In this document: positions 1-64,000 of the stretch, in pieces
How positions within the stretch are numbered: the stretch's first letter is position 1
How the letters are laid out: each line of letters begins with the position of its first letter
Source: Spirochaetaceae bacterium
GTDB taxonomy: Bacteria > Spirochaetota > Spirochaetia > DSM-27196 > PWMO01
Length of the DNA: 64,000 bases
Direction of reading: 5' to 3'
Assembly: GCA_007693325.1 (NCBI GenBank)
Contig: REDW01000066.1
Location: 1-64,000 of the forward strand
The notes under the pieces: generated by a model
Told to the model about the DNA's origin: nothing
What the model saw: only the letters and a program-made list of their open reading frames with translations
Database searches by the model: none
Made by a program: the position numbers and the translations under genes

Positions 1-130
1 CAGCATCTGCTCACGCCGTTGCCGAAATGCCGCTAGCTGTTGTTCGCCAGTCACTGGCCACACCCTCCCGCACGATGAAGCACATAGCATAAGATAGCGT
101 TATCAATGCTGTCAAGAAACGGCAGGACTG

Positions 131-158
131 AAAAAAAGGCCGCCCTCTGTGGGCGGCC
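131..158 (-). terminator. Rho-independent terminator downstream of the opuA operon
   Basis: On the minus strand: GGCCGCCC-ACAGA-GGGCGGCC followed by TTTTTTT, just past the substrate-binding protein stop. Confidence 0.85.
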
Positions 159-180
159 CCTGATTCAAACCGGAATTCGA

Positions 181-1050
181 TTACGGAATCCAGTCTTCCA
201 CGATGTCGCGGTTCTCCGCTACCCATCGCTGAGCTGTTTCTTGCGGGTCAGCACCGGGTTCCTCGTTCCACATCAGGATTTCACCGAGCTGCTCCGGGGT
301 CCAGTAGAAGTTGTCGAGGAACTGGTACACTTCCGGCATATCCTCCGCCAGTCCTTCGCGAGCCACTGCCGCTACGTACTCTTCCTCGCCGAATACCAGC
401 TCGGGGTCCTCGAGATACTTCAGCTCGTAGGCCGCTTCCTTCCAGTGCGGAGTCCAGCCGGTTACCACAATCCACTCTTCATTTTCGATGGCCGAACCAA
501 GTGCCGCGGTCATGGCAGCGTCGCTGCCTTCAACCAGCGTCAGGTTGTCCAGACTGTAGACGTCGAGCGCCTCCTCGGTAGCCGCCATAAGGCCGGCGCC
601 GGGATCGATGCCGATGATCTCGCCACCAAAGCGGTCGGCGTATTCGTTGAGCTCGGCCACGGTGTCAATTTCGACGTAGGTCGGAACCATCAGGCCGATG
701 CGCGCGCCTTCGAGAATCGGGCTCAGCACTTCGATGTCATCTCTGGTCTGTTCCAGGTACTCGCCGTGGGTGGCGGGCAGCCATGCCGACAGCATACCGT
801 CGCCGTCACCGCTGGCCATACCCTGCCACATTGCGGCTCCGCTTACCGCGATGGAATTTACGTCGTAGCCCATCTCTTCGAGGACTTCCTGCGCAACGTA
901 GGTTGCCGCAATCTCGCCGGCCCACTCGACGTAGAGCAGGTTGACCTCTTCTACAACAACCGCTTCCGGTGCCGGGTCGCGTGTAACGACTACAGCGATA
1001 ATTACGATCACTACAATGACCGCGATAATGCCAACAAGTTTCTTGTTCAT
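181..1050 (-). CDS. opuAC: Glycine betaine ABC transporter substrate-binding protein (OpuAC/ProX-like)
   Basis: ORF with N-terminal hydrophobic signal (LVGIIAVIVVIVIIAVVV), OpuAC-like motifs (YVEWAGEIAATYVAQEVLEEMGYDV, WTPHW), adjacent to permease and ATPase. Confidence 0.85.
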   Translation of the reverse strand: MNKKLVGIIAVIVVIVIIAVVVTRDPAPEAVVVEEVNLLYVEWAGEIAATYVAQEVLEEMGYDVNSIAVSGAAMWQGMASGDGDGMLSAWLPATHGEYLEQTRDDIEVLSPILEGARIGLMVPTYVEIDTVAELNEYADRFGGEIIGIDPGAGLMAATEEALDVYSLDNLTLVEGSDAAMTAALGSAIENEEWIVVTGWTPHWKEAAYELKYLEDPELVFGEEEYVAAVAREGLAEDMPEVYQFLDNFYWTPEQLGEILMWNEEPGADPQETAQRWVAENRDIVEDWIP

Positions 1051-1126
1051 AATTTCCTCCTTACGAACGTGTCGTAAATGTTGTTCTATACTTCAGAGCC
1101 CGGGCTGCGATGCAGCCTCGGTCTCG

Positions 1127-1978
1127 TTATTCCTTGGCTTTGCCCTCACCTTTCTTCACCGTGATGTTCTGCGTAATGCGGTCCAGAATCATCGCGATGA
1201 TTACAATCGCCAGGCCGGCTTCAACGCCCTGGCCGGCGCGCAGGCGCTGGATCGCGCGCCATACTTCGCCACCGAGCCCGCCGGCACCGATCATGGCCGC
1301 GATAACCACCATCGACAGCGAAAGCATGATGGTCTGGTTGATTCCCGCCATGATGGTCGGCAGCGCCAGCGGCAGCTGCACTTTGACCAGCTTCTGCATG
1401 GTTGTAGTGCCAAACGCATCCGACGCCTCGATCATCTCGCGATCGATCTGACGGATTCCCAGTGACGTCAGACGGATCGACGGCGGAATCGAGAAGATTA
1501 CGGTGGCAAACGCCGCGGCCACCGGCCCCAGTCCAAAGAATGGAATAGCCGGTATCAGGTAGACAAACGCGGGCATGGTCTGCATCAGGTCCAGCACCGG
1601 CGTAACGGCACGATTGAACGGCAGCGAAAGGCCGGAGAAGATCCCCAGCGGTAACCCGATCAGAATCGAAATAAACGTTGCAACCAGCACCAGAGCGATG
1701 GTAGACAGCGTGGGCCCCCACAGGCCCAGGTTCCAGATGAACAACAGTCCCGCCACCGAAAAGATGGCGACCTTGCGGCTGGCAATCCACCACGCTATGG
1801 CCCCGATGATCAGCATCAACACAACCGGCGGCAGGGCACCGAGTCCGTTGACGATGCCGTCGATACCGAGACGTACAAAGCCGGCAAAAGCGCGCGTCAG
1901 AGGTGCGATTGCTGCTGTCAGCCAGTCGAGCAAACCGTCGACCCAGGCGGCCAGCGGCATTTTTGGTATCTCAAACAT
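1127..1978 (-). CDS. opuAB: Glycine betaine/proline ABC transporter permease
   Basis: Multiple TM segments and a ProW-like permease signature (QTMPAFVYLIPAIPFFGLG, GINQTIMLSLSMVVIAAMIGAGGLG). Confidence 0.9.
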   Translation of the reverse strand: MFEIPKMPLAAWVDGLLDWLTAAIAPLTRAFAGFVRLGIDGIVNGLGALPPVVLMLIIGAIAWWIASRKVAIFSVAGLLFIWNLGLWGPTLSTIALVLVATFISILIGLPLGIFSGLSLPFNRAVTPVLDLMQTMPAFVYLIPAIPFFGLGPVAAAFATVIFSIPPSIRLTSLGIRQIDREMIEASDAFGTTTMQKLVKVQLPLALPTIMAGINQTIMLSLSMVVIAAMIGAGGLGGEVWRAIQRLRAGQGVEAGLAIVIIAMILDRITQNITVKKGEGKAKE

Positions 1979-3188
1979 TGGCTTCTTCTCCTCGTTCGGA
2001 CAGCGCCGCGATCACCGATCCGCGCACGATCACTCCTTTGAGGATTCCGGCCTCATCAACAACGGCCACCGGATTACCGGAGACCATTGCAAAAATGGAT
2101 CGTACCGGCTGATCCATGGGTACCGTGGCGCACTCATCAGCAGAGGTGATGTGATCAATCCACTTGTCTCCGTGTCTGGCGGCGTCGGCTGCACGCTCGG
2201 CGGTCAGATGCCCCACCAGTTCCCAGTTGCTCGCGCGCACTACGAAAATGCCCGACATGCCGGCCTCTTTCATCTTGCGCAGCGCAGTGCGCGGCCCGTC
2301 TTTTACAAAGGCCACCGGACTGGGCTTCTTCATGACATCAGAAGCTACCAGAACCTTGGTGATATCGACGTTCTCAACAAACTTGGAGACGTAGTCGTCA
2401 GCGGGCCTGGTAAGAATCTCTTCCGGCGTACCAATCTGAACGATGGCACCATCCTTCATCAAAACTATGCGGTCACCCATTTTGAGCGCCTCATCGAGGT
2501 CGTGGGTGATGAACAGGATCGTCTTCTGCACCCGCTCTTCCAGCGCGATCAGCTCATCCTGCATATCGGTTCTGATCAGCGGGTCAAGAGCGCTGAACGC
2601 CTCGTCCATCAGCAGAATATCGGGATCCACCGCCAGCGCGCGCGCCAGGCCAACTCGCTGCTTCATGCCGCCGGAAAGGTTGGCGGGGTAATACTCACCC
2701 CAGCCTTTGAGCCCCACCTGCTGCAGCGCTTCCTCGCACTTTGGACGACGCTCTTCAGGATCAACGCCCTGTATTTCCAGGCCAAACTCTACGTTCTCCA
2801 GCACCGTCTTGTGCGGAAAGAGCGCAAAACTCTGGAAAACCATGCCAAACTTCTTGCGCCGTAGCTTGCGCAACCCGTCCTGGTCCAGTGTTGTCACGTC
2901 AATATCGTCTACTATGATCTTTCCCGCGGTGGGCTCCATCAGACGATTCACACAGCGGATCAGGGTTGACTTGCCGCTGCCGGAGAGTCCCATGACAACT
3001 ACGGTCTCACCTTCGTATACGTCAAAACTGGCATCGGCAACACCAACCGCCAGCTTGCTCTTCTTGAGGATCTCGTCTTTGGTCTTGCCGTTCTTCAGCA
3101 TCTCTACGGCGCGCTGCGGATTTCTGCCGAATACCTTATAGAGATTCTCAATCCGTATCTTGACCTTTCTTTCCTGCGTCTGCTCCAT
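1971..3188 (-). CDS. opuAA: Glycine betaine ABC transporter ATP-binding protein with C-terminal CBS domains
   Basis: Walker A GLSGSGKST, signature LSGGMKQRVGLARAL, Walker B ILLMDEAFSALDP, CBS-like C-terminus; overlaps the permease start. Confidence 0.93.
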   Translation of the reverse strand: MEQTQERKVKIRIENLYKVFGRNPQRAVEMLKNGKTKDEILKKSKLAVGVADASFDVYEGETVVVMGLSGSGKSTLIRCVNRLMEPTAGKIIVDDIDVTTLDQDGLRKLRRKKFGMVFQSFALFPHKTVLENVEFGLEIQGVDPEERRPKCEEALQQVGLKGWGEYYPANLSGGMKQRVGLARALAVDPDILLMDEAFSALDPLIRTDMQDELIALEERVQKTILFITHDLDEALKMGDRIVLMKDGAIVQIGTPEEILTRPADDYVSKFVENVDITKVLVASDVMKKPSPVAFVKDGPRTALRKMKEAGMSGIFVVRASNWELVGHLTAERAADAARHGDKWIDHITSADECATVPMDQPVRSIFAMVSGNPVAVVDEAGILKGVIVRGSVIAALSERGEEANV

Positions 3189-3527
3189 GCTGCTCCCGCT
3201 CTACGACACAACGTATGCCGGGGGAATACCCCCGTGGTAACTTCGCCACATTGACAATTCCATATACTTCCTTGTCAAACTACCGTTGGTGGGGGCGAAT
3301 AGTCAACGCCTTCCATAGAATTATATCGAATATTTACGCAGCTGTCCATCCACATAGTTGCAATTAGTTGCAATAGATCTGGTGATACACGCCCTAATGT
3401 ACCGTAACCCCATACCAGAAAGCCAATTATCCTACCCACTGCCCGCTCAGCACCCGATAATCGGTCAAGACAACGCCCTATCACCACCAATATGCACATA
3501 TCGCTTCCATTAATCAATAGAACACGT

Positions 3528-3546
3528 TATATTAGTATAGAATATA
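3528..3546. promoter_or_regulatory. Palindrome TATATT-agtatag-AATATA, candidate MarR operator
   Basis: Perfect 6-bp arms, about 30 nt upstream of the MarR-family ORF. Confidence 0.4.
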
Positions 3547-3576
3547 GTCTCGACGTCAACAAGGGTTGCAAGATCT

Positions 3577-4050
3577 ATGGAAACACAGGCAAGTCGTAGC
3601 GACGAGGTGCTGGCAACGCTGCGCCAAATCATTCGTGCTCTCGACCTTCATTCAAAACAGCTCTCCAAGACTGTTGGGCTGACCGGCCCGCAGCTGGTAG
3701 TCCTGCGCGAAATCGGCGCCACTGCCGATCTCTCGGTAGGCGAGATTGCCCGGCGTGTCAGCCTTAGTCAGGCAACCGTGACCAGCATCATAGACCGGCT
3801 CGAGAGCAAGCAGTACGCCCAGCGGCTGCGCAGCCGTGAAGATAAGCGGCGCGTGACGCTGCACGTGACCGCCCCTGGACGCCAGATCCTCGACGCAAAC
3901 CCCAGCTTTTTCCAGGAAGAGTTTGTACGTCGCTTTGAGCGCCTTGCCGATTGGGAAAAGACCCAGATCCTCTCATCGATCCAGCGCCTGTCTGCGATGC
4001 TGAACGCACCGGCACTGTCGAGCAGCGATGACCAGGAACCGCAGCTTTGA
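3577..4050 (+). CDS. MarR-family transcriptional regulator, divergent from opuA
   Basis: wHTH typical of MarR: LTGPQLVVLREIGATADLSVGEIARRVSLSQATVTSIIDRLESKQYAQRLRSREDKRRVTLHVT. Confidence 0.9.
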   Translation: METQASRSDEVLATLRQIIRALDLHSKQLSKTVGLTGPQLVVLREIGATADLSVGEIARRVSLSQATVTSIIDRLESKQYAQRLRSREDKRRVTLHVTAPGRQILDANPSFFQEEFVRRFERLADWEKTQILSSIQRLSAMLNAPALSSSDDQEPQL

Positions 4051-4119
4051 CGGTAGCAACCGGACAGCACTCCGTGCTATATAAGAGCACTAACGAGACG
4101 ATTTGCATGGAGTACACCA

Positions 4120-4734
4120 GTGGAGATGGTCTGCCTGGATCTCGAGGGAGTACTGGTTCCCGAAATCTGGATCACCTTTGCCGACAAAGTCGGCATAGCT
4201 GAGCTGCGCCTGACAACGCGAGACATCCCTGACTACGACGAGCTTATGCAGCACCGTCTGGCAATCCTGCGCCAGTATCGCATCGGCCTTTCGGACATCC
4301 GCCAGGTCATCAGGCAGATCGATCCTATGCCGGGGGCAGTTGACTTCCTCGACGAGCTGCGTGCCGAGACCCAGGCGGTGATTCTCTCGGACACCTTTGT
4401 CCAGTTTGCCGGCCCCCTGATGGAAAAACTGAACCGCCCGACGCTGTTCTGCAATGAGCTGCTGGTCAACGGTAACGACCAGATCGGCGGCTACCGGCTG
4501 CGGCAGCCCGACGGCAAACGGCACGCTGTACAGGCGTTTCGCAGCCTCAACATGCGCGTGACTGCCATCGGCGATTCCTACAATGACCTCTCGATGATTC
4601 GCACCGCAGACGCCGGCGCCCTGTTTCGCCCACCGGCCCGCATTACCGAAGAGCACCCGGATCTACCGGTCTTCCACGAATACAATGAGCTGCTGAGGTT
4701 CCTGCTGCTACCGCTGGCGTCGCAGCACAGCTGA
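4120..4734 (+). CDS. thrH: ThrH-type phosphoserine phosphatase / homoserine phosphotransferase (HAD family)
   Basis: HAD-like motif CLDLEGVLVPEIW, ILSDTF, GDSYNDLSMI; GTG start. Confidence 0.85.
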   Translation: MEMVCLDLEGVLVPEIWITFADKVGIAELRLTTRDIPDYDELMQHRLAILRQYRIGLSDIRQVIRQIDPMPGAVDFLDELRAETQAVILSDTFVQFAGPLMEKLNRPTLFCNELLVNGNDQIGGYRLRQPDGKRHAVQAFRSLNMRVTAIGDSYNDLSMIRTADAGALFRPPARITEEHPDLPVFHEYNELLRFLLLPLASQHS

Positions 4735-4760
4735 CACATCAAGGCGGCAATGGGGTTGAC

Positions 4761-5153
4761 ATGGTGCAGGAGAGCCGGGCACAGATACTGCTGGTGGAAG
4801 ACAATCGCATCAACCAAATGGTAGCGCTGCAGATACTGGAGCGCGCCGGCTACAGCGCCGATAGCGTCGCAAACGCCCAGGAAGCCATCGAGCGACTCAA
4901 ACGGCAACGCTACGGACTGGTGCTGATGGACGTCCAGATGCCCGGGATGGACGGGATTTCGGCAACGCGCGTGGTGCGAGACCCAAACTCCGGGGTGCTC
5001 GATCACGCCGTACCGATTATCGCCATGACGGCCTATGATGCAGCCGAAGACCGGCGTGCATGCCGGGAAGCCGGAATGAACGCCTTTCTCACCAAGCCGC
5101 TGGAGGTCAACAGCTTTCTGAAACTGGTGCAGCGCCACCTGAAGCAAACGTGA
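4761..5153 (+). CDS. Stand-alone response regulator receiver domain
   Basis: ILLVEDNRINQMVA..VLMDVQMPGMDG..PIIAMTAYD..FLTKP. Confidence 0.9.
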   Translation: MVQESRAQILLVEDNRINQMVALQILERAGYSADSVANAQEAIERLKRQRYGLVLMDVQMPGMDGISATRVVRDPNSGVLDHAVPIIAMTAYDAAEDRRACREAGMNAFLTKPLEVNSFLKLVQRHLKQT

Positions 5154-5190
5154 TGCAGCGCCGCGGAACTCTGTTGCGCCGCGCGCCGGC

Positions 5191-7287
5191 TCAGCTGAAC
5201 AGCTCCGACAGAATCTGGCGCGTAATCGCGTAGAGCGGCGGAACTCCCTCTGCGGACGCCATTGGCGCCGATAGCGTGGCCGCCGAGTCCAACGGCTGAT
5301 CCGAGACGTAGTAATAGAAGCGCATGACCGCGTGCGGAGAGACAACCCCCAGTTGCGACGACTCGATAACCTGCCGGTAGAAATGGAAGCCCTCCATCTC
5401 CAGTCCCACGCAGCCCCAGATCCGCCGGTAGAAGTGCAGCATGGTGCGGTTCTGCAGCAGGGTGCCGTTTACCGTGAGCAGTGGTCCGCGGTGCACCTGG
5501 TTGGCCCGCAAGCGTGACTGCAGTTGTGCTATCAGCGCCGGATCACGCTCGGGCAGCGGTTCGAATTGATCACTGGACTGCGCGATGAACGCGGTTGGCA
5601 CCAGAACATCACCGCGTTTGCCAACCAGCGAACCGGCTTTGCCGAGGAAATTGATACTGCGAACGCGTGTGCCGAAGAGCATCAGCAGATTGCGAATGAT
5701 ATGCTGCGCCTGCTCACCGAAAGCGTAGTCGATATTGACGATTACCGCCCGCTGCGCGGCACCGCCGCGATCGACGCCGCGATCGATACCATCGAGGTTG
5801 ATTCTGGCCGTATCGGCAATCTGCACCTGAATCCCGGTGGATGCCGTCTCTTTCAGACGAACAACGCCGTTCTGCCCGGCGAGTTCCTGCGCCTCTGCCG
5901 CGCGATCGGGGAACGCCAGAAAATAATCTCGAGCCAGAGCGTAGATCAGGTCATCGCGATTGCTCCACTGTTCCTCGACGACCGGATGGCCGACGCTGTC
6001 GGCCCATTGGAGAATGGCCGTGCCGTTTTGCGCGTACCACGGGTTGAGACAGTTGGTAACCGAGTGCGTGTTGCTGCTGATGATGTGCACCGGAATATCG
6101 TCAGCCAGGCCGGTAGGATGAACTCCGAGCAGCTCTTTGGCTGCCGATCCGACCTGTTCGGTCCACAGCTCGCTGCGGCGGCTGTTGTAGCTGTTCTGGC
6201 GCCGCCTGACCCGTATCGAAAACATCTCGCGATGCCGCACAATATCCCACAGGCGTGCCAACGGGGCCTCGGGCCAGATTCTGCCGAAACGAGTGAGCTC
6301 TTCAGCAGAGAACGGGAACTCGGGGTCAACACCGTTACGCTCAGTACGCGCTGCCTCCCCCGATCGCTGTTCTTCATTTGCAGCACTGAACAGCGCGTGC
6401 ACCGCGGCAGGCTGCTGAACACGCATGCGAATCTTACGCGCCTCAACCGCGTAGAGGCACAGGCAGCTGACAAGATCGACCAGATCCGAGATACCGTCAC
6501 GCAGCAGCACAATATTCTTTCCCGGGAGTACTTCCCAGATATCACGCCGCCTGGCGCTGGTAGGCACATCGGGGAAAAAGGCGTGTGGCGCAATGAAGCC
6601 CGCCGGCAGTTGATCGGTCAGCAGAAAGGCAAACACGCGCGTGACGTTGGAGGGTAAGCGCCGGATGGCGTATTCCAGCGCGGAGAAGTCTATCGCCTCG
6701 CTGGACGCAAGCGGATGCAGCGCGGGCTGCAGCGCCTGGTAAAGCCGGGTCATGGGAACCATCGGCACGTAGCCGCGATTTGCTGAACGAACCAGCTCAA
6801 CGGTGAAATGATCGAAGGCCGCGAAGATACCCTGTCGATCTCGCAGAATATTGCCGAGCGCCTGCGCGAACGCCCGTGAAACATCGACCAACCGCAGCAG
6901 CCGCTGACCGGAGAGCGCGTAGCAGACAGTATCCTGCAGCGCTCGAACCGCAAAGACGCGCGGCTCTTCGAACAACGGCTCCCATTCTCCAAAGTAGTGG
7001 CGCTCCTCTACGGTGAGCTGCCGTGCGGCAGCGCCGCGACGCGGATCAACAACTTCAACCGATCCCTGGAAGATCAGATAGACCCGCTGATCGCGGTCAT
7101 CGCCCTGTTCGATGATGGTGTCACCGGCCGCGTATTCAACACGTTCAAGCTCCGGAATCAGCGCGATCTTCTCGCGCTGCTGCAGAAAACGAAACGGGGT
7201 GACAGACTCGAGAAACTCGAGCAGCTGATTCTGGCTGGGTGGCTCACGGCTGGCGATACTGCCATTCTGTTTCATCGCGCGCATCAT
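5191..7287 (-). CDS. Cyclic nucleotide-binding domain protein with C-terminal nucleoside-phosphorylase-like region
   Basis: N-terminal CNBD (GDTIIEQGDDRDQRVYLIFQGSVEVVD), C-terminal PNP-like segment (FLGKAGSLVGKRGDVLVPTAFI...CVGLEMEGFHFYRQVI). Confidence 0.65.
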   Translation of the reverse strand: MMRAMKQNGSIASREPPSQNQLLEFLESVTPFRFLQQREKIALIPELERVEYAAGDTIIEQGDDRDQRVYLIFQGSVEVVDPRRGAAARQLTVEERHYFGEWEPLFEEPRVFAVRALQDTVCYALSGQRLLRLVDVSRAFAQALGNILRDRQGIFAAFDHFTVELVRSANRGYVPMVPMTRLYQALQPALHPLASSEAIDFSALEYAIRRLPSNVTRVFAFLLTDQLPAGFIAPHAFFPDVPTSARRRDIWEVLPGKNIVLLRDGISDLVDLVSCLCLYAVEARKIRMRVQQPAAVHALFSAANEEQRSGEAARTERNGVDPEFPFSAEELTRFGRIWPEAPLARLWDIVRHREMFSIRVRRRQNSYNSRRSELWTEQVGSAAKELLGVHPTGLADDIPVHIISSNTHSVTNCLNPWYAQNGTAILQWADSVGHPVVEEQWSNRDDLIYALARDYFLAFPDRAAEAQELAGQNGVVRLKETASTGIQVQIADTARINLDGIDRGVDRGGAAQRAVIVNIDYAFGEQAQHIIRNLLMLFGTRVRSINFLGKAGSLVGKRGDVLVPTAFIAQSSDQFEPLPERDPALIAQLQSRLRANQVHRGPLLTVNGTLLQNRTMLHFYRRIWGCVGLEMEGFHFYRQVIESSQLGVVSPHAVMRFYYYVSDQPLDSAATLSAPMASAEGVPPLYAITRQILSELFS

Positions 7288-7335
7288 ATCACCACCGGCC
7301 GTACGATGGCTATTGCGCTGATACGGGGCATGGGA

Positions 7336-8280
7336 TCAGCGGTCGGTCAGGTACTGGGAAACCATTGACAGGAACTTGTCGCAGGCAACCGCGTATGAAT
7401 CGTGGAACGTATAGTTCATCAGATTCTGTTCGATCACCGATCCATCTTCCAGACCGAACAGCGCTACCGGGTTGCGCACCGCCGCCCGGACTGTCTGCAT
7501 GGCGATGCCGCGCGCCAGCAAATAGCTGCAGAACGAGACCTGCTCGAGCGGCACCTGCGCGGCGCCGCGGGCGTAGAGATAGCCCATACCGTCGAGAATC
7601 TGCTCGAAGGGGCTCTTCGAGTAGTGGAATGCGCGGCCGCTATGATAGTGCGGCCGTATCAGGCCTTCGGCGATCAGCCCCTGGCGCATCCGCTCCACCA
7701 GATCGGCAAAGCGCCCGTAGCCGGTACGCGTTCGAAAGATCATCACCGCAATGTCGGTACTGCGATTATTCTTGTGCAGCAGGGCCGGAAGATCGTAGTT
7801 GATCACGTAGTAGCCGCGGATCTTCTTGATGGTCTGCCCGCTGGTAAACAGCATGTCGCCGATATCAACCCAGGTGTTGAACAGCTCCTCGGGTCCCATC
7901 TGCAGCAGCCGCAGCGCTTCAAAAGAGCCTACAATTGAAGCATCGTCAAACGGCTCACCAAACTGCGTTTCGAATTCACGGCGCATGCCCGGAGTACAGG
8001 CGGATTTGCCCAGAACGGCAAAGTGCAGCTTGGCGGCGTAGTGGCGTTCAATGATGTGGCGCGATAATATGAACTCGCCGGGGATGTTGGCCAGGTAGAC
8101 CAGCTGTATGTCTACACGGTACTCGGGGCAGCGCTCGATCACCTTCAGGATGGTACTCTCGCCCAGCACACCGTTGGTCTCCGGACGCATGTAAACAAAT
8201 ATGTCCTCGATCTCGGGGTCGGACTCGGGCCCGCAATAGGGGACCAGAATCGCTGGAAGCTTCTCCTGCTCTGCGCCCAT
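7336..8280 (-). CDS. Conserved hypothetical protein (probably spirochaete family)
   Basis: 314 aa intact ORF upstream of the CNBD gene in the same orientation; ATG at 8280. Confidence 0.6.
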   Translation of the reverse strand: MGAEQEKLPAILVPYCGPESDPEIEDIFVYMRPETNGVLGESTILKVIERCPEYRVDIQLVYLANIPGEFILSRHIIERHYAAKLHFAVLGKSACTPGMRREFETQFGEPFDDASIVGSFEALRLLQMGPEELFNTWVDIGDMLFTSGQTIKKIRGYYVINYDLPALLHKNNRSTDIAVMIFRTRTGYGRFADLVERMRQGLIAEGLIRPHYHSGRAFHYSKSPFEQILDGMGYLYARGAAQVPLEQVSFCSYLLARGIAMQTVRAAVRNPVALFGLEDGSVIEQNLMNYTFHDSYAVACDKFLSMVSQYLTDR

Positions 8281-8295
8281 GGCCTTACAGTATCA

Positions 8296-10014
8296 CTATA
8301 GCTCCATTACGCTGTCGAGATCAATCTCGCACGCCGCGCACGGCATTTGAATCCCGGCTTTCTCCAGCACTTCGGGATGGATCTCACCGAAGCGGCCAAC
8401 CGCTGTTGCGCCAATCACGATCTCGGCAACTCGCCCGCCAATGAAGCGGGAGTCGGCAACCTCGCGCAGCGTGTACTGCTTGCCCAGGTAATAGAACAGC
8501 ACCGACACGTGCGAGCTGATCAGCGAAAACCCGGCGTCGATATCGGCGCACAGCATACCGACGCCGTTTCGCGTCAGCGACCCGTAGTTGTCTTCGGGAT
8601 CGCGCTGTACGATCTTGCCGACTTCGTAGATGTAGTGCGGATAAACCGCGTTTGCCGAGACGCTCTCGGCGGTCAGCAGCTGCGGCAGGATCGAGCGCCG
8701 CACGAATTCGAAGTTCTCCGACATCGGGTTTTCGATCTGCACGTGTTCGAGAATGACCTGCGGCCATTCCTGCTCAGGGTACATGCGCTCGATGAAATCG
8801 CGTTGAGACCCGAGGTAGTTGAAGATCATCTCCTGGTAGCCCAGACCAACCAGCTGATTCTTGACCCGGCGGGCGTACAATTCGCTCGGCAGCAGCCGGC
8901 CAACGGTGAAATCCGACGGCACTTGCGGCTCAAAGCTCTCCATACCCAGACCGATCATAGCGTCCTCAACGATGTCAACGGCGTGCAGGAAATCATTGCG
9001 GTACTGCGGTGGCCTGACCGTCACTGTGCCCTCGGCATGATCGGCGCTGATACCCATCCGGCGCAAGCCTTCGATCAACTCTTCTGCCCCGATAGAACGG
9101 CCGAGCAGCCGCTCCACGTAATCCACCGTGGTCGAGCTGCTTTGCTGGAAATAGAACGGGGTGGCGGGAGCGCGCCCTACCGGAGTATCGTAGGGGTACT
9201 CGATGGTGACCGGGAGAATAGTGTAGCCGGCGTCGGCCAGATCGCAGGCGACAATTGAGCAGGCGGTCAGCAGCGACGGCATGTCGGTGCCGGTCATCTC
9301 GATAAAGAGCCTGGCGTCTCCCTCTTCCACCGCGCCGATGCGGTCGCTGTTGATAATTGGCGGGAAACTCAGGACGTCTCCGTTATCATCGGTGAGCAGC
9401 GGGAAACGGTCAAAGTGTGCCACGATGGAGCCGAACTCCTGCCCCTTCTGGTGTTCGCTGAGCATGCGTCTCATCGACATCCTGCTGCCGGCGCCCAACG
9501 GCACAAACTCGGTTGCATCGGGGTCAACCGCGCGGTAGCGCACCGGGTAGGTTATCAGATCGCTGCGATAGACCCCCATGGCAATTGACGCGCGCTTGCG
9601 TCCGTAGTTCCAGCACAGCTTCTCCTGTGTCTGGATCAGGTCGTTCAGCAGCGGCTCGTCAATCGGCGCACCCTCAACGGCAAACGCTGCGATGAACGGC
9701 CGGATATCTGCCAGCCCGGGGTCAACCACAACGCGTCGTTCCGCGGTATCAGCGTTTTGCTGCGGCTGTGAAAAGAAATCGTAGGATGCAACGGTGGCCT
9801 CGCGATAGACGCGCAGCTGCCGTGCCAGGCCTGCGGTGGACCAGAGATCGGGACGGTTGGTGTCGTTGAGCTCAATCTTGACGATGCCTTCGGCATTGGC
9901 GGGTTCATCGAGCTCCGCCTTTGCCACCGTCAACAGCGGTTCAAGCTCGCTGTCCTGCATCGTTGTGCCGAGATACTTGAAGAACGCTTGCTGTGACAGC
10001 TCTATCTTGGGCAT
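8296..10014 (-). CDS. pheT: Phenylalanyl-tRNA synthetase beta subunit, archaeal-type
   Basis: ELNDTNRPDLWSTAGLARQL; B3/B4 and catalytic-like regions; 572 aa, followed by pheS. Confidence 0.9.
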   Translation of the reverse strand: MPKIELSQQAFFKYLGTTMQDSELEPLLTVAKAELDEPANAEGIVKIELNDTNRPDLWSTAGLARQLRVYREATVASYDFFSQPQQNADTAERRVVVDPGLADIRPFIAAFAVEGAPIDEPLLNDLIQTQEKLCWNYGRKRASIAMGVYRSDLITYPVRYRAVDPDATEFVPLGAGSRMSMRRMLSEHQKGQEFGSIVAHFDRFPLLTDDNGDVLSFPPIINSDRIGAVEEGDARLFIEMTGTDMPSLLTACSIVACDLADAGYTILPVTIEYPYDTPVGRAPATPFYFQQSSSTTVDYVERLLGRSIGAEELIEGLRRMGISADHAEGTVTVRPPQYRNDFLHAVDIVEDAMIGLGMESFEPQVPSDFTVGRLLPSELYARRVKNQLVGLGYQEMIFNYLGSQRDFIERMYPEQEWPQVILEHVQIENPMSENFEFVRRSILPQLLTAESVSANAVYPHYIYEVGKIVQRDPEDNYGSLTRNGVGMLCADIDAGFSLISSHVSVLFYYLGKQYTLREVADSRFIGGRVAEIVIGATAVGRFGEIHPEVLEKAGIQMPCAACEIDLDSVMEL

Positions 10015-10017
10015 CGC

Positions 10018-11565
10018 TTATTTCCCCCGTCGCAGACGCACGTTTTCGATATTGGTTGAGAACAGCTCGCGCAGGTCGTCGAGTCCGAGGTTCATCAGAG
10101 CCATGCGGTCGATCCCCAGGCCCCACGCCAGCACGGGAACTTTGATGCCCAGCGGCTCGGTAACTTCCGGCCGGAAAATGCCCGAACCGCCCAGTTCAAA
10201 CCAGCCGAGCACCGGGTGCTTGATGTGCACCTCTACCGATGGTTCGGTGAACGGGAAGTAACCCGGTACGTACTTGACTTCGGTGGCACCGGCGAGCTCC
10301 TCGGCAAACATCTGCAGGAAGCCCAGCAGGGTCCGCAGATTGACCGACTCACCGAGAACGATTCCCTCGGTTTGATAGAAATCCGAGAGATGGGTAGCGT
10401 CAACCTGATCGTAGCGAAAACAGCGCAGCGTGCCGAAGTACTTGCCGGGAATAGCGGCCTGCGGCAGCGTTTTGGCGGACATCACCGTTCCCTGGCTGCG
10501 TAGAATCAGGCGCCGCGTAAAATCGCGATCGAAGCGATACCCCCAACCCGCGCTGCCGGTCTTCCAGCCGTTCTCGTGCGCGGCGGCAACCTGACTCAGG
10601 TACGGTTCCTGAATAGCCTTGGCGTGTGTCGGGTCCTTGACGTAGTAGACATCGTGTATATCGCGTGCCGAGTGGAACTGCGGCATGAACAGCGCATCGG
10701 AATTCCAGAATTCGGTCTCCACAATCGGGCCGTCAAACTCCTGGAACCCGAGCGAGACGAGCTTGTCCTTGACCCGATCAAGATACTCGCAGTAGGGATT
10801 GCGATGGCCGGGTACCATGCGCGTGGGCGGCACCTGGATATTGTAGGCGCGGAAACTCGCGCCGCGCCAGCTGCCGTCTTTGAGCATCTGCGGCGTCAGC
10901 GCACCGATTTCCTGACCGGTGATGCCGGCAGCCTGAAGGCGTTCCTGCACTTCAAGCCCGGAGGCGGTAATGCGGTAGGTAACCTCATCGCGCTCTATAA
11001 CGCGAAACGGCGCACCGGCGCTGCCGCGTTTCTTGCTGATACCGGCCATCGCCTCCTGCTCGGTTGCCGACAGGCGATCAGCGGCAATCTCCTTACCGCC
11101 GCGTGCGCGCTCGAGCAACGCCCGCACCTGCTGCATACGTTCACTGGGCGTGCCCGCGGCTACCGAAACCTGTTTCTCGCCGTTCATCTGCAGCACGCCT
11201 TCCCTGGAGAGCGCCCCAAATGCCGAGCCGACATCGCGATTCTCGAGCCCGAGCGCGGAAGCGATCTGCGGCAGCGGCGCCGGACCGTGATCGCTCACGT
11301 GCGCCAGAATCTGTTCTTCCGGCGTACCGTCAGCAGCCAGTCGTTCGCCAAGCTCGGTGATTTCGTAGACCGTGCGGTGAACCCGCTCGTGTTCGGAAAT
11401 CAGTTCCTTGGCAGCCAGCCAACTGACCGCCTGGTTGCACTGCCCAAGGTTGAGCCCGACGTCCTCCTGAATGCGATGTGTATCAAAGATGTCATTGCTG
11501 CCGTAGCGCAGCAGCACCCTCACTTCCAACGGGTGAAGGCTCTTGAGGATGTCATCAGCGCTCAT
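10018..11565 (-). CDS. pheS: Phenylalanyl-tRNA synthetase alpha subunit, with N-terminal wHTH repeats (archaeal-type)
   Basis: Class II motifs: FDGPIVETEFWNSDALFMPQFHSARD, LGGSGIFRPEVTEPLG, LAWGLGIDRMALM. Confidence 0.93.
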   Translation of the reverse strand: MSADDILKSLHPLEVRVLLRYGSNDIFDTHRIQEDVGLNLGQCNQAVSWLAAKELISEHERVHRTVYEITELGERLAADGTPEEQILAHVSDHGPAPLPQIASALGLENRDVGSAFGALSREGVLQMNGEKQVSVAAGTPSERMQQVRALLERARGGKEIAADRLSATEQEAMAGISKKRGSAGAPFRVIERDEVTYRITASGLEVQERLQAAGITGQEIGALTPQMLKDGSWRGASFRAYNIQVPPTRMVPGHRNPYCEYLDRVKDKLVSLGFQEFDGPIVETEFWNSDALFMPQFHSARDIHDVYYVKDPTHAKAIQEPYLSQVAAAHENGWKTGSAGWGYRFDRDFTRRLILRSQGTVMSAKTLPQAAIPGKYFGTLRCFRYDQVDATHLSDFYQTEGIVLGESVNLRTLLGFLQMFAEELAGATEVKYVPGYFPFTEPSVEVHIKHPVLGWFELGGSGIFRPEVTEPLGIKVPVLAWGLGIDRMALMNLGLDDLRELFSTNIENVRLRRGK

Positions 11566-11600
11566 TGTTTAATGCTCCTGCGGATGGTGCTATAGCGGAA

Positions 11601-11673
11601 TGGAGGATAGGGGAGTTGAACCCCTGACCTATTGATTGCGAACCAATCGCTCTACCAACTGAGCTAATCCCCC
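11601..11673 (-). tRNA. tRNA-Ala (anticodon CGC)
   Basis: Cloverleaf read by hand: GGGGGAT-TA-GCTC...GAGC-G-ATTGG-TTCGCAA-TCAAT-AGGTC-AGGGG-TTCAACT-CCCCT-ATCCTCC-A. Confidence 0.95.
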
Positions 11674-11761
11674 GAGAAACAGCCATAGTATAGCGATATT
11701 GGTGCGGGAAATCCAGTCCTCGGTTACGCGAATTTGGCCGCCGTGTGCTACACTGTGTAGC

Positions 11762-12106
11762 ATGGATCGATACTGGCTGCCATCACTGCTGGCTGTGCTG
11801 CTTGCGCTGAGCGGCTGCGCTACCGAGCCGACGCCGGAACGCCACAGCGCACCCGACAGCGGCTTTCCCTACCGCGCCGCGCAGTCAGCGCAGTTCGAGG
11901 AGCCGCCCGAGCCGTTTGTGCGCACGGTCGATCTATCGCTTCTGCGCGTCGGCATGACCAAGGAGGAAGTGCTGGCGATCTTCCCCGATCCGATTACCAT
12001 CGACGTCTCGGTACGCGGCCTGGAAGTGTGGGAGTACGGTTTTGCCCAGCTGCACTTCCGCCAGGGAGTGCTGGCCAACTGGTTTGACCTGGTCCGCGAG
12101 CGCTGA
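11762..12106 (+). CDS. Small lipoprotein, BamE/SmpA-like
   Basis: Signal peptide with lipobox LALSGC; LRVGMTKEEVLAIFPDPITIDV resembles the BamE/SmpA pattern. Confidence 0.6.
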   Translation: MDRYWLPSLLAVLLALSGCATEPTPERHSAPDSGFPYRAAQSAQFEEPPEPFVRTVDLSLLRVGMTKEEVLAIFPDPITIDVSVRGLEVWEYGFAQLHFRQGVLANWFDLVRER

Positions 12107-12111
12107 GGCCG

Positions 12112-13029
12112 CTACAGCTCTATCTCCAGTCCCTCGCGTGCGGCATCGATCTGCAGCATACTCTTGCCGGCAATCGCGTTACGGTAGCCCTCGATCAATG
12201 CACCGAGTTCGTCATCCGAGCGCGCCGGATCGTGATGGAAGAAGTAGAGCCGTTTGACAGCGGTGTTGTGACACGCCTTGATCGCGTACTCGTAGCTGGT
12301 GTGGCCCCAGCCGATTCTGGATTTGAGATACTCCTGCTCGGTGTACTGGGTGTCGTAGACCACTGCATCGGCGCCGTGGTGAAAACGCAGAATCTTGCGG
12401 TTCTCCTCCCGCGCCGCCGCCTTGCCCTCCTCGGCGGCAAACTCGTCGTAGTCGGGATCTGCTGGGTCTTCGGGAAAAACGTTGCGGAACGGCTCGGTAT
12501 CGTAGCAGGTGCAGAAAACCTTTCCGTCAAACTCAAAGCGGTAGCCGAGGCACAGGACAGGGTGGTTGAGAAACTTGGTAGTCACGCGCATACCGTCTTC
12601 GAGCTCAATGGTCTCTTCCTTCAGCTCGTGATAGACGAGACGGGCCGCCAGTTCGCTCTGACGAATTGGAAAGTAGCGGTAGCTCAGCTGAAAGCCGAAC
12701 ACGCTCTCGATGCTTTCGTCTTCGTAGGTCACCGGGCTGTAGATGTCCAGCTCGGTACCCGGTATGAAAATCGGTGTGAAGAACGGGAAACCCATGATGT
12801 GGTCCCAGTGGGTGTGCGACAGAAAGATGCGCGCCTTGACCGGGCCGGCGCCTAGCTCGTTGCGCGCAATAGTGTCACCGAGCGGCTTGATACCGGTACC
12901 GGCGTCAACAATGATGCGGCGGTTGCTGCCGTAGCAAATTTCGATGCAGGCGGTGTTGCCGCCGTAGTAGACCGTGCTCTGCCCCGGTGTTGGGATAGAA
13001 CCTCGTGCCCCCCAGAACCGTATCTTCAC
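12112..13029 (-). CDS. Metallo-beta-lactamase fold hydrolase
   Basis: MKIRFWGARGSIPTPG, LSHTHWDHIMGFPFF. Confidence 0.88.
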   Translation of the reverse strand: MKIRFWGARGSIPTPGQSTVYYGGNTACIEICYGSNRRIIVDAGTGIKPLGDTIARNELGAGPVKARIFLSHTHWDHIMGFPFFTPIFIPGTELDIYSPVTYEDESIESVFGFQLSYRYFPIRQSELAARLVYHELKEETIELEDGMRVTTKFLNHPVLCLGYRFEFDGKVFCTCYDTEPFRNVFPEDPADPDYDEFAAEEGKAAAREENRKILRFHHGADAVVYDTQYTEQEYLKSRIGWGHTSYEYAIKACHNTAVKRLYFFHHDPARSDDELGALIEGYRNAIAGKSMLQIDAAREGLEIEL

Positions 13030-13041
13030 GTCAGCGCTCCG

Positions 13042-13911
13042 TCACTCGACAACCTTGAGGAAGACCTCGGCCTTGGCGATTTCGGCATCCACCTCGGCCT
13101 CGATATCATCGAGCAATCCGAGGTCAATCCCGAGCGCGTTGTAGCTCGCTTCTTCGGGTCTGGCCGGGAAGCGGTCTCCGGCAAATCCGACTTCGGCGAT
13201 GTTCATGAAGTAGTTGGCGATGTGCACCGTCAGCACCAGGTCGCGATGCTCCTCGGCGTAGTTTGCCACCGCGTGGTGAAACCCGATAGAATCGATCGCC
13301 GCCGAGCCGATATTCCAGGTCTCACCGATCAGACGGCCCACGTCGGCGTGCGAGAAACCGAGCTCGCGCTGCTCTGCCTCGGCAAGTCCGATGTGCTCAC
13401 GGTCCGCGCGGCTGAATACCGTGACGTATCGATCCTTGAGCACGTTGTTGATTGGAATCTTGCCGATATCGTGCAGCAGCCCGGCGATGAAGTACTCCTC
13501 TATCAGACGTGGATCCACCGCGCGACGTTTGGCAATCAACTTGGCGGTCACCCCGACCCCCAGACTGTGGCGCCAGAACCCCTGCATGTTCAGCGCCGAG
13601 GATGCTTCGCCCTTTCCGATAGCGCCAACCACCGCTGTGCTGAGTGCCAGGTTCTTGACGGTATTGATCCCGAGCATGATGATTGCGCGCGACAGTGAGG
13701 TAACCTTGGCTCCCAGGCCGTAGTAGGCCGAATTGATCAGTTTCATCACGCGCGCCATCAGAACCGGATCAACGCTGATGACTCGATTTAGGTCTATCGG
13801 CGAGGTCCCCGGACGATTGCATATCTCGATCACCTTGGTAACGGTCACCGGCAGTGCCGGCATTCTGGCAATATAGGTCTGTACGCGCTGTAGATCCTGC
13901 GATGCGTTCAT
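13042..13911 (-). CDS. HDOD domain protein
   Basis: MPALPVTVTKVIEICNRP..SPIDLNRVISVDPVLMARVMKLINSAYYG..GLLHDIGKI. Confidence 0.9.
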   Translation of the reverse strand: MNASQDLQRVQTYIARMPALPVTVTKVIEICNRPGTSPIDLNRVISVDPVLMARVMKLINSAYYGLGAKVTSLSRAIIMLGINTVKNLALSTAVVGAIGKGEASSALNMQGFWRHSLGVGVTAKLIAKRRAVDPRLIEEYFIAGLLHDIGKIPINNVLKDRYVTVFSRADREHIGLAEAEQRELGFSHADVGRLIGETWNIGSAAIDSIGFHHAVANYAEEHRDLVLTVHIANYFMNIAEVGFAGDRFPARPEEASYNALGIDLGLLDDIEAEVDAEIAKAEVFLKVVE

Positions 13912-13917
13912 AATCGC

Positions 13918-16728
13918 CTACTTCCCCGTCCCGCGTAACTCTTCGAGCCTGGTGACGATCTGCGACAGGCGTTGCCCGAGCGCCCCGCTCAGAGACCGAT
14001 CCGGCAGATAACCGGACATCGCCTGGACAAACTTCATTGCCTCGGACACGCGTTTGGGAGTGAGGTGCAAGCCGGCCCCGGCGTGGCTGCGCGGAGCGTA
14101 GCGCTCGAGATCGCGCTTGAGCCCGGGCTTTCCCAGCAGGCGCATGCGCAGCGATTCCATCCTCATCCGCATATCGCTCTGCAGGAACTCGGCGCGCTTG
14201 TCCGGTGGCAGGCTCTCGGCAAGCCTCAGCAGATAATCGATCAGCTTGACGCGCTTGTCAGGATCCGATCCCGGCGGCTTCTCGTCAGCGGTGTCTTCGG
14301 CCCGGTCGGTGAGCCGACGTCGCGGCGCAGCCGCGTGCGGCTCCGCCTCGGTGGCCTCGTGCGCGGCAGCGTTGACATTGTCAGAATCATCAGCGGTCTG
14401 GTGGGTCTCGCCTGCAGCGCCGCGCAGCGCTTCGAAGGCTCCCAGCAGATCGTCGAGATCCGATTGACGATCGGGCTGATCGGCAACCGGCTCGGGTTCG
14501 GGTTCGGGTTCCGATTGCGGCGCACCGACCGGCGGCTCGGCTTGCGGCTGCTGCTCGAGCGGAGCGCTATAGCTGACATCGCTGTAGTCGACGCTCTCTT
14601 CGTGCTCGTATTGAGGCACCTCGGACTGGGGCTCGGACTGTGGCTCGGGCTGGGGAGGCAGCCCGGAAAAGGGGGCATCGTAGTGCGGGTAGCGCGGTGT
14701 CTCGGGCTCGATTGCTCCCGACGGCGGCTGCGCAGAGGAAGCGCCGGGACCCCCGGATGCCCCCGGGGCCCAGGCGCCGGCCTGCGCAAACGGCTGCGGC
14801 TGAGCTTGCGGCTGATGCGCCGCAGTTGCGGAAGGAGACGGCTCCGCTGGTGGCTCAACCACCTCCTCGGTAGTCCTGCGTATGATCCGGTGATGGACCT
14901 CTTCCTCATCGCGCTCCACCAGATGCCGAAATCCCTGAGATTCTGCTTCACTCAGCTCCAACAGCGACTTAGCCGACTCGGCGGCGCCGGTGGAGCGCTC
15001 GTCGGGTTCGTTTTCAACCTTCAGATCGCGCAGCCGCAGCGGTTCCTCTTCCTCGTCGGCAAAAAACTCCTGGCCCCAGGATCCCAGAAACGGGATGGAA
15101 TCCGTTTCCAGCTCAGCGGTCTGGTCGACTTCCAGCGATTCGCTGTCACGAGCCTCGGCGTCGCGTGATACCTGCTCGATCAGGTCAGATAGCCGGTTCA
15201 GGTTCTGCTGCCAGACATCACTCTCGAGCGCTCCAACCGCCTTCTCGTAGATCTCCAGACTCTGGTTGAGCGCGCTCAGGTCATCGTCGCTGCCGCGATT
15301 TCCCTGCAGGCTGATAAGCTCATCGGCTGTCTTGAGCGCTTCGGCGGTATTGCCGAGGTCACTCTGGGCGCGCGCCATCAGCGCAATTACCCGGCCGTCT
15401 TCGGGGAGATGTTCGCGTGCGTCCTGCAGCGCCTCAAGAGCCTGTCCGAAGCGCCCCAGTTCAATCAGCGCTTCGGCTCTCAGCAGCGTGGCGTCACGGT
15501 CGTGCTCGTGCTCGCGCAGGTAGGTCTCCGCCTGGGCGACAGCCTCTTCGTACTCACCGGCCTGGTAATGCAGTCGCGCCACGTCAAGGCGAAACTGATC
15601 GCTGCCGGGACTGAGTTCCTCGATGTGCTGGAAGCACTCGTCTGCCGAATCGCGCCTGCCCTGCCGAAAGTAGATCGCGCCGAGCATACGCAGCGCCTCG
15701 ACATCCTCTGGATCGAAACCGAGAATCTCGGTCAGTTCGGTCTCGGCCTCTGCCAACCGATCGAGCTGCATGCAGACGTCGGCCAGCGCAAAACGCAATT
15801 CGACGTCATCGGTGTGCGATTCAACCAGCGCGGATAGCTCTTCGGCCACACCGGGAAGCTGTGGGTGCGACCGCAGCAGCTGGGTCAGGTTGCGCAGCGC
15901 CCGCTCGTAGCCCGGATTGAATTCAAGCGCGGCTTGATACTTCCGGCGCGCTTCCTCGGGGCGTCCGAGCTGAGCCAGAATGGTGCCAAGATTGTTGTTG
16001 GCTACCGCGTGCGAGCCATCGATCTTCAGCAGCTCGTGCAGATTGGCGGCAGCTGCGCTGAGATCTCCGGTCCTCTGCAACAGGATCGCCAGGTTGTTGA
16101 GAGCGTCGACCCACCCCGGCCTCGAGCGCAGCGCCAGGCGATACTCGGCTATGGCGTCTTCCAGTTCGCCGGCCTGCTCGCAGGCAAGGCCGAGGTTGTA
16201 GTGCAACCCCGGATGGTTAGGATCAGCGACCAGGCCGTCGCGGAAGACCGCAATTGCTTCGCTGAGCTTCCCCTGCGACTGCAGCAGCGTTCCGAGGTTG
16301 TTCCACGCCGTTGAAAGCTCGGGCTCATGGGCTACAGCGTTGCGATACGCGCTCTCGGCTCCCTGTAGATCGCCGGTCTGCTTGTAAACGTTTCCGATAT
16401 TGTAATGAACGGTAGCATCGTCGGGAGCCAGTTTGAGTGCAGCCCGGAACGCCGCCAGCGACTCTTCGTTACGTCCGAGCACACGGCACACCACCCCGAG
16501 ATCATTGAGCGCTTCTCGGTTCTCGGGGTTGGTCTCGATTGCGGTTCGATACGCGGCTGCCGCCTCGCTATAGCGCCGGCTGCGGGCACAGACGTTGCCC
16601 AGCAGCACGTAGCCCTCATCCGAATCCGGGTTCTGCTCCAGATAGGTACGGATATGCTGTTCAGCGGTGCTGTAGTCGCCAACGCGAAAGGAGTTATAGG
16701 CGCGCATGAAGAAGTCGCTGTTGGTCAT
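13918..16728 (-). CDS. Large TPR-repeat protein with low-complexity P/Q/E-rich C-terminal linker
   Basis: Successive TPR units (AWNNLGTLLQSQGKLSEAIAVFRDGLVADPNHPGLHYNLG), then SEPEPEPEPVADQP linker. Confidence 0.88.
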   Translation of the reverse strand: MTNSDFFMRAYNSFRVGDYSTAEQHIRTYLEQNPDSDEGYVLLGNVCARSRRYSEAAAAYRTAIETNPENREALNDLGVVCRVLGRNEESLAAFRAALKLAPDDATVHYNIGNVYKQTGDLQGAESAYRNAVAHEPELSTAWNNLGTLLQSQGKLSEAIAVFRDGLVADPNHPGLHYNLGLACEQAGELEDAIAEYRLALRSRPGWVDALNNLAILLQRTGDLSAAAANLHELLKIDGSHAVANNNLGTILAQLGRPEEARRKYQAALEFNPGYERALRNLTQLLRSHPQLPGVAEELSALVESHTDDVELRFALADVCMQLDRLAEAETELTEILGFDPEDVEALRMLGAIYFRQGRRDSADECFQHIEELSPGSDQFRLDVARLHYQAGEYEEAVAQAETYLREHEHDRDATLLRAEALIELGRFGQALEALQDAREHLPEDGRVIALMARAQSDLGNTAEALKTADELISLQGNRGSDDDLSALNQSLEIYEKAVGALESDVWQQNLNRLSDLIEQVSRDAEARDSESLEVDQTAELETDSIPFLGSWGQEFFADEEEEPLRLRDLKVENEPDERSTGAAESAKSLLELSEAESQGFRHLVERDEEEVHHRIIRRTTEEVVEPPAEPSPSATAAHQPQAQPQPFAQAGAWAPGASGGPGASSAQPPSGAIEPETPRYPHYDAPFSGLPPQPEPQSEPQSEVPQYEHEESVDYSDVSYSAPLEQQPQAEPPVGAPQSEPEPEPEPVADQPDRQSDLDDLLGAFEALRGAAGETHQTADDSDNVNAAAHEATEAEPHAAAPRRRLTDRAEDTADEKPPGSDPDKRVKLIDYLLRLAESLPPDKRAEFLQSDMRMRMESLRMRLLGKPGLKRDLERYAPRSHAGAGLHLTPKRVSEAMKFVQAMSGYLPDRSLSGALGQRLSQIVTRLEELRGTGK

Positions 16729-18242
16729 GGCTGCACCCTCAGCGGACGCGCGAAGACCTCCGCGGACAAACCGCTTGTATCCTGTGGGCCAAATCGCCCG
16801 TAAGCGGCCACAGCAAAGTAGTACGCCCGTCCGTTGGTCAGCCCCTCCAGCCGAACCCGGGTACGGTTTCCCACGTCAACCGGCGATCTTCCGGCGCTCG
16901 CCTGATCTCCAAAATAGGCGCCGGGACTCTCACCGTAGAAAACCAGATAACCATCGATTTCAAAACCACGGATCTCGTTCCAGCTCAGTTCAACTGCGCC
17001 GTCGGCAGCGGTGGCGCTCAGGCCGCCGGGCCGAGGCGGTGGCGGGTGCGGCTCGTAATCGATTGCTATATCCGAAACGCGCGGCACGTGACGTCCGGTT
17101 GCATCGGGCAACAACTCCAGCCGCAACTGCACGAAGCGGCCTTCGGCAACATCCACCAACGGTTCACCGGGCTCGAAAACAACCCAATCACCGGCCAGCC
17201 CTTCGGCGGTTGCGCGCTCATCGCCGACGCGGTAGAAGAACTGTACCCCGCTGTCGCCGGGCGCGCGCCAGGTAGCGTCAATCGAAACGATGCGCCCGCC
17301 GCGGCTGCCGAGCGCAAGCGGACTGGAGAGCGCGTAGCCGCTGTTCTGCGGCAAAGGCAGATACGGGGCTTGCGGCTCGCCGAGCCGCGGTGCGTGAGTG
17401 AATCGCAGTTCGTCGATAAACCCGTTATAGCCGGCTCCAACTCGCAGCGGTCCGACTGCTGACTCGCCGACAAACGCGGCGTAGATGTCGCCGCGTTCAG
17501 CACCGGTAGAGCTTGCGTGCTCGACTGCGTGCACAACGTTGTCCAGGCGGTACTCAAGGCGGCCGAAGCGCGCATCGTAGCGTAACTGGTGGTGACTCCA
17601 GCGGCGCGGTACGATCCCGCCGTGCCCGCTGACCGTGATGGTTTCTTCGGCTCCGTCCGGCGGGATGAACAGATTCACAAACTCCCATACCAGGCGTCGA
17701 TTACGCACAAAGACGCGGAAACTCTGGGGAATAACCCCGCTGGGACCGTGGCGCGCGCCATCCCAGCGCAACACAGTCTCGCCGTCCTCCAGAACAGCCG
17801 GATGCAGCCAGAACTCGATTTCCAGCGAGTCCCAGAACGTACCCGGAGCAAACGCCGCGCCCCGCCGTGGTGTGAGCAGGATAGACCCGCCATCACCGCG
17901 AAACACGCCCGCAGCATCCCCAACGCGTCGAATCCTGTGGCTGATTTCAGCTTCAGAGTCGTCAACGTGATAGCGCTCGGCAGCGTCGCGCAGCGGCAGC
18001 GCGTCAAAGTCGAGCAGCAGATCGGTATGCGGCTGCGCCGGCTGCCGGAAGTCCTCCAGCAGCAGATCGTGCGCTCCGCGAAACCCCGGGCGTACGATTA
18101 CGTTCTCGAGGCGTTGCATATCCACCCAGCGGTCATCAAAACCGAGCTCGATGCGTTCCTCAAACCCGAACGCAGCGCCAAGACCGAGCAGGATCATCGC
18201 TGTGACAATGGATATTCCTTTTTTCTCCATTCTTCTGTACAC
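16725..18242 (-). CDS. Exported protein with fibronectin type III domain (possible LamG-like N-terminal region)
   Basis: Signal-like N-terminus; PPPPRPGGLSATAADGAVELSWNEIRGFEIDGYLVFYGES..LEGLTNGRAYYFAVAAYG is FN3-like. Confidence 0.7.
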   Translation of the reverse strand: MYRRMEKKGISIVTAMILLGLGAAFGFEERIELGFDDRWVDMQRLENVIVRPGFRGAHDLLLEDFRQPAQPHTDLLLDFDALPLRDAAERYHVDDSEAEISHRIRRVGDAAGVFRGDGGSILLTPRRGAAFAPGTFWDSLEIEFWLHPAVLEDGETVLRWDGARHGPSGVIPQSFRVFVRNRRLVWEFVNLFIPPDGAEETITVSGHGGIVPRRWSHHQLRYDARFGRLEYRLDNVVHAVEHASSTGAERGDIYAAFVGESAVGPLRVGAGYNGFIDELRFTHAPRLGEPQAPYLPLPQNSGYALSSPLALGSRGGRIVSIDATWRAPGDSGVQFFYRVGDERATAEGLAGDWVVFEPGEPLVDVAEGRFVQLRLELLPDATGRHVPRVSDIAIDYEPHPPPPRPGGLSATAADGAVELSWNEIRGFEIDGYLVFYGESPGAYFGDQASAGRSPVDVGNRTRVRLEGLTNGRAYYFAVAAYGRFGPQDTSGLSAEVFARPLRVQP

Positions 18243-18257
18243 TATCTATCGGCAGGT

Positions 18258-20135
18258 ATGGAACGCGGCACAACCCCGGCCTTTTCGCCCAGAGAAACAA
18301 CCGAGAATCTCCCCACTGGCTGCGGCGTCTACCTGATGAAGGACGCCGACGGTACCATTATATACGTTGGTAAAGCGAAAAACCTCAAGTCACGCGTGAA
18401 ATCCTACTTCTCCGGGCGCAAAGATCCCAAGACGGTTGTGCTGATGCAGCGCGTTGCCGGTATCGACTACCTGGTGACCCGCAATGAGTACGAAGCGCTG
18501 TTGCTCGAAAACAACCTGATCAAGAAGTGGTCTCCACGCTACAACATCAACCTCAAGGACGGCAAGACCTATCCGGTGATTCGCATCACCAACGAGGACT
18601 TCCCGCGTGTCTTCCGCACGCGCACGATCGTTCAGGACGGGTCGGATTATTTCGGGCCCTTTCCGCACATCGACAGTATCGAGCGCTACCTCGAGCTGGC
18701 CGAACGGCTTTTCCCGTTGCGCAAGTGCCGCGGCCCGTTGCGCCGGCGTGAACACCCCTGCCTCTACCATCACATCGGCCGCTGTTCGGCGCCGTGCGCC
18801 GGCAGAATCAGCCGCGATGACTACCTCGAGCACGTCGACGGTGTGCGTCGACTGCTGAACGGAGAAACCGCACAGCTGCGCGCCAAGCTTGAGCGCTCGA
18901 TGGAGCAGGCCTCGCGTGAATTGCGCTTCGAGCAGGCAGCCGATTACCGCGATCTGCTGCGCGCCATCGACACCTTGCAGGCCCAGCAGCAGGTAGTCGA
19001 CTTCGACCCTGATACCCGTGACTACATCGCCTTCGCCGCTGAGGATGACATGTGCAGCTTTGCGGTGTTCCAGATGCGCGCCGGCAAGCTGTTGGCCAGC
19101 GACATGTTCCGCACCTCGGTGTTTGCCTCTGAGGTCGAGGACCTCGAGCAGTTCATCGTGCGCTACTACGACAGCAGGAAGAGCACGCCGTCGACCCTCT
19201 ACCTGCCGCTGGCCGTTCCCAGTGACCGGCTGGCGCGCTTTTTCCGCCAGGAGCACTCCGCAGAGGTGGAGATCGAAGTTCCCCACGCCGGCCGCCACGC
19301 CAGCGTTCTGGCGATGGCGCGCGAGAACGCGCTGCAGGATCTCGAGCGGCGCAAGCGCGAAACCGGCAACCTGCCGGCGCTGCGTGAGCTTGCCGCAGTA
19401 CTGCAGCTTGACGCAGCGCCGTTGCGCATCGAAGGTTTCGACATCGCGCACCTCGGCGGGCGCTACACGGTGGCGTCAATGGTATCCTTCAGCAACGGTG
19501 TGCCCGACCGCGCTCACTACCGCCGCTACCATATCCGCAGTCTCAACGGTGCAATCGATGACTACGAGGCGATGCGCGAGGTCATAGCCCGGCGTTACCA
19601 GCGCGTGCTCAATGAGAAGCTGCCGCGCCCCGATTTGATCCTGATCGACGGAGGTAAGGGTCAGCTCAGCGCGGCGCACGAAGTGCTCGAGGGACTCGGC
19701 CTCGATACACTGCCCATGGTAGGACTGGCCAAGCGACTCGAAGAGATCTTTGTCCCGGGGGAACCGCAGGCCCTGACGCTGCCCGAGGGCTCAGCTCCGC
19801 TGCGCCTGCTGCAATACGTGCGCGACGAGGCGCACCGCTTTGCCACTACGTTTCGCGCCGGACTCCAGTCGAAGGATCTGTCGTTATCGATGCTGCAGCA
19901 GGTCACCGGCATCGGGCCGACGCGCAGCCGCCGCATTCTGCAGGCGTTTGGCTCGCTTGAGACTCTGGCCGAAACCCCGGTCGACGTGATCGCCAAAACG
20001 TGCGGCATCAAGGTGGAGCTCGCCGAGGCAATCCACGAGCTGCTGCGCCGCCGACCCTCGCTGCAGCTCGATCAGCCGCAGGACACCGATCTTGCGGTAG
20101 CTGAAGCGGCAGCCGAACCCGATCAGGATCCGTAG
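18258..20135 (+). CDS. uvrC: Excinuclease ABC subunit C
   Basis: GIY-YIG: LPTGCGVYLMKDADGTIIYVGKAKNLKSRVKSYF; UvrC core LILIDGGKGQLSAA; C-terminal HhH. Confidence 0.96.
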   Translation: MERGTTPAFSPRETTENLPTGCGVYLMKDADGTIIYVGKAKNLKSRVKSYFSGRKDPKTVVLMQRVAGIDYLVTRNEYEALLLENNLIKKWSPRYNINLKDGKTYPVIRITNEDFPRVFRTRTIVQDGSDYFGPFPHIDSIERYLELAERLFPLRKCRGPLRRREHPCLYHHIGRCSAPCAGRISRDDYLEHVDGVRRLLNGETAQLRAKLERSMEQASRELRFEQAADYRDLLRAIDTLQAQQQVVDFDPDTRDYIAFAAEDDMCSFAVFQMRAGKLLASDMFRTSVFASEVEDLEQFIVRYYDSRKSTPSTLYLPLAVPSDRLARFFRQEHSAEVEIEVPHAGRHASVLAMARENALQDLERRKRETGNLPALRELAAVLQLDAAPLRIEGFDIAHLGGRYTVASMVSFSNGVPDRAHYRRYHIRSLNGAIDDYEAMREVIARRYQRVLNEKLPRPDLILIDGGKGQLSAAHEVLEGLGLDTLPMVGLAKRLEEIFVPGEPQALTLPEGSAPLRLLQYVRDEAHRFATTFRAGLQSKDLSLSMLQQVTGIGPTRSRRILQAFGSLETLAETPVDVIAKTCGIKVELAEAIHELLRRRPSLQLDQPQDTDLAVAEAAAEPDQDP

Positions 20136-21130
20136 ATCACGCTGTGCGGCAGGTGTTCTGCACCGCTACGTACAATCGTACTGTAAATGAATTGCTGCAG
20201 TAGTCCGCGCTGCTGGCCTGCGGCCGCCGAGCGGAACAGCGCCTCGTACTCAACCGCGCGCATCACGATGTTTTCGAGCGCCTGACGCTTGTAGCGCTTG
20301 ATTCCCGCGCTGTAGGTATGCTGATTGCGTTTACTGCGGATCCCCAGCTTGCCAAACGCCTCGGCGCTGTCGTAGTGATCGTCCAGCAAGACGCGAACCG
20401 CCAGCAGACGGCGAAACTGCCATACCAGCGAGGCCAGAATTCCACCCGGCGTCTGGTCACTGGAGAGCAACAGCATCTGCAGGATTTCCAGCGCAGACTC
20501 GAGCGAGCCAGCGCACACCTCATCAAACAGCGAAAAAACGTTCTCTTCCTTGCTGTGGTACAGAAACTCTTCAATTTCAGCGCTGCTGACCGTGCCGCCT
20601 TTGCCGACAAATCCGCACAGCCGATCGGCAGCAATGCGCAACTCCTGCGTGTTGTTCTCCACCATATCGAGAAACAGCTCGATAGCATCGGCATCGATCG
20701 CCACGTTGCGCTTGCGGAAGTAGTTGGCAACCCAGCCCTGCTTCTGATTCTCGAACATCTCCCAGAAGATCTTGCGTGAATCCGAGGCAACCGCCCTGGC
20801 CCACGCCGCGTCGATACGCGGAGCGCCGGCGGTCAGGATCAGCGTTGCATCGGCAGAGGGCCGCTTGATGTAGTCGGTCAGCGCCTCGCTGTCATCCTTC
20901 TTCTTGATTTCATCCGCGGCGTGGACAATGGCAATCACGTGCGCGTGAAACAGCGAGCCGTTGCGCAACACCGCCACTACATCGCGCATTGAGCACTCGG
21001 AACTGTAGAAGGTGTGAACCTCGGGTTTGTCGCCGCTGCGCTTCTGCGCGATCTCGACAATACGCGCGATGTAGGCGCTCTTCTCGCCCTCTTCGGGGCC
21101 GAGCAGCAGGTGGACGTGCGCCTCAGGCAT
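20123..21130 (-). CDS. holA: DNA polymerase III delta subunit (HolA-like)
   Basis: LLLGPEEGEKSAYI..RSGDKPEVHTFYSSECSMRDVVAVLRNGSLF; ELRIAADRLCGFVG. Confidence 0.8.
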   Translation of the reverse strand: MPEAHVHLLLGPEEGEKSAYIARIVEIAQKRSGDKPEVHTFYSSECSMRDVVAVLRNGSLFHAHVIAIVHAADEIKKKDDSEALTDYIKRPSADATLILTAGAPRIDAAWARAVASDSRKIFWEMFENQKQGWVANYFRKRNVAIDADAIELFLDMVENNTQELRIAADRLCGFVGKGGTVSSAEIEEFLYHSKEENVFSLFDEVCAGSLESALEILQMLLLSSDQTPGGILASLVWQFRRLLAVRVLLDDHYDSAEAFGKLGIRSKRNQHTYSAGIKRYKRQALENIVMRAVEYEALFRSAAAGQQRGLLQQFIYSTIVRSGAEHLPHSVIYGS

Positions 21131-21728
21131 AACTGCGGATCAGGTGCGTGAGTTTACCGAGAATCCGCACATCCTGGGTGTAGATCGGCGGAAATTCCGG
21201 GTTCTCGGCCTGCAGCTTGACGCGATTCTTCTCCTTGAAGAAGCGCTTGAGCGTCACCGCCTCATCCACCACTGCCACCACTATGTCACCGTTATCGGCG
21301 ACGTTCTGGTGTACGAAGACCGCGATGTCACCGTCGTGAATGCCGGCGTCGCGCATGCTGTCTCCGCGAACGTTCAGTGCAAAGTTCTTGCCGCCGCGGA
21401 TGTACTCGCGCGGCAGGCGGATGATGCCGTCGCGGTTCTCTTCGGCAAACAGCGGTCGACCGGCGGCAACGTTGCCGAGAATCGGCACCTCGGCAGTGGC
21501 TGTCTTGTCGTCTTCCAGATCCTCGAGAACCTCGATCGTGCGCGACCGATGCGTGTTGAGCCGGATGAAGCCTTTGCGCTCGAGTGCCTTGATGTGGTCG
21601 TAGGCTCCCTTGACCGAAATCGCGAAGTTGCCGGAAATCTCGCGGAAGGTTGGCGGAAATTTGTGCGCTACGATGTAGCCCTTGATGTAATCGAGAATCT
21701 CGCGCTGCCTGCGTGTGATCGACTTCAT
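21123..21728 (-). CDS. lexA: LexA repressor
   Basis: MKSITRRQREILDYIKGYIVAHKFPPTFREI; cleavage site VAAGRP; catalytic GDSMRDAGIHDGD and K. Confidence 0.95.
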   Translation of the reverse strand: MKSITRRQREILDYIKGYIVAHKFPPTFREISGNFAISVKGAYDHIKALERKGFIRLNTHRSRTIEVLEDLEDDKTATAEVPILGNVAAGRPLFAEENRDGIIRLPREYIRGGKNFALNVRGDSMRDAGIHDGDIAVFVHQNVADNGDIVVAVVDEAVTLKRFFKEKNRVKLQAENPEFPPIYTQDVRILGKLTHLIRSYA

Positions 21729-23089
21729 TTTTCGATCTTTATCCCGAACTTGCGAATCTTGCCGTGCAGGTTACTGGGATACACCCCCAAGGCCTCTGCG
21801 GTGCGAGAGATGTTATTGCCGTGCTCCTGCAGCTTCTGCATAATATAGCGCTTTTCGAACGAATCCCTGGCCTCGTTCAGCCCCATCCCGCCGTACTCGT
21901 GCATGTCGTCCACGCGGCGCCGCGGCGTCGGCTCGCCGAGGAAGAACCGGATCAGCTCGGCGGTCAAGACTTCTTCGTCGGTCATTATATTAACCCGTTC
22001 GATGAAATTTTTCAATTCTCTTACGTTGCCCGGCCAATCGTATTCCTGCAGCAGTTGCATCGCTTCGGCATCCACCGTTTTCAGCGCGGCTTCGGGAGAC
22101 GGGCGAAACTTTTTCATGAAGAAATCGACCAGAATCGGAAGATCCCCACTGCGTTCACGCAGCGGCGGCACGTGAATCGGGATGACGTTGAGACGAAAGA
22201 ACAGGTCTTCGCGAAACCGACCTTCGGCGATCTCGTGTTGAATATCCTTGTTGGTTGCCGCTATCAGGCGCACGTCAACGCTCAACGACTGCTCGCCGCC
22301 GACGCGCTCAAACTTCATCTCCTGAATTGCGCGCAGCACCTTGGCCTGTGCCGCGAGCGACATGTCGGCAACTTCATCCAGAAAAAGCGTTCCGCGGTCG
22401 GCCATTTCGAATTTGCCGCGGCGGCGTCCAACCGCGCTGGTGAAGGCGCCTTTTTCGTGCCCAAAGAGCTCACTCTCTATCAGGGTATCCGGAATAGCGG
22501 CGCAGTTCACCTCCACAAACGGTTCGCCGGCGCGCCGGCTGCGCCGGTGGATCTCGCGCGCAACCAGCTCTTTGCCGGTACCGTTCTCACCGCTGATCAG
22601 AATCCGTGATTCGCTGGCGGCGCTCTGCTGAATGATGCCGCGCACACGGCGCATACCCTCGGATTCTCCGAGAATCTCATCGTCATCGAGGATCGTGCTG
22701 CGCAGCCGTCGGTTCTCTTTCTTCAGCTGCTCCATCTCCAGTGCGTTGCGCACCAGGGTCACCACGCGTTCGAGACTGAGCGGCTTCTCCATGAAATCGA
22801 AGGCTCCCAGCTTGACCGCCTTGACCGCCAGGTCGATGTTGCCGTGGCCGGAGATGATGATCACCTGCGTCTCGGGATAGGTTGCCTTGATCTGCTTGAG
22901 AACGTCGATGCCGCCCATGTTGGGCAACCAGACGTCCAACAGCACAACGTCTATCGGTTCAGTCTTCAGCAGCCTGAGCCCTTCGATACCGTCCTCGGCG
23001 CTGAAGATCTGGTAGCCCTCATCTTCGAGAATACCGCTGAGAACCTCGCGGATGCCCTGTTCATCGTCAATAACCAGAATTCTGCTCAT
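21725..23089 (-). CDS. ntrX: Sigma-54-dependent response regulator, NtrX/NtrC family
   Basis: REC + AAA (ISGENGTGKELVA, GAFTSAVGRRRGKFE) + Fis-type HTH (NNISRTAEALGVYPSNLHGKIRKFGI). Confidence 0.92.
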   Translation of the reverse strand: MSRILVIDDEQGIREVLSGILEDEGYQIFSAEDGIEGLRLLKTEPIDVVLLDVWLPNMGGIDVLKQIKATYPETQVIIISGHGNIDLAVKAVKLGAFDFMEKPLSLERVVTLVRNALEMEQLKKENRRLRSTILDDDEILGESEGMRRVRGIIQQSAASESRILISGENGTGKELVAREIHRRSRRAGEPFVEVNCAAIPDTLIESELFGHEKGAFTSAVGRRRGKFEMADRGTLFLDEVADMSLAAQAKVLRAIQEMKFERVGGEQSLSVDVRLIAATNKDIQHEIAEGRFREDLFFRLNVIPIHVPPLRERSGDLPILVDFFMKKFRPSPEAALKTVDAEAMQLLQEYDWPGNVRELKNFIERVNIMTDEEVLTAELIRFFLGEPTPRRRVDDMHEYGGMGLNEARDSFEKRYIMQKLQEHGNNISRTAEALGVYPSNLHGKIRKFGIKIEK

Positions 23090-24846
23090 GCTTTGCCGTC
23101 TGCCGGGAGGTCGATGAAGAAGGTGGTGCCGGTGCCCGGCTGTGTCTCGAACCAGATCTGTCCGCGATGGTCGAATACGATTCGCTCCACGATCGAAAGC
23201 CCCAGGCCGGTTCCCTGCTTCTTGGTGGTGAAGTAGGGATTGAACACCTTTTCATGGAAATCACCGTCAATCCCCGGGCCGGTATCCTGAACCTGGATTC
23301 TACAGTACAGGCTGTTGCCCTTCTTGACAAGGTCGGCACGTACAAAGATCTCGCCGGCGCCGTTCATCGCCTCGGTGGCGTTGGTAAAGAGGTTTGCCAG
23401 CACCTGCTTGATCTGGCCGTAGTCGACATGCAGCGTAATCGACTCATCCAGATGCGCACTGTGGATCACCAGTTCGGGCCAGGTTGAGTAGGTCGAAACC
23501 ACCTCCGCCACCAGCGCCTTCAACTGCACCGTCTCCGGAACCGGGTCAGGCAGTCGCGAAAAGTTGCGGAACTCGCTCAACAATGTGTTGAGACCGTCTA
23601 CCTCGGTGATGATAGACTGGATTGCCGCCTCAAAGACCGGCTCAAAGTCTTCGGCGCCGCTGCGATACTTTTTCAATACACGCTGCGCCGAGAGCTTGAT
23701 TGGTGTCAACGGGTTCTTGATCTCGTGCGCCAGCCGCTGTGCGATCTCCTGCCACGCAGCCACCTTCTCGGTCTGCAGAATCTTCCTTCGTGAGCGCTCG
23801 AGTTCGGTAACCATAGAGTTGAACGAACGGACCAGCAGCCCCAGGTCGTCGTTAGAACGCGTAAGGATGCGAAACGAGTAGTCACCCTCGGCCACGCGCC
23901 GCGTTGCCTCCTCCAGGTTGATAATCGGACGTGTGATCTCCTCGCTCAGCAGTACACTTACCAGGATAGCCAGCAGAAAGAGCGGAAAGCTGAACAGGCC
24001 AAAGAAGAGCGCAATCGCCTGCAGAAAGGCGCCGCGCAGCTGATCGACCTGGGCAAAGGTCTCCAACGCACTGGTCAGGTTCTGCGCGCGCCGATCAAAC
24101 CCTTCGGGCAGCATTACCGTCAGCACTACGGTCAGGTCGCCGTCGGGATGATTGACGCGCACGCGCAGAAAGGTGTCCTGATCTACACTGTCGCGCATTA
24201 CATGGCCCTCGCGCCCGCCACGCACCTGGGTTGAACGCAGCCAGGTGCGCTCGTCGCCGGCGGCGTAGCGTTCATTCAGATTCTGATCAAAAACCTGGAA
24301 CCCGTCGATCTCCGGCCGCACCAGGCGAATAGTATCCCACGCGCGGCGGGGATTAGCGGGAACATCGGCCAGCACGCTGCGGAAGGCAGAACCCGAGACA
24401 AAATTTTCGAGCTTCTCCACCTGCTCGTCGTAATAGTGCAACGCGATGTCGAGACCACCGCGCAGTGCTTCGCCGGTTGGGACTGCAAACAGCGAGCTCA
24501 TCACGCTGTTGATGAAATTGAGCGCCAGGACGCCCTGCGGCGCCGACGCCAGCACCACCACAAAGAAGAAGAACCCCAGGATACGCAGCCGCAGCGAAGC
24601 TCCCGGTCGGCCGCGGCGGCGGTCATTGATCAGCTTTATCAGGTGGATCGTTATGGTTACCAGCAGAAACAGCGGAAACGAAACCGCCAGCACCATGATC
24701 AGCCGGCCGGTGGGCGACCCGGCAACGGTCAGATCGGACAACAGCTGACCGGCAAACACCAGTACCAGTACGATCAGAAACAGGTAGAGCAGCACAACGC
24801 TGATCAGGCCGGGCGCCGAGGCGGTTTGCGAAAACCGCGCCTTCAC
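23086..24846 (-). CDS. ntrY: Membrane sensor histidine kinase, NtrY-like (HAMP + HisKA + HATPase)
   Basis: TM segments, HAMP RRVAEGDYSFRI, H-box RLAHEIKNPLTPIKLSAQRVLKKY, G-box GTGLGLSIVERIV. Confidence 0.9.
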   Translation of the reverse strand: MKARFSQTASAPGLISVVLLYLFLIVLVLVFAGQLLSDLTVAGSPTGRLIMVLAVSFPLFLLVTITIHLIKLINDRRRGRPGASLRLRILGFFFFVVVLASAPQGVLALNFINSVMSSLFAVPTGEALRGGLDIALHYYDEQVEKLENFVSGSAFRSVLADVPANPRRAWDTIRLVRPEIDGFQVFDQNLNERYAAGDERTWLRSTQVRGGREGHVMRDSVDQDTFLRVRVNHPDGDLTVVLTVMLPEGFDRRAQNLTSALETFAQVDQLRGAFLQAIALFFGLFSFPLFLLAILVSVLLSEEITRPIINLEEATRRVAEGDYSFRILTRSNDDLGLLVRSFNSMVTELERSRRKILQTEKVAAWQEIAQRLAHEIKNPLTPIKLSAQRVLKKYRSGAEDFEPVFEAAIQSIITEVDGLNTLLSEFRNFSRLPDPVPETVQLKALVAEVVSTYSTWPELVIHSAHLDESITLHVDYGQIKQVLANLFTNATEAMNGAGEIFVRADLVKKGNSLYCRIQVQDTGPGIDGDFHEKVFNPYFTTKKQGTGLGLSIVERIVFDHRGQIWFETQPGTGTTFFIDLPADGKA

Positions 24847-25472
24847 GTGCGGCCTCCAAACGCGTGCAGCTCAACCCGCTGCCACGGTGTGACCACCGTG
24901 TCCCCGGTGCGCACCGCCCCCAGAAAATCCAGAGCCGGCACCAGACGCACCGGGCGCAGCTGCACCTGGCACAGCAGGTAGTGGCGATCAAGGTCTGCAA
25001 TCGTATTGGTGGGAACAGGAAATGCGGCCAGCGAATAGAACTCCTGCAGGAAACTCTCGGCGGACTCTATGCGCCGCTGCGTTCCAACGGCCGACTCGAT
25101 AACGTATTCGCGCGTGAACGGATCACGATACGCGATGAAACTCGGGTGGTACTCGGCAACGAGGCGGTCACCGAGCAGCCGCGCCGGCCCGCCGAGCGAG
25201 CGATAGAGACGGATAGTGAAGGTGATCTCGGAGCGCATGCCGTCCGCCAGCGCCTGGAGCACGCGTTCTCCAACGTAGTCGAGCTCAACCGCTACCGAGA
25301 TCGAACGCGGCCCGATCCGGGTCTCTACTTCGGCGTACTGGGCGGCTGCCGGCGGGGAAAGCGCGGTCAGCAGCACAAGCAGCCGAAGCGTGAACAGCAG
25401 CCCCCGCGAATCATTCCTCCTCAAAGCGCTTATCGAACAGCGATGAGAGTGCATCGACTGCTTCCTGCTCAT
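24843..25472 (-). CDS. DUF4390-like exported protein (start codon uncertain)
   Basis: Signal segment LLFTLRLLVLLTALSPPAAAQ; position upstream of the NtrY kinase; the annotated ORF overlaps ptsH so the true start is probably internal. Confidence 0.6.
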   Translation of the reverse strand: MSRKQSMHSHRCSISALRRNDSRGLLFTLRLLVLLTALSPPAAAQYAEVETRIGPRSISVAVELDYVGERVLQALADGMRSEITFTIRLYRSLGGPARLLGDRLVAEYHPSFIAYRDPFTREYVIESAVGTQRRIESAESFLQEFYSLAAFPVPTNTIADLDRHYLLCQVQLRPVRLVPALDFLGAVRTGDTVVTPWQRVELHAFGGRT

Positions 25473-25677
25473 CGGAGCCCTCCGCGCGGATGCTTATCAC
25501 CGAGTTGTGGCCCGCCCCGAGCGTTATGATACCCATGATCGACTTGGCATTGATCTCTTCACCATCCTTGCTGAACAGGATCTGCGAGTCGAACTTGCCC
25601 GCTGTCTGCACGATCAGCGCTGCCGGGCGGGCGTGTATGCCGGCGCGGTTCTTGACTGTCACATCTCGTTCGACCAT
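25411..25677 (-). CDS. ptsH: HPr phosphocarrier protein
   Basis: NRAGIHARPAALIVQTA (His-15) and AKSIMGI (Ser-46). Confidence 0.95.
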   Translation of the reverse strand: MVERDVTVKNRAGIHARPAALIVQTAGKFDSQILFSKDGEEINAKSIMGIITLGAGHNSVISIRAEGSDEQEAVDALSSLFDKRFEEE

Positions 25678-25678
25678 G

Positions 25679-26665
25679 CTACCCCTCGTGCTTGGTGTGG
25701 AAGTATGCGCTACGCGCGTTTTCGCTCTCGAGCCACTTGAGGACGCTCTGGTTGAACTCGCGCGCAGAGTAGTAGCCCATCTTCTTCAACCGCTCGTTGC
25801 GCGCAGCGGTCTCGATGATAATCGGAATGTTGCGCCCCGGCTTGACCGGTATTTCGAGCGCGGGAACCTTGACGCCGAGAATGTCCTTGTGGCGTTCTTC
25901 GGCACCGATTCGATCGTATTCCTTGTTGGAATCCCAGTACTCCAACCCCACCACCAGCTGAATCTGCTTGCTCTCACGGATTGCTCCAACGCCGAACAGA
26001 TGCGTGATGTTGATGATACCGAGACCGCGGATCTCCATATGATGACCAAGTGCCTTGTTTGCACCCTGCCCCAGCAGGATGTTTCCGGCGATGCAGCGGA
26101 CCTCAACCGCATCATCGGCCACCAGACGGTGCCCGCGCTCGACAAGCTCCAGCGCGGTCTCACTCTTGCCGACGCCGCTGTCACCCAGAATCAGAACACC
26201 AATACCAAAGACTTCCGCCAGCACCCCGTGGATGGTTTCAACCGAGGCAAACACGTTGGACAGCGCGCGGATCAGCCGGCTTGAAAGCTCCGAGCTCGGC
26301 AGATGAGTCTTCAACACCGGGCACTGCGCTGCTTCGGCCATTTCGAAGAAACGCGCTGTGGGATCCAGATTGTGGGTGAAAAGCACACACGGCATCTGGT
26401 GGCCAAAATACTCCTGCAGAGCAGCGGTCTCACCGGACTGTTCAAGCTTGTGCAGGAACGCGGTCTCGCCGCGGCCGAACAGCTGGATTCTGTCATCCCC
26501 GAAACTGTCGAAAAATCCGGTCAAGGCCAGGCCCGGCCGGTTTATGTCGGGGACCCGTATCTCGCGCGTCAGTCCGGGACGCCCGCCGATACACTGAAGA
26601 TCGAGAGCGTCGTGCTCCTTGAGATCGAGATCGAGCAGATCCAGAACGGTGAAGTGCTTCATCAA
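25679..26665 (-). CDS. hprK: HPr kinase/phosphorylase
   Basis: Walker A GDSGVGKSETALELVERGHRLVADDAVEV; MEIRGLGIINITHLFGVGAIR. Confidence 0.96.
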   Translation of the reverse strand: MMKHFTVLDLLDLDLKEHDALDLQCIGGRPGLTREIRVPDINRPGLALTGFFDSFGDDRIQLFGRGETAFLHKLEQSGETAALQEYFGHQMPCVLFTHNLDPTARFFEMAEAAQCPVLKTHLPSSELSSRLIRALSNVFASVETIHGVLAEVFGIGVLILGDSGVGKSETALELVERGHRLVADDAVEVRCIAGNILLGQGANKALGHHMEIRGLGIINITHLFGVGAIRESKQIQLVVGLEYWDSNKEYDRIGAEERHKDILGVKVPALEIPVKPGRNIPIIIETAARNERLKKMGYYSAREFNQSVLKWLESENARSAYFHTKHEG

Positions 26666-26962
26666 TCAGGCCTTATGCTCCTTTATCTTTTCCTTTTCCT
26701 TGCGGACTTTCATTTCCAGTTTGGCGATCAGTTTCTCGAGCCCCTCGTGCAGCTCGAACGTCCTCAATTTAATGACGTGCGACTTACCCCAGCGGAAGTG
26801 GATCTTGACTTCGAGCTCAAACTCGCGTGCATCGCGCACCAGTGTAAACTCGATATCGACTATCATGTCCCTGGCAAATTCAATCTTTTGCAGTTTCTCT
26901 TCGATGAAATCCCGAGTTTCGTCCTTCAGATCGAAATGAACCGCCTGGATCTCCAGATGCAT
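26666..26962 (-). CDS. hpf: Short ribosome hibernation-promoting factor (HPF/RaiA)
   Basis: 98 aa, MHLEIQAVHFDLKDETRDFIEEKLQKIEF.. Confidence 0.75.
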   Translation of the reverse strand: MHLEIQAVHFDLKDETRDFIEEKLQKIEFARDMIVDIEFTLVRDAREFELEVKIHFRWGKSHVIKLRTFELHEGLEKLIAKLEMKVRKEKEKIKEHKA

Positions 26963-26983
26963 ACCACACCTCCGTTGTGTCTG

Positions 26984-28366
26984 TTATCTCCCGTACGATG
27001 AGCTGATGTCCAACTCTTTGCGATACTTGGTCACCGTGCGCCGGGCAATAGCTATTCCCCGCTTACTCAAGAGGTCCGAGATTCGCTGATCGGAAAGGTG
27101 CTTGTCAGCGAGCCCCTCTTCCTCCAGGATCTCCTTGATTATCTGCTTGACCGCCTCCTTTGAATAGCGCGACCCCGTAGAGCCGGCACCGGAAATTGAA
27201 TTCGAAAAGAAATACTTCAGTTCAAAGATACCCCATTCGGTCTGAATATACTTACTGCTGGTAATCCGCGATACGGTGGCTTCGTGAACCCCTACCTCGG
27301 CGGCGATGTCCTTGAGCGTCAGCGGAACCAGCCCTTTCGGTCCGTGCAGAAAGAAATCGCGCTGAAACTCCACAATCGCCCGCGCCACGTTCAGCAGCGT
27401 CTGGTTGCGCTGATGAATGCTGTGAATAAACCAGCGCGCGTCCTTGACCGACTGATTGACAAAACGCTTGACCGTCTTCTCCTGGCTGGATTGGCTGTCA
27501 GCCGATATCTCGGTGAAAAACGGGTTGATTCCAAGCACCGGAATCTCCTCGTCGTTCATGATCAGTACAAACTGCCCATCGCGCAGCCGGACCATCAGAT
27601 CGGGCACCACGTAGGTCGGGTTTTCGGACGAAAACTCGCGCCCCGGAAACGGCGTCAGACGCCGAATGGCCTCGAGCGCTTCGGTGACCTGCTGCTGATC
27701 GATCTTGAGCTTCCTGGCTATCTCGGCGTACTTGCCGCGCTCGAGCAGATGGAGATAGTCCTTGATGATTGGAATGGCAGCAGGGTGCATCTCTTCTGCA
27801 AGCTCGGCCTGCACCACCAGAGATTCGCGATAGTCGCCAACACAGGTTCCAACCGGGTCAAAGCGCTGAATCATCGCAACCATCGGCTCGACAAGAGCGT
27901 GGTGCTGCTCGGGCACAACAGCTTGCGGCGGCTCGCGGTGAAACCCGTTGGCATCGAGGTTGTTGATCAGGGCTTCGCCCACTTCGAAGCTCTGCGGCGA
28001 AATCGGCTGTACGCGCAACTGCCACAGCAGATGCTCGTGCAGCGACTCGGGACGCGACAGCGCGCCTTCCATGAAGCGGCGTTTGGCGTCACCGGCTTCG
28101 TCATCGTAGCCACCGCTGTTGGTGAATCCGGGGTCCGATGTGTTCTCAAAGTAGTCGTATTCCTCGCCGGGCTTGTTCTCGACCTCCTCGAGCGACAGCG
28201 TCTGGGCATCTTCGATCACTTCCAGCGCTGGATTGGCCTCGATCTCCTGCTGAATGCGCAAGCGCAGGTCCTGCAGCGGCATCGCCATCAGCTGGATGCT
28301 CTGGTAGAGCTGCGGATTCATCTTGAGACGCTGTTCTTGAACCAGAGCAGGTTTCTGAAACTGCAA
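26984..28366 (-). CDS. rpoN: RNA polymerase sigma-54 factor
   Basis: N-terminal Q-rich activator region (LVQEQRLKMNPQLYQSIQLMAMPLQDLRLRIQQEIEANPALE) and RpoN box ARRTVTKYRKEL. Confidence 0.96.
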   Translation of the reverse strand: MQFQKPALVQEQRLKMNPQLYQSIQLMAMPLQDLRLRIQQEIEANPALEVIEDAQTLSLEEVENKPGEEYDYFENTSDPGFTNSGGYDDEAGDAKRRFMEGALSRPESLHEHLLWQLRVQPISPQSFEVGEALINNLDANGFHREPPQAVVPEQHHALVEPMVAMIQRFDPVGTCVGDYRESLVVQAELAEEMHPAAIPIIKDYLHLLERGKYAEIARKLKIDQQQVTEALEAIRRLTPFPGREFSSENPTYVVPDLMVRLRDGQFVLIMNDEEIPVLGINPFFTEISADSQSSQEKTVKRFVNQSVKDARWFIHSIHQRNQTLLNVARAIVEFQRDFFLHGPKGLVPLTLKDIAAEVGVHEATVSRITSSKYIQTEWGIFELKYFFSNSISGAGSTGSRYSKEAVKQIIKEILEEEGLADKHLSDQRISDLLSKRGIAIARRTVTKYRKELDISSSYGR

Positions 28367-28388
28367 TCGGTTCCCCCGTGCTAGATAT

Positions 28389-28415
28389 ATTGTAGCAGGG
28401 GTAGTGCTTTGTCAA
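28389..28415 (-). promoter_or_regulatory. Candidate sigma70 promoter upstream of rpoN
   Basis: TTGACA-N15-TACAAT on the minus strand; spacing is short. Confidence 0.4.
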
Positions 28416-28471
28416 CGTGAACCGTCACAAGCCCGGACCGCGAGCCCGAGCGGCACTCTGCGGCGCTAGAT

Positions 28472-29221
28472 CTAGATATGGAAACGCTCGCCGAGGTAGA
28501 CCTTGCGCGCCAGTTCGTTGGCCATCACCTCGTCACGGCTGCCGGCAACTACGATCTCACCGTCTTTGATGATGTACGAGCGGTGGGTTATCTCCAGCGT
28601 GTCGCGCACGTTGTGATCGGTCAGCAGTACGCCGATACCATTGGCGGACAGCGTCTGGATTATGCTCTTGATCTCGTGCACCGCAATCGGGTCAATGCCG
28701 GCAAAGGGCTCATCGAGCAAGAGAAACTTGGGTTCGATTGCCAGTGCGCGCGCGATTTCGGTCCGGCGGCGTTCGCCGCCGGAGAGCGTGTAGGCTTTCT
28801 GCCGCGCAACAGCCTCGATGCCGAGCTCGTTGAGCAGATACGCCTGCCGCTGGCGCTTCTCGGCGGTGCTAAGATCGCCACGCGGCTCGAGCACCGCCCA
28901 CAGGTTATCCGCCACCGTCAGTTTACGGAACACCGATGGCTCCTGTGACAGATAGGAGATGCCCAGGCGCGCGCGACGGTACATAGGCCATCCGGTGATC
29001 ACCTGGTCATCGATCAGGATCTCACCGGCGTTGGGCCGGATGAAGCCTACGATGCTGTAGAACACGGTAGTCTTGCCCGCGCCGTTGGGACCCAGAAAAC
29101 CAACCACCTCCGCCTGCCGCATTTCAAACGAGACGCCTTTCACAACCAGCTTGCGCCCGTAACGTTTCTGCAGATCGCGAACGCGCAGTGTGCTTGCGCC
29201 GCTGGCCTCAAGGGGCTGCAT
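28472..29221 (-). CDS. lptB: LPS export ABC transporter ATP-binding protein
   Basis: LRVRDLQKRYGRKLVVKGVSFEMRQAEVVGFLGPNGAGKTT..LSGGERRRTEIARALAIEPKFLLLDEPFAGIDP; internal ATG used instead of the longer ORF. Confidence 0.93.
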   Translation of the reverse strand: MQPLEASGASTLRVRDLQKRYGRKLVVKGVSFEMRQAEVVGFLGPNGAGKTTVFYSIVGFIRPNAGEILIDDQVITGWPMYRRARLGISYLSQEPSVFRKLTVADNLWAVLEPRGDLSTAEKRQRQAYLLNELGIEAVARQKAYTLSGGERRRTEIARALAIEPKFLLLDEPFAGIDPIAVHEIKSIIQTLSANGIGVLLTDHNVRDTLEITHRSYIIKDGEIVVAGSRDEVMANELARKVYLGERFHI

Positions 29222-29867
29222 CGTCGTTGCCTTCTTCCCCGGTTGTAATGGTGCCGCGTACTTCGCCCTGAAGACTGATCTCGTCGCGGTCGATATCGAT
29301 AACAATACGGGCAGCGCGGTACTGGTCACCCTTCCAGTAGACCACCGGAAGTCCGGACAGCTCGAGCACGTTCTGATCGCGACGGTAACGGGCAAACTCG
29401 CTGCGCGTTGTGAGGTCGTCGCCCAGGATGCGCACGCCGACCTGTACAATGGTCAGATCGTCACGGCCGCGATTCTCCAGCAGCGCGCCCTTGACCACCG
29501 TCTCATTGCGCTGGTCTTCCATGACGGCGTTGCCTTCGGCGCGTGTGATGCGCTCGCGGCGGTCGTATACCAGCCGGTCAGCTGTCAACACAATCTGCTG
29601 TTCACGCTCGAAGACGCGAACATTGCCGCTGGCAACGGCAAAACGGAAGTCGTCGCCGTAGATTTCGATCTCGTCGGCCTCGATCTCGGTGTCATCCGAA
29701 ATGACCCGCGCGTTACCCGAAAGCCGGGTCCGCTCGCGTCCCTCTGCAAAGTCAATCCGGGTGGAGTCTCCAGAGAATTCGAAGCTCGAAGCCGCCGCCG
29801 GGCGCGCCGCCGTTGCCGTCCACGCAAGCAGCATGACCGCCAGGACCAGCGCGTTGCTAATCTTCAT
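29208..29867 (-). CDS. lptA: LptA/OstA-like periplasmic protein
   Basis: Repeated OstA-type patterns (TEIEADEIEIYGDDFRFAVASGNVRVFEREQQIVLTADRLVYD) next to lptB. Confidence 0.8.
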   Translation of the reverse strand: MKISNALVLAVMLLAWTATAARPAAASSFEFSGDSTRIDFAEGRERTRLSGNARVISDDTEIEADEIEIYGDDFRFAVASGNVRVFEREQQIVLTADRLVYDRRERITRAEGNAVMEDQRNETVVKGALLENRGRDDLTIVQVGVRILGDDLTTRSEFARYRRDQNVLELSGLPVVYWKGDQYRAARIVIDIDRDEISLQGEVRGTITTGEEGNDDAAP

Positions 29868-30405
29868 CCGTCACCAGCGTCCCACTCACCTGTTTGGCAA
29901 ACTCAACGGTGCTGCTGCGCATATCGGCAGTAAACCCCACACCGCTGATTGTTGATCCGCCGTCGCGCTCAACGCGCACCAGTCCGTCGGGGCTGCCCGA
30001 AAGCCGCCGCTGTTCATCGTTCCAGCGCAACCAGTCGGCATGGATGCCGGCCTGGTGTTGATAGGAGTAGAAGTCGATGTTGCCTGACATCTCAATATCG
30101 TCACTGTCGGTGAAGTAGATCGCAGACTCAGCCGAGCCTGAGCTCAATACCGCGCCGTCGCGGTCTATCTCTTCAAAAGCAAACCGGCTGAAGACCTGCT
30201 GCTGTTGCCCGGGATAGTGCTCTACCCGCTGCGCGCTGACGCGGAAGCGCCGGGCCTCGCTGCGTACAATCACCAGTTGCGCTTCTATCAACACGGTCTC
30301 GGGTACTGTCTCGGCGCGGTCATCTTCGAGCTGCGCCGGGCGATAGTCGAGGCTGCAGGCGCCCAGGAAGAACAGCAGCAGGCTCACCGTACACAGCAGG
30401 CGCAT
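29857..30405 (-). CDS. lptC: LPS export lipoprotein LptC-like
   Basis: Lipobox FFLGAC; LptC-type ISGVGFTADMRSSTVEFAKQVSG. Confidence 0.75.
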   Translation of the reverse strand: MRLLCTVSLLLFFLGACSLDYRPAQLEDDRAETVPETVLIEAQLVIVRSEARRFRVSAQRVEHYPGQQQQVFSRFAFEEIDRDGAVLSSGSAESAIYFTDSDDIEMSGNIDFYSYQHQAGIHADWLRWNDEQRRLSGSPDGLVRVERDGGSTISGVGFTADMRSSTVEFAKQVSGTLVTDED

Positions 30406-30407
30406 GA

Positions 30408-32072
30408 TCAGCTTTCAGCCGGCAATGCTGATTCGGCCACCTGCGGCTGCGGCCGTTCGGCACTGCGTGCGCCGCGCGACGTGCAGGCGGCGGCAATCAG
30501 CCCGGCGAACAGCGGATGAGTAGCAACCGGCTTGGACTGGAACTCGGGGTGAAACTGTACGCCTATACCCCACGGATGGCCGTTCCACTCGACCGATTCC
30601 ACCAACGAGTCATCGGGTGTTACCCCGGATACCAGCAGGCCGGCGTTGTGCAACTGCTCACGATACTGATTGGAGAACTCGTAACGGTGGCGATGGCGCT
30701 CGCGGATAGTCTCGCTACCGTAGAGTTTGCGAATGACCGAACCCGCCATCAGCCGCGAATCGTTGGCACCCAGGCGCATGGTCCCACCGTAATTCTTGAT
30801 ATTGACCTGCTCCTCGAGCAGGCTGACAACCGGGTGGCCGGACTCCGGGCCAAACTCCGTGCTGTCCGCGTCTTCAAAACCGAGGACATTGCGGGCGTAC
30901 TCGATTACCATCACCTGCATGCCGAGACAGATCCCCATATAGGGTATAGCGTGCGTGCGTGCGTAGTTGGCGGTTCGAACCATGCCGTTGATTCCACGGC
31001 TGCCAAAACCGCCGGGAACCAGAATAGCATCAACACCCTGGAACACTTCATCCAGGTCTTCGGCCTTCTCCAGTTTCTCAGAGTCGATCTTGCGCAGTTG
31101 CACGCGAACACTGTTGGCAACCCCGCCGTGGAACAGCGCCTCATCGATTGACTTGTACGAGTCGTTGAGGTCGATATACTTGCCGACCACCGCAACGGTT
31201 ACCATGCGCTTGGAATCGCGCAACACTTCAACCACGTGCTCCCACTCGCTCAGATCCGCCGGCGGGGCGTCGATCTGGAGCTTGCGCAGCACGATGTCGT
31301 CGAGCTGCTGCGCGTGGAAAACCAGTGGTATTTCGTAGATGGTTGTCTGCACGTCGTAAGCCGAGATAACGGCGTCCATCGCTACGTTGGTAAACAGTGC
31401 GATCTTACGCCGCAGCTCTTCGTTGAGCGCTACCGGAGCACGGCAGAGCAGAATGTCGGGCTGAACGCCGATCTCACGCATCTCCTTGACCGAGTGCTGC
31501 GTCGGCTTGGTCTTGAGCTCGCCGCCGGCAGTATCGGGGACCAGCGTAAGATGGACAAAAATCACGTTCTCATGTCCGAGCTCGTGCACCATCTGGCGCG
31601 CCGCCTCCAGAAACGGAACCGATTCAATGTCGCCTACGGTACCGCCGATCTCGACTATTGTGACATCGACGTCCGGCTGGTCGCCTACCATCGCGATACG
31701 CTGCTTGATTCGGTCGGTGATGTGCGGAATCACCTGCACCGTTCGGCCCAGGTAACGGCCCTCGCGCTCGCGCTGAATCACTTCCTGGTAGATCTGCCCG
31801 GTAGTAATTGAATTTGCGCGGCTCAGCGGCGACATCGTGTAGCGCGCGTAGTTACCGAGATCCAGATCGGTCTCCGCCCCGTCGTCGGTAACGTAGACCT
31901 CGCCGTGCTGATAGGGGCTCATCGTTCCGGCATCTACGTTGATGTACGGATCGATCTTCACCATTCGGACCGACAGACCGCGGCATTCCATGAGACTGCC
32001 TAACGACGCCGCTGCGATGCCCTTGCCCAGGCTCGAACAGACGCCGCCGGTAACAAATATGTACTTTCTCAT
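30408..32072 (-). CDS. pyrG: CTP synthase
   Basis: [25 protein letters not shown]; GATase [18 protein letters not shown]. Confidence 0.97.
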
Positions 32073-32173
32073 GGGACTTAATTATCCCGTTTTGGGCCCG
32101 GGAGTGTCAATCGCCGGCGCCGCGCGCCGCAACAGCTTTGCCTTACGCCGCATATCGGCTATCATGCTGAGCT

Positions 32174-32698
32174 ATGAGCGCTGACGCAGAACACGGGACA
32201 CTCAAAGACGGCCGGCCGCAGCCATTTACGCCCGCGCACGTACAGCAGGTCCTGGACGGCCACGGCCTGGGGTTGAAGGTTGAGCACTTCGAGCAGACAA
32301 CCTTCACCAGTGAAGATGCTGCGCGCGCTATCGGCTGTGAGCTTGGACAGATAGCCAAGAGCATGTGCCTGATGGTAGACGCCACCCCTGTGCTGGTGGT
32401 AGCCTCCGGTGATCGGCGGCTGTCGGATGCCAAGCTGGCGCGTCGCTACGGCGTCGGCCGCAAGAAGGTCAGAATTGCCGATGCACAGCAATGCCTGGAA
32501 ATCTTCGGTTATCCTCCCGGCGGGGTTGCTCCGGTAGGCCACCGCACAGCGGGAATCGAAATCCTGATCGATGAAACACTTGGCCGTTGGCCTGAGATTC
32601 ACGCCGCTGCGGGCACCTCGTTTGACAATTTCACGCTGACTTTTGAGCAGCTGCAGCAGATCACCGGCGGGACGGTGGTGGATTGTGTCAAAGAATAG
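32174..32698 (+). CDS. YbaK/EbsC-family aminoacyl-tRNA deacylase-like protein
   Basis: SEDAARAIGCELGQIAKSMCLMVDATPVLVVASGDRRLSDAKLA..GYPPGGVAPVGH. Confidence 0.85.
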   Translation: MSADAEHGTLKDGRPQPFTPAHVQQVLDGHGLGLKVEHFEQTTFTSEDAARAIGCELGQIAKSMCLMVDATPVLVVASGDRRLSDAKLARRYGVGRKKVRIADAQQCLEIFGYPPGGVAPVGHRTAGIEILIDETLGRWPEIHAAAGTSFDNFTLTFEQLQQITGGTVVDCVKE

Positions 32699-32713
32699 CG
32701 CTGCATCTGCGGC

Positions 32714-33178
32714 TCACAGCGCCGGGATCGGCAGAACCTCTTCGCGCTGCCGGCCGGATTCCAGGCTGCGTTGCTGCCAGCCGGGAATCAGCCGCCGATC
32801 GATGTAGACCGGCGTTGCCGCACGGGCGCTGAGCGCCACCGCCTGCGCCGGTTGGAGCTCGAGCTGAAACAGACGCCCCTCCTGCTGATAGTGGATCTCG
32901 GCTCGTGCTGCGGAACTGGCGCTACCCGCCGACGCGCCGGTGATACGCGCGTACATCAAGCGGAACCCGTGGGCACGCAGAAACAGCTGCAATACGTCGC
33001 TGTTCTGCGGCGCATAGCCGTTGGCGTGCAGAATCACTTCGCCGGCCTGATGCGGCTCAACCTCAAAGGCCAGCCTCGCGGTACCGCTTGTTTCGGACAG
33101 CAGCAGCCGTGACCGGCCAGTGGCTTTGTCAAACGAGACGCCGGTCACACCGAACCGACTGTATGCAGCAGGGTTCAT
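32714..33178 (-). CDS. Hypothetical protein, possibly PilZ-like
   Basis: ORF 32714..33277; likely start MNPAAYSRFGVTG at 33178. Confidence 0.45.
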   Translation of the reverse strand: MNPAAYSRFGVTGVSFDKATGRSRLLLSETSGTARLAFEVEPHQAGEVILHANGYAPQNSDVLQLFLRAHGFRLMYARITGASAGSASSAARAEIHYQQEGRLFQLELQPAQAVALSARAATPVYIDRRLIPGWQQRSLESGRQREEVLPIPAL

Positions 33179-33287
33179 CCTAGGCAGTAGTATAGCACCC
33201 GTGCGCCGGAAATCCACGATTGACACCACCTTCGCGAAAACATAGACTAAAATGTAGACTACCAAATATACGTCCATCTGGCGGCCA

Positions 33288-34118
33288 ATGTCTGAATTCT
33301 TGAGTGACGATGCGTTTGAAAAGTTCCGCGACCTGATCTACAACGAGAGTGGCATACACTTCTCGAGTTCGAACAGGACCATCCTCGAAAGCCGCCTGAA
33401 GGAACGCTTGCGCAGTTCCGGGCTGCCCGACGCATTGACGTACTACTCGACGATCTCGGCAGACTCGGACGAACTGAAGATTTTACTCGACTCGGTTACC
33501 ACTAATCTGACACGCTTCTTCCGCAATACCGCCCACTTCGAGACCTTCGAGTACTTTGTGATTCCGCATCTGATCAAGGCCAAGCGCAACCGCGGCGAGA
33601 ATAAACTGCGTATCTGGAGCGCAGGCTGCTCAACCGGCGAAGAGCCGTACACCATCGCAATGGTAGCCAACGAATTACTCCCGGCGGGAATGCAGCTCGA
33701 GGTAATCGCCTCTGATATCAGTCTGAAATCGCTGATGGTGGGCAAACAGGGATTCTACGGCGAAAACCGCATCGGCGGCGTGCCGGAGCACTACCTCAAG
33801 CGCTATTTCAGCCGCACCGGCAACGGTTACCGCATCAATGATGATATCAAGAGCCTGGTCCGCTTTGATTATCACAACTTCAAGCACGACAGCGGACTGC
33901 GCGGCATGGACGTGGTGTTCTGCCGCAACGTTCTGATCTACTTTGACGAAGCTGCCCAGAAAGCCGCCATAGGGCGCTTCTGGGACGCGATGGCACCGCA
34001 GGCGTTCCTGTTCATCGGGCACTCCGAATCCCTGTTTGGCATGCAGACACGCTTCGAGTTCCTCAAGACCGACTGGGCGTGTATCTATCAGAAGAATACC
34101 GCGGGAAGCAGCGCGTGA
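33288..34118 (+). CDS. cheR: Chemotaxis protein methyltransferase
   Basis: LDSVTTNLTRFFRNTAHFETFEYFVIPHLI, RIWSAGCSTGEEPYTIAM, DVVFCRNVLIYFD. Confidence 0.95.
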   Translation: MSEFLSDDAFEKFRDLIYNESGIHFSSSNRTILESRLKERLRSSGLPDALTYYSTISADSDELKILLDSVTTNLTRFFRNTAHFETFEYFVIPHLIKAKRNRGENKLRIWSAGCSTGEEPYTIAMVANELLPAGMQLEVIASDISLKSLMVGKQGFYGENRIGGVPEHYLKRYFSRTGNGYRINDDIKSLVRFDYHNFKHDSGLRGMDVVFCRNVLIYFDEAAQKAAIGRFWDAMAPQAFLFIGHSESLFGMQTRFEFLKTDWACIYQKNTAGSSA

Positions 34119-35254
34119 ATAACGACACGGTCTCGGTGCTGGTTGTTGACGACTCGGCGCTGATGCGCAATCTGATTTCGAAGATCATCGAGAATGCGCC
34201 CGGTCTGGAAGTGGCCGGCACGGCGATGAACGGCGTATTTGCGCTGCAGAAGATCGAAAGGCTGCAACCCGACGTTATCGTTCTCGATCTGGAAATGCCG
34301 CAGATGGACGGCATCGGATTTCTTGAACAGCGCCGCACGCGCGCTATCGATATTCCGGTGGTGGTGCTCTCCTCGATAGCGCATAAAGGCGCACATATCA
34401 CCATGGAGGCCATCAGCCTGGGCGCATCGGACTTTCTGCTCAAACCGTCGGGGTCGGTGTCTGATGACATCCACAGCGTCGCTACGCAGCTGACCGAGAT
34501 GCTGCGCGGCTACGGCAGGGAATACCGGCGGCGCAAGGGGCGCAGCACAGCCGATGCGCCGCATGCGGCGCAACCGGCAACTGCCGCCCGCGCAGCGGCC
34601 CGCACGGCCGCCGCGCCGGCCGACGCGGCCCCGGTAATCGTTGAACCCGTTGGCGCCGAGGCGGCGCCGGCGCAGACTGAGATTATCGCAATCGGCATCT
34701 CAACCGGGGGTCCGAACGCGCTGCGCAAGGTGTTTGCCGCGCTTGACGACGACCTGCCGGTACCGCTGGTGGTTGTGCAGCACATGCCGGCAGGCTTCAC
34801 CGCCGAGTTTGCGCGCAGCCTTGACCGCATCTGTCCGTTGGAGGTAAAGGAGGCCGAAGAAGGTGACCTGCTCAAGCCGGGTCGCATCCTGATAGCGCCG
34901 GGCAACCGCCACATGCGCGTTGAACGCAAGAGCCTGGCCGGCGTAGTGCACCTGAGCGACGATGAACCCTGCAACGGGCACCGCCCTTCGGTTGATATCC
35001 TGTTTGCCTCTTTGGCGCAGCAGTACGCCAACCGTGGGCTGGCGGTTATCATGACCGGGATGGGCCGCGACGGCGCCGTCGAGCTGGGCCTGGTGCGGCG
35101 CCGCGGCGGGATAACCATTGGACAGGACGCTTCCTCGTGCGTGGTATATGGGATGCCCAGGGTTGCCTTTGAACTGGGGCACGTAACGCAGCAGGTTGCG
35201 CTGCACCAGATGGCCGAGACAATCTGCCGTCTGGCAAAAGAGCAACGGGACTGA
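34115..35254 (+). CDS. cheB: Chemotaxis response regulator protein-glutamate methylesterase
   Basis: REC VLVVDDSALMRNLI + methylesterase GISTGGPNAL, QHMPAGFT, MTGMGRDGA; GTG start overlapping the cheR stop. Confidence 0.95.
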   Translation: MNNDTVSVLVVDDSALMRNLISKIIENAPGLEVAGTAMNGVFALQKIERLQPDVIVLDLEMPQMDGIGFLEQRRTRAIDIPVVVLSSIAHKGAHITMEAISLGASDFLLKPSGSVSDDIHSVATQLTEMLRGYGREYRRRKGRSTADAPHAAQPATAARAAARTAAAPADAAPVIVEPVGAEAAPAQTEIIAIGISTGGPNALRKVFAALDDDLPVPLVVVQHMPAGFTAEFARSLDRICPLEVKEAEEGDLLKPGRILIAPGNRHMRVERKSLAGVVHLSDDEPCNGHRPSVDILFASLAQQYANRGLAVIMTGMGRDGAVELGLVRRRGGITIGQDASSCVVYGMPRVAFELGHVTQQVALHQMAETICRLAKEQRD

Positions 35255-35258
35255 CACT

Positions 35259-35951
35259 ATGAAACTCAACATTCGGCGGCTCGGCCGCATCGGCTATCAG
35301 CAGGCCCTCGATCTGCAACTGCAGCTGGTAGAACAGCGGCGCGCCGAGCAGATTCCCGACACGCTGCTGCTGCTGGAACACCCGCCGGTAATCACAATGG
35401 GGCGCAGTGCAGTCGATAGCGACATCCTGGCCTCCGCGGACGAACTGGAGCGCGCCGGCGCCACCCTGCACCGCATCACCCGCGGCGGGGAAACCACCTA
35501 TCACGGGCCGGGCCAGCTGGTTGGCTACATCATCGCCAACCTCTACGAGCACCAGCGTCAACTGAAGCGCTTCATCAGTAACCTGGAGCAGGTGTTCATT
35601 GAGCTGCTGGCCGAACACTACGCGATCAGCGCCGGACGCGATGAGGAGCACCGCGGCGTCTGGGTTGGCAACGAGAAGATCACCGCCGTAGGTATTGCAG
35701 TCAACCGCAGCATAACGATGCACGGGTTTGCCTTCAACGTACACACCGACCTGTCGCACTTCGGCTGGATTGTGGCCTGCGGCATCACCGACCGCGGCCA
35801 GACCTCGCTGCAACAGCTGAGCGGGCGCAACGTGTCGCTGGCCGAAGCCGGCGATGCGGTTGCGCAGTCATTTCAGACAGTATTTGGCTACGAAGCGGTT
35901 GAGGATCCCGATGCGGGTAGTTTCCGCACAACCGTCGGCATATCCGGCTGA
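35259..35951 (+). CDS. lipB: Lipoyl(octanoyl) transferase
   Basis: LLLEHPPVITMGRSA, RGGETTYHGPGQLVGYII, GIAVNRSITMHGFAFNVHTDL. Confidence 0.95.
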   Translation: MKLNIRRLGRIGYQQALDLQLQLVEQRRAEQIPDTLLLLEHPPVITMGRSAVDSDILASADELERAGATLHRITRGGETTYHGPGQLVGYIIANLYEHQRQLKRFISNLEQVFIELLAEHYAISAGRDEEHRGVWVGNEKITAVGIAVNRSITMHGFAFNVHTDLSHFGWIVACGITDRGQTSLQQLSGRNVSLAEAGDAVAQSFQTVFGYEAVEDPDAGSFRTTVGISG

Positions 35952-35988
35952 GACTGCCGCCGCGCACGAGAGCTGCAGCGTTTCACCG

Positions 35989-36816
35989 TCAACTCGGATC
36001 ACCGTTGCGCTGTGTCTCATTCGCCGGCACCGTACACGGTTGGTTGACCGTTTCAATACTCTGTGCCCTGCCTTCGGCATCGATCTCGATCACAACACCC
36101 TGCAGCGCCGGGGACGCCCAGCTGTCCTGTGAACGCTCCGGCATCTGTGTCACAAACTGACGAATCTCAACCGCGGGATCCAGACCGGCAACGCTGTCGA
36201 TACTGCCGGTTCGACCGGCATCACAGATAGTTGCCGTTCCGTGCACGCTGATGCGCGCGTCGGAGGTCATGACGCGCTGGCCGGTACCGATAAGCGCGCT
36301 GACCATCCCGTCGGCAAGGTGAAACATGCTGTACTTTTCAGCCGTAGTTACCGCATGAAAATCAACGATCACTGTTTGTGTCTCACGCTTGAGCCGCTCG
36401 ACAATCTCGGGCAGGAAGGTGAACGGGTTACTCAGGTGTACCCGATCGAACCCGGACTGTCCGAGCATACTGATCACTCCGATCTTGCGTTCCCTGACGG
36501 TGAAATAGCGCCATCCGCGCCCGGGATTTCCCGGAGGGAAGTTTGCCGGGCGCAGAATGTAGTAGGCGTTCTCGATATGCTCGACCATGTCTTTCTTGTA
36601 GTACACCTGGTCACCGCCGGTAATTGCGTCAACACCGAGTTTGCGCAGATAAATCGAATGGTTCTTGCCGATGCCGAAACCGCCGGTAGTTCCGTCACCA
36701 TTGGCCACAACAAAATCTATCGCGTGACGCTTCTTTACCTCGCTGAGTACGGACTTGATACAGTACACGCCGGCTCGGCCGACAATTTCTCCCACAAAGA
36801 GTACGCGAAGATTCAC
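35989..36816 (-). CDS. YmdB-like metallophosphoesterase
   Basis: LRVLFVGEIVGRAGVYCIKSVL, VANGDGTTGGFGI, ITGGDQVY, VDFHAVTTAEK. Confidence 0.85.
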   Translation of the reverse strand: MNLRVLFVGEIVGRAGVYCIKSVLSEVKKRHAIDFVVANGDGTTGGFGIGKNHSIYLRKLGVDAITGGDQVYYKKDMVEHIENAYYILRPANFPPGNPGRGWRYFTVRERKIGVISMLGQSGFDRVHLSNPFTFLPEIVERLKRETQTVIVDFHAVTTAEKYSMFHLADGMVSALIGTGQRVMTSDARISVHGTATICDAGRTGSIDSVAGLDPAVEIRQFVTQMPERSQDSWASPALQGVVIEIDAEGRAQSIETVNQPCTVPANETQRNGDPS

Positions 36817-37028
36817 AGTGCATCCTTTGCCGCAGTGACAGGCTGCCGCATCCTATCAGAAAACCTCCCCTTTGCGAAAGCGGGCCGCGGCGCTATACTA
36901 TGTCTGTGGGCGCCGGCAGGGCCCACCGCGCAGGTTGCAACGCAACGGCGCACCGGTCGCCTCGTACGAGGGGCCGCACAATACCGGAGGCAGAAAGCTC
37001 CGGGCAGCGTTACTCAAGGAGAGCTGTT

Positions 37029-37559
37029 ATGAAGAACCGTGACTTCATCGACATCGGCAGTATTATGGAAGAGATCTTCTCCGCCGCAGAAGACTTCAGC
37101 AGCGCGTTCAGCGAGCGCGTAGGCTGCCAGCCAGGCGTCAAAGGATTCAACTGGGATGCGCAGCGTGACTTCTATCCGTCGCACTCGTACCCGCCGGCCA
37201 ACATCTACATTACCGAAGACAAGACCATAGTGCTCGAATTCGCGCTGGCCGGTTTCCGCGAAGAGGACATCGAACTGGAGATACAGGGTGATTACCTGGT
37301 ACTTTCGGCCAGCGCACCCGACAGCGAAGCCCCGCCGGAGGGAGCTCACTTCTTCAAGCGCAGGCTCAAACTCAAGAGCTTCAAGCAGCAGAAGTACTAC
37401 GTTCCGGAGGACAAGTTCGATCGCGAGAAGGTCAGTGCGCTGTTCAAGAACGGCATTCTGCGCGTGACCATTCCACCGCGCCAAACCACCAGGACTGAAC
37501 CGGGCAAGAAGGTTCCGATAGTCAGCGCCGAGGACCGAGGTGCCCGACAAGAGAGCTGA
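37029..37559 (+). CDS. Hsp20/alpha-crystallin small heat shock protein
   Basis: NIYITEDKTIVLEFALAGFREEDIELEIQGDYLVLSASA...FKNGILRVTIPP. Confidence 0.88.
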   Translation: MKNRDFIDIGSIMEEIFSAAEDFSSAFSERVGCQPGVKGFNWDAQRDFYPSHSYPPANIYITEDKTIVLEFALAGFREEDIELEIQGDYLVLSASAPDSEAPPEGAHFFKRRLKLKSFKQQKYYVPEDKFDREKVSALFKNGILRVTIPPRQTTRTEPGKKVPIVSAEDRGARQES

Positions 37560-38526
37560 GGCAACCGCATTCTGGATTAGCGCTCCCGGCGCAGGCCGGC
37601 TGCAGGACGAGCTGCTGCGGCCGCGCGGGAGCGACGAAGTGCTGGTGCGCACACTGCGCAGCGCCGTCAGCAAGGGTACCGAGCTGCTGGTGTTCGGCAA
37701 CCGCGTGCCGCGTGATCAGTATCAGCTGATGGCGTGCCCGCACATGGGTGGAACGTTCCCTTTTCCGGTCAAGTACGGCTACTGCAACGTGGGCATCGTG
37801 GAAGAGGGTCCAGCGGCGCTGGGCGGACGGCGCGTATTCTCGCTTTTCCCGCATCAGACGCGTTTTGTGCTGCCGGCGCACGACGCGCTGCCTGTACCGG
37901 ATGAGGTGCCGACCGAACGCGCGGTAATGGCTGCGTCGATGGAGACCGCGGTCAACGCAACCTGGGACAGCCGGATTGCCGTGGGTGACCGGGTGGCGGT
38001 CATCGGATTGGGTGTGATCGGCGGGCTGGTGGCGTATCTGGCACGCGCGGTTCCCGGAACCACCGTGACCGCTTACGACATCAACCCCGATCGACGCGCG
38101 CTGGCCGATCAGCTGGGCGTGGCTTTCGTTCCGGCGCCAACCACCACGGTCCCGGCGCCATACGACGTGGTGTTCCACACCAGCGCCAGCGCCGACGGAC
38201 TACAGACCGCACTGGCGGTCAGCGGCGTTGAAACCCGGATCATCGAGCTGAGCTGGTACGGAGACCGCGCGATCCCGCTGGGGTTGGGCGGTTTTTTCCA
38301 CTCGCGGCGGCTCCAGCTGATCTCGTCGCAGGTGGGGCGCATACCAGCAGCGCAGCGCAGCCGCTGGACCCACCGGCGGCGGCTGGAGCTGGCGCTTTCG
38401 CTGCTGCGCGATCCTCTGCTCGACTGCTTCCTCAGCGCAGAAAGCGCCTTTTCACAACTGCCACAGACAATGGAACAACTGGCGCGGCAGCCCGGCGGCA
38501 CTCTGTGCCATTCGATCGTCTATTGA
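37540..38526 (+). CDS. Zinc-type alcohol dehydrogenase-like protein (MDR superfamily)
   Basis: SAVSKGTELLVFGNRVP, PVKYGYCNVGIVEEG, GDRVAVIGLGVIGGLVAYLA. Confidence 0.82.
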   Translation: MPDKRAEATAFWISAPGAGRLQDELLRPRGSDEVLVRTLRSAVSKGTELLVFGNRVPRDQYQLMACPHMGGTFPFPVKYGYCNVGIVEEGPAALGGRRVFSLFPHQTRFVLPAHDALPVPDEVPTERAVMAASMETAVNATWDSRIAVGDRVAVIGLGVIGGLVAYLARAVPGTTVTAYDINPDRRALADQLGVAFVPAPTTTVPAPYDVVFHTSASADGLQTALAVSGVETRIIELSWYGDRAIPLGLGGFFHSRRLQLISSQVGRIPAAQRSRWTHRRRLELALSLLRDPLLDCFLSAESAFSQLPQTMEQLARQPGGTLCHSIVY

Positions 38527-38547
38527 CCGCACAAGGAGTAACACGAC

Positions 38548-38925
38548 ATGTACAGCGTGCAGGTACGCGATCACATCATGATCGCCCACAGTTTTCAGGG
38601 ATCGATGTTCGGCCCGGCGCAGCGGATGCACGGCGCCACCTACGTGGTGGACGTGGAGCTGCAGCGCGCCGAGCTGGATGAAAATAACGTGGTAGTTGAT
38701 ATCGGCTGGCTGCACCAGCAGCTGGCGCAGACGCTGGCGCCGCTGGCGTATCGCAACCTGGACGAGCTGCCGCAGTTTGCCGGAATCAACACTACCACCG
38801 AGTACATCTCGCGCTACATCTTTGACACCCTGGCGCAGCGCATAGCCGAAGCGTTTCAGGGACGCATGCGCGTCACGCTGCACGAATCTCACGTGGCGTC
38901 GGCATCGTACGAAGGTGCTGTCTGA
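38548..38925 (+). CDS. 6-pyruvoyl-tetrahydropterin synthase / QueD-fold protein, divergent active site
   Basis: VRDHIMIAHSFQG..MHGATYVVDVELQRAELDENNVVVDIGWL..LDELPQFAGINTTTEYISRYIF; canonical HGH reads HGA. Confidence 0.78.
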   Translation: MYSVQVRDHIMIAHSFQGSMFGPAQRMHGATYVVDVELQRAELDENNVVVDIGWLHQQLAQTLAPLAYRNLDELPQFAGINTTTEYISRYIFDTLAQRIAEAFQGRMRVTLHESHVASASYEGAV

Positions 38926-40914
38926 GTGAAACAACCGCCAGAGCGCTGGTGGATGGTGCTCCCGGGGCCGCTTGACCGCTGCACCGGCGGTACCATCTAC
39001 GACCGGCGCGTAGTCGAGGCGGCCCGAGCTGCCGGCGACAGCGTGACGGTGGTATCGCTGCCCGGAGCCTTCCCGATGGGACTGGCGCAGGCCGACCGCG
39101 ACGCGTGCCGCCGCGAGCTTGCCGCCCTGCCGGACGACGCAACGGCGTGCGTCGACGGACTGGTGCTGGCCGCGCTGCACGATGAACTGCTGCAGCTGAC
39201 GCAGCGCTGCCGGATGCTGCTGCTGATCCATCACCCTACCTCCGAGGAGCCGGGGCTGGACCACGCGCTGTGCGCCGAGCTCTGGCGCCGTGAGTCCGCG
39301 GTGATCGGCGCCGCGGACCACGTGATCTGCACCAGCGCGTTTACCGCACGCCAACTGATATCGCGTGGTGTGGCCGCAGAAAATGTTTCGGTAGCACCTC
39401 CGGGGGTCGATCTGCCGCCGCAGCCGGCGCCGGATTACGCCGCGCGGCGCGCGCAACAGAACCGTGGTGCGCCGGGGAGGCCGCTGCGCCTGCTGTGCGT
39501 TGCCAACCTCATCGAGCGCAAGGGGCTGGCGTACCTGCTGCAGGCGCTCGAGGATCTCCGTGAACTGCAATGGCAGCTGACCATCGTCGGCTCGGCTGAG
39601 CTGGAGCCTCAGACCGCCGAGCGCCTGCAGCGCGACGCGCGCCGGCGCGGCCTCGAAGGGCGCGTGCGCTTCGCCGGGCCGCAGAGCGCCGATGCCCTGC
39701 AGCGCCTCTACAGCGAGGCGGAGCTGTTTGTACTGCCGTCGCTGTGGGAAGGCTACGGCATGGTATTGACCGAAGCCGCCGCCCACGCGCTGCCGATCGT
39801 CACCACCAACGGCGGGGCAATTCCGGACACCGTGGCCGGCCTGGCAGCCGTAGTGGTTACGGCAGCCGATGCGCCTGCGCTGACCGCTGCGCTGCGGCCT
39901 CTGCTGAGCGACGCCGCACAGCTCAGTGCGCTGCGGGAGCGTGCCCAGGGCGCGGTAGCCGGCTTGCAGCCCTGGCACGCTGCAGCCGCCGAGTTCAGGC
40001 GCATCCTGCACATGTCGGCGTCAGAGCACAGCGGCGGCTTTGACCGGCAGTGGCTGGCGCTGCGCGAGCCGGCCGACCATGCCGCGCGCGATGAAACGCT
40101 GTGCACCCGGCTGGGTGCCTATCTGCGGCGCCGTGTGGCGCCGTCACCGCGCACGCTGCGCGTTGTTGACCTGGCCGGCGGCACCGGATCCAACCTGCGT
40201 TTTCTGGCCCCGCGGCTGCAGCTACCGCAGCACTGGACGCTGTACGACATCGATCCGGTCCTGCTCGATTACGGACGGCGGCAATGCCTGCGCTGGATCA
40301 GACAGCAGCGATTGAGTGGCCAGATCGAACTTAGCGCTTGCGTGGTTGATCTGGCGCGCGAGATCCCGATCGGCGCGAACCTTGATTGCCCCGACCTGGT
40401 AACCAGCTCCGCGCTGCTCGACCTGGTGTCCCGGGCATGGCTGGTTCAGCTGGTAGAGCGATTGTGCGCCTGCGATCCGCGTCCAGCTCTGCTTGCGGCA
40501 ACTATCTACTGCGGCGGCAGCCGGTTCTATCCGCCCGATGACCAGGACAACGCGGTGATGGCAGCCTTTGAGACCGATATGCGGCGCGACAAGGGCTTTG
40601 GTGCGGCGCTGGGCAGTAACGCCGTCGGCGAGGCTTCAGGCTTGCTGGCTGCAGCGGGCTTCAGCGTGACCCGCGCTGATTCCAGTTGGAAACTGGACGG
40701 TGCGCTCTGCAGGCACATTGGCAGCCGGCGGTTCACTGCGTTGCTGGAGCGCCAGCTGGCGTTTTTCGCCAGTGCCGCACTACAGCAGGGCGTCGATATC
40801 AGCGGTTGGCTGCAACGGCGGCGCGCGAGCCTGCACGATGGAACGCTTCAGGCGCGTATCGCGCACAGCGACATACTGGCGCTTGCCCCGGCGCGCCACG
40901 ATCTGCTACGGTAA
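38926..40914 (+). CDS. GT4-family glycosyltransferase fused to a SAM-dependent methyltransferase
   Basis: N-terminal GT4 (LLCVANLIERKGLAYLLQAL, SLWEGYGMVLTEAAAHALP); C-terminal LRVVDLAGGTGSNLRFLAPRL; GTG start abuts the PTPS stop. Confidence 0.82.
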   Translation: MKQPPERWWMVLPGPLDRCTGGTIYDRRVVEAARAAGDSVTVVSLPGAFPMGLAQADRDACRRELAALPDDATACVDGLVLAALHDELLQLTQRCRMLLLIHHPTSEEPGLDHALCAELWRRESAVIGAADHVICTSAFTARQLISRGVAAENVSVAPPGVDLPPQPAPDYAARRAQQNRGAPGRPLRLLCVANLIERKGLAYLLQALEDLRELQWQLTIVGSAELEPQTAERLQRDARRRGLEGRVRFAGPQSADALQRLYSEAELFVLPSLWEGYGMVLTEAAAHALPIVTTNGGAIPDTVAGLAAVVVTAADAPALTAALRPLLSDAAQLSALRERAQGAVAGLQPWHAAAAEFRRILHMSASEHSGGFDRQWLALREPADHAARDETLCTRLGAYLRRRVAPSPRTLRVVDLAGGTGSNLRFLAPRLQLPQHWTLYDIDPVLLDYGRRQCLRWIRQQRLSGQIELSACVVDLAREIPIGANLDCPDLVTSSALLDLVSRAWLVQLVERLCACDPRPALLAATIYCGGSRFYPPDDQDNAVMAAFETDMRRDKGFGAALGSNAVGEASGLLAAAGFSVTRADSSWKLDGALCRHIGSRRFTALLERQLAFFASAALQQGVDISGWLQRRRASLHDGTLQARIAHSDILALAPARHDLLR

Positions 40915-40925
40915 ACGAGTATATG

Positions 40926-42968
40926 ATGAAGCCTCATAAGCGAGTCCTCAGCGTGGTGCTGTGCCTGACGGTGCTCAGCACAACGCTTGCCTCGAATAGC
41001 TCGCGCGCCACGGACCACGCTGATACTGAGTCAGACTCCGCGCCCCCAACCGTCCAACAGGCTGTTGAGCACTACTACCAGGGGCGGATTGAGAGCGCCA
41101 TTGCGGAGCTGGAGCAGCTGGTGCGCGCCGCGCCGCAGGATCAGGATGCCAGGCGCAACCTGGCGCTGCTGCTGCTCGAAAGCGGGCGCCACAGCGAGGC
41201 ACTGGCCCAGCTGAACCCTGACGGTGACAGCCTTCCGGCACAGGTACAGCTACTGGCCGCAGAGCCGCAGCGGGCGCTACAGAGCTTCGATGATGTTGAG
41301 GATCCGGACGCCATGCACATGTTCTGGACCGGTGTTGCGGCGCGCGACGCCGGAGAGCCGCAGCGCGCCGCTGAAGCGTTTGCGCAAGCGGTCTCGATTG
41401 AGGCCCATCTGCCTTACGCGCACTATTTCCTGGGCCAACTGGCGCTGGAACAGCAAGAGTGGGAGGCGGCCGCCGAGCACCTGCAGCGCGCGCTGCGCCA
41501 GGACGGCAACCTGACCAGCGTTTTTGAGCCGCTGGCCCGCGCACAGATTGCCCAGGGCAACATCGAGTCAGCCTACGCGCTGCTGAGCCGCGCCGAGATT
41601 GCGCTGCCGTGGGACAGCGGCGTCGATGAAGCCAGGCAGCAGCTCGAGCACGAATTCCCGCAGTTGCGCGCCGATCGGGAAGCCGAGGTTGCCGCACGGC
41701 GGGTGAGCGTCACTGCGCCGCGCGTTGCCCCGCTGCCCGATGAGGCCGCTGAGGCTCCGCGCGTGCGCGTCGGTCTGGCAGAAGACGTTACCAGTATCCA
41801 CCTCAAGACCGGCGCCCGATGGACTCTGACCGCCGCAGGTAGTCCTGACCCGGTTGCCGAAGGTACCCGCGACGACGTGCTGCTGATAGAGCGATTGCAT
41901 CCCGGCGGTGTCAGCGTCGGCTACGAAGACGGCCCCGAGATCTATGCCGGCAGTGGACCGCTGGAACTCGATTACCAGGACACCGGCGCCACAACTGTGC
42001 TGTTTGACATGGCGTACGGTCACGGACAGTTCTCCGCAGGCCGCGAGGACCGCAGTTATCGTGGTACAATTCGCATCCTCAGCTGGGCCGATCGCGGCTT
42101 CACGGTGGTAAACGAGCTCAACCTCGAAGCCTACCTGATGTCGGTTGTGCCCTCCGAGATGCCGGCCTCGTGGCCGATGGAAGCGCTGCAGGCCCAGGCG
42201 GTGGCGGCGCGCTCGTACACATTGGCGCCGAGATCGCGCTTTCACGCTCGCGGATTTGATCTGCTGGGTTCGGTACTGTCGGCGTTCTATCGCGGCAGCG
42301 GCGGCGAACACCCGCGCTCCACCGAGGCGGTGCACGCCACTATAGGAAAGGTGCTGATGGACGGCGAAATCCCGCTCAACGCGGTCTACTCGGCCAACAG
42401 CGCCGGCTACACCGAGAGCAGCGCCAGCGTTTGGGGTTCTGCAACGGCGCTGGTAGCAGTCTCGGACAAGAAGCTGCCGCCGCGAGACAGCGCCCTCAGC
42501 CCTCTCGAGCTGGAGAGCTGGCTGCGGCAACGCCCCGAGAGCCACAGCAACCACGCGCGCTACTCATCGCGCAGCGCCTACCGCTGGTCGCGCTGGGTCA
42601 GCCAGGAGGAGCTCGCCGCGCGCCTGGGCGATGCCGGCGTTGGCCGGGTAACGGCACTGATCACACGCGGGCGCGGCATCAGCGGCCGCGTGGAACGCGT
42701 TGAAGTGATCGGCAGCGAGGGAACTACCACCGTTGAGCGCGACGCCATCCGCTCGCGCCTCGGCGGGCTGCGCAGCAACCTCTTCACGGTCTACCCCAGG
42801 CTGGGCCCGGACGGCTCACCGAGCCACTTTGTAGTGACCGGCGCCGGCTGGGGTCACGGCGTGGGAATGGACCAGAGCGGCGCCGCCGGTATGGCCGCCG
42901 CCGGTTACCGCGCAACCGAGATTCTCGAACACTACTACCCGCAAGCCGAACTGCGCCGGCTGTACTAG
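40926..42968 (+). CDS. Exported SpoIID/LytB-domain protein with N-terminal TPR repeats
   Basis: Signal peptide, TPRs, SpoIID motifs (LEAYLMSVVPSEMPASWPMEALQAQAVAARSYTL, WGHGVGMDQSGAAGMAAAGYRATEILEHYYP). Confidence 0.9.
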   Translation: MKPHKRVLSVVLCLTVLSTTLASNSSRATDHADTESDSAPPTVQQAVEHYYQGRIESAIAELEQLVRAAPQDQDARRNLALLLLESGRHSEALAQLNPDGDSLPAQVQLLAAEPQRALQSFDDVEDPDAMHMFWTGVAARDAGEPQRAAEAFAQAVSIEAHLPYAHYFLGQLALEQQEWEAAAEHLQRALRQDGNLTSVFEPLARAQIAQGNIESAYALLSRAEIALPWDSGVDEARQQLEHEFPQLRADREAEVAARRVSVTAPRVAPLPDEAAEAPRVRVGLAEDVTSIHLKTGARWTLTAAGSPDPVAEGTRDDVLLIERLHPGGVSVGYEDGPEIYAGSGPLELDYQDTGATTVLFDMAYGHGQFSAGREDRSYRGTIRILSWADRGFTVVNELNLEAYLMSVVPSEMPASWPMEALQAQAVAARSYTLAPRSRFHARGFDLLGSVLSAFYRGSGGEHPRSTEAVHATIGKVLMDGEIPLNAVYSANSAGYTESSASVWGSATALVAVSDKKLPPRDSALSPLELESWLRQRPESHSNHARYSSRSAYRWSRWVSQEELAARLGDAGVGRVTALITRGRGISGRVERVEVIGSEGTTTVERDAIRSRLGGLRSNLFTVYPRLGPDGSPSHFVVTGAGWGHGVGMDQSGAAGMAAAGYRATEILEHYYPQAELRRLY

Positions 42969-43059
42969 CGCCGGCCCGCCGCACGCGCCTTGGGCGCAGC
43001 CGCTGTCGCGAAACCTCTTGACACAAGAAAAGCGGTTGCGATAGAGTTAGCCGTAACAA

Positions 43060-43143
43060 GCCCGAGTGGTGAAACTGGTAGACACGCTAGGTTCAGGGTC
43101 TAGTGGCCTTACGGCTGTGGAGGTTCAAGTCCTCTCTCGGGCA
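43060..43143 (+). tRNA. tRNA-Leu (anticodon CAG)
   Basis: GCCCGAG..CTCGGGC acceptor, anticodon loop TTCAGGG with stem CTAGG/TCTAG, long variable arm, T-arm GGAGGTTCAAGTCCTCT. Confidence 0.95.
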
Positions 43144-43146
43144 GAA

Positions 43147-43185
43147 AGAAAGCCGGGTGCCTTTTGGTGCCCGGCTTTCTTTTTG
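43147..43185 (+). terminator. Rho-independent terminator after tRNA-Leu
   Basis: AGAAAGCCGGGTGCC-TTTT-GGTGCCCGGCTTTCTTTTT. Confidence 0.92.
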
Positions 43186-43329
43186 CCAAGGATGGAGAGG
43201 ACTTGAAACGGAGGTGCGTGCGCGAATACCTGGAGCGCCGAGGCACAGGAGGTGCCGAGAGCACCGGAGGCGGGTCGGAGGGAGCGGACACGATGTCCGC
43301 GACTGGAGACCAAGTCCTCTCTCGGGCAT

Positions 43330-43367
43330 CAAAAAAGGTGATTGGCTTCATGTCGATCACCTTTTTC
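43330..43367 (+). terminator. Second terminator-like hairpin after the duplicated tRNA-Leu 3' end
   Basis: AAAAAAGGTGAT-tggcttcatgtcg-ATCACCTTTTTC. Confidence 0.75.
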
Positions 43368-43563
43368 GTTGGGGCCCTGAGGAGGACTTGAAACGCAGGC
43401 ACGGCGCGAGCCGGCGAGCGCAATCCGGCAGGATGCCGGATTAGTGCCGGAGGCGGCCTGGAATGCCGAGCAATGATCGGCTGGGATACCGCACTCGTTT
43501 TCTTTATGTCGCTGCGTAATGACGCAGGAGAAATCTTCTCCAAGGACAGTCGTCTCCCGGGTC

Positions 43564-44061
43564 CTACCTTTTTGCGAGCTTGATCGCCTGCCGCTCCAAC
43601 TGCTCACTGAGCCAGATACCGTTCGCGCGCATCGTGTTTATTGTTGATGCAATGTCTATCGCCTCCCCCCGGTGGATCGCGTGAATAATCAATCCAAGTG
43701 ACCCGGTGACGGACAGGCCGTTCAGTCTTGCAACGCGCCTGCCGATCGCTTCGTCAATGCACACCAGAGCGATCTGCTTTTCAAGAGCTGTCTGAATCAC
43801 TGAAGCCTCTCCACGATCAAGGGCCAATACGAGATCCTTGCGGACATTTACATCACTATGACTGATCTCAATGGGGCTACCCAGGTCGAGAATGTTCTGC
43901 CCGACCGCCGCGGTTGATCCGGCGCGTATTTCCCGAACGACTTCCCTCGGTACAAGCACTCGATGAAAGTGGCGGAGCACTACTTCAGGATGGGAAACAC
44001 CTGCTGCCAACGCGATGATCGGTCCAGTATTGATAACCAGACTAATGTGGGAGGTCGACAT
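43564..44061 (-). CDS. PIN-domain (DUF3368-type) toxin
   Basis: VINTGPIIALAAG..RVLVPREVVREI..LDRGEASVIQTALEKQIALVCIDEAIGRRVARL. Confidence 0.82.
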   Translation of the reverse strand: MSTSHISLVINTGPIIALAAGVSHPEVVLRHFHRVLVPREVVREIRAGSTAAVGQNILDLGSPIEISHSDVNVRKDLVLALDRGEASVIQTALEKQIALVCIDEAIGRRVARLNGLSVTGSLGLIIHAIHRGEAIDIASTINTMRANGIWLSEQLERQAIKLAKR

Positions 44062-44296
44062 CGTTCATCAACTCGTCGGGATCAAAGTTCATTGTACTGA
44101 CTTGGTATCGGGAAAGCTGCAGCAGAAATGACACTCTGGACATCCCCAACATGTCGGCCGCGACAGCGGATGAGATCTTCCCCATCTCATACAGCTTGGC
44201 CGCCATAGCCATCTTTGCTTCTGCCTCGAACTCACGCGCGGTGAGTTGTAGTAAATCGGGCAACGCCTCCGGGTAGTCGATCTGCAAATGGTTCAT
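44042..44296 (-). CDS. UPF0175-family antitoxin
   Basis: EAEAKMAMAAKLYEMGKISSAVAADMLGMSRVSFLLQLSRY; overlaps the PIN gene by 20 nt. Confidence 0.82.
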   Translation of the reverse strand: MNHLQIDYPEALPDLLQLTAREFEAEAKMAMAAKLYEMGKISSAVAADMLGMSRVSFLLQLSRYQVSTMNFDPDELMNDVDLPH

Positions 44297-44383
44297 GACT
44301 CACCCTCCTGTCTTAAACTTAAACTTTACACGCTTGGACGCGCCGGTACAACCGCCGACTGCTCGGCTCGATAAATCTACGGG

Positions 44384-44842
44384 TTACGGGTCACCTGTTT
44401 CATACCCCATTTGCTTATAGCGTTTCATGCGGCGTTGAAATGAGGCGGCAAGAACCGTGTTCCCCGCCAGCTTGTCTTTCCCCGCCGGGGGTGCGGACGT
44501 TTTCTTGGACTGATCGAAGCCGTAGAGCGCCGGCGGAATCAGTGCCGGGAACGCAGTCGGCATGAAGGCGCAGATCACAACGATTCGCAGCGTCATGCCG
44601 ATCCAGAATCCGGGCACTGCGGTCATCACCGGCACGATCACGTTGGCCGCGGCCTCCACCGGACTCAGGACCACACTACCGATTTTCGTGGCTTGTTTCA
44701 GCGCGGTTCGCGAAGCGTACACCATCAGCCGGATCAGCGGTTTCCCGGCGATCGCCCAGGGCTCCGGTCGGCAGTTGCGGTCTGCACAATTGATGCAGCG
44801 CTGCAGTGCGGCGACGCGGGGGCCGGGATTCGCAGCGTACAC
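44384..44842 (-). CDS. Hypothetical membrane protein (uncertain)
   Basis: ORF with hydrophobic segments; no recognised motif. Confidence 0.3.
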   Translation of the reverse strand: MYAANPGPRVAALQRCINCADRNCRPEPWAIAGKPLIRLMVYASRTALKQATKIGSVVLSPVEAAANVIVPVMTAVPGFWIGMTLRIVVICAFMPTAFPALIPPALYGFDQSKKTSAPPAGKDKLAGNTVLAASFQRRMKRYKQMGYETGDP

Positions 44843-44991
44843 TTGACTCCGCCGGTCAACAATGATACGGATGAGTTTGGAGACCGGCGCTTTGCGGACA
44901 GCGGGTCCCTACATGTCAACATAGATGACGCCTCTACTTGAGGAACGAGGAGCCATCGCGTGCCGTTCGCGGAGAGCTCCAGCGTCTTGTT

Positions 44992-46029
44992 TTACCGCCC
45001 CACGTCAACTACCGCGTAGACCGGAAAGTGATCGGAGGGGTAGCGCCCGTCTGCATGCGTTCGGATGATCCCAGCTTCCAGCACCGGAATTTCGATTGGA
45101 GCGAGCACGAAGTCGATCTTCGTCGTCAGCGGCTCTCCAGTGAAGTCGTGAAACGTACCGATTTCATCGAGATCTACGTCCGGATAGAGAACGCGGTAGG
45201 TGTCGGCGAGCGGCCGCGGGTCGAGAGCCCCGCGACCGCCGGCTTTTGCCGGGTCGTCAAGCAGCAACCGCATCGCAGGGTTCAGCTCATTGGCGTTGAA
45301 GTCGCCGAGCACGAATACCGGCCCGTCCGTGGGGCGCTCGAGAAACTCCCCGAGCAGGAGCGCGACGCTCTGCTCCCGGGCACGCTGCGAGGCATAGTCG
45401 AGGTGTACACTGTACACATACAGAGTTTCGCCGGAGTGACGATCGTCGAGTTTAACCCACGTTGCGATCCGCGGCAAAGCGGCGTCCCATCCGACACTGC
45501 CCGGTTCATTCGGCGTTTCCGAGAACCAGAAGGTCTCGTGGTAGCGCAGACGGAATCGATCGGTGCGGTACATTACCGCATTGAACTTGCCGTCGGCTTT
45601 GTCGGCGGTAAGCGGTGCGCCATCGCCGGCGGAGCGACCTACAATGCCGTACTCATCGCCGAACGCGTCGATGAGGTCGTGTATCTGCTCGAGCTCTGGT
45701 TCCTGAAAGCCGACGATGTCTGGATTGAGCTTGCGGATGACATCGAAGGCGAGGCCGCGCCGGTATTCCCAGCCGTCCGGCCCGTCGGGGGCGCTCGCAA
45801 GTCGAATGTTGAACGAAAGCAGGGTGAGCGGGATTTCCCGCTCCCCGTCACTACCAGAGGCTCGGCTGATCCACGGCGCGAAGCACGTCGCCAGCGCCAC
45901 AGCCGCGAGGAGTACCGCGACTCGTGCGACCGGCGGCCGGATCGGTGACGGTGGTTGCATCAGCATGCCTTGTTCCCGATCGTTTCGATACTGTGCCCGA
46001 GCAAATGCGCCATAAAACTCCTCCACCAC
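44992..46029 (-). CDS. Endonuclease/exonuclease/phosphatase family protein, exported
   Basis: LTLLSFNIRLASAPDG..PDIVGFQEPELEQ..VFVLGDFNANEL..YPSDHFPVYAVV; start probably internal (about 45967). Confidence 0.85.
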   Translation of the reverse strand: MVEEFYGAFARAQYRNDREQGMLMQPPSPIRPPVARVAVLLAAVALATCFAPWISRASGSDGEREIPLTLLSFNIRLASAPDGPDGWEYRRGLAFDVIRKLNPDIVGFQEPELEQIHDLIDAFGDEYGIVGRSAGDGAPLTADKADGKFNAVMYRTDRFRLRYHETFWFSETPNEPGSVGWDAALPRIATWVKLDDRHSGETLYVYSVHLDYASQRAREQSVALLLGEFLERPTDGPVFVLGDFNANELNPAMRLLLDDPAKAGGRGALDPRPLADTYRVLYPDVDLDEIGTFHDFTGEPLTTKIDFVLAPIEIPVLEAGIIRTHADGRYPSDHFPVYAVVDVGR

Positions 46030-46311
46030 GGCTCGGATATCGGTTCCGACACCTCACTATCTCGAAGATCCACAGGCCCTCTAGCCTACTCCCTTGCGAC
46101 GCCGTACACAAGTCCCGCGATGGCCATTGTCATCTTCCTGGTTCTTGGTTGGTCGTACATCCAGCCCTCCACGAGAAGCTCTGTGTTGTCTTTGCTGAAC
46201 CAGTGGAGCAAATAAACGTATTGCGGTTATGATCGATTATTCTAATGTTGCGCAATTGCTTTGTAAGACCTATAGTCTCAACTACGAGCATGTTGCCAAA
46301 GCAGGTATACT

Positions 46312-49300
46312 ATGGCGAAGAAGATTCTCCTCGTAGAAGATGAAGCAATCATTGCCATGTCAGAGGCTCAGTTGCTCAAGAGACATGGATATGAGGTCGT
46401 CACCGCTCACAACGGCGAAAGAGCGATTGAAGCGGTAGACGCCGACCCCGAGATTTCGCTTATCCTCATGGACATCAATCTCGGAAGCGGGATGGACGGC
46501 ACAGAAGCTGCTGCGCAGATTCTCACCCGCCATGATATACCCACCGTATTTGTCACCAGCCACTCGGAGAAAGAGTATGTAGATAGGGTCAAGAAGATTA
46601 CCGGTTACGGATACGTACTCAAGAATTCGGGAGAATTCGTCCTGATCGAATCAATACATATGGCATACTCCCTGTTTGAGGCCAATGAGAAACTGAAAAC
46701 GGAGAACAGTGCGCGGAGGGAGACAGAAGAAGAGCTCTCATCGATCTATACCCACACTCCCGTTCTGATGCTGCTTCTGGACAAGGAGAGGAGGGTGCGC
46801 AAAGCAAATGCATTTGCCACACAATTTGCAGGCACCCCGGCCGAGGATATGATCGGAAAACGAGGGGGAGAAGCTCTGCGGTGCATCCATCATCTGGATA
46901 ACCCGAAAGGCTGCGGTTTCGGCCCTTTCTGCAAGGAATGCAGCGTTAAGCAAGTTGTAAAGAACACGTTCGCAAACGGCGAAGGGTATCACCGGGTGGA
47001 AGCTACTCTTCCCTTCATTCAGCACGGAGAGGAGCAACAGCTGACGTTTCTGGTCTCCACGTCTCTCCTCCACAAAAAAGAAGAAGATCTGTGTCTGGTA
47101 GCCTTTGAAGATATTACCGACTACAAACAGCTGCAGGAGAAGTACAAGGCGCTCTTTGACAATGCTCCACTGCCCTATCAATCTCTAGATAGGAACGGGA
47201 TTTTTCTCGGGGTAAACCCCGCCTGGCTTGAGACACTCGGCGGATACACACAAGAGGAAGTGATTGGAGCATCATTTGCCGAATTCCTGCACCCCGATTC
47301 GGTAGACGGGTTCAGAACCAATTTTGAAAAACTCAAAGAGCACGGTAGCGGCAAAGGCATCGTGTACAGGATGAGAAAGAAGAGCGGCGACTCCATGGAG
47401 GTATCTTTTGACGGCGTTGTAGCCTACACCGCTGGCGGTGATGTGAAACAGACCCATTGCATCTTGAAAGACGTTACCGAAGAGACGCGGATAAAGCGAG
47501 AACTGCAGGAAAGTGAGAAACGATTCAAGACGATTGTTGAGCATATTAATCAGGGCCTGATAATCCATGATTTTGATGGGATAATTACCTTTGTAAATGA
47601 CAAGGTATGCCGGGCACTCGGCTACTCCCAGGATGAACTAATAGGTAAATCCGTTGCAGGCCTGCATAGTCATTCTCATAGGAATTTTGTACAAAACGTT
47701 CTTGAGAATGCGGCATCGCCGGATGGAGACTCTTTTGAGATAGAGGCATTAAGCAAAGACGGCAAAGTGATACCGGTAGAAGTAAGGAGCAAAATCGTAT
47801 CAAGAGAAGGGGCCGGTGAGATTCAATCAGTCGTAACCGATATCACCAAGCGCAAACTCGCCGAGCAAGCGTTGAGCCAGAGCGAGATGACGTTGCGGCA
47901 GGTGATTGATCTTGTTCCCCACTTTATTTTTGCCAAGGATGCGCACGGCAACTACCTGTTGGCCAACAAAGCTGTTGCTGATGTACACGGAACCACTCCG
48001 GAAAGACTGCTGGGCAGAAGCGATTACGATTTCAGCCGCAACACCGAAGAAGTTGATTTCTTTGTTGCGTGCGACAGGAAGGTGATCGAAAGCGGAACAG
48101 GATTGTATAACATAGAAGAACCAATCACCGACTCAGACGGTTCAATACGATATCTTGAAACAACCAAGATTCCATTTACCGCCTCCACCAACGGAATCCC
48201 AGCGGTACTCGCTGTTTCGATCGATATAACCGAGCGCAAGCAAGCTGAACAGGCACTCGATCGGGAGCGAACACTGCTGCGTACCATAATCGATAGCATC
48301 CCTGATCCCATTTATGTGAAAGACATAGATGGCGGTATACAGTTGGCCAACAGAGCCGACTACCAACATTCGGGTTTCGAGCGGGAAGAAGACGTAATCG
48401 GTAAAACCGATTCTGACATATACCCCCCAGAGATTGCCAAGCGCTTTGTGGAGGACGACCAAAGAGTATTGATACACGGGCAGAGCGTGATAGACAGGGA
48501 AGAACAACTCATTACGCGAAATGGTGAAGTTGTCTGGCAACTAACCACCAAACTCCCCCTGTATGACCGCGATGGCAAAATCACCGGTCTGGTTGGAATA
48601 GGACACGACATCACCGAGCGCAAACAGGCCGAAGAACGCCTCCGGCAGGTGTTGAACGAGTACGACACGGTATTCCATGGAACCAGGGATATCATGTTCC
48701 TGATCGAAGTCATCGATGAGGACACCTATCGGTTCATCCGCAACAACCGGGCCCATGCCGAAGCTACAGGGTTCACAACGGAATGGATACAGAAGAAGAC
48801 ACCCCAGGAATTGCTGGGAGAAGAACGCGGCGCTGAGATTGCCGCCAATTGCCGGCGTTGTGTGCGTGCTTCCAGTTCCATTTCCTTTGAAGAGACCGTG
48901 AATACCCCCGGTGGACTAAGAACCTGGTATGTCACCGTGACCCCTGTTTTCAATCAAAGCAGGATCCAGTATTTGGTGGGGGCCGCTCAGGACATCACCG
49001 AGCGCAAACAGGCCGCGGAAGAAATCCAGCGTCAGCTGGCTGAGAAAGAAACCCTCCTCAAAGAAGTCCACCACCGCATGAAGAACAACATGGCACAGGT
49101 TGAAGGCTTACTTTCACTTCAGGCCGGTTCGGCCGATAGCGCTGAAGTCAAGTCCGCACTGAATGAAGCTATTTCGCGGGTTCGCAGTACTCGAACGCTC
49201 TATGATAAGCTTCTTATCGGAGAAAGGTACGAGGAGGTCTCGATGAGAGACTACCTTGAGGGCCTCATCGATTCACTGCTGGAAGTATTCAATGAGCGTT

Positions 49301-49638
49301 GCGGCGTAACAGTAGAGCAGAGCATTGTCGAGTTTACCCTCTGTTCGAGAAAGGCCGTTCCCGTAGGAATCATCTTGAATGAGCTTCTGACAAACGCTTT
49401 TAAGTATGCCTTTAAGGGACGCGACGAGGGCCGTGTCTCTATCGGTCTTGAGAAGACTGAAAAGCGGGTAACCCTTAGCGTTTGGGACGATGGCATCGGT
49501 ATTGATGAAGGGGTTGATGCCAACAACACTTCGGGGTTTGGCCTTTCTCTCGTCAAAATGCTCGCTGAACAGCTTGAAGGGGTCTTTTCTATCGCAAATG
49601 ATCACGGCACACGGAGCGTCTTGGAATTTGAAATATAA
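46312..49638 (+). CDS. Hybrid sensor histidine kinase: N-terminal REC, several PAS domains, HisKA_2-type kinase core
   Basis: KILLVEDEAIIAMSEAQLL; repeated DITERKQAEQAL; LLKEVHHRMKNNMAQVEGLLSLQ; HATPase ELLTNAFKYAF. Confidence 0.92.
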   Translation: MAKKILLVEDEAIIAMSEAQLLKRHGYEVVTAHNGERAIEAVDADPEISLILMDINLGSGMDGTEAAAQILTRHDIPTVFVTSHSEKEYVDRVKKITGYGYVLKNSGEFVLIESIHMAYSLFEANEKLKTENSARRETEEELSSIYTHTPVLMLLLDKERRVRKANAFATQFAGTPAEDMIGKRGGEALRCIHHLDNPKGCGFGPFCKECSVKQVVKNTFANGEGYHRVEATLPFIQHGEEQQLTFLVSTSLLHKKEEDLCLVAFEDITDYKQLQEKYKALFDNAPLPYQSLDRNGIFLGVNPAWLETLGGYTQEEVIGASFAEFLHPDSVDGFRTNFEKLKEHGSGKGIVYRMRKKSGDSMEVSFDGVVAYTAGGDVKQTHCILKDVTEETRIKRELQESEKRFKTIVEHINQGLIIHDFDGIITFVNDKVCRALGYSQDELIGKSVAGLHSHSHRNFVQNVLENAASPDGDSFEIEALSKDGKVIPVEVRSKIVSREGAGEIQSVVTDITKRKLAEQALSQSEMTLRQVIDLVPHFIFAKDAHGNYLLANKAVADVHGTTPERLLGRSDYDFSRNTEEVDFFVACDRKVIESGTGLYNIEEPITDSDGSIRYLETTKIPFTASTNGIPAVLAVSIDITERKQAEQALDRERTLLRTIIDSIPDPIYVKDIDGGIQLANRADYQHSGFEREEDVIGKTDSDIYPPEIAKRFVEDDQRVLIHGQSVIDREEQLITRNGEVVWQLTTKLPLYDRDGKITGLVGIGHDITERKQAEERLRQVLNEYDTVFHGTRDIMFLIEVIDEDTYRFIRNNRAHAEATGFTTEWIQKKTPQELLGEERGAEIAANCRRCVRASSSISFEETVNTPGGLRTWYVTVTPVFNQSRIQYLVGAAQDITERKQAAEEIQRQLAEKETLLKEVHHRMKNNMAQVEGLLSLQAGSADSAEVKSALNEAISRVRSTRTLYDKLLIGERYEEVSMRDYLEGLIDSLLEVFNERCGVTVEQSIVEFTLCSRKAVPVGIILNELLTNAFKYAFKGRDEGRVSIGLEKTEKRVTLSVWDDGIGIDEGVDANNTSGFGLSLVKMLAEQLEGVFSIANDHGTRSVLEFEI

Positions 49639-49783
49639 CTCTGTTAGCCTGCCATGCTTTAGATCACGCCTTGACGCACGGCGGCAGCAAACTCTCAACG
49701 CACCCGGCAGCCTTAAGCCAATTTTGGTAAGTCCACGCGTTTTTTTGACTTCTGTCTCTGACTGCGCTACACTCTAGACTGTT

Positions 49784-49981
49784 ATGAATATTGCAGAAAC
49801 ATCCACACACATGTCACAGGCTATGGTTCAGGGCGAAGCAGGGATGCGGGTGCTCAATATGGCGCTCCGCAGCACCGAAGAGGCGGGGGAGCAGGTGCTT
49901 CAGGCCGTCCAGGCAGCCGGCCCCGCCCCGCAGCAGATTCAGCCCGATCATATCGGAAATATCGTCGATATCGAGGTCTGA
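49784..49981 (+). CDS. YjfB-like putative motility protein
   Basis: 65 aa, MSQAMVQGEAGMRVLNMALRSTEEAGEQVLQAVQ resembles the YjfB family. Confidence 0.5.
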   Translation: MNIAETSTHMSQAMVQGEAGMRVLNMALRSTEEAGEQVLQAVQAAGPAPQQIQPDHIGNIVDIEV

Positions 49982-50133
49982 CCCGGGCCGTTGCAGCCGC
50001 TGATTGAGCGGACAGGAATACACCGGCTACCTCCTCTGGATTGTGGGTCTATGTGTGCCCGCGCCCCCTCCCTTACTTCCTTACTTGACGCCTATTAGTC
50101 CAATGGCGTATTCTTATCATAAGGAAGGTACAT

Positions 50134-50379
50134 ATGCTCTGCAAGATGACCAGCAAGAACCAGCTGACCCTGCCCAAGGAAGTTCTGCGGCACTGCCAGG
50201 ATCAAAGCTATTTTGACGCTCGCTGGGAATCCGGGCGTATTGTTCTGGAACCCGTGGTGATTCGACCCCTGGAAAGCCCGCAACTGGCCGCAATCCGGGA
50301 CAAGGTTGACCGCCTGGGAATCGGCGAAGCCGATCTGGCCGGTATCGTGGCCGAGGCCAGGCGTGCTTACGGTTCTTGA
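50134..50379 (+). CDS. AbrB/MazE-type antitoxin
   Basis: MTSKNQLTLPKEVLRHCQDQSYFDARWESGRIVLEPV. Confidence 0.8.
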   Translation: MLCKMTSKNQLTLPKEVLRHCQDQSYFDARWESGRIVLEPVVIRPLESPQLAAIRDKVDRLGIGEADLAGIVAEARRAYGS

Positions 50380-50773
50380 TACCAGTGTCCTGATTTCCGC
50401 ATTACTCTTCAGGGGAGAAATAGCCGGCATCCACCGAGCTATTCTGGAGGGGCGGCTCCAGCCCCTGGTGACCGAGCCCATTCTTAAGGAATACCTCCGG
50501 GTCCTGGCCTATCCAAAGCTCCGCCTGAGCCAATCGGAAATCAAGTACCTGCTGGACGAGGAAATTCGTCCGTGGTTCCATCGGATCAGCGAGGACATTC
50601 CCAACGATGTCTGGATGCCTGAAGATCCCAGCGACGACCAATTCGTGAACGCGGCCCGGGTCCGACCCGAAACCCACCTGATCAGCGGCGACGGACATAT
50701 CCTCCAGGCCCGGGAGCGCCTTCCTGTCCCCGTCCTCACGGCTCGTGAGCTCCTGGATCAGCTGGAGCGGTAG
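50363..50773 (+). CDS. PIN-domain toxin
   Basis: VLDTSVLISALLFRG..EYLRVLAYPKLRLS..DDQFVNAARVRPETHLISGDGHIL; GTG start overlaps the antitoxin. Confidence 0.85.
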   Translation: MLTVLDTSVLISALLFRGEIAGIHRAILEGRLQPLVTEPILKEYLRVLAYPKLRLSQSEIKYLLDEEIRPWFHRISEDIPNDVWMPEDPSDDQFVNAARVRPETHLISGDGHILQARERLPVPVLTARELLDQLER

Positions 50774-50842
50774 CTCCCACAAACGCGGCCACCGTGGTGT
50801 GGACACGTACTTCTGGGAGCCGTACAGCTGATGGCTTGCCGG

Positions 50843-52135
50843 CTACTGCGTCTTGTTCACCTCAAAGATGCCAACCAGGCCGTGACCGCAGCCCTGCCCC
50901 TGCTGCAGTCGACTCACCAGGTAGCGCAGCGCGTAGCCCAGTTGCGGTTCGATCACGTTCTCCCGCGGCAACCCGGTGTTGAGCCAGCCCGCGCCTTCTA
51001 CCACCTGCCGCATGCGCTCCATCATCTGTCGCAGTTCAGTGGGATAGGTCGCGGGGACAGCGGGGAGTTCGGCTTTCAGCGTGCGGGCATCGGGGTCGTA
51101 GGCCTCCATCAGCGCCTGGCAATAGCTTACCAGCGTGTTCCAGCACATCTGCAGTCGCTCGAAGTAGCTGTTGATGAAATCAAAACCGGCTTTGGGAACG
51201 TAGTTCACGATCAGGGTACTGAGGTTGGTACGCACATTGGGCTCGTGCAGCGAGTTGACCGCCTCCCTCAGGGGCTGCGCGTAGGGATTGTATTCGGCGG
51301 TATCCATGTGCCGGCCGGTGAATACGGAACGGTCGAAGAACATCAACGGCTTGATCTCGACACCAGCTCGCTTGCCGGCTTGCGAGACAACCGCGTCGAT
51401 CTCCTGCCTGCTCATGAGCCTGAGCTGCAGATGCTGCAACTCGTTTTGTCTCTGCTCGCGCTCCTCCTTGTTGTAGATGTAGGAGACCACGTAATCCATG
51501 TTGCGGTTGTCGTTGAGATCGTTGGTCCACAGGGTCTGCCATTCGTAAGAGTAGCGGCCCAACCAGTCGCCGACGATCAGACAGTAGTCCTGGCAGGATC
51601 CGGCGATGTCGGCCAGCATTTGGACCAGCGTGTCGTCGTCGTTGTGATGCGAGAATGTGCCGTAGGAAGAGAAGTACAAGTCGTATGGCTTTTCGTCCTT
51701 CTTCAGCGAAAGGCCTTTGGTGAAGTCTCCCTGTTCAAAGCTGACCTTGGGATTGTGACTGTAGATTGAGCGGGCCTGCTGCAGCAGGTCAGCGGAAAGA
51801 TCCACGCCCTTATAGAGTCCGACTCTGTCCTCCGACAGCAGATCCACCTTGGACTGATGCAGTCCCGCCTCGCGATCGCGGATACCCATGAGCAATTCGT
51901 AACCGTCGGCGCTGCCGCAGCCCAGATCTATGATCCGCAGCCGCCTCATGGAGTGCTGACAGCGATCGAGCAGTCCGCGCACGTAGGGGTAGATGAAATG
52001 GCGCGTAATCTCGTCTTCCCAGTGTCGGCGAACGTTGTCGTACTTCCCTACCAGGCCGGACCGCTTGGCGTACAGGCCGCTTTTCACCGCCTCGCTGTAC
52101 GCTTCCATCTGTACGTCTTGCGACATTGAGCTCAT
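50843..52135 (-). CDS. Class I SAM-dependent methyltransferase
   Basis: LRIIDLGCGSADGYELL, GVDLSADLLQQARSIY, VSFEQGDFTKG; 4-nt overlap with the upstream gene. Confidence 0.8.
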   Translation of the reverse strand: MSSMSQDVQMEAYSEAVKSGLYAKRSGLVGKYDNVRRHWEDEITRHFIYPYVRGLLDRCQHSMRRLRIIDLGCGSADGYELLMGIRDREAGLHQSKVDLLSEDRVGLYKGVDLSADLLQQARSIYSHNPKVSFEQGDFTKGLSLKKDEKPYDLYFSSYGTFSHHNDDDTLVQMLADIAGSCQDYCLIVGDWLGRYSYEWQTLWTNDLNDNRNMDYVVSYIYNKEEREQRQNELQHLQLRLMSRQEIDAVVSQAGKRAGVEIKPLMFFDRSVFTGRHMDTAEYNPYAQPLREAVNSLHEPNVRTNLSTLIVNYVPKAGFDFINSYFERLQMCWNTLVSYCQALMEAYDPDARTLKAELPAVPATYPTELRQMMERMRQVVEGAGWLNTGLPRENVIEPQLGYALRYLVSRLQQGQGCGHGLVGIFEVNKTQ

Positions 52136-53643
52136 GATTCCTTCCTTGCGGTTTCCAGAGACTGCGGCAGTATCCCGGGTATCTCGGCGCTGATCCGGTC
52201 AAGCGTCTGCTTGGGCAGGGGCTTTCGTGCAACATCCATGATCTCCAGGTAACGGTGGTGCGCCGCCAACAGGGCCCCGCCCTGTTGGTCCTCCAGCGGA
52301 TAGCGTATGTAGACCTTCTCCCGCGTAGGCAGCGGAAGGTGGTAGATGTAGGTCTTGTGGTCGGTCTGCATGACCTCGCGTATTGTTTCCAGCAACTGCC
52401 GGCTCTTCTCCGGGGTGACCTGAGGCGGAGCAAGATTGTACTTGATCATGCCGATGTGCGCGTCATCGAGTACCGCCTGCTCGGGGCAGAAGATGTTGGT
52501 TCGCTCCAGAAGGCCAAATGCGTAGTGGACATACTGCGCACCGGTCCAGGGAATGTAGCCGTGAGTAAGCATCTTCTCTGCAGTAGCCTGGATGCCCGGC
52601 GTGCTGACATCCCCGGCACCCGCGGTGGAGTAACAGGGGAGCCGGTAGAAACGGGCCATCTGCGCCGCGTCGTGATGGTAGTGATTGAACTCGGGAGCGC
52701 CGTACATGTCGTTCAGGTTGTCCAGCCGGGTACGTACCGGAACACTGCCGTAGAGCACCGGCGCGCCGGGGGCCACAAGCTGGTTCAGCGCCACCCCGGC
52801 CAGGATTTCTGCGTTGATCTGGGAAATCATGCCAAACTCATCGAAGGGGGCGGTGGCGCCGCCCATGGGCGAGCTGGAGATCACCAGAGGCGCCCGATAG
52901 CGCGAGATGGCGATCACCTTGGCGGCGGTATCGTTGACCATCTGCAGCGGACTCTTGACCACGCAGGCAATGAACGACAGCACCGGATTCTCGCTGAACT
53001 CCCTCTCTCCGCCGGCGATGATGCGCCCCATCTGCATAACGTGGTCCAGGGCGTTGAGATCGGTCAGGCCCGCCTGCACGTGTTTGGTGATGTTATTCAG
53101 GCTGGCGAGAAACTTGTTGACGTCTTTGTTAGACGCCTTGACCTGCTCGTCCTGGATGTTGATGCAGCGTATGAAGGAGTCCAGGTTCTCCAGATTGTCC
53201 GCCAGGTGAGCGGCACGGCACAGGTAGTCAATAGAGCCGCTGCGGCGGTTGTATAGCGGTCGGTCGCCGTCAAAACCGATCTCCAGCCAGATGTTGCACT
53301 CCGAGCCGCTGGCAAATCTGACCCGTGGTTCAGCGGCGTCGAGAATCAGGCGGTTGTCGGGGTTGCGGGCTCCAAGCACGATACGCGAGGGCGCACTTGC
53401 CAGCGTCTTGTCCACCAGGGACGAGGGAATGCGCAGCCGCACGCAATCCTCGAGCTGCTCGACACGAGCTCCGGCGTTTCTGAATATGTCGGCTGCTTCG
53501 CGGTTGTAGCACAGAATGCCCGGATCTTCCAGAATTTCGCGCGAAATTCCATCTATCAACCCGATCTGCGCTTCATTCAGTCGCTGCTGCGGGGTGACCA
53601 GTACTCCTTCACGTTGCTTGGTTTCCATAGTGTTTGCCTCCAT
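52132..53643 (-). CDS. Trimethylamine methyltransferase (MttB) superfamily protein, non-pyrrolysine
   Basis: MttB-like fold motifs (RIPSSLVDKTLASAPSRIVLGARNP, GAPVLYGSVPVRTRLDNLNDMYGAPEF, GAGDVSTPGIQATAEKML); uninterrupted ORF. Confidence 0.8.
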   Translation of the reverse strand: MEANTMETKQREGVLVTPQQRLNEAQIGLIDGISREILEDPGILCYNREAADIFRNAGARVEQLEDCVRLRIPSSLVDKTLASAPSRIVLGARNPDNRLILDAAEPRVRFASGSECNIWLEIGFDGDRPLYNRRSGSIDYLCRAAHLADNLENLDSFIRCINIQDEQVKASNKDVNKFLASLNNITKHVQAGLTDLNALDHVMQMGRIIAGGEREFSENPVLSFIACVVKSPLQMVNDTAAKVIAISRYRAPLVISSSPMGGATAPFDEFGMISQINAEILAGVALNQLVAPGAPVLYGSVPVRTRLDNLNDMYGAPEFNHYHHDAAQMARFYRLPCYSTAGAGDVSTPGIQATAEKMLTHGYIPWTGAQYVHYAFGLLERTNIFCPEQAVLDDAHIGMIKYNLAPPQVTPEKSRQLLETIREVMQTDHKTYIYHLPLPTREKVYIRYPLEDQQGGALLAAHHRYLEIMDVARKPLPKQTLDRISAEIPGILPQSLETARKES

Positions 53644-53649
53644 TTGACT

Positions 53650-55104
53650 TCAGCTCGTTGGTTTCACAATCTCTGGAAACCGCGTCAGGATCCGCTGCCT
53701 GAGCCTGGGCTCCAGCAGAGAACCGCTCTCCTGCCGTCGAACCATCTCAACGAAATTCCTCGCGGCAGCGGCAGCCGGAATTCTGCCGGGCACCTCGCGC
53801 TTCTCGCGGCTGCTGATCAGCGGCGAGTAGAACTCGTTGCGCATGTGCTCGATGGTATGGTCTGCGTCCAGGTAGTGCGCCCCGGGGCCGCGTTCGATCA
53901 TCAGATCGGCAGCCAGGGTGTCGTCGTTGACCTCAATGCCGCGCAGCACACGCTGGCACATACCGAGTATCTCGTTGTCCATAACCAGCTTGTCGTAAGA
54001 CACGGTCAGGTCGGCCTCCATCAGCCCGGCGATATCGTGGATATAGTTGGCGCCACTCATCGCCACCAGCAGACTGGACATGGCGCTCTCCCAGGCGGCC
54101 TGGATGTCCAGCTCCACCGCGTCGCTGGTCCCGCCGGTGGAGTACAGCGGTATCTCAAAGTACTGGGCCAGCTGACTCACCGCGGCGTTGATCATGGCCC
54201 GCTCGATGGCGCCTCCCACATGATCCATATTCTGCAGGTTGGTAATGGAGCCCACACTGCCGCAGATTCCCGGGGCTCCTTTCCTGACGCTCTGCACCAG
54301 CGCGATGCCTCCAAGCGTTTCGGCAATATGGGTGAGAACGTTGCCGGCCAGGGTCACCGGAGAGGTGGTACCGCAGATGGGCTCGGTGGGGACTACTACG
54401 GGCAAGCCCTTTCCGGCCAGGTAACAGGTCATCTCGCCGTAGCGGTCGTCGATCTTGAAGGGGCTGATGATCAGGGTGATGAACGAGACAAAAGGCCGCC
54501 CGGCCAACTCACGCGCGCCGCCTGCCAACTCTTCGGCCATCTCCACCGTCTGCCGGCATCCTTGCAGAGAGTACAACCCTCCCATCACGTGCTTGCCGGT
54601 ATTGTCCAGTGAATGAAAGAACCGGTTTATGTCGATGTGATCGCGGGACTGTATCTCGTTGGGAAACACGTTAATTGTGAACAGATGGATGTTTTGCAGC
54701 TGCTCCACCATCCGGGCGTTGAGGATCACGTCCTCGATGGTCGACGGCCGTCGCTCACCGCTGTCCGGGTCCAGTACGTAGATCGCCGTACCTCCGGTAC
54801 CGTAGTGTACCCGATTCTTCTCCAGCACAACGTCGTAGCCCGGTTTGCGCGCGTGTAGTGTAATTGATGACGGATTGGATGCTACCGCGTCTTCAACCAG
54901 CGAACGGGGGAACCGAACCAGGCCGCTGGAGTCGTCCACCCGGGCACCCGCCTTACGCAACGCTTCGCGGCCAGTACGGGTATGCACCAGCATACCGCCC
55001 TTCTCCAGAACGCGTAGCGCTTCGTCGGCAATCTTCTTCACCTGCTCGCCGGTCAGCGGCCGGTACAGCTCGCTCTGAAACACCTCTGCATGTTGTCTGT
55101 TCAC
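53650..55104 (-). CDS. Trimethylamine methyltransferase (MttB) superfamily protein, non-pyrrolysine
   Basis: VLEKGGMLVHTRTGREALRKAGARVD, GAPGICGSVGSITNLQN, STGGTSDAVELDIQAAWESAMSSLL; uninterrupted ORF. Confidence 0.85.
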   Translation of the reverse strand: MNRQHAEVFQSELYRPLTGEQVKKIADEALRVLEKGGMLVHTRTGREALRKAGARVDDSSGLVRFPRSLVEDAVASNPSSITLHARKPGYDVVLEKNRVHYGTGGTAIYVLDPDSGERRPSTIEDVILNARMVEQLQNIHLFTINVFPNEIQSRDHIDINRFFHSLDNTGKHVMGGLYSLQGCRQTVEMAEELAGGARELAGRPFVSFITLIISPFKIDDRYGEMTCYLAGKGLPVVVPTEPICGTTSPVTLAGNVLTHIAETLGGIALVQSVRKGAPGICGSVGSITNLQNMDHVGGAIERAMINAAVSQLAQYFEIPLYSTGGTSDAVELDIQAAWESAMSSLLVAMSGANYIHDIAGLMEADLTVSYDKLVMDNEILGMCQRVLRGIEVNDDTLAADLMIERGPGAHYLDADHTIEHMRNEFYSPLISSREKREVPGRIPAAAAARNFVEMVRRQESGSLLEPRLRQRILTRFPEIVKPTS

Positions 55105-55153
55105 GTGTTACCCCTTTACTGCCGTCTCGATGATAGTCTACCGGATCCAGGTC

Positions 55154-56686
55154 TCACAGAGAGACCCACTGCCCCACCGTACTGACCGCCTTTCCGGTGC
55201 CGTATCGGTCGCAAAACAGCCGGAAGTAGTACAGCTCCTCCTTGCTGCGGACGAAGGGAAACTCGCGCCGCGCTTGTGCCAGTTCGCGGTCACTGAAGCT
55301 GTCCTCGAAGTACGAAGCCAGGCTATCCGCGGAGCCCGCCCCCTGGGAGAACTCCTGTTTGATCCGCCACGCCACAGCGTGCGGCAGCATAGCCTCGTAG
55401 GCCTTCCTGAAGATCCACTTTTCTATTTTGCTGTTACCGTCGGCTCGCTGCTTGTATTCCGCGGGAATATTCATCGCATAACGAAGCAGGTTCCCCGAGA
55501 TCAGCGGCGTGACTACCCGCATCGAGTTTGCCTGATTCATTCTATCCAGACGCAGTGCGGCGTTGTTATGCACAAAGCCGAGGCATTCCATCTGCCGTCT
55601 GAACAGTTCATCTCCGCCAAACTGTTTCAGATAAAGATAGCCGCAGAATACCTCGTCGCCGCCCTCGCCGGAGAGCAGTACCTCGAAGCCCTGTTGGCGG
55701 GCGTACCTGGTTACCAGAAAGTTGACCGCTGCGCTTCGTACCAGGGAGGGGTCGAAGGATTCAAGGTAGTGGACTACCTCGGGCAAGGCGGCCGCCAGAT
55801 CCTCGACCCCTATGATCAGCTCCTGGTGGTCGGTACCCAGATGTTGCGCCACGATGCGGGCATTGGCGATGTCCGTGCTTTCTCCTACCCCGATAGCAAA
55901 GGTTGTCAGCCGCGCGTCGGGACCACGCAGCTCCCGTAACCGCCACGCGGCCAGTGCGCAGATTACGCTGCTGTCCATGCCTCCACTGAGCAAGCCCGCG
56001 GTCGGCAGCGAGAAGTCCACCCTGCTGCACACGCTGTCAAAGATAAGCTCCCGTATCACCCGTACCATTGTGTCAACATCGTGTTCCATCGGCCCCGGGG
56101 GTGAGCTCGGCAACTCGGCGTAGCGGGTGGCGACTCCGGCTTCATCCATGAAGTGACCCGGGGGAAACTCGTAGAGCTCTTCGACAGCAGGCGCCAGACA
56201 CTTCAGCTCGGAAGTCAGGTAACGCACTCCGTCCTTCATGCCGTGGAACAGGGTCTTGATGCCCAGCAGGTCACGGGCGGCAAACCAGTGGTTGCCATCG
56301 TGAATTACAAAGGCGAAGATCGCGTCGTTCAGGTAGCTGAGCATACGTTGCCCGTGACGCCGGTACAGCGCCAGCAGTGTACGCTCCTCCAGAAAGGGTC
56401 CCGGCGGAACACCCTCGGCCACGGCCAGGCACCCTATGTTGCCTATCTGACCGTCATAACAGATGCACGCCTGCTTTCCGTCGGACAGCGGAACCCGGGA
56501 GCCCCGCGGAGCGTTGCCGGTGTCCGCCCGCAGGTAGTTCTGCCCCAGCACGGCCGTCGGCTGCTCGCGTACCCCTTCCAACCAGGGGCCGCGGTGTTTG
56601 ATAGACGCCAACATAGTTTCTACCTGCGTGCTGGATCGGCCATCGACCGAAGGAGATGGATACAATGCGGCTACAAACCCACTCAT
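55154..56686 (-). CDS. Asparagine synthetase-like amide ligase with degenerate glutaminase domain
   Basis: PP-loop LLSGGMDSSVICALA and GEGGDEVFCGYLY intact; N-terminus MSGFVAALYP has Ser where Cys is canonical; NGEIYN replaced by DGQIGN. Confidence 0.85.
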   Translation of the reverse strand: MSGFVAALYPSPSVDGRSSTQVETMLASIKHRGPWLEGVREQPTAVLGQNYLRADTGNAPRGSRVPLSDGKQACICYDGQIGNIGCLAVAEGVPPGPFLEERTLLALYRRHGQRMLSYLNDAIFAFVIHDGNHWFAARDLLGIKTLFHGMKDGVRYLTSELKCLAPAVEELYEFPPGHFMDEAGVATRYAELPSSPPGPMEHDVDTMVRVIRELIFDSVCSRVDFSLPTAGLLSGGMDSSVICALAAWRLRELRGPDARLTTFAIGVGESTDIANARIVAQHLGTDHQELIIGVEDLAAALPEVVHYLESFDPSLVRSAAVNFLVTRYARQQGFEVLLSGEGGDEVFCGYLYLKQFGGDELFRRQMECLGFVHNNAALRLDRMNQANSMRVVTPLISGNLLRYAMNIPAEYKQRADGNSKIEKWIFRKAYEAMLPHAVAWRIKQEFSQGAGSADSLASYFEDSFSDRELAQARREFPFVRSKEELYYFRLFCDRYGTGKAVSTVGQWVSL

Positions 56687-56708
56687 AGGTTCTGCTCCTC
56701 TGGTCTCA

Positions 56709-56736
56709 ATAGTAGGGTCTTATGTTTTCGTGTCAA
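56709..56736 (-). promoter_or_regulatory. Candidate sigma70 promoter for the AsnB-like/MttB operon
   Basis: TTGACA-N16-TACTAT on the minus strand, about 20 nt upstream of the ATG at 56686. Confidence 0.5.
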
Positions 56737-56947
56737 GGGTCGGTCAGACGCGTTATGCGGTCGGTGGTGGTAGACTGGTAGGTATCATCGGTGTAACGAA
56801 CGAAAAAGCTTTACAAAAAAAACGTGCACGGTATATCCTCGTACCTAGCATGTCCTCGTATTGAGGGTGGCGTTTGGAAACGGGCGGTCAGGATTGGTGA
56901 GTGGATACTCGCCGTTAACGATATGCAAAGCTTCACGGAGGTGTGCA

Positions 56948-57385
56948 ATGGAAACCGTACGGGACGTGCTCGCTGACAAGGGAAAGAAGGTAGTTACCGT
57001 GTCACCTGACAGCACAATCTTCGAGGCGCTGAGTATCATGAAGGTGGAAAGCATCGGTGCTGTTCTTGTTGTGGACGACGCGGGAGATATTGCTGGAATC
57101 CTCTCGGAGCGCGATTATGCACGAAAGATTGTGCTTGACGGCAAGTCGTCCAAAGACACCGCGGTGTCGCAGATCATGACCACGAAGGTGGCGGTCATCA
57201 AGCCTGATAACACGGTAGAAGAAGCAATGGCCCTCATGAGCGAGAAGCGATGCCGGCATCTTCCGGTGCTTGAGGACGGCCGGCTGTGCGGGATCATATC
57301 CATTGGCGACGTCGTACGAGCCGTCATTCAGGATAAGGAGGTCCTCATCAACCAGCTCGAGCGGTACATCAGCAGCAGCTTGTAG
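56948..57385 (+). CDS. Twin CBS-domain protein
   Basis: TVSPDSTIFEALSIMKVESIGAVLVVDDAGDIAGILSERDYARKI..CRHLPVLEDGRLCGIISIGDVV; SD GGAGG upstream. Confidence 0.9.
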   Translation: METVRDVLADKGKKVVTVSPDSTIFEALSIMKVESIGAVLVVDDAGDIAGILSERDYARKIVLDGKSSKDTAVSQIMTTKVAVIKPDNTVEEAMALMSEKRCRHLPVLEDGRLCGIISIGDVVRAVIQDKEVLINQLERYISSSL

Positions 57386-57549
57386 CTCGCGACCCGTTCG
57401 ACGTTCGTGCCGCGGCCGATGTCAAGCAAGGACACTGCCGGTTGCAGGCGAAACTGCTCGAGTAACAACACGCCCGCGCGTCCGCCAACCCAAACCGTGC
57501 CCGGGTGATCCCGGCGCGGGGTACCTGCGTGGGTCTCCCGCGAAATCAT

Positions 57550-57755
57550 TCAAGATGCTACAATCCCCCGCTGCCGAGAAACGGACCTCACCCATCATCG
57601 CTCACTGCACTGCGGTCACGCTGGGCCCCATACGCCGGGGTAACGCTACTCATAGCGGCGTGGTGGATCGCTGCGGCCGCGGTGGGGCGCGAAATCCTGC
57701 TTCCATCACCCCCGACGGTTGCGCGCAGCCTGCTGCAGATCGTGCAGTCATGGGA
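57550..57755 (+). pseudogene. Truncated ABC transporter permease (N-terminal fragment)
   Basis: APYAGVTLLIAAWWIAAAAVGREILLPSPPTVARSLLQIVQS resembles the start of an SsuC/TauC-type permease, then loses similarity. Confidence 0.6.
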
Positions 57756-58295
57756 TAGTTGTCGCCACCGAAGTGTTCCCTGTATCCGGCGCCCAGGTCA
57801 ATTGCCACCCGCAACCGGGGATTGGCAGTCAGCACTCGCGTCACAAACGGCTCCGGCAGCACCGCAAGCCGAGCCCTGCCGGCAATCAGCTGCTGGGCCA
57901 GCTCGGTCTGATCCGCCGAGTAGCGCAGATCGAGGTCACGTTGCGGATCTATCCCGTACCGTCGGGCGAGCGCCTGTATACAGTATGTCGGGTGTGGTGC
58001 CGCGCGCCAGCGTGTGCACAGTGTGCCCCCGCAGATCATCCCAGCCGAGATCCTCATCGGCCACAACGTAGAGTACTCCCCCGCCGCTAACCGCCAGCAG
58101 CTGAAGATCGACGCCACGATTGAAGAGGTTCGCCGCGAGGTTGGTCGGCAAAGCGGCGATATCAACCTCTCCGGCCAGGATCTGCGACACAAGCAGGTCC
58201 GGAGTTCCGTACACGTTCAAGCGGGGCTCGATGGAAGGCCCCAGCCGATCCGGCTGCCGCGAGCAAACCTGCGCCCGCGAGCAACAGGACAGAGA
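57750..58295 (-). pseudogene. Frameshifted, truncated ABC transporter substrate-binding protein
   Basis: Three pieces in different frames: signal peptide RSLFISVLLLAGAGLLAAAGSA; LNVYGTPDLLVSQILAGEVDIAALPTNLAANLFNRG; RYGIDPQRDLDLRYSADQTELAQQLIAGRARLAVLPEPFVTRVL. Confidence 0.75.
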
Positions 58296-58403
58296 TGAAT
58301 AGACTGCGCTTTATGCCCGCATCCTACACGGTCGGACGCGGACAATCAAGCTGTATCGGACGATGCGGCGGCGTGGCGGAGACCCTCCAACGCGCCTCCA
58401 TGG

Positions 58404-60212
58404 TTATGCTTCTGCCGTTGCCGCTGCCGCGCCTGCTGCCGCCGCGCGGGCAACCTCGCCGTACACGGTGTGCAACAGCTCGTGCGATCTGTGACCTAGC
58501 GGCTCCTCAAGAAACTCCTTGTACAGCGCCTGCACATAGGGGTTCTCGTGTGACTTGCGCCGCTCCTTCCCTTCATCCTCACGATAAATCGCCGCGATGC
58601 GCGCCTGCCGCACCCTGTCGGTGGTCATTCTGGGCTGACCGCCACCGCCAATGCAGCCGCCCGGGCAGGTCATGATCTCCACGAAATGGTATTCCTTCTC
58701 ACCACGCTTGATCGCCTCGATCAGCCGGCGGGCGTTCCGCAGGCCGTGGGCTACCGCTACCTTGAGCTCGACTCCCTCCAGGAAACTCCAGTCGGGCGTC
58801 ACATCCTTCAAGGCGATCGCGGCTTCCTTCACTCCTTCGAGACCGGCGACCGTCTTGATGTGCAGATTCTCCACCGGAACTTCACGACCGGTAACCAGCT
58901 CGTAGGCGGTGCGTAGCGCCGCTTCCATGACACCACCGGTGTTGGCAAAGATATCTGCGGCGCCGGTCGAAATGCCGAACGGAGCATCCATCTCTTCATC
59001 CGGGAGCGCCGTGAACTCGATCCCGATGGTCTTGATCATCAGCCCCAGCTCCCGGGTTGTGAGTACGTAGTCAACATCCTGATAGCCGGACGCCCGCATC
59101 TCCGGACGCGCGGCCTCGAACTTCTTGGCCGTACACGGCATGACGGAAACCACCACCATGTCCGCCGGGTCAACACCGATCCGTTCAGCGTAGTAGGTCT
59201 TGGCCAGCGCACCGAACATCTGCTGGGGCGATTTGCACGACGAGATGTTGGGGAGAATCTCGGGGAAGAAGCTCTCAGCGAAGCTGATCCAACCCGGGGA
59301 ACAGCTGGTGAACATGGGAAGATGCGCCTTCGTGCGGTCTCCCATCGCCGCCTTCAGCCGCGTCAACAGCTCGGTTCCCTCTTCTACGATCGTAAGGTCG
59401 GCGGTGAAGTTGGTATCAAAGACGTCGTCGAAGCCCAGACGCCGAAGCGCCGCGGTCATCTTGCCGGTGACGAGCGTTCCCGGCGGATAGCCAAAACACT
59501 CTCCAAGAGCGGCACGGATCGCCGGAGCCGTCTGCACCACGACCTGCTTCTGCGGGTCCGCCAGCGCGGACCATACAGCGTTTACGTGACTTCGCTCGTT
59601 TATGGCTCCCACCGGACAAACCGCTGCGCACTGGCCGCACTGGACACACGGCACTTCTTCAAGATTGCGCCAGAACGCCGGCCCGATAAACGTATCGAAC
59701 CCTCGGCCCTGCGGAAACAGCGCGCCGACGCCCTGCACATCGTTGCACACAGCCACGCAGCGGCGACACTTGATGCACTTTCCGGTGTCTCGATAGATCG
59801 CAGGTGTGGTCTCATCGTAGACGCGTGTGGGCTGCTCCCCCTCGTACGGATTCATGTGGATTCCCAGCGTTCCAGCCACTTCGCGGAGTTCGCAGTCTTC
59901 AACCCGGTCACAAAGCGTACACTCGCCCTGATGCTCACTGAGCAAGAGCTCTACGACAGTGCTGCGCGCTTCGCGAACCTTCGGCGTGTTGGTATGCACC
60001 CGCATGCCGTCGGCCGCCGGAGTCGAACAGGCGGCCTGGAGGCGCGGAATTCCTTCGATTTCCACCATACAGACGCGACACGCACCAAGCGGATCTCTGC
60101 CTTCCATGTGACAAAGCGTTGGAATTCGGTACCCCGCCTGAAGCGCTGCATCGAGCACGGTGCGGCCTGCCGGGACTTCTACGGTGCGGTTGTTAATGAT
60201 GAGCTTCGGCAT
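58404..60212 (-). CDS. hndD: [FeFe]-hydrogenase catalytic subunit, NAD(P)-linked group A (HndD-like)
   Basis: N-terminal 2Fe-2S and 4Fe-4S clusters; H-cluster motifs FTSCSPGWISFAE, MPCTAKKFE, MTCPGGCIGGGGQP. Confidence 0.95.
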   Translation of the reverse strand: MPKLIINNRTVEVPAGRTVLDAALQAGYRIPTLCHMEGRDPLGACRVCMVEIEGIPRLQAACSTPAADGMRVHTNTPKVREARSTVVELLLSEHQGECTLCDRVEDCELREVAGTLGIHMNPYEGEQPTRVYDETTPAIYRDTGKCIKCRRCVAVCNDVQGVGALFPQGRGFDTFIGPAFWRNLEEVPCVQCGQCAAVCPVGAINERSHVNAVWSALADPQKQVVVQTAPAIRAALGECFGYPPGTLVTGKMTAALRRLGFDDVFDTNFTADLTIVEEGTELLTRLKAAMGDRTKAHLPMFTSCSPGWISFAESFFPEILPNISSCKSPQQMFGALAKTYYAERIGVDPADMVVVSVMPCTAKKFEAARPEMRASGYQDVDYVLTTRELGLMIKTIGIEFTALPDEEMDAPFGISTGAADIFANTGGVMEAALRTAYELVTGREVPVENLHIKTVAGLEGVKEAAIALKDVTPDWSFLEGVELKVAVAHGLRNARRLIEAIKRGEKEYHFVEIMTCPGGCIGGGGQPRMTTDRVRQARIAAIYREDEGKERRKSHENPYVQALYKEFLEEPLGHRSHELLHTVYGEVARAAAAGAAAATAEA

Positions 60213-63200
60213 ATAGTATCTCCTTGCGCACTGGGGTCTTGCCGTAGTCACAGCGCAGGCAGCGCTTGCATTGTCGCAGTGCCACGCTCTCGTTCCATGG
60301 GAGCTCTACTTCTTCAAAACTCCACTTTCGCCGTTCCACCGGAACGGTAGGCATCGGCTCCCTGGGAAACGGAACCGGATCGGCATCGGGATCGTAGTCG
60401 GTGTCCAGAGCATTCTCCATGCGCCAGAACGCGTGGTCTTCACCGGTCAGCATGAAGTCGATGCCGACCGCGGCACGCTCCCCGGCGGCAATTGCCCCTA
60501 CTACCGACGCCGGCCCGCTGGCGACATCGCCACCGGAAAACAGCCACGGCTGCGAGGTCTGACCTGTTAATTGATCGGTCTTGATGAAGCCGTTGGACGC
60601 GAGCTCTACCTCGAGTTCACCGAGAACCGACTCAACATCCAGCCGCTGCCCGATCGCCACGATGACCTGGTCGGCCTCGATGGTAAACGGTTGCCCTCCT
60701 CCTTCCGTGGCACGACGGCGACCGCTGCGATCAAAATCGCCCAGCGCCATCTCGGAGCACTTGAGCGCCCGAACAGCAGCATTCTCTCCCTTGATGACCT
60801 CGATCGGTTGGGTCAGACAGCGTAGCGTCACACCTTCGTGCAGCGCCTCGGCGATCTCCTCAGCGTAGGCGGGCATCTGTTCCTGGCTCCGCCGATAGAC
60901 CACCGTCACCTCAGCTGCGCCGAGCCTCAGCGCGGTACGCGCGGCGTCAATCGCCGCGTTTCCTCCGCCCACGACAACAACTTTCTTGCCGACCGGAACG
61001 GACCCGCGAATGTTGTACTCGCGCAAGAACTCGTTGGCTTCCACCACTCCGGCAGCATCCTCGCCTTCGATTGAGAGCGTCATGCCGGAGGGGGCCCCAA
61101 CAGCCAGAAAGATCGCCTCGTAGCCTTGATCGCGAAGGTCATTCAGCGTGAAATCGCGGCCGAGCGCCATATTGGTGTTGATCTTCACGCCCAGCTGCTC
61201 AATCATGCGGATCTCGCGCGCGAGTGTCTCTCGCGGCAAGCGGTAGGCGGGTATAGTTTGAACCAGCATTCCGCCAGGACGCTGCTCAGCTTCAAACACT
61301 ACCGGCCGGTATCCAAGCCGCGCCAGGAAGTAGCCGCAGGAGAGTCCAGCCGGTCCGCCTCCGATAATCGCGATTCGGCGTCTTTCGTTGTCCTCGTTCT
61401 CGATGACTCGTGGATGCTGGATCACGATCTCCTGGTCGACCATGAACCGCTTGATACCGCGAATCGCCACCGAATCGTCGAGAGAGGCGCGGCGACACTT
61501 ATCCTCACAGGTATGAAAACAGACCCGTGCGCACACAGCCGCGAACGGGTTGCGCTCCCGGTGCAGCCTCAGAGCCTCGGCATACCGCTCCTCACCCACC
61601 AGCGACACGAAGCCCGGAACATCGACACCGGCCGGGCAGGCGCTCTGACACGGAGCTCGAACGAGCGACGGGCACACACCGGCCTCGCAGTGGCGCTCGC
61701 GAATGTGGGCCTCATACTCGTGACGGAAGTACCGGATAGTCGACAGCACCGGATTCGGTGCGCTCTGTCCAAGGCCGCAGAGCGATGTGTCCTTGATCTG
61801 CCGGCCGAGGGTTTCCAGCGTTTCGATGTCACCTTCAACTCCTGCACCGGCACAGATCCGTTCCAGGATCTCGAGCATTCGCTTGGTCCCAACCCGGCAC
61901 GGAACGCACTTGCCGCACGACTCCTCCTGCACGAACTCCAGAAAGAAGCGCGCCACGTCTACCATACAGGTATCGTCGTCCATGACAATCAGCCCACCGG
62001 AGCCCATGATTGCTCCCAGTTTGGTCACAGACTCGTAGTCAAGCGGGACACTGAGATGCTCGCGCGGTATGCAACCGCCGGAAGGGCCGCCAATCTGGGC
62101 CGCTTTGAAGCTCTTGCCTCCGGTGATGCCTCCACCGATGTCGTAGATCAGTTCGCCCAGAGGTGTTCCCATCGGTACTTCAACCAGTCCGGAGTTCTTT
62201 ACCGCCCCGGCAAGCGCAAAAACCTTCGTGCCGCGGCTCTGAGCGGTTCCCATGGCCGCAAACCACTCGGGGCCGTTTGCCATGATTGCCGGTATGTTGG
62301 CGTAGGTCTCCACGTTGTTGAGCAGAGTCGGCGATTGCCACAGACCCTTCTCGACGGGAAACGGCGGCCGCGGCCTGGGCTCTCCGCGACGGCCCTCGAT
62401 CGAGGCCATCAGCGCGGTCTCCTCACCGCACACGAACGCCCCTGATCCCATTCGAATACCCAAATTAAAGGCTATGCCGGTGCCCATCATCGAGACACCC
62501 AGTATCCCCGCGCTGCGCGCTGCGTCTATCGCCTTTGTCAGACGCGACACCGCGAGCGGGTACTCGGCCCGAACGTAGATGTATCCCTGCGTAGCACCGA
62601 TGGTATAGGCGGCAATCGCCATGCCCTCAATCAGGCCGTGCGGGTCACCCTCCAGAATGCTGCGATCCATGAACGCGCCGGGATCGCCTTCGTCGGCGTT
62701 GCACACCACGTACTTGGGCTTCCCTTCGGCATCTCGTGCAAACTCCCATTTCTTCCAGGTCGGAAAGCCGGCGCCACCCCGCCCCCGCAGTCCGGAAACC
62801 CGCAACATCTCGATTACTTCATCAGCGCTGTTGGATTTCAGTACCGATTCCAGCGCGTCATACCCACCGGTCGCGCGGTACTCGTTGATATCCACGGGGT
62901 CGATACGGCCACAGTTACGCAGTACAACCTTGGTCTGGTGCCGAAAAAATGAGAGATCCGCCAGCTTTGGCACCGGCTTGCCGTCTGTTACGCTGGGACG
63001 GCAGAGGCGTTCTACTACCCTTCCTTCGACGAGATGCTCGCGCACGATCTCGTCCACGTCGTCTCCGCTTACCGCCTCATAGAAAACACCGTCAGGCTGT
63101 ATCGTCAAGACGGGTCCCTGGGCACACGGTCCCAGGCAGCCGGCAGTCCGCACCCGAACCGAACCGTTTGCCCCCGCGAGCGCGGTACGGAATCGTTCTA

Positions 63201-63273
63201 CCAGGTCGAGCGCCCCGGAAGCAACACAGCCACCTCCACCGCAGATGATCACTTCACGAGTTGCGCTACTCAT
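60193..63273 (-). CDS. NuoF/HydB-like flavoprotein fused to a C-terminal GltD/NfnB-like FAD-NAD(P) oxidoreductase
   Basis: Thioredoxin-like 2Fe-2S, NuoF (NADEGDPGAFMDRSILEGDPH, SCGKCVPCRVGTKRML), then PCQSACPAGVDVPGF, IIGGGPAGLSCGYFLA, VVGGGNAAIDAARTALRLGAAEVTVVYRRS. Confidence 0.93.
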   Translation of the reverse strand: MSSATREVIICGGGGCVASGALDLVERFRTALAGANGSVRVRTAGCLGPCAQGPVLTIQPDGVFYEAVSGDDVDEIVREHLVEGRVVERLCRPSVTDGKPVPKLADLSFFRHQTKVVLRNCGRIDPVDINEYRATGGYDALESVLKSNSADEVIEMLRVSGLRGRGGAGFPTWKKWEFARDAEGKPKYVVCNADEGDPGAFMDRSILEGDPHGLIEGMAIAAYTIGATQGYIYVRAEYPLAVSRLTKAIDAARSAGILGVSMMGTGIAFNLGIRMGSGAFVCGEETALMASIEGRRGEPRPRPPFPVEKGLWQSPTLLNNVETYANIPAIMANGPEWFAAMGTAQSRGTKVFALAGAVKNSGLVEVPMGTPLGELIYDIGGGITGGKSFKAAQIGGPSGGCIPREHLSVPLDYESVTKLGAIMGSGGLIVMDDDTCMVDVARFFLEFVQEESCGKCVPCRVGTKRMLEILERICAGAGVEGDIETLETLGRQIKDTSLCGLGQSAPNPVLSTIRYFRHEYEAHIRERHCEAGVCPSLVRAPCQSACPAGVDVPGFVSLVGEERYAEALRLHRERNPFAAVCARVCFHTCEDKCRRASLDDSVAIRGIKRFMVDQEIVIQHPRVIENEDNERRRIAIIGGGPAGLSCGYFLARLGYRPVVFEAEQRPGGMLVQTIPAYRLPRETLAREIRMIEQLGVKINTNMALGRDFTLNDLRDQGYEAIFLAVGAPSGMTLSIEGEDAAGVVEANEFLREYNIRGSVPVGKKVVVVGGGNAAIDAARTALRLGAAEVTVVYRRSQEQMPAYAEEIAEALHEGVTLRCLTQPIEVIKGENAAVRALKCSEMALGDFDRSGRRRATEGGGQPFTIEADQVIVAIGQRLDVESVLGELEVELASNGFIKTDQLTGQTSQPWLFSGGDVASGPASVVGAIAAGERAAVGIDFMLTGEDHAFWRMENALDTDYDPDADPVPFPREPMPTVPVERRKWSFEEVELPWNESVALRQCKRCLRCDYGKTPVRKEILYAEAHH

Positions 63274-63808
63274 CGGGGTCCTCCTCGCTCGTTGGCTTGT
63301 GATACGGCGCCAGCAGTTCGCGCAACCGGGCCGGCTTAACCCGCTGATGCACGTCATCGTCCACCATGACCACGGGCGCAAGCCCGCAGGCGCCGTAACA
63401 GCGGCCGACTTCAAGCGAGAATTGCTGGTCGGCCGTAGTGTCGCCTACGTCAATTCCCAGCTCGTTCTTCAGGTCCGACAGAACCTGTTTCCCGTTGCGA
63501 ACGTAACAGGCAGTTCCAAGGCAGACTCGCACCGTGTGCTTTCCACGGGGAACAGTGGTGAAATAGGAATAGAAGGTAACCACCCCGGTCACCTCGCTGA
63601 ACGGAATCCCCATCCGGCTGGCGATGCAGTAGAGGACCGGCTGAGATAGATAGCCAAAGAGCTGTTGAACCTCCTGAAGAACGGGTATCAACGCCCCGCT
63701 CTCGTTGCGGTGAGCGGCTATAACCGCATCAATCTGTTCTTGCTGCTCGATTGGTGGTGGTTGAATGGCAGAGGTCGCGGCTGTTGAAACATCGGTCTCG
63801 GAACTCAT
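63266..63808 (-). CDS. hndA: NuoE/HndA-like 2Fe-2S subunit
   Basis: VLQEVQQLFGYLSQPVLYCIASRMGIPFSEVTGVVTFYSYFTTVPRGKHTVRVCLGTACYVRNG..CYGACGLAPVVMVDDDVH. Confidence 0.92.
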   Translation of the reverse strand: MSSETDVSTAATSAIQPPPIEQQEQIDAVIAAHRNESGALIPVLQEVQQLFGYLSQPVLYCIASRMGIPFSEVTGVVTFYSYFTTVPRGKHTVRVCLGTACYVRNGKQVLSDLKNELGIDVGDTTADQQFSLEVGRCYGACGLAPVVMVDDDVHQRVKPARLRELLAPYHKPTSEEDPDE

Positions 63809-63893
63809 ATGGCCTCCCTGTCGTGTCCTTTGCGGAACAAGACGCTCGCTCGGAACTCGCATTTATCGGTATATTTTTATCGATAATGGAGTA

Positions 63894-63922
63894 ATTATAC
63901 GTCGCTTCCACTTAAATGTCAA
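63894..63922 (-). promoter_or_regulatory. Perfect-consensus sigma70 promoter of the hydrogenase operon
   Basis: TTGACA-N17-TATAAT on the minus strand, about 85 nt upstream of hndA. Confidence 0.85.
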
Positions 63923-64000
63923 AGGCTTCTTTGAATCGAAGATGGACCTGCAGGCGTCTGTGTTGGAGTGACTATGGCGATCACTGCGGCCGGTAGCAGC

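Follow-up and report, generated by a model that had tools for sequence, protein, structure and literature searches.

Why should the 3′ end of a tRNA be written out a second time downstream of its own gene? In the window, by which we mean the whole 64,000-nucleotide stretch of spirochaete DNA analyzed here, the 18-nt sequence CAAGTCCTCTCTCGGGCA ends a tRNA-Leu gene at 43126–43143 (tRNA-Leu nt 56–73) and is present again, exactly, at 43311–43328, and an inverted T-arm fragment, GAGGACTTGAAACG, is found at 43197 and at 43382. Both pairs are spaced 185 nt apart, the distance from the tRNA 3′ end to the next inverted fragment is 53 nt in both units, and the intervening hairpins, each followed by a T-run, are unlike in sequence (GCCGGGTGCC vs GGTGAT). 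An earlier note on this DNA had described the arrangement; each of its coordinates was verified, as was its view that the hairpins differ in sequence and are structurally equivalent.

The element is a tRNA-linked repeat (TLR), and the Rfam family RtT (RF00391) belongs to the same class. Its parts follow one another in the order tRNA, terminator, antisense T-arm, structured core of ~100 nt, 18-nt tRNA 3′ copy and terminator, with the following positions:

43060–43143, plus strand: host tRNA-Leu(CAG), called by ARAGORN and the Rfam tRNA model
43140–43187, plus strand: first terminator hairpin and U-run (T1); inverted repeat I1, 94% complementary, then CTTTCTTTTTG
43191–43325, plus strand: unit 1 of the tRNA-linked repeat RNA; interval of model R1, 134 bits
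43195–43207, plus strand: antisense T-arm of unit 1, GAGAGGACTTGAA, complementing the T-loop and 3′ T-stem of tRNA-Leu
43242–43256, plus strand: P3b hairpin of unit 1, GGCAC-AGGAG-GTGCC, with GGA in the loop; from sequence, covariation and loop survey
43284–43300, plus strand: P4 hairpin of unit 1, GCGGACA-CGA-TGTCCGC; from sequence and covariation
43311–43328, plus strand: copy of tRNA-Leu nt 56–73 closing unit 1; exact over 18 nt
43327–43371, plus strand: second terminator hairpin and U-run (T2); inverted repeat I3, 88% complementary
43376–43508, plus strand: unit 2, decayed; 73 bits, 3′ end without the tRNA copy
43382–43392, plus strand: antisense T-arm of unit 2, GAGGACTTGAA; from sequence

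The two units of the window differ in preservation, with scores of 134 vs 73 bits and a tRNA copy of 18 vs 4 nt. The folding z-score is −3.2 for unit 1 and −1.0 for the decayed unit 2; two intact units in relatives reach −6.0 and −7.5. Rfam searches at gathering and permissive thresholds matched the unit to no known family. Retron a1/a2 sequences, IS110 bridge RNAs and TnpB/IscB guides were considered and rejected, since the unit contains no enzyme gene and its 18-nt 3′ copy is out of keeping with such systems. Farther along, at 43564–44296 on the minus strand, adjacent genes for a DUF3368 protein and a UPF0175 protein are convergent with the tRNA and have the look of a toxin–antitoxin-type pair.

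Is the locus one of a kind? The earlier note had proposed looking for the unit after tRNAs of related genomes and modeling its covariance, and had named a unique locus lacking covariation as the outcome that would speak for chance tRNA remnants. Positions 43060–43500 match DNA after tRNA genes across the order; most of these matches cover the tRNA only, and many reach into the element. The aligned relatives share one layout, with the antisense T-arm at about +50, then GAAACGNAG, the core, and the tRNA 3′ copy at about +166. The covariance model R1 was built from 21 aligned units (alignment A1, MAFFT), including window unit 1 and excluding window unit 2; because it contains the T-arm-derived ends, R1 is mildly biased toward tRNA-adjacent sites, tRNA bodies being absent from the model. 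In the window's own genome, where a fraction of the first-look candidates was scored, R1 recovered units 1 and 2 and no units beyond the window locus. In wider searches it had matches in 30 of the 46 genomes from the order, in 100 of 248 from the class Spirochaetia and in 8 of 117 Omnitrophota genomes. Downstream of a same-strand tRNA lay 128 of the 136 units examined, the host tRNAs being of eight kinds (Leu, Met, Pro, Arg, Ala, Asn, Gly and Ser), and 14 of the 21 Omnitrophota units inspected were directly 3′ of a tRNA. The sequenced isolate Breznakiella homolactica has a unit 3′ of tRNA-Met (L114). A terminator hairpin and U-run occupied the first spacer in 72 of 82 cases surveyed across the family, and the largest number of units seen, 27, was arranged in arrays in one complete genome. 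This is a large RNA family in Spirochaetia and Omnitrophota, with a well supported covariance model and without an Rfam entry. Since similar DNA is found again behind tRNAs elsewhere in the order and the model scores are high, a chance origin is rejected; the family and its covarying core contradict the chance remnants that the earlier note had kept in view.

Among broader contigs, strong matches carried spirochaete titles, mostly Spirochaetales or Spirochaetaceae, and pattern matches outside the spirochaetes were mostly due to chance, one of seven checked adjoining a tRNA (Omnitrophota contig L126). The unit had no match in plasmids, and two exact patterns, a narrow query, found none in viral contigs; on these narrow patterns, carriage by phages is unsupported. 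Contig breaks fall right at the 3′ end of tRNA-Leu and within a TLR array (the end of G003:C122, L236, and the start of G003:C13, L239), so that draft assemblies probably under-count the units. In one Omnitrophota locus (L226, G265:C125), a tRNA-Arg-like gene, possibly a disrupted tRNA, deviates in its 3′ part after the start of the T-loop, and the arm of the unit there matches the altered sequence. A hairpin motif like GCGTACCG(N)GAGGAACGC was also seen in or beside some units (L063/L046, L023 from position 1691, L061, L197 and L178).

The pattern of substitutions in the core favors selection acting on an RNA structure of the tRNA strand. In alignment A1, 94.3% of cells pair, compared with 72.2% after shuffling and 30–42% with slid partners, and two-sided changes are found in 27 of 36 pairs, including all five pairs of the helix 23–27/77–81 and all but one of the six in each hairpin. 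When 136 units were considered, in an alignment fitted to the model, 20 of 21 predicted pairs had changed on both sides. Core pairs include 72 G·U against 14 A·C (p = 1e-10), 43 against 14 with the most extreme pair removed (p = 2e-4), and 14 against 5 when tallied by pair (p = 0.06), p-values that are optimistic since the units are related. An excess of G·U over A·C favors an RNA of the tRNA sense strand over a DNA hairpin. The earlier note had also argued against a simple recent duplication, and the covariation bears this out: conserved ends with changing, equivalent hairpins reflect structural selection.

The two ends of a unit are matched to the local tRNA. In 115 distinct units, agreement of the direct copy with this tRNA is 0.66–0.98 at each position of nt 56–73, vs 0.2–0.6 for other tRNAs except at one universally conserved position, and it drops toward background at nt 55 and beyond nt 73. 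Encoded CCA is included in the copy (L228, L230, L234). The antisense arm covers nt ~54–64, that is, the T-loop and the 3′ T-stem, and leaves the acceptor strand unmatched. Where copy and tRNA differ at nt 56–65, the arm agrees with the tRNA 34 times and with the copy once, many of these cases being at the edge position 56; in window unit 2 and in L041 the copy is lost and the arm kept. Compensation between arm and copy within their pairing, P1, was sought and not found, the arm tracking the tRNA instead. We infer P1 as a pairing of the arm with the copied 3′ end; because both of its strands match the tRNA, its covariation is apparent, and P1 is left without independent support.

For 89 of 122 units, the closest relative of the core lay beside another tRNA isoacceptor; 24 of 122 had theirs in their own genome, vs 4.7% expected. 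Cores that are 89% identical stand after tRNA-Met in one genome and after tRNA-Pro in others, of different families, each with arm and copy fitted to its local tRNA. Over 205 nt, the DNA of the window unit itself shares 89% identity with that of a unit in a genome from a different family, and the genes neighboring the two tRNAs are dissimilar. At an orthologous tRNA-Pro(CGG), one member of the genus carries the terminator, followed by unit and copy, immediately past tRNA nt 73; the site is empty in the window's genome and in a third genome, with flanks that align on both sides. Being patchy across the order and missing at this orthologous locus, the family is dispensable. These cross-tRNA relationships and presence/absence sites agree with the mobile-like behavior that the earlier note had envisaged: the elements act as a transferable family. 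Among 26 arrays, the proximal unit outscores the last in 20 and scores lower in 2 (p = 1e-4), and its tRNA copy is the longer of the two in 13 arrays and the shorter in 1, a trend that the window array fits; either new units originate beside the tRNA, or selection is stronger there. The ends may be adapted to a new tRNA when the unit inserts, or may be brought into line afterwards by gene conversion or quasi-palindrome correction.

Other tandem units with tRNA-derived ends were encountered along the way. Downstream of tRNA-Pro(CGG) in G001:C54 (L258/L245) are different tandem repeats of ~69 nt, each closing with the tRNA 3′ end (CCGCCCAGCCCGA) and having unlike middles and common hairpin ends; a similar unit is single-copy in L257. 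Downstream of tRNA-Gly(GCC) in G264 (L185), after reverse-complement position 1296, units of 146/148 nt have a core unlike that of R1 and the same order of terminator, inverted T-arm, core and tRNA 3′ copy as the R1 family. The L185 units suggest that the logic of the ends is broader than one core family.

What, then, could the units be for? We consider it probable, at roughly 65% with any CsrA step excluded, that they encode TLR-class RNAs released from tRNA read-through. Read-through of the tRNA-Leu terminator would yield a transcript that contains at least one unit, and each unit would fold to a structured RNA of ~135 nt in which the core hairpins are enclosed by P1, made of the arm and the copied 3′ end. 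With CCA where encoded, the copied nt 56–73 would recreate the tRNA 3′-processing signal, whereby the RNA may be excised and matured like a stable-RNA 3′ end. The fitted ends at eight tRNA kinds, the covariation, the G·U excess, the same-strand tRNAs and the terminators all support a read-through RNA. In a further step, the GGA-rich unpaired loops might bind an RNA-binding protein, most likely CsrA, by analogy with E. coli RrB. Several GGA motifs do occur in unpaired loops, as in CsrA-sequestering RNAs: the P3b loop has GGA in 115 of 127 units, and a unit holds 3.99 unpaired GGA vs 1.89 expected, a difference whose z-score is inflated by kinship among units. A csrA gene is present in 45 of 47 genomes searched, that of the window included. 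Together with the likeness to E. coli TLRs, these features argue for a read-through RNA that may bind CsrA; P1 without independent support, a P4 loop that is CGA instead of GGA in about two fifths of units, the prediction for tyrT-type TLRs of E. coli discussed below, and the patchiness of the family weaken the case. We regard binding to CsrA via the GGA loops as a tentative proposal, somewhat more doubtful than not.

The same distribution of cores could be read as that of a selfish or mobile element without a host role, its core copied to tRNA 3′ ends by some machinery, the 18-nt copy being an insertion footprint and the structure being kept since the RNA is the mobile form. Core relatives at other tRNAs and in the same genome, the near-identical cores at tRNA-Met and tRNA-Pro of different families, the within-genus presence/absence with its junction exactly at tRNA nt 73, and the copy numbers of up to 27 in tandem arrays with a better kept proximal unit are all in its favor. 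Yet the unit is without an enzyme gene, no exact-pattern viral match or plasmid match was found, no mechanism is known for rewriting both ends to a new target, and gene conversion could equally produce the dynamics; we regard it as unlikely, with about one chance in four. Equally unlikely is the general form of this idea, that widespread minimal mobile RNA elements with unrelated cores colonize tRNA 3′ ends, rewriting the antisense T-arm and the 18-nt copy for each tRNA. If true, a mobile, end-rewriting RNA element would imply an undescribed mechanism of insertion or end copying.

The behavior of the arm raises another reading, in which the unit regulates its tRNA in cis: in the read-through precursor the arm would pair with tRNA nt 54–65 and compete with the T-stem, and the copied 3′ end would compete for the arm; tRNA maturation would then hinge on read-through or on the length of the array. 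An arm that tracks the tRNA 34 times against once for the copy, and that survives loss of the copy, is what this reading would have. The same count is also expected from an independently mutating copy, with many cases at edge position 56; moreover, the conserved core of ~100 nt and its GGA loops are left unexplained, and many tRNAs of the same lineages have no unit, all of which makes cis regulation improbable. Far less probable still is an origin of the repeats as scars that integrative elements left at their tRNA attachment site, or as tRNA remnants present by chance. The ~18-nt tRNA 3′ end does resemble the attachment-site cores of integrases, and direct repeats stand in tandem; such scars would carry neither a covarying core of ~100 nt nor a fitted arm, nor would they recur at eight tRNA kinds. 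Covariation rules out an integrase scar, a chance remnant and a simple tandem duplication, and, with the family distribution, refutes the simple scar or remnant reading.

The read-through RNA that we prefer has its closest counterparts in E. coli, where TLRs have been known since Egan and Landy in 1978 (cited in PMC8144298). They are defined there by an 18–19-bp 3′ end identical to that of the upstream tRNA or rRNA, and as of 2021 were without known function, the binding of CsrA and Hfq being the first hint (PMC8144298). The rrnB TLR RNA is a 173-nt read-through product between T1 and T2 whose 3′ end is 3 nt beyond the repeat, a proposed RNase E processing signal; its 113–115-nt form (RrB-short) associates with Hfq and binds CsrA in vitro, and tyrT-type TLRs are predicted non-binders of CsrA (PMC8144298). 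That the rrnB unit gives a read-through RNA ending past its repeat favors a read-through small RNA for the spirochaete units as well. By the E. coli definition, the stable RNA is upstream on the same strand both in the window and in nearly all units of the family; the last 18–19 bp equal its 3′ end in unit 1 and differ from it in unit 2; and one to several units per locus at several loci per genome are seen across the family, with one locus found in the window's genome.

The earlier note had known of no named element of this architecture, yet E. coli TLRs and Rfam RtT share the layout, down to the inverted T-arm, which is also present in the E. coli tyrT/V and gammaproteobacterial RtT copies. 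The repeat architecture that it reported stands; the core, the loss of the copy in unit 2, the limits of the arm and the gammaproteobacterial name had been overlooked. Like the tyrT–tyrV repeats (rttR), the spirochaete units are directly 3′ of a tRNA, ~180–200 nt long and tandem, with an 18–19-nt tRNA-identical 3′ end and an inverted T-arm at the unit start. The models are of similar length (RtT 130, R1 134) and call the same E. coli intervals; the core sequence and parts of the fold are different. Run unfiltered on E. coli tyrT/V, R1 ranks the four TLRs 1, 2, 3 and 5, end to end, at just 7–15 bits, and it scores 18 and 14.7 bits on two gammaproteobacterial RtT loci; RtT itself scores 133–138 bits at the E. 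coli locus (gathering threshold 45). Of 229 gammaproteobacteria, 52 have RtT; a tRNA precedes seven of the eight RtT loci inspected, and most of these show fitted 18–19-nt copies and inverted arms. RtT had no match in the window, in the family loci or in 148 Spirochaetia, and R1 none in gammaproteobacteria at E ≤ 0.001; with no cross-detection at genome scale, the two are distinct branches or have convergent cores. Common ancestry with the E. coli units appears likely, and the spirochaete units are apparently a hitherto undescribed branch of the TLR class.

The E. coli RNAs RrA, RrB and RrF, located between T1 and T2 of rrnA, rrnB and rrnD (PMC8144298), are likewise units between two terminators that have GGA loops and close by repeating the 3′ end of the stable RNA upstream of them, and contain GGCCCGGAGGGTGGCGGGCAGGACGCCCGCC, close to the P4 arm of the spirochaete unit. 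They differ in that the host is 5S rRNA and in giving no clear full-length R1 match (10.4 bits, out of register); binding to CsrA and Hfq belongs to E. coli RrB, the spirochaete units being known here from sequence. GGA recurs roughly every 20 nt in hairpin and internal loops, as it does in CsrB/RsmZ-type RNAs; unlike these, the spirochaete units are tied to tRNAs, have no promoter of their own identified, and include some CGA loops. E. coli TLRs have been known for almost 50 years; what is new is a family of the same architecture in Spirochaetia and Omnitrophota, at eight tRNA kinds and with orthologous sites that have or lack the element, which makes testable a coupling between CsrA and tRNA transcription, and likewise the way in which such an element adapts its ends to each tRNA.

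Follow-up and report, generated by a model that had tools for sequence, protein, structure and literature searches.

What is the block behind the tRNA-Leu(CAG) gene of this Spirochaetaceae bacterium: a functional RNA, a mini-element, or the remnant of a tRNA duplication? An earlier note on the window (the whole 64,000-nt stretch of DNA analysed here) had described a segment of 134 nt able to fold as a closed RNA. Comparison with related loci leads to the following answer: the block is a roughly 127-nt structured spirochaete tRNA-linked repeat between two terminator-like hairpins, and there is very little doubt that it belongs to a family of structured tRNA-linked RNAs with the TLR architecture.

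The locus is arranged in the order tRNA-Leu, hairpin T1, GAGAGGACTTG at 43195, a GC-rich body, the copied tRNA end, hairpin T2 and a second unit (Table 1). Both the copied tRNA end and the GAGGACTTGAAACG box recur after 185 nt, and units of about this length contain no gene. The block had been placed between tRNA-Leu copies; however, ARAGORN finds only one tRNA-Leu gene (43060-43143). A second gene was considered and rejected, since 43311-43328 merely repeats the last 18 nt of tRNA-Leu. The putative promoter was found by a consensus scan (10 of 12 consensus matches; 0.1 expected in shuffles), and T1 is missing from the output of the consensus scanner used for the promoter and terminator search. 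Directly behind unit B, on the minus strand, lie a DUF3368 gene (43564-44061) and a UPF0175 gene (44042-44296), a pair spanning 43564-44296 that resembles a toxin-antitoxin module in a Pfam scan. Farther along, the plus strand encodes a sensor kinase of 1108 aa (46312-49638) with an N-terminal receiver domain, several PAS domains and HisKA_2/HATPase at the end.

Table 1. Features of the tRNA-Leu locus in window coordinates; A1 is the 27-copy alignment described in the text.
Feature	Position	Strand	Basis or remark
Putative sigma70-like promoter of tRNA-Leu	43018..43047	+	TTGACA-18-TAGAGT; consensus match only
tRNA-Leu(CAG), host gene of the repeat	43060..43143	+	ARAGORN, Rfam RF00005
T1, terminator-like hairpin separating tRNA-Leu from unit A	43144..43187	+	inverted repeat 43140-43157/43170-43187, T run
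Unit A, structured RNA element P1 to P1'	43195..43321	+	covariance model 132 bits, E 6e-29; six-helix fold with covariation
P1 5' arm	43195..43205	+	reverse complement of tRNA T-arm 3' half
P2	43213..43265 (43213-43217 with 43261-43265)	+	encloses P3 and P4; double changes in 4/5 pairs of A1
P3 hairpin	43220..43238	+	GCGC stem, conserved G-A steps; 100% of cells paired in A1
P4 hairpin GGCAC-AGGAG-GTGCC	43242..43256	+	double changes in 7/8 family P4 pairs; loop motif
P5	43273..43311 (43273-43276 with 43308-43311)	+	GGA/GGA internal loop, encloses P6; double changes in 3/3 modelled pairs
P6 hairpin GCGGACA-CGA-TGTCCGC	43284..43300	+	loop without GGA; double changes in 7/8 helix 6 pairs
Copy of last 18 nt of tRNA-Leu	43311..43328	+	18/18 identical; first 11 nt = P1 3' arm
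T2, terminator-like hairpin 3' of unit A	43327..43371	+	inverted repeat 43327-43342/43356-43371, T run
Unit B, second decayed copy	43380..43504	+	model match 63 bits, E 6e-12; opening box same as unit A

The individual parts of the fold described earlier were found in place: GAGAGGACTTG (43195-43205) is the exact reverse complement of CAAGTCCTCTC (43311-43321) and gives the 11-bp terminal stem, both proposed hairpins (P4 and P6) lie inside the block, the second unit contains the hairpin AATCCGGCA-GGA-TGCCGGATT, and the CCGGAGGCGG boxes stand at 43264 and 43447, at offsets of 67 and 65 nt. Taken alone, the CCGGAGGCGG box is not clearly above chance in the window. When 43144-43380 was mononucleotide-shuffled 2000 times, a perfect 11-bp inverted repeat appeared in only 8 cases. 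The folding energy of the block is -58.7 kcal/mol (z = -4.3), and none of 200 shuffles is as good.

One could still regard the block as a chance inverted repeat or a decayed tRNA duplication without an RNA function, given that no element copies were found in its own genome apart from the 43-kb locus and that unit B is decayed, its 3' end agreeing with the tRNA at 9 of 18 positions without a matching tRNA-end copy. This explanation is hardly tenable: it is refuted by covariation across the family, and it conflicts with the presence of the element in 98 of the 248 genomes of the class and with the folding of four full-length copies, unit A among them, at z-scores from -4.3 to -5.5.

The covariation was assessed in a sequence-only MAFFT alignment of 27 copies (A1). 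The alignment fits six helices, in which P1 closes the element, P2 encloses P3 and P4, and P5 encloses P6; 89.4% of the cells are paired, and 29 of the 39 pairs have changed on both sides. The covariation score is 0.532; shuffles reach 0.167, and versions in which the structure is slid score about 0.1 or less. P1 counts less as evidence for RNA pairing, since both its arms copy the tRNA, and the argument is carried by P2 and P4-P6; still, the P1 arms within one copy pair at 10.1 of 11 positions, versus 8.3 when arms are mixed between copies. A lack of compensatory changes in homologous copies, together with the absence of a transcript, would have refuted the fold according to the earlier note, and such changes proved abundant. 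They support its suggestion of a tRNA-derived ncRNA closed by a terminal stem, although the existence of a transcript remains unproven. The same note had proposed that the inverted T-arm pairs with tRNA-Leu itself; to judge by the letters this is possible over 13 nt, there are no pairing data, and the conservation of the inverted T-arm is explained by pairing within the element.

To follow the family through genomes, we used a covariance model of the element (R1); the score of unit A in Table 1 is that of a member of the training set of the model. A search with the DNA of the block gave matches in 40 of 41 related genomes; a large part of the matched sequence is tRNA only, but often the block is matched too. 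At the related loci that were inspected, other tRNAs are likewise followed by this opening box, the body and a copied tRNA end. R1 matches occur in 30 of the 46 genomes of the order, in the 98 genomes of the class mentioned above and in three genomes from other classes of the phylum; strict filters lose weak copies, so these counts are lower bounds. The highest copy number, 27, was observed in a complete genome (G007). Several R1 copies sit at contig ends, as expected where tandem arrays break draft assemblies, and copy numbers in draft assemblies are likely too low. Since the weak matches outside the class (L099, L169, L175, L181, L185) still adjoin tRNA genes, the family may be older than the class.

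Outside the phylum, a scan for the P3 pattern across about 85,000 named species returned 58 contigs, and all R1 matches among them are Spirochaete records; no element outside Spirochaetota was recognised by R1 on these contigs. A search of viral contigs gave none. Rfam 15 at gathering thresholds reported only tRNA and SRP RNA; sub-threshold matches in permissive scans look like chance or tRNA overlap and were discarded. Our view of prior publication is limited to Rfam and the open-access literature.

The family is linked to tRNA genes, behind which the elements lie at a distance of about 50 nt. In the retrieved loci, an upstream tRNA on the same strand accompanies 85 of the 93 copies (for the other 8, the retrieved locus shows no upstream tRNA), and 13 tRNA species host copies. 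The closing stem is formed by a copy of the neighbouring tRNA 3' end and its reverse complement, and varies with the host tRNA (Leu, Pro, Met, Arg, Asn, Gly, Trp, Ser). Compared with the final 18 nt of its own tRNA, the 3' end of an element agrees at 16.1 positions on average (85 copies), versus 9.4 for other tRNAs; agreement with the own tRNA at 15 or more positions was observed in 67 copies and in none of the controls. The window contains two units, and up to about six are found at loci elsewhere. At one locus of the same genus (L010, genome G003; 26-150), the 5' half resembles unit B of the window and the 3' half unit A, a mosaic that, as far as such resemblance can tell, suggests recombination between neighbouring units.

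Alike bodies are found behind different tRNAs with P1 refitted, and tRNA-Leu(CAG) loci without the element exist in related genomes; hence copies have been gained, lost or moved. The second suggestion of the earlier note, a mini-element with terminal inverted repeats, holds insofar as the repeats are tRNA-derived and the units are tandem and stand behind many tRNAs, but neither an enzyme nor a mechanism for mobilisation came to light. In its strongest form, the suggestion would make the block a selfish mini-element: it would duplicate the tRNA 3' ends at which it inserts, and its RNA fold would serve its own spread. Duplicated tRNA ends, tandem heterogeneous units, refitted P1 stems on similar bodies and element-free loci in relatives all agree with such an origin. 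We nevertheless consider it improbable, as the identity of the bodies is low, the spread is old and phylum-wide, and P1 is always fitted to the local tRNA; in addition, there is no viral match and no recombinase among the four Pfam-scanned genes near the window copy, although the latter concerns this locus only.

The surroundings of the element, as opposed to its body, bear on how an RNA might be made from it. A terminator-like hairpin separates the tRNA from the element in 50 of 58 related loci, versus 13 of 174 shuffled spacers, and a second one lies 3' of the element in 34 of the 58. In several genomes, the element is found within a multi-tRNA cluster, which suggests that tRNA transcription reads through it; this rests on layout only, without expression data. 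With the same reservation about expression, the element RNA is probably a product of the tRNA promoter, made when T1 is partly read through.

The loops of P4 and P6 point to a candidate ligand. Nearly all copies have CA(N)GGA-N-G in the P4 loop, and the P6 loop reads CA(G/C)GA-N-G, with GGA in about half of the copies and CGA in the rest, including unit A. The motif CA(N)GGANG is present in 82 of the 93 copies, versus 13.9 (maximum 22) in dinucleotide shuffles; two or more motifs occur in 34 of the 93, whereas the window units have one loop site each. The repeat of CsrB is CAGGA(U/A/C)G in a hairpin loop, and the SELEX consensus for CsrA is RUACARGGAUGU (PMC7652899). In sequence, the P4 loop motif is the motif of CsrB and of CsrA sites and is close to the SELEX consensus. 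In unit A, the candidate CsrA site, for which there are no binding data, is CAGGAGG at 43246-43252 in P4; in unit B, P4 (43422-43442) has CAGGATG at 43429-43435. CsrA is encoded by the host genome. From these features we infer, with moderate confidence and without binding data, that CsrA is the ligand of the element hairpins.

Elements and CsrA also tend to occur in the same genomes. CsrA was detected in 188 of the 248 class genomes. Among good genomes (at least 90% complete and at most 5% contaminated), elements were found in 53 of 128 with CsrA versus 5 of 43 without it (Fisher p = 3e-4 for any element, phylogeny ignored). Four of these five CsrA-less genomes have lost hairpins or GGA; a second Fisher test (p = 2e-7) is illustrative only, as the hairpins of the 53 were not individually checked and phylogeny was again ignored. 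The fifth is G121, a draft of 130 contigs, and CsrA is present in its congeners.

Loss of the hairpins is best seen in genus g27 (family f19), where no CsrA match was found in seven genomes. R1 matches seven elements in five of these genomes. With a length of about 80 nt, they retain P1, P5 and part of P2/P3, but P6 is missing and no P4 can be recognised. Against the CsrA reading, a CAGGA string is still present elsewhere in the element in three g27 copies: CAGGAGCG stands in the P2/P3 part of two of the six short copies checked, and CAGGAATG in this part of the seventh (L192). In addition, GGA is left in P5 of some short forms. In the sister genus, CsrA is present in two genomes; in a third, which is 90% complete and 7% contaminated and gave no CsrA match, the element is full and both of its loops contain GGA. 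Another genome without CsrA, G231, has the P4 loop CAGTAGG and a diverged P6. GGA loops are also kept in a few genomes without a CsrA match (G121, G167, G171, G205), which we attribute to incomplete assemblies, as their congeners bear CsrA. When 40 genomes, most of them lacking a CsrA match, were searched without strict filters, only the g27 short forms and one marginal match were recovered. The association with CsrA is phylogenetically confounded, resting on essentially one clean hairpin-loss lineage and one degenerate copy.

This confounding leaves room for a structured tRNA-linked RNA whose loops are not for CsrA and serve folding or tertiary docking, another protein or anti-Shine-Dalgarno pairing, with co-occurrence due to shared ancestry. 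The P6 loop, CA(C/G)GA-N-G, tolerates C for G, and conserved G-A and GGA/GGA internal loops lie outside the hairpins, both as such a role would allow. We consider it unlikely, though not to be dismissed, because GGA is kept in P4 of nearly all copies although the stem varies freely, and because the CsrA-less genus g27 is without both loop hairpins.

The best explanation, to which we give somewhat more credence than doubt in the absence of expression or binding data, is that read-through RNA from tRNA promoters binds and titrates CsrA. The proposed pathway would include the following steps: (i) RNA polymerase starting at the tRNA promoter partly reads through T1, (ii) the read-through RNA folds on P1, (iii) RNase P, RNase Z, RNase E or exonucleases process it near the copied tRNA end and so set a stable RNA free, and (iv) P4, and often P6 too, bind CsrA. 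By inference, release or protection of the RNA by tRNA-processing nucleases would be made possible by its tRNA-like end, and the level of the RNA would follow tRNA transcription, titrating CsrA in step with growth. Whether titration of CsrA is the purpose of the element is, on inference alone, evenly balanced. Several observations do not fit a CsrA decoy: the P6 loop is CGA in about half of the copies, including unit A; there are one or two sites per unit, far below CsrB; and the own genome has a single locus. That most copies are preceded by a terminator also counts against it. The broader picture of a distributed CsrA-decoy system in spirochaetes, in which many small RNAs cut from tRNA transcripts, each with the 3' end of its host tRNA, tie post-transcriptional control on a global scale to tRNA synthesis and, through it, to growth rate, is offered tentatively and falls slightly short of even chances.

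Among known systems, the closest in layout are the TLRs of E. coli, known since 1978 and described as having no known function, which lie behind a tRNA gene, contain an 18-19 nt copy of its 3' end and form one to five tandem units (PMC8144298). Position, tRNA-end copy, tandem units and flanking terminators are shared by the spirochaete elements and these TLRs, including the tyrT rtT RNA (annotated rttR). The E. coli tyrT units (L195) also have a 10-nt inverted copy, GGGGAAGGAT, closing on the tRNA-end copy, and the closing stem is therefore a shared design. The spirochaete family differs in having a common six-helix body behind many tRNAs and GGA hairpins. The best match to the tyrT units (15.2 bits, E = 0.003 in 2.4 kb) is not significant genome-wide, and Rfam RtT gave no match to the element. 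On the strength of this comparison, we class the family with the TLRs by its architecture, without claiming proven homology to those of E. coli. The TLRs of E. coli tRNA operons were scored as unlikely CsrA binders by InvenireSRNA (PMC8144298).

A second group of E. coli TLRs, rrA, rrB and rrF, lies between T1 and T2 of rRNA operons, is made by T1 read-through (87% termination reported) and binds CsrA in vitro through loop GGAs (PMC8144298). The likeness extends to the stable-RNA operon, the copy of a mature RNA 3' end, the dual terminators and the GGA hairpins, and the rrB stretch of rrnB (L197) contains the hairpin GGGCAGGACGCCC, which resembles P6. Unlike our element, these repeats lie behind 5S rRNA and not tRNA, and rrB has no inverted copy of the 5S end adjoining the repeat. 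R1 scores rrB at 4.0 bits, a value reached by 1 of 300 shuffles, and homology is unproven.

CsrB, CsrC, RsmY and RsmZ likewise have CAGGA(U/A/C)G-type repeats in hairpin loops, whereas the element has one or two hairpins per unit, is spread over tRNA loci without a stand-alone gene, belongs to another phylum and gave no match to an Rfam family of the CsrB/RsmZ group. CsrB-family RNAs are described as widespread in Gammaproteobacteria, and FliW is the CsrA antagonist in some other bacteria (PMC7652899). If spirochaetes do have CsrA decoys, these would be a solution of their own, with built-in growth coupling. Since it has no match in Rfam 15, the family could be annotated now. Its members share a fold and an apparent ligand motif, and together with the natural experiment offered by hairpin loss, this makes the old puzzle of the TLRs directly testable.

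Follow-up and report, generated by a model that had tools for sequence, protein, structure and literature searches.

A probably laterally spread cassette of two non-pyrrolysine MttB proteins, an AsnB-like ligase and a SAM-dependent methyltransferase, possibly serving an osmolyte pathway

What kind of chemistry would bring two MttB-superfamily proteins, an amide ligase and a SAM-dependent methyltransferase together in one transcript? The question is raised by four genes packed on the minus strand of the window (the whole 64,000-nucleotide stretch analysed here), which comes from a Spirochaetales-like MAG of 3.47 Mb and 97.5% completeness. In 5′ to 3′ order they encode an AsnB-like ligase of 510 amino acids (55154..56686; Pfam Asn_synthase, 196 bits), MttB1, a non-pyrrolysine MttB-superfamily methyltransferase of 484 amino acids with a GTG start (53650..55104), a second such protein of 503 amino acids, MttB2 (52132..53643), and MT, a SAM-dependent class I methyltransferase of 430 amino acids (50843..52135), with gaps of 49 nt and 6 nt between the first three genes and a 4-nt overlap between the last two. 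An earlier sequence-only reading had described just this arrangement; its coordinates, strand, lengths and spacing all agree with ours, and its families were correctly named, with Pfam giving MTTB twice, Asn_synthase and a class I methyltransferase. The promoter it proposed stands in part. The sigma-70-like TTGACA-N16-TACTAT site 5′ of the AsnB-like gene (56709..56736, minus strand), assigned by consensus match only, is present and scores 10 of 12 consensus positions, but such sites are not rare (four observed in the region against 2.3 expected in shuffled sequence), and this one is kept only in the closest relative, L013, being gone in L014. Contamination of the MAG was rejected as a source of the cassette, as its GC content equals that of the window (0.598) and a CBS-domain neighbour gene is the same in L008.

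From a genome-neighbourhood survey, it is clear that the linkage of the four genes is beyond chance, since their order is identical in all three Spirochaetales carriers (G000, G012 and G028) and the MttB1-MttB2-MT block recurs in Spirochaetota, Planctomycetota and Latescibacterota. MT, which has a conserved C-terminal extension and serves as the marker gene of the cassette, was present in Spirochaetales, Latescibacterota, Phycisphaerae, Brocadiia and Pirellulaceae/other Planctomycetes in a scan of named genomes. Orthologues of MT were found in 3 of 46 genomes of the order and 3 of 64 Latescibacterota-side genomes, and those of MttB2 in 5 of 392 Planctomycetota-side genomes and 1 of 392 sampled spirochaetes. 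Such patchy occurrence, together with the 62–73% identity of the block in other phyla, suggests that the cassette has spread by lateral transfer; in the gene trees, the phyla radiate in a star-like pattern. Judging by codes in the record names, which we take to mean Cock soda lake sediment (CSSed) and Black Sea (BS), most carriers come from the sediment of soda lakes or from the Black Sea. Carriage by phages or plasmids was rejected, since viral contigs searched with two peptide patterns held no relative of the cassette and the only plasmid relatives, in Streptomyces, are 25–27% identical.

The three block genes are contiguous or almost so in most carriers. In L015 and L016, a gene for a DUF362 ferredoxin-type protein is inserted in the block; the insert lies between MttB1 and MttB2, has two 4Fe-4S motifs (L015 362-1600; L016 7154-8452) and occurs in two phyla. 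In one genome, MttB2-MT and OpuC-AsnB-MttB1 are on different contigs (L022 and L070). A scrambled contig, L077 (2600-3904), joins a piece of MttB1 to MT and MT to an ABC ATPase, through either recombination or misassembly.

Both MttB proteins are indeed non-pyrrolysine members of their family, as had been read from the sequence: neither has an in-frame stop or UAG, and the pyrrolysine column holds Thr/Ala. They score 310 and 187.6 bits with Pfam MTTB (PF06253, cut-off 25), and 372.9 and 241 bits with the trimethylamine methyltransferase model TIGR02369, below its cut-off of 525. The two are 32% identical to each other; among solved structures, MttB1 is closest to those of MtgB (2qne and 9yce, at about 32% identity), and for MttB2 pyrrolysine MttB gives the slightly higher score. 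To our knowledge, non-pyrrolysine MttB proteins are mostly without a known substrate. For MtgB, docking predicted glycine-betaine contacts at Y94, N199, R309 and H345 (PMC6855144). Across the cassettes, the corresponding columns of MttB1 and MttB2 hold T/S, L/C, Y and D/Y, so that all four of these docking-predicted contacts are replaced and the substrate is probably one other than glycine betaine; an ordinary glycine betaine demethylase is disfavoured by the same pocket residues. The Tyr and Asp found at the carboxylate-side columns of MttB1 hint, furthermore, at a substrate that may have no free carboxylate.

The ligase retains an intact synthetase PP-loop (SGGMDSS), and all ligases compared have an ATP pyrophosphatase loop of the form SGGMDSS or SGGLDSS. 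Its glutaminase site, which the sequence-only reading did not mention, is dead: Cys1 is replaced by Ser (MSGF) and the NGE site is changed to DGQ, which makes an ammonia- or amine-dependent enzyme likely. The N-terminus is MSGF in the window, L013 and L014, and MSGL or VSGI in other relatives; Ala takes the Cys1 position in L017 and in the L070 copy that adjoins MttB1, and a second AsnB-type copy in L070 retains Cys. Thus the ligase resembles asparagine synthetase B in its fold and ATP pyrophosphatase loop, but differs from it in lacking the glutaminase nucleophile and in falling short of the NCBIfam AsnB equivalog cut-offs. Cys-less relatives of AsnB, named here as general background, include beta-lactam synthetase and CarA.

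Among 14 carriers, an AsnB-type ligase was found in eight, a GCS2-like one in four, neither in two and both in none. The thresholds were unequal (1e-40 for AsnB-type, 1e-10 for GCS2-like); the AsnB-type call for G213 comes from an incomplete match close to where its contig ends, a weak hit to ordinary AsnB in G049 was left out of the count, and the contigs of the two carriers with neither ligase begin inside MttB1. The hypergeometric p for this exclusivity, with kinship among carriers ignored, is 0.015, rising to 0.021 when one near-duplicate is dropped. The GCS2 gene, an assignment that is itself weak (18.7 bits, cut-off 21), is preceded by a proA-like gene in each of the four genomes that have it. 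That AsnB-type and proA-GCS2 genes never occur together in the 14 carriers suggests that the ligase step may be replaceable.

As for MT, its C-terminal domain matched no sensible Pfam family at E 1, and a PDB sequence search gave chance matches only. Its AlphaFold model has a pLDDT of 71, and at that quality the match to glycine-sarcosine N-methyltransferase (Z 15.8) is tied with NTMT1, METTL6 and others, the tied matches including N-terminal protein, glycine-sarcosine and phosphoethanolamine N-methyltransferases. The modelled fold looks N-methyltransferase-like, with matches tied across many methyltransferases. A full-length relative (25% identity) on Streptomyces plasmids adjoins genes for a 2OG-Fe(II) oxygenase-like protein and a LysE exporter, a neighbourhood compatible with an amino-acid-like substrate for MT. 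The plasmid mini-cluster (L114 11917-14756; L115 11989-14830) consists of the MT relative, a hypothetical protein, the 2OG-Fe oxygenase-like protein, LysE and a HAD phosphatase.

OpuC betaine-type ABC transporter genes, also passed over in the earlier reading, adjoin the cassette in most non-spirochaete carriers, and MscS is near it in some; the spirochaete copies have no adjoining transporter. The divergent locus L059 has, in a single run, MarR, OpuCA, OpuCB, OpuCC, AsnB-like, MttB2, a corrinoid protein, MT, a second corrinoid protein, RACo, a 222-aa protein and MttB1. Within the window itself, positions 181-4050 hold an OpuA-type ABC transporter for glycine betaine and, after it, a divergent MarR gene, about 47 kb from the cassette; this MarR gene is 45% identical to that of L059.

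None of the papers searched describes the cassette, and no match was found among described methylotrophy operons, as had been thought. The MtgB-MtgC-MtgA system of Desulfitobacterium hafniense and Methanolobus vulcani likewise uses the MttB superfamily without pyrrolysine, and its corrinoid protein and RACo have counterparts in L059; the cassette departs from it in its two MttBs, its added SAM methyltransferase and AsnB-like ligase, its replaced betaine contacts and, in the window, the lack of linked corrinoid genes. MtgBCD of Ruegeria pomeroyi resembles the cassette in that its MttB genes are not linked to the corrinoid gene and in tying osmolyte demethylation to C1 metabolism, but has no cassette with a ligase, a SAM methyltransferase or a second conserved MttB (PMC12478193). 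The Eubacterium limosum choline pathway (MthB/MthC/MthA/MthK) also couples an MttB enzyme to an ATP-using substrate modifier, which is a kinase in place of an amide ligase; it has no SAM methyltransferase and, unlike the window, keeps its corrinoid protein inside the gene cluster (PMC12155760).

Do the MttB proteins work with corrinoid proteins at all? The window's reading frames, as read, encode neither a corrinoid protein nor a RACo activator, and from this absence the sequence-only reading had suggested MttB folds recruited to new, corrinoid-independent chemistry. The absence holds for the window but not for the genome: besides MetH, it encodes two RACo proteins and another three B12-binding_2 proteins. 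In L029, a corrinoid protein has a pterin-binding methyltransferase and RACo as neighbours, and in L030 a different one is found with DUF1638 and RACo. B12-binding_2 matches, mostly stand-alone ORFs of about 210–290 aa and some of MetH size, occur in 9 of 10 carrier MAGs tested. Corrinoid genes were seen in the cassette in L059 only, which speaks for corrinoid-free MttBs; the trans partners, the cis partners in L059 and the likewise unlinked MtgB and MtgC loci of Ruegeria pomeroyi (PMC12478193) speak against them. Corrinoid-free chemistry is thus unsupported, and we give it very little credence; with corrinoid proteins and RACo in the source genome, B12-binding_2 matches in the carriers and the L059 cluster, methyl transfer that depends on corrinoid is the reading that needs the fewest assumptions. 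One candidate cognate gene, type C118, was rejected as carrier-specific, as besides all three carriers about 15 non-carriers among the 46 order genomes have it; the corrinoid-protein tree did not resolve its branching.

Taken together, we tentatively favour, at somewhat short of even confidence, a laterally spread osmolyte or quaternary-amine cassette. MttB1 and MttB2 would demethylate one N-methylated substrate, or two related ones, other than glycine betaine itself, with RACo-maintained corrinoid proteins from elsewhere in the genome as methyl acceptors. The precursor would be acidic and amino-acid-like: the ligase would use ammonia or an amine to amidate its side-chain carboxylate, and its nitrogen would be methylated by MT; the cassette would so make and import a methylated amino-acid-type compatible solute, to be demethylated and recycled when salinity falls. 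The three-phylum block, the OpuC/MscS neighbours, the L059 run, the corrinoid proteins and RACo of the source genome, the B12-binding_2 matches in carriers, the replaced betaine contacts, the loss of Cys1, the exclusive ligase types and the tie of the MT model with N-methyltransferases argue for this. Against it, SAM methylation and demethylation in one pathway need a regulation that is not visible, the spirochaete copies have no adjoining transporter, the MT fold matches are tied on a pLDDT 71 model, ProA would reduce rather than amidate gamma-glutamyl phosphate, and direct corrinoid linkage comes from L059 as the one locus. Of the earlier proposal, remodelling of an N-methylated amide or quaternary amine remains plausible from the amide ligase and N-methyltransferase; its corrinoid-free MttB part is unsupported.

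A purely catabolic role, possible if doubtful, would have the cell grow on an imported quaternary amine, whose methyl groups MttB1/MttB2 would pass to corrinoid and tetrahydrofolate; the ligase and MT would pre-modify substrate or product, in the manner of the choline kinase MthK, which acts ahead of MthB in Eubacterium limosum. It fits the importer and corrinoid genes of L059, the corrinoid protein beside a pterin-binding methyltransferase and RACo in the source genome, and the phosphocholine precedent (PMC12155760). However, L059 has no methyl-corrinoid:THF methyltransferase gene, a SAM-consuming methyltransferase is ill-suited to simple catabolism, and the MscS, MarR and OpuC neighbours resemble osmoadaptation. 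The missing THF methyltransferase, the pair of MttBs and the two corrinoid proteins flanking MT in L059 would instead suit transmethylation, in which MttB1 demethylates an imported betaine and MttB2, reversed, methylates a ligase-made acceptor through methyl-corrinoid, sparing SAM. This we consider very unlikely: the corrinoid genes are in one locus only, and we know of no MttB family member that runs in the methylating direction.

An elaboration of the osmolyte cassette, which we regard as unlikely, is that it both makes and recycles a previously undescribed methylated amino-acid-amide compatible solute, the MttBs exchanging methyls between this solute and imported betaines via corrinoid proteins; if true, both the osmolyte and this use of the MttB superfamily would be new. 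Were the product a solute, haloalkaline carbon and nitrogen cycling would gain a new osmolyte. A cassette shared across phyla, in which MT is dedicated, the ligase seemingly replaceable and the transporter of betaine type, limits where MttB substrates need to be sought, and its compactness makes it an expressible test case for non-pyrrolysine MttB proteins.

Elsewhere in the window, broken reading frames at 57505-58220 resemble remnants of an ABC permease and a substrate-binding gene; the permease frame is open in L008 (6702-7244). Two large genes at 58404-63414 resemble NADH-dependent [FeFe]-hydrogenase subunits, one of them fused to NuoF- and GltD-like parts.
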